From contig CAIMSU010000320.1 in the NCBI GenBank assembly GCA_903844155.1, positions 1-34,866 of the forward strand: a stretch of 34,866 bases of DNA. Direction: 5' to 3'. The position numbers were made by a program, and so were the translations under genes. The notes below the pieces were generated by a model. It made no database searches. It saw only the letters and a list, made by a program, of their open reading frames with translations, and was not told the DNA's origin. This DNA comes from an uncultured Pseudomonadota bacterium (GTDB taxonomy: Bacteria; Myxococcota_A; UBA796; SXON01). Of this stretch, positions 1-34,866 are shown piece after piece (within the stretch, counting starts at the first letter, position 1; each line of letters begins with the position of its first letter).

Positions 1-1
1 C

Positions 2-229
2 AAGGCCAAGGCCGCTGCTGACGCAAAAGCCGCCGCAGACGCCAGGTCTCGCGCAGACGCCCAGGCTGCTGCCGACGCGAAGGCCGCCGCGGACGCGAAA
101 GCCGCGAACGACTCCAAGGCCAAGGCCGCCGCTGACGCAAAAGCCGCCGCAGACGCCAGGTCTCGCGCAGACGCCCAGGCTGCTGCCGACGCGAAGGCTG
201 CTGCCGACGCGAAGGCCGCAGCCGAGGAG
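2..229 (+). repeat. 114-bp in-frame tandem DNA repeat, two copies
   Basis: A unit beginning AAGGCCAAGGCCGC at base 2 recurs at base 116, a 114-bp period (38 codons). The first 80 or so bases of the two copies differ at a single position; the remainder diverges. It encodes the Ala/Lys/Asp rod of the truncated gene. The near-identity at DNA level implies recent duplication or ongoing copy-number change. More copies may lie left of the window. Confidence 0.85.
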
Positions 230-715
230 CAGGCCGCGGAGGATGAACGCGCCGCCCGTGCCGCCGCCCTCGAAAAGCAAGACGCAGCGAGGAGGGCCCA
301 GGCCGCCCGCGACGAGGCTGCCCGTGAGGCCGCTGCCCGGCGCAACGAAGACCCCCATCCGTCGCATTCGGGAACGGGCTTGGCGCCGACGAAGATCGCG
401 AGCCTGTGCACGCTTGCGGGTGGGGCAGCGAGCGGGGCTGGGGCCGTCTACTTCTACTCTGAGTCGGCGGACGCCTACAAGGTCTACGAGGCCAAGATCA
501 AGTCGGCGCAAACCCAGCACGACCCCCAGCTTTCCAAGCAGGCACAAGACTTCTACGACGGCACGCTGGCGCCGCGACGCACCGGTCTGTACGTCACCGC
601 CGGACTCTCCGCGGCCTTGCTCGGCACCGGCACGGTGCTGCTGTTCGTCGACGAGACCCCCGGCTTCACGCCCCTGCCCGGCGGTGGAATAGTGACCTGG
701 TCCGGGCGGTTTTGA
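2..715 (+). CDS. Repeat-rich coiled-coil protein with two C-terminal membrane segments (5' truncated)
   Basis: The frame is open from the first bases of the window, so the start lies upstream; 237 residues are visible. Residues 1 to about 85 are an Ala/Lys/Asp repeat (AKAAADAKAAADA type) with helical, probably coiled-coil character, followed by an Arg/Glu/Ala-rich stretch. Two hydrophobic segments follow, at about 132-152 (IASLCTLAGGAASGAGAVYF) and 195-216 (GLYVTAGLSAALLGTGTVLL). They are separated by a polar loop of about 40 residues. The layout, a long charged repeat followed by a helical hairpin in the membrane, fits an envelope protein with a TolA-like rod, but I see no TolA C-terminal domain. 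The family is not recognised and no function is assigned. The DUF3616 gene starts 4 bases after the stop, so the two are probably co-transcribed. Confidence 0.75.
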   Translation, partial: KAKAAADAKAAADARSRADAQAAADAKAAADAKAANDSKAKAAADAKAAADARSRADAQAAADAKAAADAKAAAEEQAAEDERAARAAALEKQDAARRAQAARDEAAREAAARRNEDPHPSHSGTGLAPTKIASLCTLAGGAASGAGAVYFYSESADAYKVYEAKIKSAQTQHDPQLSKQAQDFYDGTLAPRRTGLYVTAGLSAALLGTGTVLLFVDETPGFTPLPGGGIVTWSGRF

Positions 716-719
716 CCGC

Positions 720-1526
720 ATGATCCCCGTCGCCGTCCTCGCGACCTTGTGTGAAGGCTCGGCCATGGTGCTGGACCCTGAGCAGCCCGACACCGTGCTG
801 ATCGGTGACAACGAGCGCAGCGACCGCCTCTTTCGCTACACGCTCGACGGCGTGCCGTTGGACAACGTGGCCGGCCTCGACCTCGCGGGCATCACGCTCA
901 CCACGCGGGTGAAGGACATCGAGTCGCTGGCGACGGACGCGACGAACGTCTGGGTGGTCGCGTCACAGTCGCGGACGAAGTCGGGCGAAGAAAAGCCCGA
1001 CCGGAACGTGATCCTCCAGGTGCACGACGCCACCCAGACCGCGTGGACGGTGGACTGGACCGGGTGCGCTCCCTGCACGGCCGACGGCTTCGAACCCCTG
1101 CGCAACATCGAAGGCTCGGCGTTCTGGAGCGCGCACCTCTGGCTCGGCGTGCGCGGGCCCCTCGTCGATGGAAAGGCCCTTCTGCTGGAGCTGGCGCCAA
1201 AGCCTGATTCCACCGTGTTCGGCGTTATCGCCAGCTATCCCCTGGATCTTGCTGGGCTCGGCATCGTCGATCTCACCGTGCAGCCCGGGAGGCCGGACGC
1301 GTTGTGGATCCTCGCCGGGGCGTCGACGGGAAAGGCGCCGCCGGTGATCTTCGAGCTTCCCGGCCCGTCCGCGACGCCGAAGCGCCACGACCTTCCGTTG
1401 CCGGACGACGCCGAGGGCTTTGTCATGCTGGCCAACGGCGGGATCCGCGTGGTGACCGACGGGGCAACTGCCAAGGATGGCGGCTGCAAGACGACGTCCA
1501 CGTTCTACCGCGCCGACAAGCTTTGA
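720..1526 (+). CDS. DUF3616 family protein
   Basis: 268 residues. Two stretches match what I know of DUF3616 proteins: DIESLATDATNVWVVASQSR (about residues 65-84) and the later NIEGSAF...LWLGVRGPLVDGKALLLEL (about 130-161), where the LW-G-R-PLVDGKALL core is the family hallmark. The N-terminus (CEGSAMVLDPEQPDTVLIGD) resembles a propeller-blade start, in keeping with a beta-propeller-like fold. No signal peptide is apparent, so it is probably cytoplasmic. The biochemical function of DUF3616 is unknown to me. The ATG lies 4 bases after the preceding stop, with no independent ribosome site, which suggests translational coupling. Confidence 0.75.
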   Translation: MIPVAVLATLCEGSAMVLDPEQPDTVLIGDNERSDRLFRYTLDGVPLDNVAGLDLAGITLTTRVKDIESLATDATNVWVVASQSRTKSGEEKPDRNVILQVHDATQTAWTVDWTGCAPCTADGFEPLRNIEGSAFWSAHLWLGVRGPLVDGKALLLELAPKPDSTVFGVIASYPLDLAGLGIVDLTVQPGRPDALWILAGASTGKAPPVIFELPGPSATPKRHDLPLPDDAEGFVMLANGGIRVVTDGATAKDGGCKTTSTFYRADKL

Positions 1527-1535
1527 CAGCGAATC

Positions 1536-1570
1536 GTCGGCGTTCCTGCGTGGAAGGGGCGGACGCCGAC
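1536..1570 (+). terminator. Possible transcription-terminating hairpin after the DUF3616 gene
   Basis: GTCGGCGT (1536-1543) is perfectly complementary to ACGCCGAC (1563-1570), an 8-bp stem with a 19-nt loop, 10 bases after the stop codon. There is no U-tract, so this could be a Rho-type or weak hairpin. It separates the DUF3616 gene from the ABC operon. Confidence 0.35.
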
Positions 1571-1637
1571 CGTCCCGAACGTTAGTCGCCCTCCCTTTCG
1601 TGAGCGCCCTGATGCTCCGAGTCCGCAGGAGTGGTTG

Positions 1638-2534
1638 ATGATCGAGGTTTCCGGCCTGACAAAATCCTACGGCGACACGCTCGCCCTCTCGGACGTGAGC
1701 TTCACGGTCAAGAAGGGCGAGGTCGTCGGCTTTCTGGGCCAGAACGGCGCCGGCAAGAGCACCACGATGCGCATCATCGCAGGGTCGCTCGGCGCGAGCG
1801 CCGGGACCGCGAAGGTGGACGGCGTCGATGTTGCCGAGAATCCGGCGAAGGTCCAGCGAATCCTCGGCTACGCGCCCGAGACCCCGCCGCTGTACGGCAA
1901 CATGACCGTCGGCGACTACGTCCGGTTCGCAGCCACGATCAAGGGGGTGACCGACATCGACGCTGCCACGAAGATGGCGCTCGGGCGCGTCGGCCTTGAA
2001 AGCGTCGCGCATCGCATCATCGACAACCTCTCCAAGGGCTACCGGCAACGCGTCGGCCTCGCGCAGGCGCTGGTGCACGACCCGAAGGTCCTGGTCCTCG
2101 ACGAGCCGACCTCTGGCCTCGACCCCGCGCAGCGCATCGAGATCAAGAACCTGATCCAGTCTTTGTCCGAGGGCGATGACCGCACGGTCATGCTCTCAAC
2201 GCACGTGCTCGCTGAGATCGAGGCGATCTGCAACCGCGTCATCATCATCCACAAGGGCAAGATCGTCGCGCAGAGCGACCTCGCAACGCTCTCGGGCGGC
2301 GCCGACAAGAAGGTCCATCTCGAGCTCCGCCGGCCCGAGGGCGCGATGGAGGCGATGCGTCGGGTCGCGGGCGTGACCTCGGTCGAGCACGATGGCGTCA
2401 AGCTCGTCGTCACGGGCGAGCGCGACGTGCGCGAGGCGGTCGCGGCGGCGGCGATTCCGTTCGGCCTCTTGTCCATGCAAGGGCAGAGCCTCGAAGACAC
2501 CTACATCCAGCTCACCACGCGGGGAACGGCATGA
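1638..2534 (+). CDS. ABC transporter ATP-binding protein (GldA/NatA-like)
   Basis: 298 residues, first gene of a three-gene exporter operon. It hydrolyses ATP for the membrane partner encoded next. Visible motifs: Walker A GQNGAGKST (34-42), signature LSKGYRQRVG (131-140), Walker B VLVLDEP (151-157), D-loop SGLDP, and switch His189 in STHVLAE. The LSKGYRQRVG signature is typical of the ABC-2 subfamily that includes GldA. The start is the ATG at 1638 with an AGGAG ribosome site at 1627-1631; a TTG just upstream is less likely. The C-terminal 80 residues are the usual ABC-2 extension. The 3' end overlaps the permease start by 4 bases (ATGA). Confidence 0.93.
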   Translation: MIEVSGLTKSYGDTLALSDVSFTVKKGEVVGFLGQNGAGKSTTMRIIAGSLGASAGTAKVDGVDVAENPAKVQRILGYAPETPPLYGNMTVGDYVRFAATIKGVTDIDAATKMALGRVGLESVAHRIIDNLSKGYRQRVGLAQALVHDPKVLVLDEPTSGLDPAQRIEIKNLIQSLSEGDDRTVMLSTHVLAEIEAICNRVIIIHKGKIVAQSDLATLSGGADKKVHLELRRPEGAMEAMRRVAGVTSVEHDGVKLVVTGERDVREAVAAAAIPFGLLSMQGQSLEDTYIQLTTRGTA

Positions 2535-3301
2535 TCGGGGCACTCTCCATCGCGCGACGCGAGACGTCCGCGCTCTTCAACACGCCCGTCGGCTGGGTGG
2601 CGCTCACGGCGTTCACCTTCATCGGCGGCTTCTTCTTCAGCTACCTCATCTACGCGTACTTCAACGTGTACCAGCAGTCGGTGGGAAACCCGCAGGAGGC
2701 GGACCAGCTCTCGGTCAACGAATTCGTGATCCAGAACCTGTTCTCCAACCTCGGTTTGATCGCGCTGTTCATCCTTCCCGCGGTCACGATGCGGCTGATC
2801 GCGGAGGACCGCCGCCAGAAGAGCATCGAGCTGCTGCTCACCTCGCCCATCGGGTCGTTCCAGATCGCGCTGGGCAAGTTCCTCGGGGGCATGGGTTTTG
2901 CGATGGTGATGGCGGGGTCGACGGTTCCCTACATGTGGTTCCTGTACGCCTTCGGCGACCCCGACAGCGGCATCGTCGTCGCCAACTACGTCGGCTTCAC
3001 GCTGCTGTGCGGCACGATCATCGCGCTCGGCACCTTCTGTTCGGCGATGACCGAGAACCAGATCGTCGCCTTCATGATGACGTTCGCCGGGGGCCTGCTC
3101 CTCTGGATCTCCGGCTGGTTCACCCAGTACATGGACGACAGCGCGCTGAAGACGTTCGTCACCTCCTGCTCCATGCTCAACCACGCGGATTCGATGGGCA
3201 AGGGCCTCCTGCACTCGCAGGACGTCATCTACTTCCTCACTTTCATCGGGTTCTTCCTGTTTGCGACGTCGCAGCGGGTTGAAGCCCTGCGGTGGCGCTG
3301 A
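2531..3301 (+). CDS. ABC-2 type permease (GldF-like)
   Basis: 256 residues and about six hydrophobic segments, beginning with NTPVGWVALTAFTFIGGFFF after a short RRE N-terminus. The region AVTMRLIAEDRRQKSIELLL, followed by TSPIG, is the conserved cytoplasmic loop of ABC-2 permeases that contacts the ATPase. Its start overlaps the ATPase stop (ATGA) and its stop overlaps the next start (TGATG), so the three products are probably made in fixed ratio. Together they form an inner-membrane exporter. The substrate cannot be read from the sequence. Confidence 0.9.
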   Translation: MIGALSIARRETSALFNTPVGWVALTAFTFIGGFFFSYLIYAYFNVYQQSVGNPQEADQLSVNEFVIQNLFSNLGLIALFILPAVTMRLIAEDRRQKSIELLLTSPIGSFQIALGKFLGGMGFAMVMAGSTVPYMWFLYAFGDPDSGIVVANYVGFTLLCGTIIALGTFCSAMTENQIVAFMMTFAGGLLLWISGWFTQYMDDSALKTFVTSCSMLNHADSMGKGLLHSQDVIYFLTFIGFFLFATSQRVEALRWR

Positions 3302-4947
3302 TGGCAATGCGTATCCTTGGCGGTTTGCTCGCCCTCTTTGGGCTGATGTGCGTCGTCGTGACCGGCCTCGCATGGGGACTCTTCGGGTTCGACAAGACCC
3401 CGCAGATGGTCAACATGGTGGGCGGCGTCGGCATCGTTCAGATCGGCCTCTGGCTCGTGCTCGACTGGAAGAACCTCGCGGCGATCGGGCGGGACCAGAC
3501 GGTGGGCCGCGCGGCGATGGCGAGCACGATCGTGCTGGTGCTGGCGGGCATCTCGGTCGGCGTCAACGTCGTGGCCTACCGGTACGACAAGCGCTGGGAC
3601 CTCACCAAGGGCCAGCAGTTCACGCTCTCGCAGCAGTCCAAGGACCTCGCCAAGGCGCTCGACCGCGAGGTGTCCGTTGAGGCGTTCTTCCCCAAAGGGA
3701 GCCCGCAGGAGCAGAACTTCCGCAACTTGATGCAGGGCTACACCGCCGAGTCGACGTTGCTCAAGGTCGAGTACCACGACCCCTACAACGAGCCGCTGCT
3801 CGCCGAAAAGGAGAAGGTCATGTCGGCCTCCGGGACCGTGATCCTGAAGGTCGGCGAGAACCAGCAGCGCCTGGAGTCGACGTTCGACGAGGAGGCCATC
3901 ACCAACGCCATCATCAAGGTGACGAAGGACAAGTCCCACACCGTCTGCGTGGTGCAGGGCCACGGCGAGCTCGACTTCACGGACGACCAGAGCCCCAACG
4001 GGTTTGGCATCGCATTGGCGAGGCTTGAGGCGCAGAACTACAAGACCTCGCAGCTCGTGCTGCTCCAGACCCAGCCCGACCCGGCGGACTGTGAAGTGGT
4101 GGCCCTTCCCGCACCCCACGGCGAGCTCGCTCCCGTCGAGCGCGACCGGCTGGCGCGGTACGTCGCAGCCGGCGGCGGCCTGATCGTCATGTTCGACCCG
4201 CTGCAAACCCCCGAGACCGCAGCGGACATGAGCCGTTACGGCGTGAAGGTCGGCAGCGACGTCGTGATCGAAGGCGACCCGAACCGGCTGATGGAGCCGG
4301 ACAACCCGGCGCTCCTGGTGCTCGACAAGTCGAGCTGGGACGTCCACCCGGTCACCCAGCGGTTGACTGGCCTCGTCGAGCTGCCGCTGGTGCGGTCGGT
4401 CACGAAGGGCGACGACGTCCCTGGAATCACCGTCCAGGTCATCGCCCACGGGAGCGAGCAGGGCTGGGGCGAGACCAAGCTCGACGACCCCTCGATGCCG
4501 TCGCAACCGGACGCCGGGCAGGACATCATTGGCAACGTCGGTCTGATCGCTGCCGTCGATGTGACGGATCCGTCCAAGCTTCGCACGACCACAGCGGCGG
4601 CGGCGGAACCCGCGAGCGTCGCGGGGGTGGTCACGACCGCCCCTGCGCTGCCCGCGGACGCGCCCGCCGTGAAGCCAGGCGGCAAGGTCATGGTCTTTGG
4701 CGGGGGCAGCTTCGCAACCAACGAGCTCGTCCTCAAGTACCAGAACCAGGACCTGTTCCTGAACACGGTCGCGTGGATGGTCGGCGAGAAGGACCAGCTC
4801 GCCGTGCGCGCGAATGACGCCGCCAAGGGCAAGCTGGAGCTCTCGGTGTTCTCGGTGTTCGGCGGCGGCATGCTCGCGCTGCTCGGAATACCGGGGCTGT
4901 GCGTCGCCGGCATGATCGGCACCTGGCTCGTGCGCCGCGGCAAGTAG
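3301..4947 (+). CDS. GldG-like ABC transporter accessory protein
   Basis: 548 residues from the ATG at 3301; an in-frame GTG at 3292 is possible, but the TGATG overlap favours 3301. Three hydrophobic segments lie in the first 95 residues. They are followed by KRWDLTKGQQFTLSQQSKDL, the conserved entry of the GldG/ABC-transporter-auxiliary domain, then a long extracytoplasmic region and a final membrane helix ending in RRGK. In Bacteroidota, GldA-F-G is linked to gliding, but similar trios occur widely without gliding, so motility is not implied. An Ala/Pro-rich linker sits just before the last conserved block. The DUF4340 gene that I recall often following such trios is absent; a convergent gene follows 16 bases on. 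Confidence 0.85.
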   Translation: MAMRILGGLLALFGLMCVVVTGLAWGLFGFDKTPQMVNMVGGVGIVQIGLWLVLDWKNLAAIGRDQTVGRAAMASTIVLVLAGISVGVNVVAYRYDKRWDLTKGQQFTLSQQSKDLAKALDREVSVEAFFPKGSPQEQNFRNLMQGYTAESTLLKVEYHDPYNEPLLAEKEKVMSASGTVILKVGENQQRLESTFDEEAITNAIIKVTKDKSHTVCVVQGHGELDFTDDQSPNGFGIALARLEAQNYKTSQLVLLQTQPDPADCEVVALPAPHGELAPVERDRLARYVAAGGGLIVMFDPLQTPETAADMSRYGVKVGSDVVIEGDPNRLMEPDNPALLVLDKSSWDVHPVTQRLTGLVELPLVRSVTKGDDVPGITVQVIAHGSEQGWGETKLDDPSMPSQPDAGQDIIGNVGLIAAVDVTDPSKLRTTTAAAAEPASVAGVVTTAPALPADAPAVKPGGKVMVFGGGSFATNELVLKYQNQDLFLNTVAWMVGEKDQLAVRANDAAKGKLELSVFSVFGGGMLALLGIPGLCVAGMIGTWLVRRGK

Positions 4948-4963
4948 TCGCGGCGCCGTCCCC

Positions 4964-5500
4964 TCACATCCCGGTCTTGGTCGCCTGCTGCAGGGCCTCG
5001 ATGGAACGGACGATGGCCGCGACCGAGGGGTTGCCGCGGTTGCCCAACCGGATCTTGCGCTCGGGATTGACGAGGTAGACCGTGCGGATCTGCATGGGCC
5101 CCGCGACCGGGATCTGCATGCACGCGCGGAACTGACGGGCGACGGAGCCGCCGCGGTCGGTGAGGACCGGGAACGCGATGCCGTTCTCCTCGGCGAAGGC
5201 CTTGTGGCTCGCGGCCTCCTCGCTGGAGATGCCGAAGACCTTGACGTTCAGGCGGGTGAAGTCGGCGAGGTGGGCCTGGAAGTCCTTGAGTTGCGCCGCG
5301 TCGTCCGCGCCGCCGTCCTGGACGTAGAACACCAGGACGCTCCAGTGGCGGCCGTGGCGGTGCCAGGAGTCGTCGTAGCTCTGCAGGTGCCACTCGGGCG
5401 CCGTCTCGCCTTCGGGGAGCAGCTTCGGGTAGACGCGCTCCTGGATCGAGCGCTTTACGGGAGCGGGCAGGCCGGCGAGGGACTTGCGGATGGGGTTCAT
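4964..5500 (-). CDS. AhpC/TSA-like thioredoxin-fold protein lacking the peroxidatic cysteine
   Basis: 178 residues. The fold is recognisable from WSVLVFYVQDGGADDAAQLK (53-72), VKVFGISSEEAASHKAFAEE (86-105), FPVLTDRGG and the RTVYLVNPERKIR strand. In peroxiredoxins the segment after the FY strand carries the catalytic Cys (TPGC or TxxC). Here the aligned position is Asp67, and the only cysteine is Cys127, in ARQFRACMQIPV. It is therefore unlikely to be a normal peroxidase; a redox-inactive, binding or Cys127-dependent role is possible. The ATG at 5500 has GGAG six bases upstream. No signal peptide is seen, so it is cytoplasmic. It converges on the GldG-like gene and diverges from the M3 peptidase gene. 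Confidence 0.75.
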   Translation of the reverse strand: MNPIRKSLAGLPAPVKRSIQERVYPKLLPEGETAPEWHLQSYDDSWHRHGRHWSVLVFYVQDGGADDAAQLKDFQAHLADFTRLNVKVFGISSEEAASHKAFAEENGIAFPVLTDRGGSVARQFRACMQIPVAGPMQIRTVYLVNPERKIRLGNRGNPSVAAIVRSIEALQQATKTGM

Positions 5501-5628
5501 GACGGTCTCCGGAGGTCCGGGGCGAGGTGCCGAGGACAGGCGGGCGGCGGGTAACCCGGCGACGGCAGGGGGTCGTTGTCCCCTCCTGCCGGATTTCGGT
5601 TAGTGCGCGCGCCCCCGAGGTTTCCCTG

Positions 5629-7842
5629 ATGCGTCGTTCCGCCGTGCTCTCCTCCGTCCTCGCCGCCGCGCTGCTCTCCGTTTCGGCCGCCTCGTGTGCG
5701 CACAAGCCAGCACCCGTCGTCGTCGCACCGCCCGTCGCCCCACCCGCGCCGCCCGCACCTCCGCCCCGCGCGAACCCGCTGATGACCGCGAGCGACCTCC
5801 CCTTCCAGCTCCCACCCTTCGACAAGATCCAGGACGGCGACTTCCGCCCCGCCTTCGACGCCGGCATGGCCGAGCAGCTCAAGGAGGTCGACGCCATCGC
5901 CCACAACCCCGACGCCGCCACGTTCGACAACACGATCGTCGCAATGGAGCGCTCGGGCCAGCTGCTCACGCGCGTGAATCACGCGTTCGGCAACCTGAAC
6001 AGCTCCAACACCGACGACGAGCTGCAGAAGATCGAGGAGGAGGAGTCCCCGAAGCTCTCGGCCCACGCGGACGCGATCAGCATGAATCCGGCGCTGTTCG
6101 CCCGTATCGACGCGCTGTACCAGCAGAAGGCGGCGCTGAAGCTGGACGCCGAGTCGGCCCAGTTGCTTGAGCGCTACCACACGAACTTCGTTCGAGCCGG
6201 CGCCAAGCTCTCGGACGCCGACAAGGCGAGCCTGCAGAAGTTGAACGCCGACATCTCCTCGACGAGCACGGCCTTTGAGCAGAACGTACGCAAGGCGATG
6301 AAGGACGGCGGCGTGGTCGTCGACAACGTGGCTGACCTGGACGGGCTCTCGGAAGGCGAGATCAGCGCGGCCGCCGAGGCGGCGAAGGCGCGCGGGATGA
6401 CCGGGAAGTGGGTGATCGCGCTGGAGAACACCACCATCCAGGCCGTGCTTGGTGAGCTGAAGAACCGGCCTTTGCGCGAGAAGATCTACACGGCGTCCAT
6501 CACCCGCGGCAACGGCGGGCCGGACGACACCACGGTGCTCATCTCGAAGTTGGTGGACCTGCGCGCGCAGAAGGCGGCGTTGCTCGGCTACCCGAACTTC
6601 GCGAGCTGGGCGCTGGAGGACGAGACGGCGCAGAAGCCGGCGAACGTCGACGCGATGCTCGCCCAGATCGGGACGGCGAGCCTTACCAAGGCGAAGTCCG
6701 AGGCGGCGGCCCTGCAGAAGATCATCGACGCCGAGGCGAAGGCGTCCAAGACCCCGACGTTCCCGCTGCAGCCCTGGGACTGGGCGTTCTACGCCGAGAA
6801 GGATCGGAAGGCGCGGTTCTCGTTCGACGAGGCGGCCGTGAAGCCGTACTTTGAGCTGGAGCACGTGCTGAAGGACGGCGTGTTCTACGCCGCGAACCAG
6901 CTTTATGGCATCACGTTCGTCGAGCGCAAGGACCTGCCCGTCTACAACCCGACCGTCCGGACCTTCGAGGTCCACGACGCGGACGGCTCGACCATCGGCA
7001 TCCTGATGCTCGATTACTTTCAGCGCGACAACAAGCAGGGCGGCGCCTGGATGGAAAACTACGTCGACGAAAGCCACTTGTTGGGGACAAAGCCCGTCAT
7101 CGTCAACAACCTCAACATCCCGCCCGTCGCCGCCGGCCAGCCCGTCCTCCTCACGTTCGACGAGGTCACCACGGCCTTCCACGAGTTCGGCCACGCCCTC
7201 CACGGCCTGTTCGCCAACACCAACTACCCGCTGCTCTCCGGGACCGCGACCCCGCCCGACTTTGTCGAGTACCCCTCGCAGTTCAACGAGATGTGGGCCA
7301 GCGACCCCGGAGTCCTCGCCAACTACGCCAAGAACTACCAGACCGGCGAGCCGATGCCGAAGGTGCTGTTCGACAAGGTCATCGCCGCGCAGAACTTCGG
7401 TGGCGGCTACGCGGCGCTCGAGTACATCGAGGCCGCGAAGGTCGACATGGTCTGGCACGAGCTTGGCGTCGGCAAGGCCCCGGCCGCGGGTGGGGTGCTG
7501 GACTTTGAAGCAGCCGCGCTCAAGGCGGCCGGCATGGCGTTCGCGCCCGTGCCCCCGCGCTACCACAGCCCGTACTTCAACCACATCTTCGCGGGCGGTG
7601 GCTACGAAGCCGGGTACTACGCCTACATCTGGAGCGAGGTGCTCGCGCGCGACACGGGCGCGTGGTTCCACCAGCACGGCGGGCTGACGCGCGCGAACGG
7701 CGACGCCTTCCGCGCGGGCGTGCTCTCCCGTGGGCGCACCGAGGAGCCGAGCGTGCTCTTCAAGGCGTTCTACGGGAAGGATCCGGAGGTCCAGCCGCTG
7801 CTGGAGTATCGCGGGTTGGCGGCGCCGAAGCAGCGGCGGTAG
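5629..7842 (+). CDS. M3 family zinc metallopeptidase, lipoprotein (Dcp/oligopeptidase A-like)
   Basis: 737 residues, normal length for the thimet oligopeptidase/Dcp family, which cleaves short peptides. The zinc site is HEFGH (518-522), with the third ligand Glu547 in VEYPSQ, 29 residues after His518 as in known M3 enzymes. The C-terminal motif RYHSPYFNHIFAGGGYEAGY (about 644-663) is the conserved M3 substrate-binding region. The start at 5629 (GAGG eight bases upstream) gives a signal peptide ending at AASC (Cys23), so it is lipid-anchored in the periplasm or on the surface. A Pro/Ala/Val-rich linker follows. The same frame is open further upstream to 5527, but that would bury the signal peptide. 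Confidence 0.93.
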   Translation: MRRSAVLSSVLAAALLSVSAASCAHKPAPVVVAPPVAPPAPPAPPPRANPLMTASDLPFQLPPFDKIQDGDFRPAFDAGMAEQLKEVDAIAHNPDAATFDNTIVAMERSGQLLTRVNHAFGNLNSSNTDDELQKIEEEESPKLSAHADAISMNPALFARIDALYQQKAALKLDAESAQLLERYHTNFVRAGAKLSDADKASLQKLNADISSTSTAFEQNVRKAMKDGGVVVDNVADLDGLSEGEISAAAEAAKARGMTGKWVIALENTTIQAVLGELKNRPLREKIYTASITRGNGGPDDTTVLISKLVDLRAQKAALLGYPNFASWALEDETAQKPANVDAMLAQIGTASLTKAKSEAAALQKIIDAEAKASKTPTFPLQPWDWAFYAEKDRKARFSFDEAAVKPYFELEHVLKDGVFYAANQLYGITFVERKDLPVYNPTVRTFEVHDADGSTIGILMLDYFQRDNKQGGAWMENYVDESHLLGTKPVIVNNLNIPPVAAGQPVLLTFDEVTTAFHEFGHALHGLFANTNYPLLSGTATPPDFVEYPSQFNEMWASDPGVLANYAKNYQTGEPMPKVLFDKVIAAQNFGGGYAALEYIEAAKVDMVWHELGVGKAPAAGGVLDFEAAALKAAGMAFAPVPPRYHSPYFNHIFAGGGYEAGYYAYIWSEVLARDTGAWFHQHGGLTRANGDAFRAGVLSRGRTEEPSVLFKAFYGKDPEVQPLLEYRGLAAPKQRR

Positions 7843-7854
7843 CGGACGGCATGG

Positions 7855-8244
7855 TCAGGGGGGACCAAAGAGCCAGTCGGACAGGACGGAGACACCCTCC
7901 AACGTCGAAAATCGGGCCTTCGGTACGCGACGAAAGCCAGGCCGATCAGCCTTCTCGCCCTTCACGTTGCCCCGTGCCTGTTTGGCCGTCGCCAGGCCGA
8001 CGGCGAGGCGAAAGGGGGCCCCGGGTCCGGCGCCGAGCACGCGATACGACACCGGCAAGGCCGGTGGATCGCCGACAACCGGCACCCCGACCACGGACCA
8101 TACGATGCAGCCAGAGGGTGCGTCCTCCAGCTTCTTGCTGATGTTGCGGAACGCTACCCTTCCGCCGGCGAGGGACGACTTGAGCTGCACTTGCCGCGTC
8201 ACCGCGCCGTACCGAAGCTCCACGTCGTACCCCGCAAAATCCAC
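7855..8244 (-). CDS. Small PD-(D/E)XK-like conserved hypothetical protein
   Basis: 129 residues from a GTG that overlaps the stop of the upstream fusion gene (TAGTG). The N-terminal AGYDVELRYG...RQVQLKSS has the spacing of a PD-(D/E)XK nuclease-like core: Asp7, then Gln20-x-Lys22. SGCIVWSVVG continues the core, and a second conserved-looking block is GFRRVPKARFSTLEGVS near the end. The usual upstream helix and Glu of such nucleases are missing if the GTG is the true start. The same frame stays open upstream, overlapping the fusion gene, and reads RARWGL just before the GTG. Activity is therefore uncertain. Genes on both sides give no functional hint. Confidence 0.55.
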   Translation of the reverse strand: MDFAGYDVELRYGAVTRQVQLKSSLAGGRVAFRNISKKLEDAPSGCIVWSVVGVPVVGDPPALPVSYRVLGAGPGAPFRLAVGLATAKQARGNVKGEKADRPGFRRVPKARFSTLEGVSVLSDWLFGPP

Positions 8245-9053
8245 TAGTCCCCACCGAGCGCGGGCGGCGCCAGCAACGGCTCGTAGAACGCTGCTTTCTC
8301 CTTCCGATACGCCCCCATCTCCCCACCCTCGTGCCGACGGCGGATCGCGTTCAGCTCCCCGACCAGCTCGGGCGATCCGCGCAGGAGTTCCCGCAGCCGG
8401 ACGAAAAAATCCTCCGGACCATCCGCCACTACGAGCTGAATCCCCAGGGGTGGTTCGGCCGAATCGTCCGTGAAGCTCGCGTAGGTCGGGGTGTGCGTGG
8501 ACCCCACGTTGCGCGCGAAGGTGGCTGCGAGTGCGGCGTCGGCGTGAGCGAAGGCGTCGGACCGGACGCGGACGCAGATGTCGAGGTCCCCCTTGGTGAG
8601 GGAGCCGGGAATCGACGTCGCACCGACGTGCTCGATGATGGCACCGGGGACGAGCCCGGCGATGAGCCCCTGCCAACGCCCGAAAGCGGCCTCGGCCAGC
8701 GGTGCGGCCTGGCCAAACGCGACGAAGCGGACGCGCTCGACAGGCGCCGGCACAGGTTCGTAGGGGCGCCCTGAAGGGGACGACCGCGCCTCCCGCTTCT
8801 GGCCCCGCGCCCGCGCTTTCATGGCCTCGCGCTCCCGGGTGCGCGGGGGGCCAGCAGGCACCAACGACTGGCGCACGAGGCGTTCCGTCGCCGCCGCGAT
8901 CTCGGCCACCGCGGCGTCAAAGGCGGCGGCGTTCGCCCGCGAGGGCTTCGTCGCTCCAGACACCTTCCGAACATATTGCAGGGCTACCGCCCGGATCTCG
9001 TCGTCGGTGGTCGGCGGTTCAAAGTGGGCGAGGACGCGGATGTTTCGGCACAT
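8244..9053 (-). CDS. DUF2277 - GrpB/UPF0157 nucleotidyltransferase-like fusion
   Basis: 269 residues with two parts. Residues 1-65 match DUF2277: MCRNIRVLAHFEPPTTDDEI, then RAVALQYVRKVSGATKPS, a small domain usually encoded alone. A basic linker at about 68-100 is rich in Arg, Lys and Ala. Residues 105-265 match the GrpB/UPF0157 family, a nucleotidyltransferase-fold group: EHVGATSIPGSLTKGDLDIC (141-160), with Asp157 and Asp159 at the place of the catalytic acidic pair, and the C-terminal GAYRKEKAAFYEPLL. No signal peptide, so cytoplasmic. The ATG at 9053 has a TAGATT box six bases upstream. Its TAG overlaps the GTG of the next gene, so the two are coupled. Confidence 0.8.
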   Translation of the reverse strand: MCRNIRVLAHFEPPTTDDEIRAVALQYVRKVSGATKPSRANAAAFDAAVAEIAAATERLVRQSLVPAGPPRTREREAMKARARGQKREARSSPSGRPYEPVPAPVERVRFVAFGQAAPLAEAAFGRWQGLIAGLVPGAIIEHVGATSIPGSLTKGDLDICVRVRSDAFAHADAALAATFARNVGSTHTPTYASFTDDSAEPPLGIQLVVADGPEDFFVRLRELLRGSPELVGELNAIRRRHEGGEMGAYRKEKAAFYEPLLAPPALGGD

Positions 9054-9059
9054 CCGGAG

Positions 9060-9065
9060 AATCTA
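9060..9065 (-). promoter_or_regulatory. Leaderless-type -10 box for the DUF2277-GrpB gene
   Basis: On the minus strand TAGATT is followed by six bases and then the ATG. TANNNT at this distance is the usual arrangement of a promoter giving a leaderless transcript. No convincing -35 element is seen. Confidence 0.4.
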
Positions 9066-9120
9066 AGCGGTCGGCGTTACGGGTCTGCCCGTCGGCACCG
9101 CGCCGTCCGGAGCCGTCTGC

Positions 9121-10155
9121 ATGCTCGTCCTTCCGCTGATTGTCCTGCTCGGCTGCGGCGACCACGGTGCGGAGCCCGGAACCTCCGCGCCACCCGCGAT
9201 CGCTCCTCTGGCTCCGTCAGGCGCGGCACACCCCTCGGCAAGCCCGCCCGACGTGAAGGTCCCGACCGTCACGCCGACCGCCACCGTGACCAACCCGGCC
9301 AACGGGGATCAGCTCGCCGTCTACGTCTACACACCGCCGACGGGCACCGCGCCCTGGCCGGCGCTCGTGGTGGCCCCCGGGGGCGTAGAGCCTGCGCTCC
9401 GGAGCCTGCCCAGCAATCGGCAAGGTGCGTACCTGCAGACTGGCTTTGCGCTCGTCCTTTTCGACCCGGACGGTCGGGGCGCGAGCACGGGCACCGAGGA
9501 CCGGGGGGGTGCTGCCTCGCAGAACGGGCTCGCAGCGGTGATCGACTGGGCCGCGCACGACAGCCGTGTTGACCCGGATCGGATGGGCCTGATGAGCCTT
9601 TCGTACGGAATCACCATGGCTTCTGGGGTGCTGGCGAACCACCAGACCCCCATCCGGTTCCTGCTCGACTGGGAGGGACCCGCGAGCCGCGTCTACACCG
9701 CCGCCTGCGGCACTGTCAGCCCCGACCGTCCACGCGCCCCCGGCTGGGGCGAATGCGGCGACGAGGCCTACTGGAGCCAGCGCGAGGCGGTGAACTTCAT
9801 CGGGAGGATCAAGGTGCCGTATCAACGCGTGCAATTTGACCGCGATCACGTGCAGCCAACCCACCAGCATGCGGTCGACATGGTGGCCGCAGCCGAGGCC
9901 GGCGGCGTGCCCTGGGTCCGCATCAACGACGACGAGCCGAACAAGAAGGTCACGACCGAGGCGGACTTCACGCCGCTGCCCAACGCCAGGCCGCAGCCGC
10001 TGGTGCTGGAGCACTATGCGAAGGCGCTCATGGAGATGACCACGGGCAAGCCGGTGGTCGGCGACGAGCCGCCGATGCCGGAGCGGGCGACGGGGGCTGG
10101 GGGGCGGGCGGGTGGACCGGGCGTGAACCCCGGCCGCGGCTCGTCCCGGCCATAG
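9121..10155 (+). CDS. Alpha/beta-hydrolase lipoprotein
   Basis: 344 residues. Lipobox LLGC (Cys12) after a very short signal peptide, then a Pro/Ala/Ser-rich linker. The hydrolase core shows PWPALVVAPGG (first strand and oxyanion region) and the nucleophile elbow SLSYG with Ser161. The late RVQFDRDHVQPTHQHAVDMV is probably the acid/His region. The segment from there to GGVPWVRINDDEP resembles the C-termini of the two lipoproteins at 26734-28011 and 28085-29533, so the three look like paralogs. The C-terminal 35 residues are low-complexity Gly/Pro/Arg. GGAG at 9109-9112 supports the ATG. Substrate unknown; an extracytoplasmic esterase or peptidase role is plausible. Confidence 0.8.
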   Translation: MLVLPLIVLLGCGDHGAEPGTSAPPAIAPLAPSGAAHPSASPPDVKVPTVTPTATVTNPANGDQLAVYVYTPPTGTAPWPALVVAPGGVEPALRSLPSNRQGAYLQTGFALVLFDPDGRGASTGTEDRGGAASQNGLAAVIDWAAHDSRVDPDRMGLMSLSYGITMASGVLANHQTPIRFLLDWEGPASRVYTAACGTVSPDRPRAPGWGECGDEAYWSQREAVNFIGRIKVPYQRVQFDRDHVQPTHQHAVDMVAAAEAGGVPWVRINDDEPNKKVTTEADFTPLPNARPQPLVLEHYAKALMEMTTGKPVVGDEPPMPERATGAGGRAGGPGVNPGRGSSRP

Positions 10156-10160
10156 GCCCG

Positions 10161-10976
10161 TCAGCGAACGCGCTTCGGCTTCTCCTCGTCGCCCTCAGCC
10201 GGAGGCGTGGTCGACGTCGCGCCCGACTTCGCAGCGGCGTCTGCCTTGGCCTTCGCGTCCGCAGCGGCTTTGGCCTTGCTCCCCGGCGAGATGGTGATGT
10301 CCAGCTCCATCTTGGCAAAGTCGCCGTCCGGATCCGTCGCCGTGATCACGATGTGATAGCTGCCGCCCGGCTCCTCTTCGCTTCCGGGGTAGTGAAGCGT
10401 GCCGCTGCTGTCGACGCTCATGCCCTGCGGCGCACCTGAGATCGACCAGGTGAGGTCGCCACCGTCGGGATCGTGGGCTTGAAGGTGGATGTTGTCGAAG
10501 TTGTGGATCTGGTCGGGCTGGGTGTCGATCACCGGCGGAACGCCGATGATGGTGACCTCCACGTGCTGGGGTTCCGAATCCTGGGCGTCATCACGGACCA
10601 TGACGGTGGCGGTGATGACATCGCCTTTGTGCACGTGCGAGGGGGTGAAGGTGTCGGAGTGCTCGCCAAGGTCCTCCTGTCCGTTCACGGCCCAGGTGTA
10701 GTGGTAGGTGAGCCCGATGCCCTCCGGGTCGGACGCCTCGGCCTCGACGTGGATGGCCTGGCCGACGGTCGGGGACTTGGGGCTGACGGCGACCCGCGTC
10801 ACCTTCGGCGGCAGGTTCTCGCCCGGGGTCACCGTCGCGGGCACCGTCGGCGTCGGGATCGGGGCGTCCGGTGGGGGCGCGGCGACGGGAGCGGGCGCTG
10901 CCGGAGGAGGGGGAGTCGCACACCCAACGAGGGCGCCGGCGAGGAGCGAGGCTGCAAGCAGGGTTGCGCGCGACAT
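10161..10976 (-). CDS. PKD/cadherin-like domain lipoprotein with Ala/Lys tail
   Basis: 271 residues from the ATG at 10976, which has GGAG six bases upstream; an ATG 12 bases earlier lacks such a site. Signal peptide with lipobox LVGC (Cys19), then a Pro/Ala linker. Domain one (about 50-140) has the PKD-like pattern SDPEGIGLTYHYTWAVNGQE. Domain two (about 140-230) is a cadherin/putative-Ig type with AHDPDGGDLTWSISGAPQGM and ATDPDGDF. The tail (AKAAADAKAKADAAAKSGAT) has the same composition as the rod of the truncated first gene. It probably has a structural or binding role at the envelope; no catalytic motif. It is divergent from the next gene. Confidence 0.8.
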   Translation of the reverse strand: MSRATLLAASLLAGALVGCATPPPPAAPAPVAAPPPDAPIPTPTVPATVTPGENLPPKVTRVAVSPKSPTVGQAIHVEAEASDPEGIGLTYHYTWAVNGQEDLGEHSDTFTPSHVHKGDVITATVMVRDDAQDSEPQHVEVTIIGVPPVIDTQPDQIHNFDNIHLQAHDPDGGDLTWSISGAPQGMSVDSSGTLHYPGSEEEPGGSYHIVITATDPDGDFAKMELDITISPGSKAKAAADAKAKADAAAKSGATSTTPPAEGDEEKPKRVR

Positions 10977-11007
10977 GGGGGGCTCCATAGACGACGGCGA
11001 GAGAGTG

Positions 11008-11015
11008 AGTATAAA
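11008..11015. promoter_or_regulatory. Overlapping divergent -10 elements
   Basis: The only AT-rich patch between the divergent genes. Read on the minus strand it is TATACT (11008-11013), a good -10 for the PKD lipoprotein gene. On the plus strand TATAAA (11010-11015) lies 12 bases before the ATG at 11028. A weak TTAGGG sits 18 bases upstream of the minus-strand box. The overlap implies that the two directions compete. Confidence 0.5.
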
Positions 11016-11027
11016 CAGCGAGTCGTG

Positions 11028-11576
11028 ATGCCCCTAACCCTCTCCTTCCTCGGCCGATGCGGTGACCGCTGGCGCGTCCGCGTCGACGCTCGCCCCGGCG
11101 CGCGGCCGCGTGGGTTGACGGTGGGGCTGGTCAGCGGACGCGGCCCCCTCGGACCTGCCGTGGTTGGACCGACCGATTTTGAGTCCTGGGTCGCGGAGCT
11201 GCGAGGGCCCTGCCAGCTCCCGGCAGACGCGATCGTGCGCGCCACCATGGCTTCGGACGAGGGGGAGCTGATCGAGGAGACCGTGCCGGCGCACGAGCCC
11301 CGCGGCATCCACAGTTGGCTGCGCGCTGCGCACCGGCTGCCGCTCGCCACCCGCCCCCAGCCGAGCGCCCTTTCGCGGCGGGAAACGCGGGACCTCGCCC
11401 GGGTGTTCGGGTGGCTCGGTTGCGGCGCAGCGGACGTGCCGGCCGAGCCGGTCCGGGCTGCCGAGCCCCTTCCGCATGCGAACGGATGCACCGCTGAGCT
11501 CGCCAGTCTCCTCGCCGAGTTTGACGTGGACGCGGACGATCTTGACCCGGACTTGATCCAGAAGCTACGGCGCTGA
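11028..11576 (+). CDS. Hypothetical protein
   Basis: 182 residues, not recognised. The N-terminus MPLTLSFLGRCGDRWRVRVD suggests a small beta-sheet domain up to about residue 90. It is followed by a His/Pro/Arg-rich stretch, an ETRDLARVFGWLGCG helix, and an acidic C-terminus (AEFDVDADDLDPDLIQKLRR). No signal peptide or membrane helix, so probably cytoplasmic. Codon use is like the neighbours, and an AT-rich promoter patch lies directly upstream, which support it as a real gene. It is divergent from the PKD lipoprotein gene and convergent with the acyltransferase-like gene. Confidence 0.65.
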   Translation: MPLTLSFLGRCGDRWRVRVDARPGARPRGLTVGLVSGRGPLGPAVVGPTDFESWVAELRGPCQLPADAIVRATMASDEGELIEETVPAHEPRGIHSWLRAAHRLPLATRPQPSALSRRETRDLARVFGWLGCGAADVPAEPVRAAEPLPHANGCTAELASLLAEFDVDADDLDPDLIQKLRR

Positions 11577-11608
11577 GGGGCCTCGCTCCCCCGGTCGGCC
11601 CGGCTGAA

Positions 11609-11628
11609 CGGCGCGACGAATCGCGCCG
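11609..11628. terminator. Bidirectional hairpin between convergent genes
   Basis: CGGCGCGA and TCGCGCCG form a perfect 8-bp stem with a CGAA tetraloop. It lies 33 bases after the stop of the hypothetical gene and directly abuts the stop codon of the convergent acyltransferase-like gene. There is no U-tract on either side. Confidence 0.55.
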
Positions 11629-12555
11629 CTACTGGCGCAACCGGCGCTCCACCAATGTCATCGCATAGTGCCCAGGCCGCCGACGCAGGTCATCCTCCAG
11701 CAGCCCCAGCGTGGCCTCCCTGTCGACGGCACCGGGGCCCCCACCCGTCGCCCGACGCCGCGCCACCGCGCTGATCCGCGCCAGGTGCGTCTTGTCGCGC
11801 AGGCGCTCGACCGAGAGCAGCGCGACGGGGTGCGTGGTCGCCAGCGCCCAGGGGAGCGACGCCAGCGGTGTCGGGCGACCGAGGAGCACCCCATGGCGCA
11901 TCTCCCGGAACCCACGATCATCGGCCGCCACGATCGCGAGCCCGCCGCCCTCGACGTGGCGCCGAAGCGCCTCCTCGTCGCCGAGCCAGCGCATCGGCAG
12001 GGTGTCCTCATCCGCGAGCCGCGCCCGGCTCTCGCGCTCATTCAGCCAGCTTCGACGCGCAGAACCCCTCCCCACGGGCGGTAGCCCTCGCAGCCCGTAG
12101 ACCCCCAGCCACCCCGGCTCCCGGCCTCGCGCCACACCCGCCTCGGCCAGCGCCCACGCCGCCATCCGCCGGTTGCCCGCCGAGAGATGCAACAGCAGGC
12201 CCCGCTCGGGCACCTCGCCCTCCACGCGAACCCACGTCCCTGGCGCTCCGCCGCGCACCACGCGCGACAGGACGACGTCTTCGAGCCGCGTTTGCATCCA
12301 CAGGTCCCACGCCTCGCGCGCCGCTGCGTCCGCGGCCCGGGGATTGAGGGCGAAGCTCGCGACCAATTCCTCGACCATCCACGCGGTACGGCCAGGAGAG
12401 AGCGTTGCTTCAAAGTGCCAGCCGATCGCCGCCAGCAGCCGCAGCACCTCGGGCTCGTCCGCCGGAAGCGCCTGCCGAAACACGCCGAAGAAGGCGGTCC
12501 GGGCGAGGTCCAGCGCGAATTGCGCCCGAGGCGCGTGGAGCGTACGCGGGGTCAC
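11629..12555 (-). CDS. LpxL/HtrB-like acyltransferase, altered active site
   Basis: 308 residues. The layout recalls the lysophospholipid/lipid A acyltransferase family: an N-terminal amphipathic region (ARTAFFGVFRQALPA), GLLLHLSAGNRRMAAWALAE (about 119-138) where the family has the catalytic H-x4-D/E within an HFGNWE-like motif, LAIVAADDRGFREM, and a terminal RRPGHYAMTLVERRLRQ matching the usual PEQWLW..RR end. Here the catalytic motif reads HLSAGNRR, with extra spacing and no acidic residue at the expected place, so the reaction may be lost or changed. The start is a GTG at 12555 with no clear ribosome site. No signal peptide is seen; peripheral inner-membrane location is likely. It is divergent from the dehydrogenase gene. 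Confidence 0.55.
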   Translation of the reverse strand: MTPRTLHAPRAQFALDLARTAFFGVFRQALPADEPEVLRLLAAIGWHFEATLSPGRTAWMVEELVASFALNPRAADAAAREAWDLWMQTRLEDVVLSRVVRGGAPGTWVRVEGEVPERGLLLHLSAGNRRMAAWALAEAGVARGREPGWLGVYGLRGLPPVGRGSARRSWLNERESRARLADEDTLPMRWLGDEEALRRHVEGGGLAIVAADDRGFREMRHGVLLGRPTPLASLPWALATTHPVALLSVERLRDKTHLARISAVARRRATGGGPGAVDREATLGLLEDDLRRRPGHYAMTLVERRLRQ

Positions 12556-12638
12556 CGTGGCACCACGGCGCGCCGCCCCTTCCAGAACGCGCGCCGCCAG
12601 CGTTTCTTGATAGTGTGCGCCTCCCCCAAGGTGGCCTC

Positions 12639-13802
12639 ATGGCGACGACGATGACCGCGCTGACGTTTGATCGCGAGCGCGACGGCTGGGAACGATCGAC
12701 CGGCCTCGTGAAGGAGCAGGTCGCGGCCCCGACCCTCTCCGCGCCGGACGAGGTGTTGATCCGCGTGAAGTACGCCGGCTTCTGCGGGTCGGACCGCGGG
12801 ATCTGGTGGCGCAAGGCGTTCGGCGACATGATCCTCGGCAGCCTCGCGGAGGAGCAGAAGACGCGGCGGATCGTCGGCCATGAGCTCTTGGGCGAGGTGG
12901 TGGAGGTGGGAAGCCGCGCGGTGGGCCAGGACGGCACCCAGTATCGCCCCGGCGACGTCGTCTCGACCGAGTCCCACATCATCTGCGGCACCTGCTACCA
13001 GTGCCTCGCGGGCGACGTGCACGTGTGCGCGAAGGACAAGATCATCGGCATCTCCCTCGACGGCTGCTTCGCCGAATACCTGAAACTACCGGCGAAGAGC
13101 CTATGGAAGACGGATCTGTCGAAGATCCGGCCCGAGGTCGCTGCCGTGCAGGAGCCCTTCGGAAACGCCGTCCACGCCTGCCAGGCCACGGACTTGCGCG
13201 GAAAGAGCGTCGCTATCGTCGGCTGCGGCACCATCGGCCTGTTCGCGATCCTCATCGCCCGCGGGATGGGCGCCCGGCAGGTCATCGGCATCGAGGTCGA
13301 CCCCCACCACGCCGACCTCGCGCGCAAGCTCGGCTGCGACGCCGTCCTCACCCCCGGGACCGCCTCGCCCGACCGCCCGTACGCGAGCGATCCGGCGTTG
13401 CGCCAGCAGATTCGCGACCTCACGGGCGGCGTCGGCGTGGACGTCGCGATGGAGATGGCGGGCTTCAACTCGTCGCTCAACAACGCGATCAAGATCACGC
13501 GCCGCGGCGGGCATGTCGTGCTGTTTGGCGTCAAGAACGGCGACGGAATCATCGAGGACCTGCATCGTGTCGTGATGGACGGGCTGCAGCTTCACGGCAT
13601 CGTCGGGCGGCAGATCTTCGCGACCTGGGAGATCACCAAGCGCCTCCTCGAAGATCGCTCCAACGGGATCCAGGACGCCGTGTTCAACACGATCCTGAAC
13701 GGCGGTATCGGCACCATGGTGGACATCCGCGACTGGGAGAAGGACGCGTTTGAGGCCGTCATCCGCCAGCACCCCAAGGCGATCATCCGGTTCGCGGGCT
13801 GA
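12639..13802 (+). CDS. Zinc-dependent medium-chain dehydrogenase (alcohol/threonine/sorbitol type)
   Basis: 387 residues, typical for the MDR family. Catalytic zinc ligands: Cys49 (GFCGSD), His81-Glu82 (GHE) and Glu172 (EPFGNAVHA). All four structural zinc cysteines are present (116, 119, 122, 130; CGTCYQCLAGDVHVC). The Rossmann motif GCGTIG (195-200) ends in strand IGIEVD, whose acidic end suggests NAD rather than NADP. EPFGNA and GHELLGEVVEVG are close to threonine 3-dehydrogenase and related polyol dehydrogenases, so an NAD-linked oxidation of a secondary alcohol is likely; the substrate is open. The start at 12639 has AAGG seven bases upstream. A palindromic repeat follows the stop. Cytoplasmic. 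Confidence 0.9.
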   Translation: MATTMTALTFDRERDGWERSTGLVKEQVAAPTLSAPDEVLIRVKYAGFCGSDRGIWWRKAFGDMILGSLAEEQKTRRIVGHELLGEVVEVGSRAVGQDGTQYRPGDVVSTESHIICGTCYQCLAGDVHVCAKDKIIGISLDGCFAEYLKLPAKSLWKTDLSKIRPEVAAVQEPFGNAVHACQATDLRGKSVAIVGCGTIGLFAILIARGMGARQVIGIEVDPHHADLARKLGCDAVLTPGTASPDRPYASDPALRQQIRDLTGGVGVDVAMEMAGFNSSLNNAIKITRRGGHVVLFGVKNGDGIIEDLHRVVMDGLQLHGIVGRQIFATWEITKRLLEDRSNGIQDAVFNTILNGGIGTMVDIRDWEKDAFEAVIRQHPKAIIRFAG

Positions 13803-13822
13803 CCATGCCTCTCCCAAAACCT

Positions 13823-13884
13823 ATCAAAACCGACGACGTCACTGTTCATACATATCAAAACCGACGACGTCGGTTTTCATACAT
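13823..13884. repeat. 31-bp tandem repeat, two copies
   Basis: Two adjacent 31-bp units (13823-13853 and 13854-13884), each starting TATCAAAACCGACGACGTC and ending TTCATACA, differ at three central positions (ACTG versus GGTT). Both lie between the dehydrogenase stop and slyX. There are no further copies and no spacers. Confidence 0.9.
13854..13882. promoter_or_regulatory. 29-bp palindrome upstream of slyX: terminator or operator
   Basis: The second repeat copy forms an almost perfect dyad. AAAACCGACG and CGTCGGTTTT flank a single A, and outer TAT/ATA arms pair beyond one mismatch. The A4-stem-T4 form fits a bidirectional intrinsic terminator for the dehydrogenase gene. Its position 14 bases before the slyX ATG and its duplication also fit a regulator binding site. 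The first copy has lost the right half of the dyad. Confidence 0.55.
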
Positions 13885-13895
13885 CGGCGGGGCGG

Positions 13896-14102
13896 ATGAG
13901 TGAGGGGCGGATCGAGGACCTGGAGGTCAAGGTCGCGTACCTGGAGCACCAGTTGGCGCAGTTGGACGCGCTCGTGCAGGAGCTGTTCGCCGCGAACGCC
14001 GAGCTTCGGCGGGAGCTGGGGACGATGCGGGAGGTGCGCGAGGAGGGCTCGTTGACGTTCGGGGAAGGCGGGCCGGGGGCGGACAAGCCGCCGCACTACT
14101 GA
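13896..14102 (+). CDS. slyX: SlyX family protein
   Basis: 68 residues, the normal size of SlyX. The N-terminus MSEGRIEDLEVKVAYLEHQL starts a coiled coil that runs to about residue 48 with heptad-spaced Leu/Val. The protein ends in the family's PPHY. SlyX was named from E. coli, where the gene lies next to slyD; its biochemical role is not established. No signal peptide, so cytoplasmic. A GGGGCGG stretch just before the ATG may act as ribosome site. The tandem palindrome directly upstream may regulate it. The kinase gene follows after 19 bases with its own promoter-like box. Confidence 0.85.
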   Translation: MSEGRIEDLEVKVAYLEHQLAQLDALVQELFAANAELRRELGTMREVREEGSLTFGEGGPGADKPPHY

Positions 14103-14109
14103 CAGGCGT

Positions 14110-14115
14110 TACCCT
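14110..14115 (+). promoter_or_regulatory. Leaderless-type -10 box for the kinase gene
   Basis: TACCCT followed by CTCCCC and then the ATG at 14122. No Shine-Dalgarno sequence is present, so a leaderless start is the simplest reading. No clear -35 was found. Confidence 0.4.
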
Positions 14116-14121
14116 CTCCCC

Positions 14122-15528
14122 ATGAGCGAGCGCACCTACTCCGACGACGACGAGCCGGGTTCGTCGCCGGGCGGCTACCCGCCCGTCAACCCCTCGCTCG
14201 TTCCTCCGGAATCCGCGGCGACCCGCGACCGGTACACGTTCGGCCGGGAGCTGGGGCGCGGTGGGATGGGCCGGGTGGTCGAGGCCGTCGATCGGCAATT
14301 CGACCGGACCGTCGCCGTGAAGCTGCTGCTCGGCCGCTCGGCCCAGGCGCGCGCGCGGTTCGATGCGGAGGCGCGGGTGACGGGCCAATTGGAGCACCCC
14401 GCGATCCCGAGCGTCCACGCCCGCGGCGAATTGGACGATGGAACCCCGTTCTACGCGATGCACCTCGCGCACGGGCGCACGCTCGCCGAGGCGTTGGACG
14501 CTGCGCACACCCTCGCCGAGCGCCTCCGCTACCTCCCGGTCCTCGTCCAGGTGGCGCAGGCCCTCGGCTTTGCGCACGAGCGCGGCGTCATCCACCGCGA
14601 CATCAAGCCGCAGAACATCGTCGTCGGCTCGCACGGCCGGGCGTTCCTGCTCGACTGGGGCATCGCGCGCACCTCCCGAGGCATCGGAACCTCGCCGGGA
14701 AGCGGTGAATCGCCCGCTGCCGACGCCCACTACACGTTGCAGGGCAGCGTCATGGGCACGCCAGCGTACATGGCGCCTGAGCAGGCGCGCGGCGACGTCG
14801 CCGAAATGGACTCCCGCACGGACGTTTTCGCCCTTGGCGCCATCCTCTACCACCTGCTCTCCGGGGACTGTCCCTACGCCGGTGACACCGCCGCCGTCGC
14901 CCTCGCCGCCGCCGTCGACGCCCGCTACAAGCCGCTCCCCACCGACGTTCCCGAGGGCCTGCGCGCGATCTGCGCCCGCGCGATGGCCCGGGAGCCCGCC
15001 GACCGCTACGGCGACGCGCTCGAGATGGCCGACGCCCTCGAACACTTCCTGTCGTCAGCCGTCCTCGCCAAGCCCGATGGCCGCGTGGAGGGCTTTGCGC
15101 TCGCTGCGAACGTGGCGACGGGCCTCTTGCTGCTCGTGTTCTCCGGCGGCGTGTGGGCCACCATCCCCGATCTCCATCAACAGGGGGCTGTCGCGTTCGG
15201 CTACGTCACGATGGGGGGCATCTCGGCGGCGATGGCGGCGGTGGAGTGGCGGACGCAGGGGCGATTCCTGCTCGACACGTTGATCCTGGCGTTTGCGGGA
15301 ATCACACTGCTCTTTGGCCTGGCGGGCATCGGGCTCGACCTCGTCTCCACGTTGGCGGGCGTGCTCGCCGTGCAGGCGCAGGACCCAGCGGCGGTGCCCG
15401 CCCAGCTCCTCGAAGGCACCTGGGAGAGCCTCGCCTGCCTGCCCGCGAGCGCGACGATGGCCGCGCTGCAGTTGCTGGCGTGGGGGGTTTTGCGACGGCG
15501 TCGGGAGATGCGGGAGGGGCGGAAGTGA
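14122..15528 (+). CDS. Membrane-anchored Ser/Thr protein kinase
   Basis: 468 residues. A disordered N-terminus (1-36) is followed by a Hanks-type kinase domain (about 38-312): glycine loop GRGGMG (45-50), Lys67 in VAVK, catalytic HRDIKPQN (158-165; Asp160, Asn165), metal motif DWG (178-180) in place of DFG, and activation-segment end GTPAYMAPE (212-220). The essential Lys and both Asp are kept, so it should be active; DWG is a known variant in such kinases. A C-terminal block (about 326-460) holds about four membrane helices with no recognised sensor domain. The catalytic part faces the cytoplasm. Substrate and signal are unknown. The downstream protease gene starts 17 bases after the stop. 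Confidence 0.92.
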   Translation: MSERTYSDDDEPGSSPGGYPPVNPSLVPPESAATRDRYTFGRELGRGGMGRVVEAVDRQFDRTVAVKLLLGRSAQARARFDAEARVTGQLEHPAIPSVHARGELDDGTPFYAMHLAHGRTLAEALDAAHTLAERLRYLPVLVQVAQALGFAHERGVIHRDIKPQNIVVGSHGRAFLLDWGIARTSRGIGTSPGSGESPAADAHYTLQGSVMGTPAYMAPEQARGDVAEMDSRTDVFALGAILYHLLSGDCPYAGDTAAVALAAAVDARYKPLPTDVPEGLRAICARAMAREPADRYGDALEMADALEHFLSSAVLAKPDGRVEGFALAANVATGLLLLVFSGGVWATIPDLHQQGAVAFGYVTMGGISAAMAAVEWRTQGRFLLDTLILAFAGITLLFGLAGIGLDLVSTLAGVLAVQAQDPAAVPAQLLEGTWESLACLPASATMAALQLLAWGVLRRRREMREGRK

Positions 15529-15534
15529 GCGCGA

Positions 15535-15540
15535 TACCCT
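15535..15540 (+). promoter_or_regulatory. Leaderless-type -10 box for the Tat-exported protease gene
   Basis: TACCCT, then five C residues, then the ATG at 15546. It closely repeats the arrangement before the kinase gene. No ribosome site is present. Confidence 0.4.
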
Positions 15541-15545
15541 CCCCC

Positions 15546-16514
15546 ATGCCCCTCACCCGCCGGCAATTCCTCGCCACCGTCGCGGCGTCCTCAGCCGCCC
15601 TCCCGCTCCTCCGCCCCTCCGTCGCGCTGGCCGGGGGCCGGTCGCTGACCGTCCTGACCGTCGGCGACAGCGCCCTCAAGGTCGTCCTGCCCGGCACTAT
15701 CGCCCCCTCGTCCGCGGCCGTCCTGGCCTGGGTGCAGCGCGCGGGCGACTGCGTCGCGAGGTGGTACGGGCGTTTTCCGGTGCCGACGGTCTGGATCGAG
15801 TTCGGCAACACGCCGTTCACCGGCATCAGCAACGGCGTGACCTACGGCGGCAGCGACCCGAACATCCACATCAGCATCGGCCGTCACACAACCCAAGCGG
15901 ACCTCGACACCGACTGGGTCCTCGTGCATGAGATGACGCACCTCGCGTTCCCAAATGTCGCGCCGGAGCATCACTGGATCGAGGAGGGCATCGCCACCTA
16001 CGTGGAGCCCTGGGAGCGCGTGGAGGCCGGGATCCTGGACGTTGGGACGGCGTGGCACGACTTCATCGTGGGCGTGCCGCAGGGCCAGCCGGCGGCGGGC
16101 GACGAGGGCCTGGACCACACGCACACGTGGGGGCGCACGTACTGGGGCGGCGCGCTGTTCTGCCTGGTCGCGGACGTTGCGGTGCTCGATGCCACGAGCG
16201 GGAGAGTGGGGCTGAAAGCCGCGTTGTTGGCCATCCGTGACGACACCGGCGGCATCCAGCACGCCGAGATGCCGATCGAGGACGTCCTCGCGATCGGCGA
16301 CAAGGCCATCGGCACCCCTGTCATCGGTCCGCTGTACGAGAAGATGAAGGCCGCGCCCGCGCCCGTGGACCTCGACGCGCTGTGGTCCAAGTTGGGCGTG
16401 AAGGTGAGCGGCGAGACGGTGACCGTGGACGACAAGGCCGAGTGTGCGTGCTGGCGACAGGCAATTGCGCGCGTGCCGGGGCATGATCTGCCGAGCGGGC
16501 CGGCCGGGGAGTAA
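15546..16514 (+). CDS. Tat-exported gluzincin-like metalloprotease
   Basis: 322 residues. The N-terminus MPLTRRQFLATVAASSAALP is a twin-arginine signal peptide, cleaved probably after SVALA (about residue 30). The zinc motif is HEMTH (128-132), and a Glu in HHWIEEGIATYVE (third ligand probably Glu147) follows about 15 residues later, the gluzincin arrangement (HExxH plus EG-A-Y). The region between signal and zinc site (VWIEFGNTPFTGISNGVTYG) resembles peptidase-MA-like proteins. Two cysteines near the C-terminus (CACW) could bind metal or form a disulfide. It acts after folding and export, in the periplasm or outside. It converges on the small exported protein gene. Confidence 0.8.
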   Translation: MPLTRRQFLATVAASSAALPLLRPSVALAGGRSLTVLTVGDSALKVVLPGTIAPSSAAVLAWVQRAGDCVARWYGRFPVPTVWIEFGNTPFTGISNGVTYGGSDPNIHISIGRHTTQADLDTDWVLVHEMTHLAFPNVAPEHHWIEEGIATYVEPWERVEAGILDVGTAWHDFIVGVPQGQPAAGDEGLDHTHTWGRTYWGGALFCLVADVAVLDATSGRVGLKAALLAIRDDTGGIQHAEMPIEDVLAIGDKAIGTPVIGPLYEKMKAAPAPVDLDALWSKLGVKVSGETVTVDDKAECACWRQAIARVPGHDLPSGPAGE

Positions 16515-16524
16515 GGGCCGCCAG

Positions 16525-16842
16525 CTATCGGTGCGGGTCGTTTGGTCCGCAGATGCGGTTTGCGAGGGTCCCGACGATGTCCACGACGGCGTGCAGGTTG
16601 TCGGCGGCCATCCGATAGTCGGCATCAGGGTATTCGCCACCGTGCGTGTCGACCGGGGCGGACTCCGCGGCCGCCGCCGCCTCGACGCTGCTCTGGCGGA
16701 CGCCCGGCGGGTCCGCCTGAACCTGCAGGTACCGGGCACGCCAGGCAGGGTCGACCGGCCCGGGGGCGCTCTCCGCGTCGTCCCGGAGGAGGGGCCCGGT
16801 GCTCACGGGGGCGGCGAGGGCGACGGAGAGGAGGAGGAGCAT
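16525..16842 (-). CDS. Small exported protein of unknown function
   Basis: 105 residues. MLLLLSVALAAPVS is a short signal peptide with likely cleavage after ALA. The mature part contains DPAWRARYLQVQADPPGVRQ, an Ala/Glu-rich stretch and a C-terminal helix, YRMAADNLHAVVDIVGTLAN, followed by one Cys. No lipobox Cys. The frame is open further upstream on the minus strand, but the ATG at 16842 gives the signal peptide and has a TACACT box six bases upstream. No family recognised. Confidence 0.6.
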   Translation of the reverse strand: MLLLLSVALAAPVSTGPLLRDDAESAPGPVDPAWRARYLQVQADPPGVRQSSVEAAAAAESAPVDTHGGEYPDADYRMAADNLHAVVDIVGTLANRICGPNDPHR

Positions 16843-16848
16843 GGGTCG

Positions 16849-16854
16849 AGTGTA
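16849..16854 (-). promoter_or_regulatory. Leaderless-type -10 box for the small exported protein gene
   Basis: Minus strand TACACT, then CGACCC, then ATG. The rest of the gap to 17017 holds nothing I can support except a similar TAGACC box (17006-17011) six bases before the next plus-strand ATG. Confidence 0.4.
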
Positions 16855-17017
16855 CCCCAGGACGGACGCGCCCGAAACACGCCGGCGCCGTGCCCAACGA
16901 CGCCTTCGCCCTGACGTTCGCCTTCGCCGCTGTCGGCGTGCTGCTGCGGTGAGCGACGGCGGGCCAGACGCCGCCCAGCCGCGACCCAGCAGCCCCGCGC
17001 CGGGGTAGACCGCCCGC

Positions 17018-17926
17018 ATGCTCGTCGCCCTCCTCCTCCTCGCCTGCGCCCCCGGGTCAAAGCCCGCCGCCAACAGCAACAACATCAGCGGCGACGACTC
17101 CGGCACTGTCACCGCAGACTCGTCGCTGGACGCGTCGGCCGACTCGGCGCCCGGCCCGTCCGACACGGCCGCGGCAGCGTCCGTCCACCTCCTCACGCCG
17201 ACCGACGGTGCGACCGTCGCCAACCCCGTCACGTTCGACTTCTCCGCCGCGAACGTCGCCAGCGTCTCCCTCGACGCCGACGGCTGGCCGCTCGGCACCG
17301 CCGCTCCCGACGCCGGTTCGCTCTCCTACACCTTTGACGGCACCGGCTACGCCCGCGTCATCACGCTCACCGGCCTTGATGGCGCCGGAAACGCCGTCGC
17401 CAACGACACCATCACCATCACCGTCGCGGCCCCCGGCGTCCACCTCTCCGTCCCGTACTACTACCAGATGGACAACGCCTACGAGCCGACGACCACCTGC
17501 GGCATCACATCCGCGGCGATGCTCCTCGATTATTGGCACCCGGCCAGCGTCACGCCCGACTCACTCTACGTGGACTACGGGAAAAGCTACGGTCAAGCGC
17601 CGTCTTCCCTCGCGGCGCTGTACCAGGGCGAAGGCCTGCACGCCACCTACAGCCTCACGGCCACGCGCGCGGACCTGCGCGCCCAGTTGGACGCCGGCCG
17701 GCCCGTGATTGTGCACGGTTATTTCACCGCTTCCGGCCACGTGGTCGTCGTCATCGGGTACGACGACGGCGGCTGGTACACGAACGACCCGGCCGGCGAC
17801 TGGGACGAGGGCTACTTCAACCCGGACGGCGAAGGTGCCTACTACCCCTACGGCGGGGGTTGGGACGACGACCTGGGGACGGACGGAGACATCTGGTATT
17901 CCGCAGCGGATAGTTCGCCGTTCTGA
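17018..17926 (+). CDS. C39-like cysteine peptidase lipoprotein
   Basis: 302 residues. Lipobox LLAC (Cys10), then a Ser/Asp/Thr-rich linker to about residue 55, an Ig/PKD-like beta domain (about 56-138) with PTDGATVANPVTFDFS, and a papain-like C39_2-type domain (about 140-300). The catalytic set is visible: Cys161 in TTCGITSAAMLLDYW, His241 in GHVVVVIGYD, and Asp257 in TNDPAG. C39 domains usually cut leader peptides while fused to an ABC transporter; here there is no transporter and the enzyme faces outward, so bacteriocin maturation is unlikely. A surface protease or transpeptidase-like role is possible. Probably transcribed from the TAGACC box at 17006. Confidence 0.82.
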   Translation: MLVALLLLACAPGSKPAANSNNISGDDSGTVTADSSLDASADSAPGPSDTAAAASVHLLTPTDGATVANPVTFDFSAANVASVSLDADGWPLGTAAPDAGSLSYTFDGTGYARVITLTGLDGAGNAVANDTITITVAAPGVHLSVPYYYQMDNAYEPTTTCGITSAAMLLDYWHPASVTPDSLYVDYGKSYGQAPSSLAALYQGEGLHATYSLTATRADLRAQLDAGRPVIVHGYFTASGHVVVVIGYDDGGWYTNDPAGDWDEGYFNPDGEGAYYPYGGGWDDDLGTDGDIWYSAADSSPF

Positions 17927-17939
17927 CAGGCGGGCGGTA

Positions 17940-19286
17940 TCAGCGGACGGACAGGACGTTGTTCCCGCAGCGGGTCTCCGGAAGTTCGGACACGACCTCC
18001 CCCGTATAGGCATCCAACCCTGATTTCAGCTCCTCCGGGTTTGGAAGCTGGTCGAGCGGGGTCTGCTCCGTGGGGTCGCGATCCGGACCCGCCACGGTCC
18101 CGCCGTAGGTTGGCGGCGTGCACCCCAACGTCAGCTTGGCTTCGGTGGTCGCCACCGCGAGGACGCTCAGCTTCTTGTGGCCCTGCCAGTGGCTGCCACG
18201 CACCAACTCCCGGCAACCAAGGCCCAGATCGACGCCGTCCACGCCCTCGGCGGGCGGCAGCCCGATGGCCGCGGCGATGGTTGGCCAGACGTCCATGTTC
18301 GACGCGAGGCAGTCCTGCTCCCCCGCGGCGAGCCCGGGGTTCAGCAGCATGAGCGGAATGTTCACCTCTTCCTCCCGCCAGCCGTGCATATGCCCGAACC
18401 CGCCGGTGCCGTTGTCGTCCAGGCTCTCGCCGTGATCGGCCGAAAACACCACCAGCGTGTGCTCCAGCAACCCGCGGTTGTCCAACTCGTGCAGGAGGGC
18501 GCCGACGCCCCGGTCGAGCCCGAGCAGATCGGCGTCGTACAGATCGGTCACCGCCGCGTCGATCGACGCGCGGCCCGCCGTGTCGCTGTCAAGCCAGGAC
18601 TGGGCGAACGCGTGCTCGTCATACCCATCCGCGCCCTCCGAAAACGGTATTGGATCCTGGCGGAACGCCGCGAGATCCGTGGCGGACGGCAGGTATGGGG
18701 AGTGCATGTCCATCGGCTGAAGCATGAGGGCAAAGTGGGTGCCAGGGTCGAGGCTGTCGAGCCAGCCGAGCGCCGGGCCAAGCAGCGCGTCCAGGTGCTC
18801 GTTGTCCGGCGTCTCCGGGGGCGCATGGACCACGTCTTCTCCGCGATCAAGACCGGTAATCGGCCCGGCGATGCGATTACCGGAGTACAGGGCGGTGGCC
18901 CACCCGGCGGCCTGGAGCCGCTCCGGCCAGGTCGTTGCCGACAGGGGTACCAGCTCGGTGCCCATCCAGACCATGCCGTGGTGTTCGGGCTCGAGGCTGG
19001 TGAGGAAGGAGGCGGTCGACGGGAGCGTCCAGGAGCCTGTCGCGCGGTCCCCGACGACGACGCTCCACCCGTACCCGTCGAGCGTCGGCGTCGTGTCACG
19101 GCCGTAGCCGTAGGCGGGCAGGTGGTCCGCGCGCAGCGTGTCCGCGTGGATGATCACGATGCCCTGCACATCGAGCGCGCCGAGCGTGAGCGGCGCCGGT
19201 GGCTCCGGGGCGGCGCTCTCAGCCGGCGGGGTCTGCATGGACGTGCGGGTACACGCGAGAATCAGGAAGGGTATCAACGGTGGCAC
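17940..19286 (-). CDS. Sulfatase/alkaline-phosphatase superfamily lipoprotein
   Basis: 448 residues from a GTG at 19286 (a TTG 9 bases later is also possible). Lipobox LLAC-like ILAC (Cys12), then a Pro/Ala/Glu linker. Metal and nucleophile motifs of the superfamily: VIIHADTLRADHLPAYGYGR (44-63; Asp49), SWTLPSTASFLTS (85-97), and VVFSADHGESL with a following GHMHGWREEE His pair. In true sulfatases the nucleophile sits in CxPSR and is matured to formylglycine; here it reads TLPST, so Thr87 is the candidate nucleophile and the Arg is missing. This fits phosphodiesterase or phosphoethanolamine-transferase-type chemistry as well as sulfatase. It acts outside the cytoplasm. A promoter and an upstream terminator frame it. 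Confidence 0.83.
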   Translation of the reverse strand: MPPLIPFLILACTRTSMQTPPAESAAPEPPAPLTLGALDVQGIVIIHADTLRADHLPAYGYGRDTTPTLDGYGWSVVVGDRATGSWTLPSTASFLTSLEPEHHGMVWMGTELVPLSATTWPERLQAAGWATALYSGNRIAGPITGLDRGEDVVHAPPETPDNEHLDALLGPALGWLDSLDPGTHFALMLQPMDMHSPYLPSATDLAAFRQDPIPFSEGADGYDEHAFAQSWLDSDTAGRASIDAAVTDLYDADLLGLDRGVGALLHELDNRGLLEHTLVVFSADHGESLDDNGTGGFGHMHGWREEEVNIPLMLLNPGLAAGEQDCLASNMDVWPTIAAAIGLPPAEGVDGVDLGLGCRELVRGSHWQGHKKLSVLAVATTEAKLTLGCTPPTYGGTVAGPDRDPTEQTPLDQLPNPEELKSGLDAYTGEVVSELPETRCGNNVLSVR

Positions 19287-19296
19287 TGGGTAGCTT

Positions 19297-19325
19297 ACGA
19301 TAGGCGAGGCTCCGCCGGCCCGCAA
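19297..19325 (-). promoter_or_regulatory. Sigma-70-type promoter for the sulfatase-like gene
   Basis: Minus strand: TTGCGG (19325-19320), 17-bp spacer, TATCGT (19302-19297), then 12 bases to the GTG. The short leader has no Shine-Dalgarno sequence. Confidence 0.5.
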
Positions 19326-19377
19326 CAGTATTTCCGTGTGTCGCCGACCAGCCGGGCAGCGGGTGGGACGCCTCGCG

Positions 19378-19396
19378 CGGTCCGTGCCCCGGACCG
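19378..19396 (-). terminator. Hairpin downstream of the glycosidase gene
   Basis: CGGTCCG and CGGACCG form a perfect 7-bp stem with a 5-nt loop, 18 bases after the glycosidase stop on the minus strand and before the sulfatase promoter. No U-tract. Confidence 0.45.
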
Positions 19397-19414
19397 GCGT
19401 AGGATTCCCGCCGA

Positions 19415-20872
19415 TCAACGGCTCGTCGCGATCAGCGTGGGCACATCGGTGAGCGGGACCGCCGCGGACACACCGGCCCAGGGGGCAGAGCCAGTGTAGA
19501 CAACGCTCGTCGACCGCGTCGCCCCCGATGGGAGCTCCAGACTCCCGGAGCCCCACGCCACCCAGCGCGACCCACCGTCGCCTCGCGCGAACCGCACGAC
19601 AAACCGGTCCGGGCCGGCCTCCTCCACCGTGCTGGAAGCGAACGGGGCCACCTGGGTGGCGAACAGCTGGTAGGCGTACCAGGCCGGTGTGCGCCGACGA
19701 TCCTGCATGGTGATGAGCCCGAAGCCCCGCCACCGGTTGTTGGGGTCGTCGCCGGAATCCACGAAGGTGTGCCAGTAGACCGAGCTGTCGCCGTACCCGA
19801 ACGCGAGGGAGAACCGCCGGAAGACGTCCGCCGCCTGCTCGGTTTCAGAGTTCGGATAATTGGTGTGGCTCATCAGCGTGGGGTCCGATGTGACGCCTGT
19901 CTCCGTCAGCCAGACCGGCTTGTCCGGGACGCCGAGCTCCGCCAGCTTCTGTGTGAGCAGTGCCCGGGATTGCGCGTAGCGCTGCCAGGGCCCATAATAG
20001 TGGTAGTTGATGACATCAAACGTGTCCTTTCCGGCGGCCGTGATGACGTCCGTGAGCCACCCGTCCAACGCCTGCGGGGCCAGGCCGGAGAGGCCGGGCA
20101 TCACCACCTTCGCCCCGGGCTCATGCTCATGGATGATCCGGGCGACGCACGCAAGGAATTGTCCTTGCTCCGCGCTCGAGTAGCCGGAGGAAGGTGTGTT
20201 CCCCGGTAGCTCGTGGTGGCCCGGCTGGTTCGCCAACTCCGGCGGGATCGTGCCCCCCGGGTCCGCCGCCTTCCAGTGGTCCATCTCGTTGCCGATCTCC
20301 CAGTAGGTCGTGCTCGCCCGATAGCGGTCGACGACGGCCCCAACGTAGGCCTCGACATCCGAATTGCAGGACGTCTCGAACGGAAGCCCCGGAGCACGGC
20401 GCCAGGGCGGTGTGGGGTTTGCGTACTGGATGTCAAAGAGCGTGGGGATGACCATGCCGGCGAAGACCGGGATGACCGCATCCGCCCCGGTCCACGTGAA
20501 CGCCCCGGCCGAAGGCTCGATGTTCCGCCACGTCGCGTCGCCCGATGTGAGCTGCCGGAAGCGCGTCGCGCCGAGCGCCGCGAGCTCGGCCCGGGTCTGG
20601 ACCGCGGTCATGGCGCGCTCCCCGCTGTGGTCCGCGGTGCGCGGCCCGACCCATACCGTGTTGACGCCAAGCACCGGGCCACCGGGCGGGGCGGCGTAGG
20701 TGACCCCCGTGGCGCCAGCCGGAATCCCGCCTTCGGGCCGGTGCTGGGCCGCGGCGCGGGGCCGCTCGGAAGGCTCACCGGGCGCACGCTCGGTGGAAGC
20801 CGCGTGCGTGCGATGGCACCCCACCAGGAGCGAAGCCAGCCCGGACAGCAGGGCGGCCCGAGGGGACCTCAC
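19415..20872 (-). CDS. Clan GH-A glycosidase lipoprotein (GH39-like)
   Basis: 485 residues from a GTG at 20872 that overlaps the TGA of the upstream gene (GTGA), so the two are coupled. Signal peptide VRSPRAALLSGLASLLVGC with lipobox Cys19, then an Ala/Pro/Glu-rich linker. A (beta/alpha)8 glycoside hydrolase follows: the acid/base is Glu196 in TYWEIGNEMDHW, the nucleophile Glu324 in PVWLTETGVTS, the clan GH-A arrangement of NE after strand 4 and E after strand 7. FDVINYHYYGPW is the strand-6 region. The overall pattern is closest to GH39 or related xylosidase/endoglycosidase families. A small C-terminal beta domain begins at about 415. Substrate unknown. It acts at the cell surface, next to a sulfatase-like enzyme. 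Confidence 0.82.
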   Translation of the reverse strand: MRSPRAALLSGLASLLVGCHRTHAASTERAPGEPSERPRAAAQHRPEGGIPAGATGVTYAAPPGGPVLGVNTVWVGPRTADHSGERAMTAVQTRAELAALGATRFRQLTSGDATWRNIEPSAGAFTWTGADAVIPVFAGMVIPTLFDIQYANPTPPWRRAPGLPFETSCNSDVEAYVGAVVDRYRASTTYWEIGNEMDHWKAADPGGTIPPELANQPGHHELPGNTPSSGYSSAEQGQFLACVARIIHEHEPGAKVVMPGLSGLAPQALDGWLTDVITAAGKDTFDVINYHYYGPWQRYAQSRALLTQKLAELGVPDKPVWLTETGVTSDPTLMSHTNYPNSETEQAADVFRRFSLAFGYGDSSVYWHTFVDSGDDPNNRWRGFGLITMQDRRRTPAWYAYQLFATQVAPFASSTVEEAGPDRFVVRFARGDGGSRWVAWGSGSLELPSGATRSTSVVYTGSAPWAGVSAAVPLTDVPTLIATSR

Positions 20873-22404
20873 TTCCGCCCGGGCCGGCGCGATGCCGTCG
20901 AGCGCCTTCGAGCGACGAGGCCGAGCAGCCCGGCGACCGCGATCCCGGGCGCGCCGTCGAACCCGACCGACGCGCACCCGCACCGACGCGCATGGGGCCC
21001 ATCTGTGGCGGAATCGTCGACGCTGGCCGCCGAATCCTCCGCCCCGGGGAGCTGCGGGAAGCCGGATGCATCGCCGATAAGCCCCGGAAACGAGCCGCCG
21101 CCCGCTCGTCGGATGTACGACGGGCTCATCCACATCCACTCGACGTCCCGCCCGCCGCCGTCGGAGCAGAGGCCGAGGGAGGGCGCATCAAACTGGACGG
21201 CCACGTACCCCCACGCGGGCACGGCGCCCGACGGGACCAGCGCCGCGTACGTCGTCCCGTCGACCGCCTCCATCGGCACATCGCCCTCGGGCGTGACAAA
21301 CCAGACAGCCGTCACGCCCGACGCCCCGTCCGGCGCCACCGCCACCGCCACCTGGAGGTCCTGGCCCGCCGGCAACGCGACCGCGTCGCCAAGCCCCCAC
21401 GTGTCCCCCAGCGCATCGGACAGCGTGAGGACCATCGGCACCCTCGGCCCCGACGTGGCGATGGTCCGATGCCCAATGACCGCCCGATACAAGGACGCCC
21501 GGTCCAGGCTCTCCCCGTCGTCGAGCACGGCGATGGTCAATCCCCCCGTCGAGACCTGGTAGCCGCCAAGCACATCCTTGCAGAGGGACCCGGGGAGCGT
21601 CTGGTGGCCGTCCGTCCCCGCGAAAAACCCCATCTGCAGCGCGTAACCGGACGGATCCAGCGCCACTGCCACGCTGCCCTCCGGGTACGGGAAGTACGGC
21701 AGGTCGTAGTCGATGGCGCCGCCGAGGCTCGACCCCCACTGGCTGTAGACCTCAGTCGCCGGCTCGTAGGCCGTGTGGCAGGCCCAGTCCGTCGGCATCG
21801 GCGTGTCCATCATCGTGTGATGAGGGACGAGCACCGCGTCGCCATACTGGGCGACAAAGCCGTCCATCCACGTCGTGATGCCGGCGCAGTCGGCCAGGGT
21901 TCCCGGGGGCGAGACGTCCGCAAGCGCCACCGACGCAATCGCCGCCGGGTCCCCGAACATGAGCAGGTTCTTGTGCCCAAGCCGTGTGCCGTCGGGCAGC
22001 GCGAACCAGACCTCCGCGCCGGGGATGACCAGCAGCGGGCCGCCGGGATCGGGATGGTTCAGGTCGGCGCTGATGAGTTGGAAGTACTCATCCTCGGTGG
22101 TCTGGTAGTCCGCGCCGCCGTTCACGTGGTCCGAGACGACGACCCAGTCGAGCTTGTTGCTCACGGCCGTGCTGAAGACGTCGCTGAAGGCCCCACACGG
22201 CTCGCCCGAGTAGCATCCGTCACGCACGTCCGAGGAGTGGCCGTCGTGCGAAAGCCCCGTGTGGGCATGGGGATCGCCGTAGTAGAACCGATGGCCGTCG
22301 AAGGCGTCACTGGCAAGGGCTCGGCCGGACAGCGCCAGCCCGAGCGCCACGGCCCCGAACGGCCTGTGGAGGCGGGTGCGGAGGAGTTGGGCGAAATGGC
22401 GCAT
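20869..22404 (-). CDS. DUF3604/PHP-type metallohydrolase with MYXO-CTERM tail
   Basis: 511 residues. Signal peptide with cleavage after ALA (about residue 31), no lipobox. PHP-like metal motifs: YYGDPHAHTGLSHDG (His46, His48), VVVSDHVNG, LVPHHTMM and FFAGTDGHQTLPG, as in DUF3604/CehA-type proteins. A beta-rich region follows (about 330-430). The end carries a MYXO-CTERM-like sorting signal: an Asp/Ser/Ala linker, CGC at 475-477, a hydrophobic segment GIAVAGLLGLVA and RRR plus further Arg/Lys. This signal is known for anchoring to the myxobacterial surface. The family probably hydrolyses phosphoesters or related bonds; substrate unknown. The next gene downstream overlaps its stop. A TTGACA promoter lies upstream. 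Confidence 0.85.
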   Translation of the reverse strand: MRHFAQLLRTRLHRPFGAVALGLALSGRALASDAFDGHRFYYGDPHAHTGLSHDGHSSDVRDGCYSGEPCGAFSDVFSTAVSNKLDWVVVSDHVNGGADYQTTEDEYFQLISADLNHPDPGGPLLVIPGAEVWFALPDGTRLGHKNLLMFGDPAAIASVALADVSPPGTLADCAGITTWMDGFVAQYGDAVLVPHHTMMDTPMPTDWACHTAYEPATEVYSQWGSSLGGAIDYDLPYFPYPEGSVAVALDPSGYALQMGFFAGTDGHQTLPGSLCKDVLGGYQVSTGGLTIAVLDDGESLDRASLYRAVIGHRTIATSGPRVPMVLTLSDALGDTWGLGDAVALPAGQDLQVAVAVAPDGASGVTAVWFVTPEGDVPMEAVDGTTYAALVPSGAVPAWGYVAVQFDAPSLGLCSDGGGRDVEWMWMSPSYIRRAGGGSFPGLIGDASGFPQLPGAEDSAASVDDSATDGPHARRCGCASVGFDGAPGIAVAGLLGLVARRRSTASRRPGRK

Positions 22405-22419
22405 GATGGCTCGGAGCTT

Positions 22420-22447
22420 ACTGTAGCGCCGAACCCCCCGCTGTCAA
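22420..22447 (-). promoter_or_regulatory. Strong sigma-70-type promoter for the MYXO-CTERM DUF3604 gene
   Basis: Minus strand: consensus -35 TTGACA (22447-22442), 16-bp spacer, -10 TACAGT (22425-22420), then 15 bases to the ATG. AAGCT follows the -10, as in the sulfatase promoter. It would drive the DUF3604-glycosidase pair. Confidence 0.6.
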
Positions 22448-22479
22448 CGGGCCGCTGACGGGCCCCCCATGATGGGGCT

Positions 22480-23973
22480 ATGGTGGGCTTGATGTACCCA
22501 ACTTCGACCCGGCACGCTCGCACGCTCGCCCGGGCGAGCACGTTGCTCGTGGGCATCATGGGCGGCTGCGTACGAGGTTCCCCTGATTCGCAGCGAACCG
22601 AGACCGGATCTGGCCCGCATCCGGACAGCCACCCCGACTCGGTCCTGCCGGCCGACAGCACCACCGAGAGCACCGCCGAGAGCGCCAGGGAGAGCGCAGC
22701 GGAGAGCAACCGGGACACCGGCGTCATCGACGGTCCCCTCATCGTCTCCTGGGGCGACCTGCACGGGCACTCAGGGCTGTCGTTCGATGGCTGCGAGGAC
22801 CCCACCGCGCTGTGCATGCCAGCCGACCTCACCCCCGGCGCGCACTTTTTTGAGAACGCGGCCACCAACGGGCTCGCCTTCGCAGCGCTGACGGACCACG
22901 CCGAGTACTCGCGGATCCAGGTGCCGACGGAGGGCACCGACCTGAGCATCTGGGACACGGCCAAAGCGCTCGTGGCTGCTGCTGATGGCGGGCCTGTGGT
23001 GCCGATCCTGGGCTTTGAATGGACCGCTGGGCACACAAGCGGGCATCGGACCGTGCTCCTGGAGGATCCCGCGAGCTGTGAGGCCTACCGGATCCCCGGC
23101 CCCGCGCCCACAGACGGCGGCTCGCGGGCCGGCGGGCAGGTGACGTTCCTCGCAAACCCGCTCCCGGCGGTCACCGACGCCGCGACGTTCGCCGCGGAGG
23201 TGGATGCGGCGGGCAGCGGGTCTGGCTGCGTGCCGACACGGTGGCTCAGCTTCCTGCACCACGTCGCCTACTACCCGCCGGCGGCCGTCGACTGGTCCCA
23301 GTCGAGCTACAGCCTGGCGACGGACACGGTCGTGGAGATGGCCTCGGAGCACGGCAGCTCCGAGTGCGCTGACCCGACGGCGCCGGGGTGCGACTGGCGC
23401 GTCCAGACCGACTTCTACCAGCCCGCGGGCGCCGTCCAGGTCGCCCTGCAGCTCGACCACGAGCTTGGATTCGTCGGAGGCACCGACCGGCACGACTCCG
23501 ACCCCGGGCGGCTCGACATCGGCGGCGGGCCGACGGGCCATCTCGTGGACAGCGACGGCGACGGCGTCGACGACGGCCCGCAGTACCAGTTCACGAGCGG
23601 CACGCTCACGGGGGTCATCACCCCCTCGCCGCTCACACGCGCGGGGATCTTCGACGCGCTGGAGGCCCGCCACACCTACGTTGCCTCCTGGCTCCCCACC
23701 GGCCTCTCCGTCACCGCGACGTCCGCGGGCCTGGACTACCTGCCGGGCGATGAGGTGCCCGCGGGTGCCCTCTCCGTGGCGGTCGATCTCGCGGACCCGA
23801 ACGTGTCGGACTGGTCGGCCGAGATCGTCGACGCGACGGGCGCTGCCGTGCCGACGGCTGGGGCGGAGACCGTGCTCACACCAACGGCCGGCCAGGCGCT
23901 CTACGTCCGCATCGACGCGACGGTCGGCGGGGTCGCCCAGCGGGCCTGGGCGTCACCCTTCTTCATCCGGTAG
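22480..23973 (+). CDS. DUF3604/PHP-type metallohydrolase lipoprotein
   Basis: 497 residues from the ATG at 22480 (an ATG at 22492 is equally possible). The signal peptide ends in a lipobox-like MGGC (Cys30), followed by a Ser/Thr/Glu/Asp-rich linker up to about residue 80. Metal motifs match the divergent neighbour: SWGDLHGHSGLSFDG (His95, His97), ALTDHAEY, SFLHHVAYY and FVGGTDRHDSDPG. Residues from about 430 form a beta-domain (SVAVDLADPNVSDWSAEIVD). An acidic DSDGDGVDDG loop could bind calcium. It is a paralog of the product of 20869-22404 but anchored by lipid instead of a MYXO-CTERM tail. It is divergent from that gene and convergent with the diheme fusion gene. Confidence 0.83.
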   Translation: MVGLMYPTSTRHARTLARASTLLVGIMGGCVRGSPDSQRTETGSGPHPDSHPDSVLPADSTTESTAESARESAAESNRDTGVIDGPLIVSWGDLHGHSGLSFDGCEDPTALCMPADLTPGAHFFENAATNGLAFAALTDHAEYSRIQVPTEGTDLSIWDTAKALVAAADGGPVVPILGFEWTAGHTSGHRTVLLEDPASCEAYRIPGPAPTDGGSRAGGQVTFLANPLPAVTDAATFAAEVDAAGSGSGCVPTRWLSFLHHVAYYPPAAVDWSQSSYSLATDTVVEMASEHGSSECADPTAPGCDWRVQTDFYQPAGAVQVALQLDHELGFVGGTDRHDSDPGRLDIGGGPTGHLVDSDGDGVDDGPQYQFTSGTLTGVITPSPLTRAGIFDALEARHTYVASWLPTGLSVTATSAGLDYLPGDEVPAGALSVAVDLADPNVSDWSAEIVDATGAAVPTAGAETVLTPTAGQALYVRIDATVGGVAQRAWASPFFIR

Positions 23974-23998
23974 GTTCACCAGCGGCCACCACGGGCCT

Positions 23999-26563
23999 TC
24001 AATACCCGGACAACCCCGAGATCCAGTCATCCAGCCGATGGATCGACGTGGTGTCCGGCGTCTGCAGCAGCACCGGCGGCATGTCGCCCTGCGCCATGAC
24101 CTGGGTGAGGATGCTGGCGCTCGGGTCCGTGGTGTCCACGTAGGGCAGGCCGTTGCTCAGGTTCGGGTTGGCATTGTAGTAGTGGGCGATGTCGTTCAGG
24201 CCCATCTGGTCCAGCGGCGTGTCGTACCGGAAGTCCAGATGCAGAGTCGTCGTGCTGGCAGTGATGCCCGCCGGGTTGTGGCAGAGGGCACAGTTGGCGT
24301 TGAGATAGCCGCGTGCGAACACGGTCGTTGCGTCGCCCGTGATGGTGGGCGCCGAGCCGACCGGTTGACTGAGAACGCTCGCAAAGTCGGCGAGCCCGGT
24401 GTCCCCAAGCTGCAGTGGGTTCACCCCGAGCGCCCAGTCGCCCCCGCGCGTGCCCTGATGGCAATCCTTGCACGTCTCGGTGGAGGGGACGATGTAGTGG
24501 GTGCCGTCGCTGAGGGTCACCTCAGAGCGGAATCCGTTGGAGAGCGTGGCGTCGTCGCCGTCCCACACATAGACCCCGGGGACCCAACCGTCGGCTGTCT
24601 TTTCCAACACCCGGGTCTCGGCCGGCGTGCCATTCATGTCAAAGTCCTTCCAGAGCTTCGTCCCAACCGGGAACACCCAATTCTCCGGGTCAGTGGTGTC
24701 GATGCTCTGGCCCGCCGGGAGCTGGATGAAGCGGTTCTTGCCCGCGCCATTGGACCAGAGCGGGTACAGCGGCGTGTAGCCCACCCCGCCGTCCACCCAC
24801 GACGTCGCTGAAAGTTTCTCACCTGCAGCGCCGACCTGGGCCCTGTCCGCCCGGACGATCATCTTCTGCAAGCTCCCGCCAAGCTCCGCGGCCACCACGG
24901 TGCCGTCGGAGAGCTCCTCCATCGACATCAACCAGGGCAGGTGTGCGAGCGGTACGGGCGCGCCCTGCGGTACTCCCGCGTCGTTGAGCGGCACGCCCTG
25001 GATCCAACCCGCGTAGAAATCGGACACGAGCACGTACCCGTCGAGCCGTCCGGCGAAGGGCAGCCCATCCATCCGCAACCCTGCTGACGGCGTACACACA
25101 AACCCTGAGTGATCGCCCCCGTCCAGATCGGCGTCCAGATAGCTCTGATCGCCGTCATCGTTGAACGAGAAGATCGGCTGGATGTAGTCCGGGTTCTCCG
25201 GCACACAGGGACCTTCGCAGGCCGGGAAGCCGTAGTTTGCGCCGGTGTTCCCGACCGCCGGATCGAAGTAGTTGAGCTCCTCGGTGGTGTCCACCCCCGG
25301 GTCCGGGATGCACAGACCGTCGCCGCAGTTGAGGATTCGCCAGGGGTTTCGGAGTCCCATCGCCACGAAATACCCGTTGCCCCACGGCGAGGAGAAGGCC
25401 GGCGACGCCACCCCGGCGTCCGAGACCGTCATCGCCCAGAGCTTGCCCGCGGGGGTGTTGGGATCGCTGTCGTCGATGTCCCCGACGGGTCCGGTCACGA
25501 GGTAGAGGATGGGATTCCCGGCGACGTCGCCATGGAATTTGATATCGCCCCCGCAATGCCCGGGCGTGCCGACCGGGCAGGGCACGGTGAGGACGTCCAC
25601 TTCCCCGGAGACGGTCAAGGGGTCGAGGCTGTCGACGTGCCAGCGCTGAATGGCGCAGGTCTGGTTGGTCCAGACAAACAGGTTGTCGTGGGTCCCATCC
25701 CCGTACCGCGGATCGAGCGCGAGGCCGATGAGGTCGTCCGGATTCCCGAGGTTTGTCGAGGAGAGGATGACCTTGCTCTTCACGTCCACGTGGTAGAGAT
25801 CGCCGATGAGCGAGGTCACGAGGATGGTGTCGTCGGGCAGCACCGCGATGTCGGCCGGCGCCGGCAGGTCGACGATCTTCTCAAACCCGTACTCGTTCGG
25901 GGCGGGGTCATCGTACTGAACGGACGCCGTCCCCGGCGCGCTCGTCAGCTCCCCATCCGACGCCGTGAGCGAGCAGACCCACGTCGCGCCCCGCGCGGTG
26001 TCCGCGGCGAAGATGGTGTCCCCCGCGAGCAGGTCGGTAGCCCCGGTGTACGGCTCCCCGTCCATCGTCCAGGAGACCGTGTAGGTGAGCGCGTCGCCAT
26101 CCACGTCGGTCGACGGGGTGGCGGCCTCGCACCGCAACGTGTCACTGCCTGGATTCTGTGGGTCGGCCGTCGCCACGATGCTCGCTACCGGCGCGGTCGG
26201 CGCGCTGTCCGCGATGGTGACGGACGCTGTCGCTGTGCCGGTGGAGGTCTTGTCCGTGACCGTCACGTCCACCTGCACGACCGAGGCCTTCGGGAACGGC
26301 CCGACCGTCGCGGCATCGCTGGCCGTGGCGTAGGCGGCGCCGTTCACGGTCCAGGCGTAGCCCGTGGTGAGCGTGTCACCGGAATTCCCCGACGCGCCGA
26401 CCACCGCGGTGATCGCGTCCGCGGCCGTCGGCGACGCAGGGGACAGCACGACCGACGCGGCCGGGAGACCCGGCGACTGGCGATGGCAGGCCACGGCGGA
26501 GCCAAGCAAGAACAGCGCGCCAACCGGGGTGATGGCGCTGCGGTAGGGAAGACTGGATGGCAC
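23999..26563 (-). CDS. GSDH-type beta-propeller fused to SO2930-like diheme cytochrome c, lipoprotein
   Basis: 854 residues from a GTG with GGAGG six bases upstream. Lipobox VAC (Cys26). Two PKD-like domains (about 36-118 and 123-216; DVDGDALTYTVSWTMDGE). A glucose/sorbosone-dehydrogenase-type propeller runs from about 225 to 600: ADIAVLPDDTILVTSLIGDL, GLRNPWRILNCGD, TTEELNYFDP and NYGFPACEG. A C-terminal region resembles the SO2930 diheme family (PLYPLWSNGAGKNRFIQLPA, WVFPVGTKLWKDF) with two heme-binding sites, CKDCH (698-702) and CALCH (758-762). Expected role: oxidation of a sugar or alcohol, perhaps with PQQ, with electrons passed to its own hemes outside the cytoplasm. Cofactor use is inference. 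The paralog is at 30931-33237. Confidence 0.85.
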   Translation of the reverse strand: MPSSLPYRSAITPVGALFLLGSAVACHRQSPGLPAASVVLSPASPTAADAITAVVGASGNSGDTLTTGYAWTVNGAAYATASDAATVGPFPKASVVQVDVTVTDKTSTGTATASVTIADSAPTAPVASIVATADPQNPGSDTLRCEAATPSTDVDGDALTYTVSWTMDGEPYTGATDLLAGDTIFAADTARGATWVCSLTASDGELTSAPGTASVQYDDPAPNEYGFEKIVDLPAPADIAVLPDDTILVTSLIGDLYHVDVKSKVILSSTNLGNPDDLIGLALDPRYGDGTHDNLFVWTNQTCAIQRWHVDSLDPLTVSGEVDVLTVPCPVGTPGHCGGDIKFHGDVAGNPILYLVTGPVGDIDDSDPNTPAGKLWAMTVSDAGVASPAFSSPWGNGYFVAMGLRNPWRILNCGDGLCIPDPGVDTTEELNYFDPAVGNTGANYGFPACEGPCVPENPDYIQPIFSFNDDGDQSYLDADLDGGDHSGFVCTPSAGLRMDGLPFAGRLDGYVLVSDFYAGWIQGVPLNDAGVPQGAPVPLAHLPWLMSMEELSDGTVVAAELGGSLQKMIVRADRAQVGAAGEKLSATSWVDGGVGYTPLYPLWSNGAGKNRFIQLPAGQSIDTTDPENWVFPVGTKLWKDFDMNGTPAETRVLEKTADGWVPGVYVWDGDDATLSNGFRSEVTLSDGTHYIVPSTETCKDCHQGTRGGDWALGVNPLQLGDTGLADFASVLSQPVGSAPTITGDATTVFARGYLNANCALCHNPAGITASTTTLHLDFRYDTPLDQMGLNDIAHYYNANPNLSNGLPYVDTTDPSASILTQVMAQGDMPPVLLQTPDTTSIHRLDDWISGLSGY

Positions 26564-26569
26564 GGGATT

Positions 26570-26574
26570 CCTCC
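26570..26574 (-). promoter_or_regulatory. Ribosome binding site that fixes the GTG start at 26563
   Basis: GGAGG on the minus strand, six bases before the GTG. The frame is open for 13 more codons upstream, but this site and the resulting signal peptide decide the start. A TATCTT box lies a few bases further upstream. Confidence 0.7.
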
Positions 26575-26733
26575 AAGGACAGTAAGATAGCCGGGGATTC
26601 ACGCCGCGGCCCGGCTGGACTGCCGGAATCGGCTACCGATCGGACGAACGGCCGACCCGTACGAGCGCCCAGAAACGACCGGTGGCGGCCCCCGCCCGGC
26701 GTGGGGTACGCTTGCACGCTCTTCGGCCCCACC

Positions 26734-28011
26734 GTGACGCGACGATGTACAATGGCGCTCCCGCTCGTCGCCTGCCTGGCCTGCCGCGGCTCGCCCATGT
26801 CGGCCGACAACGTCTGCAGCGCCGATTTTCAACCCGACACCATCGGCACGAACACCCGCACCGTGGACACCATGCTGGCGGACGCGACCGGCGTGTTCCA
26901 GATCCACGTCGCCGTGCGATGGGCCGAGCGGATGGGGCCGGCCGGGACGGCCCCGATCGGGGTGCTCCTCCACGGCGGATGGGACCACATCGGCACGCCC
27001 GTCACCGTGGACATGCCCCACCTGGACACCACCCAGCCGCTCGTGGACATCCACCTGGACCTGCCCGGGGGCGGACAGTCTGGAGGGACGGACGACGAGC
27101 GCGGGCCGCTCGCCGCTGCAGCCGTCGCGGCAGTGCTGCAATGGGCGCACGGAGACACGGTCGATGCTGCCGGCTGCCATCTCCAGGACCGCATTCCCCC
27201 AGCGAACGCCGACGACATCTACGTCGTCGGCGCGTCCAACGGCGGCAACCTGGCCTACGCCACGCTCACCGACGAGACCCTCGACCTCCCGCCTCTCGCC
27301 GGGCTCGTGACCTGGGAGACCCCGGTGGCCGCGACGTTCGCGAGCGTGGAGCTGGGGGCCGACCCCACCGTCTACACCCCCGGCGCATGCCAGTGGACGG
27401 CGGCCAACGGGATCCAATGCCAGTTCCCGGCCGACGAGCTGCTGGCGCTGCCGGCTGATCCCACCTCGGAGCTCTGCTTCGACATCAACGCAGACGGGCG
27501 CTGCGAGGACGGCGTGGACGCGATCGTTCATGGGCCGCCGAGGCCCGAGACCGGCGAGTTGATGCTCTCTCCAGACCTTCGCCTGGCGATGGACGAGCGC
27601 GGCCTGCTAGTGACCGGGTACGCCTCTGCAGCGGACGATGACACCTGGTGGGCGTACCGGGACGCCAGTCGCCGCGTACAGCTCCTGACCCAGCGGTGGC
27701 CGGACCTCCCAGTTCTGCTGATCGGGAGCGACGTTGATCACATCCTCTCGACCTGGACCGATCATCCCCACATCCACGGCATCGGGCAGGCGCTACAGGC
27801 CAGCGGCGCCGCCTGGACGCGCCTGAACCCCGGGTCGACGTGGCTGCCGGCGAACCATACCGAGAACGCCCCGGATCTTCCGCTGTCTTTGCTTGGGGAT
27901 GACGGCCAGATGCTGACGGAACAGGCGGAGAGCCCCCTGGACCAGCCGTTGACAGCGGCAGTGTTCGAACTCTCCAGTAGGCACGCCAGTGGCGACTGGA
28001 CCAGTGAGTGA
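26734..28011 (+). CDS. Alpha/beta-hydrolase lipoprotein, tandem paralog 1
   Basis: 425 residues if the GTG at 26734 is used, which gives a charged N-terminus (VTRRCTMALPLVAC); an ATG at 26752 is an alternative. The lipid-anchored Cys is Cys14 (LVAC) or Cys17. The hydrolase fold shows APIGVLLHGGWDHIGTP (HGG oxyanion region), GGGQSGG, and the nucleophile elbow GASNG with Ser168 in IYVVGASNGGNLAYATL. FDINADGRCEDG looks like a calcium-binding loop. The end (VLLIGSDVDHILSTWTDHPH, then AAWTRLNPG) carries the probable acid/His residues and is shared with the proteins at 28085-29533 and 9121-10155. Possible extracytoplasmic esterase; substrate unknown. Divergent from the diheme fusion gene. Confidence 0.8.
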   Translation: MTRRCTMALPLVACLACRGSPMSADNVCSADFQPDTIGTNTRTVDTMLADATGVFQIHVAVRWAERMGPAGTAPIGVLLHGGWDHIGTPVTVDMPHLDTTQPLVDIHLDLPGGGQSGGTDDERGPLAAAAVAAVLQWAHGDTVDAAGCHLQDRIPPANADDIYVVGASNGGNLAYATLTDETLDLPPLAGLVTWETPVAATFASVELGADPTVYTPGACQWTAANGIQCQFPADELLALPADPTSELCFDINADGRCEDGVDAIVHGPPRPETGELMLSPDLRLAMDERGLLVTGYASAADDDTWWAYRDASRRVQLLTQRWPDLPVLLIGSDVDHILSTWTDHPHIHGIGQALQASGAAWTRLNPGSTWLPANHTENAPDLPLSLLGDDGQMLTEQAESPLDQPLTAAVFELSSRHASGDWTSE

Positions 28012-28072
28012 GCGAGCCTTCCGCCGCCGCCACGCCTACGGAAAACCAGCAGACAACGGCGCTGGCGCCGGA

Positions 28073-28078
28073 TAGCCT
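28073..28078 (+). promoter_or_regulatory. Leaderless-type -10 box for the second hydrolase gene
   Basis: TAGCCT, then CCCCAG, then ATG at 28085. CAGACA lies 17 bases upstream (28050-28055) and matches the last four bases of TTGACA. Confidence 0.4.
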
Positions 28079-28084
28079 CCCCAG

Positions 28085-29533
28085 ATGATCCACCGACGAG
28101 CCACGCCTTTCGCGGCCCGAATCCCCCCGACGAGCGTGTCGGGGATGCTTCGGCACGCGACCGGGCTGGGGCTGATCACGGGCGCTCTCGTCGGGTGTGT
28201 CCGGGGGAGCGTGCCGATCACCTCGGACGACACGACCGGGGACAGCACGGAATGGACCGACTCGGTGGTCCCAACCGAGACGGGAGGCCAGGGGGAGTCC
28301 GGCGACAGCACCGAGAGCCACGACACGTCCCGCACCTGCGATCTCGCCGACATCACGGGGCGCAACCCGATCCGGCTCACCAACGGACTCGACACCGCGG
28401 TCTTCTACCACCCGACGGACACCCCGCTCGCGCCCGACGGGTTCCCCACCGTGGTCGTCCTGCAGGGCTCCGACACGGCGGGCGGCGTGCCGTTCACAGG
28501 CGATCCCACGGTGGACACCTTCGGCTACATCCAGGTGGTGGTGTCCTACCCCGACGATCGCCGGGGGGCTGATTCACGCGCCGCCATCGCCACCGTGGCT
28601 CGCTACGCCGCCGGCCTGGAGGCCGACGCCGACGGCTGCTACCTCTCCGACCGCGTCTCCGTCACCGTGTCGAAGCTCCCCTCCATCATCCAGGGCCAGT
28701 CCAACGGCGGCAACACGCTGATTGCCACGCTGGCCGACAACAGCCTGGACCTGCCCCCCCTCTCGGGCGCGGTGATGTGGGAGGTGCCGATCGAGCCCGA
28801 GATGGTGACCGTTGAGATGGGCGGGAAGGACTTTCCGAACCCGTTCTACATGGTGGGGCAGTGCCAATGGCCCACGGATGGCAGCCTCACCTGTCCCTAC
28901 ACCTACGCGCCCCGCCTTGGCTGGGACCCGACCTACGCCGGCGCCGCGTCGCTCGTGGGCGCCGTGTACTTCGACCTCGACAATGACGGCGCCCTGGGGG
29001 ACGCCGACTACCCCGTCCTCGGCGCGCCGACGGTCGATGGCCATCGCGCGTTTTCGCTGCAGCTTCGCGCGCTGATGGAGGAGCAGGGGCTGGTCGGGCC
29101 GGATGCGATCAGCGTCGACGACAACACGGCGTTCTGGGCCGAGCGCGACGGGTCATTGCTGGCCAAGACCGCCGCTGCGAACTTTCCGGACCTGCCGATG
29201 ATCTCCATCGGCACGGAGACAGACCACGGCATGGCGATCCCGGATCACCCGCACGTCTCCGGCGTGGCCGGGGCGTGGCAGGACCTCGGAGAGCCCTGGG
29301 TCCGCGTGAATCCTGCGCCGTCGTACATGACCACAGCGCTGGGCTCTGGTCCGGCGTGGACCGACAACCCACCAAACTCCCACACCTACCCCGGCGATCC
29401 GGCGATCGTGATGGAGCCGGAGGAGACCGAGCTGCACCTGAACGCCGAGGTGTACCGCTCGGCCGCGGTCCTGGAGCTGATCGATCGGACGCTGAGTGGG
29501 GACTGGGAGACCGACGACCCGGGGGCGAGTTGA
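28085..29533 (+). CDS. Alpha/beta-hydrolase lipoprotein, tandem paralog 2
   Basis: 482 residues from the ATG at 28085, chosen because of the promoter-like box; the ATG at 28145 would give a more typical signal peptide (MLRHATGLGLITGALVGC). Lipobox LVGC (Cys38 by the long start), then a Ser/Asp/Thr/Glu-rich linker of about 45 residues. Core: TVVVLQGSDTAGGVPF, nucleophile elbow GQSNG (Ser206) in SIIQGQSNGGNTLIATL, then LDLPPLSGAVMWEVPIEPE, which parallels LDLPPLAGLVTWETPVAAT in the preceding gene. FDLDNDGALGDADYP is a calcium-loop-like motif also in the paralog. The end has TETDHGMAIPDHPHVSG and WVRVNPAPS. Its stop overlaps the TTG of the next gene (TTGA). Confidence 0.82.
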   Translation: MIHRRATPFAARIPPTSVSGMLRHATGLGLITGALVGCVRGSVPITSDDTTGDSTEWTDSVVPTETGGQGESGDSTESHDTSRTCDLADITGRNPIRLTNGLDTAVFYHPTDTPLAPDGFPTVVVLQGSDTAGGVPFTGDPTVDTFGYIQVVVSYPDDRRGADSRAAIATVARYAAGLEADADGCYLSDRVSVTVSKLPSIIQGQSNGGNTLIATLADNSLDLPPLSGAVMWEVPIEPEMVTVEMGGKDFPNPFYMVGQCQWPTDGSLTCPYTYAPRLGWDPTYAGAASLVGAVYFDLDNDGALGDADYPVLGAPTVDGHRAFSLQLRALMEEQGLVGPDAISVDDNTAFWAERDGSLLAKTAAANFPDLPMISIGTETDHGMAIPDHPHVSGVAGAWQDLGEPWVRVNPAPSYMTTALGSGPAWTDNPPNSHTYPGDPAIVMEPEETELHLNAEVYRSAAVLELIDRTLSGDWETDDPGAS

Positions 29534-30927
29534 CCCGACGCTCGATCTCCGCCGCCCGCGCCGGCCCCGTGGTGACCGTGTGCGCCGTCCTCGCCGCCCT
29601 CGGCGGCTGCAATCGCGGGAGCGCGACCGAGAGCGGCGCTGATTCCGCGACCCCATCCGATTCGCAGAGCGACTCCACCCCTGCGAGCTTTGGGCTGCTT
29701 GCGGCCGATCTGGGGGGTTCGTGGTTTGAAACGGCGACTACCGGCGTCACCGTCGCCAACCAGATGGACCCGGGCACGATCGAACCCGACCTCTGCCAGG
29801 ACCGCAGCACCGGCACCTTCTGCATGATGTTTGCGGCCCACCAGCGCACGGCCTTCGACGGCACCGACGAGATCGCCTTCGCGTACAGCCCCATCAACAT
29901 GGTGGACGGTCCGGATGGCACGGACGTCGACAGCCAGCAGGACCTCATCTCGCGCGTCTACGCGGTCGACCGGCAATCGCACGCGACCCGCTGGCACATC
30001 CGCTACCTCGACTTCTCAGAGCACTATCCAACAGACATCTGCAACTTCGACCCCGGGGATCCCTGTCACCCCTCCTTGTCCCTGCCGGCCGCCGAGTATT
30101 GGCTCTGCTCGTTGCACATGGTTCATGACTTTGTGGTGACGGACGAGGACGCCACCTCTGTCGGCCTCTGGGTTGCCGACACGCGCAACGACCGCATGGT
30201 CCACGCCACCCTCGACAAGACCTCCGACTGCGCCGTGGTGGACGAGATCATGAACGCCGCCACGCTGCCGGCCTGGTCGCCCTACCGCTCGGTCAACAGC
30301 GTTCAGTATTCCACCGATGGGACGACGGAGAGCATGCTTGTGTCCAACAAGGACGCCGCGAGCAGCGAGTCCAACGACGGATCGAGCCGGGGCAAGCTGG
30401 TGGAATGGCGACGGGCGGCGACACCGCCGGGGGCGACGTGGCAGCGCGCCTGGGAATACCCAGCAGCAGCGGGAGCGTACGTGAACGCCCCCCACGGCGC
30501 ATCGTGGTACGACCCCGGGGATGGGCATCGTTACGTCATCTTCGCCCAATCGCTGGGCGCCTCGGACGACGGGTTCGGCGCCGGGTCGGGCGGGTCGGTC
30601 TCTGCCGTTCAGGTGGACGACGCCACCCCGGTCTACATGACCGATCTGATCACGACGGTCACCATGGGATTCCCGCGGGATGTCAGCCTGCTCCCTGGCA
30701 ACCAGATGCTGTGGACCGACTCAGGCTGCATCGGGTTTGACTGCGGCACGTTGACAGCGGACTACATCGTCTCCGCGCCGCCCCTGACGGCCAGCGGGTT
30801 GGATGGCGCCTACTCGCGGGACCACTCCCAACAGAGTTTTGTGACGCTCCCCCTCGACGGCACCTTGCCGATGTCCTCGGTCTCCGCCTCGCTCTTCAGC
30901 ACAGACGTCATCCCCCCCCCACAGTGA
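29530..30927 (+). CDS. NHL-like beta-propeller lipoprotein
   Basis: 465 residues from a TTG that overlaps the preceding TGA (TTGA). This start gives a clean signal, LTRRSISAARAGPVVTVCAV then LAALGGC with the lipobox Cys, followed by a Ser/Asp/Thr linker (ESGADSATPSDSQSDSTP). The mature part looks like a propeller: LWVADTRNDRMVHATLD is NHL-like, and HGASWYDPGDGHRYVIFAQS and MGFPRDVSLLPGNQMLWTDS repeat the blade pattern. Several Cys pairs (DICNFDPGDPCHP, GCIGFDC) suggest disulfides. It somewhat resembles arylsulfotransferase propellers, but I cannot place catalytic histidines. Coupling to the hydrolase suggests a joint function at the surface. Confidence 0.7.
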   Translation: MTRRSISAARAGPVVTVCAVLAALGGCNRGSATESGADSATPSDSQSDSTPASFGLLAADLGGSWFETATTGVTVANQMDPGTIEPDLCQDRSTGTFCMMFAAHQRTAFDGTDEIAFAYSPINMVDGPDGTDVDSQQDLISRVYAVDRQSHATRWHIRYLDFSEHYPTDICNFDPGDPCHPSLSLPAAEYWLCSLHMVHDFVVTDEDATSVGLWVADTRNDRMVHATLDKTSDCAVVDEIMNAATLPAWSPYRSVNSVQYSTDGTTESMLVSNKDAASSESNDGSSRGKLVEWRRAATPPGATWQRAWEYPAAAGAYVNAPHGASWYDPGDGHRYVIFAQSLGASDDGFGAGSGGSVSAVQVDDATPVYMTDLITTVTMGFPRDVSLLPGNQMLWTDSGCIGFDCGTLTADYIVSAPPLTASGLDGAYSRDHSQQSFVTLPLDGTLPMSSVSASLFSTDVIPPPQ

Positions 30928-30936
30928 CGGTCACTG
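30922..30936. terminator. Palindrome containing both convergent stop codons
   Basis: CAGTGAC-G-GTCACTG, a perfect 7-bp dyad. The TGA of the propeller gene and the TGA of the convergent diheme gene both lie inside it, three bases apart. It could be a short bidirectional hairpin or a binding site. No U-tract. Confidence 0.4.
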
Positions 30937-33237
30937 GGTAGCCGCGGGCTGCCGGGCGATCCAGTCGTCCAGCTCGGCATAGAACACCATGTCCGGCCGC
31001 CACACGGAGAGCAGCGGCATGTCGGTGTTCACGAGCATGTCCAGGATGTAGCTGTCCTCGGGGTGGCCGAGGGAGATGATCGACTTGCTCACCGGTGAGA
31101 AGGGATCCGTGTCGTCGTAGTACTTGATCGGTTGGGTGACCGCGTCAAAGTTCTCATTGCTGTAGCGGAAGTCGAGTGAGACCTCAGACATTTGGGAAGG
31201 CAGGGCACCCGGCTGGTGGCAGAACGCGCAATTGCCGTGAAGATACCCACGGATGTCGCGGTACACCGAGTCCGTGCCGACGACCGTGCCTGCGGACCCC
31301 GGGTCGCCCGAGAACAGGCTCGCGAGTTCGTGGAGCTGCGTATCCCCGAGCTGGAAGTGCTCAAACCCGATCGGCCACTCCCGGCCCACCGTCGCCTCGT
31401 GGCAAACGCTGCAGGAGAACTCGGACGGGATCAGGTACGACGTGTTCGTCAGCTCCAGGTTCTGGCGCCGCCCATCGGTCAGGAAGGCGTCAGGCCCCTC
31501 CCATTTGTAGGTTCCGGCCACCCACCCGTCGCTTTGCTTCTCCAACTCGCGCGTCTCCACCTTCTCCCCGTCCATCGAGAAGGTCTTCCAGAACCGGGTG
31601 CCGACCGGGAACGCCCAGGCATCGGGGTTGGAGACGTCCACGGTCCCACCCGCGGGAAGGTCGATCTCCCGGTCCTTGTCGGCCCCATTTGCCCACAACG
31701 GATACTGGACCGTATACCCAAGCGACGTGTCGCTCCCCGCGTTCGCGTACGTTGTCGCGGAGAGGGCCAGGCCGACGGGACCGACGGTCCTGCGGTCCGC
31801 CCGCAACCCGAGTTTTCGAATGCGACCGGAGAGGTCCGCCGCGTAGATCGTGCCGTCCGCAGCCTCCGCCATGCCCGTGCTGTAGGGCATGTGGGCCAGC
31901 ATGATGTCGTCCGACCCCGTCGTACCGTCGTCGTTCACCTTCATGCCGCGGATCCAGCCGTCGTAGAACTCGCCGTAGAGCAGGTAGCCATCGAGCAGCC
32001 CCGCGTAGGCCTTCCCGGAGGCGCGCACGCCAAGCGTGATGACATGCACGAACCCGAGCCTGCCGGTGCTGTCGAGGTCCTCGTCCACGAACTGCGGGTC
32101 GTGCTGATCCCAGTACCGGGTCGGCGAATCGTAGAGGCCGGAGGAGTCGGGGCCCTCCACATTCCAGAAGCCGAAGTTGTTGCCGGGTCCGGTGTAGAGG
32201 TCGAGCTCCTCGTAGGCGTTGAGGCCAACGTCGCCGACGCAGAGCACCGCGCCACAGTTCGCCATCCGCCACGGTTGACGCATGCCGATCGCCGCAACAC
32301 CCGGCGTCGCGAACACCGAAGGCACGGCAGGCGTCGGCGTTCCATCGTCCGCGAAGTCAAACGCGATGATGCCACCGCCAAGGTCCGTGTCGTCCTGCCC
32401 GTTGAACCCACTGACCGGACCGATGCTCATGTACAGCGACGGCGTGCCGCCGTTGGGCGAGTAGAACACGATGTCGCCGCCATCCGCGCCGCCGGTCGGG
32501 CAGTCAGGCTGACCCAGGGCAGCCCACAGGTCCAGCGGGTTGGAGACCGCGAGCGGCTCAAGGCTCAGGTCGTACCGGAGAAAAGCACACCCGGAGCTGG
32601 AGAACATGTAGAGCCAATCGTGCTGACCATCCCCAAAGCGCGGGTCCAGCGCGATGGTGGAGATGCCGTGTCCCGCGTCGATGATCGAGGTGGTGCCGAC
32701 CGTTGCCCCGGTCGCCGGATCGAACAGCGAGATGTCACCGAGCAGGCTGGAGATGAGCAGCCGCTGGTCGGGGGTGACGAGGATGTCCGAGGGATAGCTG
32801 GACGTCCCGATCGTCTCCAACGCGTAGGCCCCCGCGACCGGGGCATCCAGGTGCCACGCGGCGCTCGCCTCGGCACCCCCGGCCGACACCGTGCACTCCC
32901 AGTCCGCCGCCCGCGCCGACTCGTCAGAAGCTATGGTGTCCCCTGCGACATTCGTCGTGGAGACGTGGGGGGCGCTCACGCCGTCCGCCGTCCAGGCGAC
33001 GCTGAATCCCGTGGCCGCAACCTCGCCCGTTGTGGCCGAGCACACGAGGTTTCCGGAAGCGTCCTTCTGCACGGTGGCCGTCAAGCCGGCGGTCCGGTGG
33101 CAGGCCGCGAGCGCGACGAGGCCAAAAAGCGCGGTTCGAAGGACCCCTGGTGCCGCGACGGCCCGACCCCGCCTCGGAAGGCCCGGGGACAGGTTCCGGC
33201 GGTCCGACGCGGAATCGGAGTCAATTGTACGTGCCAT
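30931..33237 (-). CDS. Second GSDH-type propeller / diheme cytochrome c fusion lipoprotein
   Basis: 768 residues, ATG at 33237 with a TAGTGG box six bases upstream. A long Arg/Ser-rich n-region precedes the signal helix and lipobox LAAC (Cys46; CHRT, compare CHRQ in the paralog). Only one Ig/PKD-like domain is present (about 50-125), against two in the paralog. The propeller (about 130-520) shows SDILVTPDQRLLISSLLGDI, MRQPWRMANCG, AYEELDLYTG and NNFGFWNVEG. The C-terminal part has YPLWANGADKDREIDLPAGG, WAFPVGTRFWKTF, and heme sites CSVCH (609-613) and CAFCH (670-674), 61 residues apart versus 60 in the paralog. Same proposed role: extracytoplasmic oxidation delivering electrons to covalent hemes. 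Confidence 0.85.
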   Translation of the reverse strand: MARTIDSDSASDRRNLSPGLPRRGRAVAAPGVLRTALFGLVALAACHRTAGLTATVQKDASGNLVCSATTGEVAATGFSVAWTADGVSAPHVSTTNVAGDTIASDESARAADWECTVSAGGAEASAAWHLDAPVAGAYALETIGTSSYPSDILVTPDQRLLISSLLGDISLFDPATGATVGTTSIIDAGHGISTIALDPRFGDGQHDWLYMFSSSGCAFLRYDLSLEPLAVSNPLDLWAALGQPDCPTGGADGGDIVFYSPNGGTPSLYMSIGPVSGFNGQDDTDLGGGIIAFDFADDGTPTPAVPSVFATPGVAAIGMRQPWRMANCGAVLCVGDVGLNAYEELDLYTGPGNNFGFWNVEGPDSSGLYDSPTRYWDQHDPQFVDEDLDSTGRLGFVHVITLGVRASGKAYAGLLDGYLLYGEFYDGWIRGMKVNDDGTTGSDDIMLAHMPYSTGMAEAADGTIYAADLSGRIRKLGLRADRRTVGPVGLALSATTYANAGSDTSLGYTVQYPLWANGADKDREIDLPAGGTVDVSNPDAWAFPVGTRFWKTFSMDGEKVETRELEKQSDGWVAGTYKWEGPDAFLTDGRRQNLELTNTSYLIPSEFSCSVCHEATVGREWPIGFEHFQLGDTQLHELASLFSGDPGSAGTVVGTDSVYRDIRGYLHGNCAFCHQPGALPSQMSEVSLDFRYSNENFDAVTQPIKYYDDTDPFSPVSKSIISLGHPEDSYILDMLVNTDMPLLSVWRPDMVFYAELDDWIARQPAATQ

Positions 33238-33243
33238 GAACCG

Positions 33244-33249
33244 CCACTA
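33244..33249 (-). promoter_or_regulatory. Possible leaderless-type -10 box for the second diheme gene
   Basis: Minus strand TAGTGG, then CGGTTC, then ATG. It lacks the final T of TANNNT, so it is weaker than the others. Confidence 0.25.
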
Positions 33250-33370
33250 TCACGTCCGCCCGAGCCATCGGAGCGGCCCCGCCAGCCCCGCCGTACCGAA
33301 CGGTCACGTTCGTTTCGCGGTCCCGCCGGGCCCCGGCGACCCGGTTAGCTCCGGCGGCTTCGGCGGTGTC

Positions 33371-34708
33371 GTGCGCTCTCCCCCCCTCTACGCCGCGATC
33401 CTCGCTCTGTGCGTCGCTGCCGGCTGCGCGGGCTCCTCCGAGGCAAAAGACATCGCGTACAGCGTCGATCCCAACATCGCCACGGTCATCCACGTCACGT
33501 GGTCGACAGCCGGGGCCTCAACGCAGCAGATCGCGTTCGGGGTGACGGACGGGTACGGCATGCTGACTCCAGCGGAGAGCGCGGCCACGACCAGCCACGA
33601 GGCCACGTTGCTCGGGCTGCCCGCCGACACCGCGGTCCATTTTGGCGTCGTCGGGACCGATGGAACACCTGAGAGCGACGACCAGACCGCACAGACGAAC
33701 GCCCTGCCGTCCGGGCTGATGACGATGACGCTCGATTCGCCGATCACCAACCCGAACGTCGGCCCCTTCCTGCTCACCTCGCTCACGGACGTCGGGGCGG
33801 AGACCGCGTCCATCCTCGTGCTCGACACCTCGGGGAACATCGTCTGGTATCAGGAAGTTGCGGCGCGTGTGTTGAGCGTGCGGCCGACTCCCAGCGGCGG
33901 AGGCGTCGGGTACGTCGCCGAGCACCCGAACGTGGACGCATCCACGAACACCGTGGAGGCAGTGCAGTTCACAGGGATCGACACGTCGATCCCGCTTCCC
34001 TGGGCTCACCACGACCTGCAGCCCATCAACGACACGACCTGGGCGGTCATCCAGCACGACTTCAAGGTGGTGGACGGGACCGACGTCGCCGGGGATCGGC
34101 TGGTGGCCGTCGGCGACGACGGGGGCAAGCGGCTCATCTGGGACGCGTTCGATACCCTGACGGTGGCGCGGAACGACGGATGGAACATGGAGACGGTCAA
34201 TGGCGCCGTCGACTGGATCCACGCCAACGGCGTTGCCTTCGACCCGACGGAGGGCACTTATCTGCTGTCGCTCTTCGCGTCCGACGAGGTCGTGAAGATC
34301 GATGGGCCGACCGGCACGAATGACTGGGTCCTCGGCGGGACGGACAGCAACTTCACCTTCACGGACGACCTCACGTTCGGGCCCCAGCACGCCCCGGAGT
34401 TCTTCTCCGGCGGCGTCCGACTCTTCGACAACGCCACCTCTACAGGCTCGATGGCCGCCGAATACACCCTCGACACCACGGCGATGACCGCGACGCGCAC
34501 CTGGGATTACCAACCACAGGAGCCGCTGTGGACCCCCGTCCTCGGCGACGTGCACCGGTTCGACGACGGCAGCGCGCTGACCTCCTGGGGCGTGACCAAC
34601 CAGATCGTCGCGTGCGACGCGGACGGCAACCCCGCAGGCAACCTTAGCGCGACCCCCGGCGAGTTTGTCGGCCAGGTAACCGTGCTTCCGAGCCTCTACC
34701 CGCACTGA
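33371..34708 (+). CDS. Arylsulfotransferase-like beta-propeller lipoprotein
   Basis: 445 residues from a GTG at 33371, chosen because it gives the signal VRSPPLYAAILALCVAAGC with lipobox AAGC (Cys19). An in-frame ATG at 33236 would overlap the divergent gene's start codon and bury the signal peptide. A fibronectin-III-like domain (about 28-112) precedes a propeller matching the ASST family: WAHHDLQPIN (His213/214), DWIHANGVAFDPTEGTYLLS (His284), DWVLGGTDSNF, and QHAPEFFSGGVRLFDN (His340). ASST enzymes move sulfate between phenolic compounds through a sulfo-histidine; several of the expected His are present. I cannot assign which one is catalytic without alignment. It acts outside the cytoplasm, in the same island as a sulfatase-like enzyme. 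Confidence 0.8.
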   Translation: MRSPPLYAAILALCVAAGCAGSSEAKDIAYSVDPNIATVIHVTWSTAGASTQQIAFGVTDGYGMLTPAESAATTSHEATLLGLPADTAVHFGVVGTDGTPESDDQTAQTNALPSGLMTMTLDSPITNPNVGPFLLTSLTDVGAETASILVLDTSGNIVWYQEVAARVLSVRPTPSGGGVGYVAEHPNVDASTNTVEAVQFTGIDTSIPLPWAHHDLQPINDTTWAVIQHDFKVVDGTDVAGDRLVAVGDDGGKRLIWDAFDTLTVARNDGWNMETVNGAVDWIHANGVAFDPTEGTYLLSLFASDEVVKIDGPTGTNDWVLGGTDSNFTFTDDLTFGPQHAPEFFSGGVRLFDNATSTGSMAAEYTLDTTAMTATRTWDYQPQEPLWTPVLGDVHRFDDGSALTSWGVTNQIVACDADGNPAGNLSATPGEFVGQVTVLPSLYPH

Positions 34709-34765
34709 TGGGGAGCGCACGGATTGGCCCGCCGATCCCGGCGCTCGGCACACCCCTCTCGCGGC

Positions 34766-34825
34766 CGCCCTTTGCGGGCGTCCTCCGTGGGCGGGCTACG
34801 CCGCCTGAACGCCTTGTCGGCGTTC
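34766..34825 (+). terminator. Two hairpins after the arylsulfotransferase-like gene
   Basis: CGCCC/GGGCG with a TTTGC loop (34766-34780), and a perfect 7-bp stem GAACGCC/GGCGTTC with a TTGTC loop (34807-34825). They probably end the transcript. The rest of 34709-34866 shows no gene I can support. Confidence 0.4.
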
Positions 34826-34866
34826 GCCGTCGCAGTGCTCCGGCCGGCGGCTCCGCGTCGGGCGCG

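Follow-up and report, generated by a model that had tools for sequence, protein, structure and literature searches.

A PQQ propeller of six blades that carries its own heme domain is known from CcPDH, the quinohemoprotein pyranose dehydrogenase of the fungus Coprinopsis cinerea (AA8-AA12-CBM1; PMC4332668, PMC6881789), where PQQ-to-heme transfer within a propeller-cytochrome protein has been demonstrated (PMC4332668). Its PQQ contacts include His363, Arg430 and Asn431 (PMC6881789), and the His has been proposed to act as the catalytic residue of bacterial enzymes (PMC4133262). The aldose sugar dehydrogenases (3a9g from Pyrobaculum, 2ism from Thermus, Asd from E. coli and sGDH from A. calcoaceticus) possess a propeller homologous to that of the two proteins described below, A and B, but unlike these they lack hemes, Ig-like domains or any fusion. 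The SO2930 diheme cytochrome (TIGR03806), for which the beta-helix family TIGR03805 is a frequent partner, paired or fused, is in turn homologous to the tail of A and B. A similar idea, a GSDH-like propeller plus a heme domain, is found in the PVC-type propeller/heme-binding proteins (TIGR02604/TIGR02603), although neither of these models matched A or B at E<=1.

Architecture of proteins A and B

The window, by which we mean the whole 34,866-nucleotide stretch of DNA that was analysed, encodes A and B on its minus strand. Both open reading frames have coding-type GC3 values (0.87 and 0.86, respectively), and the proteins show 38% identity in an alignment of 730 columns that covers one Ig-like domain, the propeller and the tail. 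From the N-terminus A is composed of a lipobox start, two Ig-like beta-sandwiches, a GSDH-type propeller and an SO2930-like diheme tail, and B shares this order with a single beta-sandwich. Their features are as follows:

23999..26602, minus: protein A, 867 aa, GTG start, shorter starts possible
26486..26488, minus: A lipobox cysteine C39, SAVA/CHR, from sequence
26198..26470, minus: A Ig-like domain 1, residues 45-135, without a Pfam match
25898..26191, minus: A Ig-like domain 2, residues 138-235, aligning with the single Ig-like domain of B
24833..25897, minus: A GSDH-type propeller, residues 236-590, by profile matches and hhalign
25556..25558, minus: A His349, aligned to the catalytic His of PQQ sugar dehydrogenases (PMC4133262, PMC6881789)
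25346..25351, minus: A Arg418-Asn419 (GLRNPWR), aligned to the PQQ-contacting Arg-Asn pair (PMC6881789)
24002..24832, minus: A SO2930-like diheme tail, residues 591-867, by TIGR03806 match
24458..24472, minus: A heme site 1, motif CKDCH, residues 711-715
24278..24292, minus: A heme site 2, motif CALCH, residues 771-775
30931..33237, minus: protein B, 768 aa
33100..33102, minus: B lipobox cysteine C46, LAA/CHR, from sequence
32848..33081, minus: B single Ig-like domain, residues 53-130, by alignment and predicted model
31774..32832, minus: B GSDH-type propeller, residues 136-488, by profile matches and hhalign
32485..32487, minus: B Ala251 at the catalytic His position, by alignment
32275..32280, minus: B Arg320-Gln321 at the Arg-Asn pair position, by alignment
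30934..31773, minus: B SO2930-like diheme tail, residues 489-768, by TIGR03806 match
31399..31413, minus: B heme site 1, motif CSVCH, residues 609-613
31216..31230, minus: B heme site 2, motif CAFCH, residues 670-674

A preliminary description of the window had placed propeller, diheme region and lipid anchor on a single chain, in two diverged copies inside 10 kb that differ in the number of their N-terminal domains. This outline is right, and to it we add a third copy, D, elsewhere in the genome. We regard the pair as a divergent form of a fusion that is widespread and apparently unstudied.

In both proteins the lipobox cysteine follows a hydrophobic stretch, as judged by eye (...LLGSAVA/C39HR in A and ...FGLVALAA/C46HR in B), and comparable lipobox-type N-termini are present in three homologues. 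The N-terminal domains, two predicted beta-sandwiches in A and one in B, were initially called PKD domains, a name we have abandoned as PKD models gave zero matches to either protein at E<=1; what is left is an Ig/Fn3-like fold, the beta-sandwiches of A matching Fn3/Ig structures.

The two CxxCH motifs are spaced 60 residues apart in A and 61 in B, and shuffling either protein 20,000 times never produced two such motifs. Against TIGR03806 the tails score 125 bits (A, E 3e-36) and 104 bits (B, E 6e-30), both missing the curated cut-off of 313.3, of which their scores are about one third. Every A/B-type member carries two CxxCH motifs, and a conserved motif of the DMP(P/L) type might supply a distal Met ligand. 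Cytochrome c assembly proteins are encoded in the same genome (contig C317), making heme attachment possible.

A widespread fusion and a separate lineage

The joining of GSDH propeller to SO2930 tail was at first thought to be a possibly undescribed architecture, and this holds only in the sense that we found no paper on the fusion in the open-licence literature, where TIGR03806 yielded no text and SO2930 one passing mention. As an architecture it is common. The source genome (G000) itself encodes on contig C9 (P0003) a 749-aa lipobox protein with GSDH (138 bits) and SO2930 (247 bits) matches. Across the phylum an SO2930 match is present in 232 of 379 genomes, many of these matches lying in open frames 720-1050 aa long, and GSDH (106-183 bits) was found in each of ten such proteins taken as a sample from the class and phylum. 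A cultured representative is also available in the marine Pseudoalteromonas sp. Bsw20308, whose WP_237113707.1 (6474-bp gene) covers 89% of the C9 fusion and is annotated as a 'starch-binding protein'. This gene lies on plasmid pPBSW1 (L080:6789-13262), and a DUF1552 gene comes after it.

Like A and B, these canonical proteins are exported as one chain with the propeller followed by the diheme tail. They differ in their higher scores (TIGR03806 about 200-277 bits among the canonical members sampled), in a CxxCH spacing that is mostly 70-81 residues, and in their position in the trees, where both domains of A and B fall into a clade of their own. In seven other high-SO2930 proteins the GSDH motif was absent by pattern search, and four of these seven (L057, L061, L062 and L063) instead join the SO2930 diheme module to the parallel beta-helix family TIGR03805. 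Since it is fused to both GSDH and TIGR03805, the SO2930 diheme domain seems to be a reusable electron-transfer module with several partners.

The A/B-type members that we found all belong to the same family as the window: they come from five other genomes (G033-G037) and from the source genome (A, B and D). A single scan of genome contigs yielded just three relatives. In an unrooted tree of the diheme domain the A/B type, the canonical fused proteins, true TIGR03806 and an unfused short-spacing group each fall on one side of a branch, and a split with support of 100/99 separates A/B plus the unfused short-spacing cytochromes from the canonical fused proteins plus true TIGR03806. The unrooted propeller tree likewise separates A/B plus two unfused propellers from the canonical fused proteins plus standalone GSDH (support 99/99). 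CxxCH spacing is 59-61 in the A/B type and 58-70 in the unfused group. One genome (G008, locus L067) encodes an A/B-side diheme protein (2622-3560) and one of these two unfused propellers (3557-4723) as separate lipobox genes with a 4-bp overlap, an arrangement that supports the two parts working together. Its gene order, diheme and then propeller, is the reverse of that in the fused protein; the fusion therefore did not come from this arrangement by simple loss of a stop codon.

These trees would fit either a second, separate fusion of a working pair or repeated splitting, and the simplest reading, which we consider likely, is the second fusion. Under the alternative a single old propeller-SO2930 fusion was split later in several lineages, with A and B as fast-evolving descendants. 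Domain order is indeed identical in both fusions, the A/B branches are long enough (0.5 and 1.6 changes per site) to mislead trees, and unrooted trees are compatible with one gain followed by losses. However, both domains place A and B among unfused genes with 99-100% support, and their CxxCH spacing is closer to that of the unfused proteins than to that of the canonical fusions; we therefore regard a single fusion as possible but doubtful.

The trees also bear on how A and B are related to each other. The nearest relative of A (60% identity) is in a genome of the same genus (G033), while B groups with D and with a protein from another genus (G037), so that A and B are old paralogues. Local tandem duplication is thus rejected as the origin of the pair. 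Copy D is split by an assembly break between contigs C90 (L088:2-799) and C218 (L089:10105-11853), and its two pieces share 66% and 73% identity with B.

Catalytic residues, selection and cofactor supply

The GSDH model PF07995 (cut-off 25 bits) scores 21.4 bits for A, below the threshold, and 27.7 for B, above it. A profile built from six A/B-type propellers of the family matched the Pyrobaculum PQQ sugar dehydrogenase 3a9g (E 3.8e-9) as well as 3das and 2ism, with His aligned on His and Arg-Asn on Arg-Asn. Compared by hhalign with the canonical GSDH propellers, the A/B propellers aligned along their length (304 columns, probability 99.3%, E 3.8e-20). Given these matches, we take homology of the A/B propeller to GSDH and the PQQ sugar dehydrogenases to be firm at the level of sequence profiles. 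AlphaFold2 models made from five-sequence alignments were too poor for a reading of the pocket (mean pLDDT 47 for A and 43 for B). Foldseek on the poor model of A still listed 2ism and 3a9g; multi-domain receptors such as ROS1 and Sevenless, which headed that list, were disregarded on account of the low-confidence multi-domain model.

Across 35 aligned propellers the His is present in 32 and the Arg-Asn pair in 31. A retains both (His349 and Arg418-Asn419), as do five homologues from other genomes, and the same contacts are those seen in CcPDH. B possesses neither, having Ala251 and Arg320-Gln321 in their place, and D likewise has Ala and Arg-Gln, a pair found in B and D only; a distant fused protein (L039) combines Ala with Arg-Asn. 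The term dehydrogenase, originally applied to both proteins, consequently suits the residue pattern of A and is unsupported for B. Even the cofactor of A is uncertain, as the canonical motifs GxGDGG, NExG and VYRG are absent or altered in both proteins, so that the pocket of A may not bind PQQ.

The ratio dN/dS between B and D is about 0.21 overall; taken separately, the propeller gives about 0.16 and the tail 0.27, with dS near 1. To judge from these values the B/D propeller is under purifying selection, and they rule out B as a pseudogene.

PqqC exceeded the cut-off in 65 of the phylum's 379 genomes; no genome of the class is among these, one of them giving only a weak match. With completeness of 72-100% among the class genomes, the lack of PqqC from every one is convincing, and any PQQ must therefore be imported. 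Bacteria that lack PQQ synthesis can import PQQ, and many with PQQ enzymes do so (PMC12124388). A corresponding search for PqqE was matched by radical SAM proteins everywhere and is therefore uninformative. What is new here is thus a probable second fusion, His-less copies under selection, and their presence in a class without PQQ synthesis.

Proposed functions and genomic surroundings

Our main reading, to which we assign a probability of roughly one half, is that A and B form part of a small group of related lipoproteins with an aldose-dehydrogenase-like propeller and a diheme c-type tail, probably joined separately from the canonical fusion, in which A is a quinohemoprotein dehydrogenase and B is altered. 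A would be held on the membrane by its lipid, with imported PQQ and Ca2+ sitting in the propeller. A sugar-like substrate would be oxidised with His349 acting as the base, and the two hemes might then relay the electrons to an acceptor in the periplasm, for example a soluble cytochrome c. This route is likened to the transfer from PQQ to heme in CcPDH, from which A and B differ in carrying a C-terminal c-type diheme instead of an N-terminal heme b (AA8) domain, CcPDH moreover being fungal and secreted with a cellulose-binding module. B, along with D, would have kept the hemes and a propeller under selection while losing the catalytic His and the Arg-Asn pair, and these copies probably either bind a ligand without PQQ chemistry or use a changed chemistry. 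Although speculative, it is conceivable that two domain families were fused twice in the same order and that the B/D branch then lost the residues of a quinone enzyme under strong selection on its propeller, giving a heme-bearing propeller that works without PQQ in a class unable to make it.

The whole A/B lineage might also do without PQQ, its propeller being a binding domain as in hedgehog-interacting protein (HHIP) and its hemes serving in sensing, storage or electron exchange with a partner. The residues lost from B and D would be expected in that case, as would the altered canonical motifs in all A/B-type members and the absence of PqqC from the class; in addition HHIP, a non-enzymatic protein with the GSDH fold, is among the best relatives of solved structure for the canonical fusion. 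Pure binding nevertheless offers no evident reason for A and five homologues from other genomes to have kept His and Arg-Asn, and we give this explanation only a minority chance.

Ig-like spacers are common on surface proteins, and A and B are lipobox proteins with two hemes. Both points would favour a surface oxidase passing electrons out of the cell, as the preliminary description envisaged, a role we now consider improbable: the genome has no decaheme MtrC/OmcA-type cytochrome above the cut-off and no MtrB match (the latter a weak test, as its controls were silent), and a periplasm-facing anchor fits equally well. Very improbable is a peroxidase of the MauG/CcpA kind with the propeller as docking domain, for despite the two c-type hemes within one domain no CCP/MauG model matched A or B at E<=1, the best matches being TIGR03806 and weak generic c-type domains.

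These proteins bring to notice a large and apparently unstudied set of self-contained propeller-diheme proteins, and within one genome A-type copies with the catalytic His and B-type copies without it provide a natural comparison. In a class seemingly unable to make PQQ they could be used to probe dependence on imported PQQ or another role of the propeller. Propeller-heme fusions also have a possible practical use in direct electron transfer to electrodes, which has been shown for CcPDH (PMC4332668).

There is no conserved neighbourhood hinting at a substrate or acceptor. The A/B loci compared share no neighbours except Ser/Thr kinases, one of which immediately precedes the unfused pair in G008 (L067:458-2671) and another the A/B-type gene in G037 (L091:5147-6958), in both cases on the upstream side; as kinases are common here, these positions may be due to chance. 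In three related genomes a radical SAM/SPASM protein of ~590 aa is encoded directly downstream of an A/B-type gene (L040, 12421-14196; L041; L042). It reaches no PqqE cut-off, its best families are far below cut-off, and the gene is not found beside A or B.

Neighbours in the window encode CehA/McbA-type metallohydrolases, alpha/beta hydrolases, an arylsulfotransferase and a sulfatase; these types are not common to the other A/B loci, and no operon joins them to A or B. Two divergent head-to-head genes (20869-22404, minus strand; 22480-23973, plus strand) have weak matches to CehA/McbA / DUF3604 metallohydrolases, and between A and B lie tandem genes (26557-28011 and 28085-29533, plus strand) for exported alpha/beta-hydrolase-like proteins that are 34% identical over 372 aa. 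The stretch thus holds three diverged pairs of paralogues: the metallohydrolases, the alpha/beta-hydrolases, and A and B themselves.
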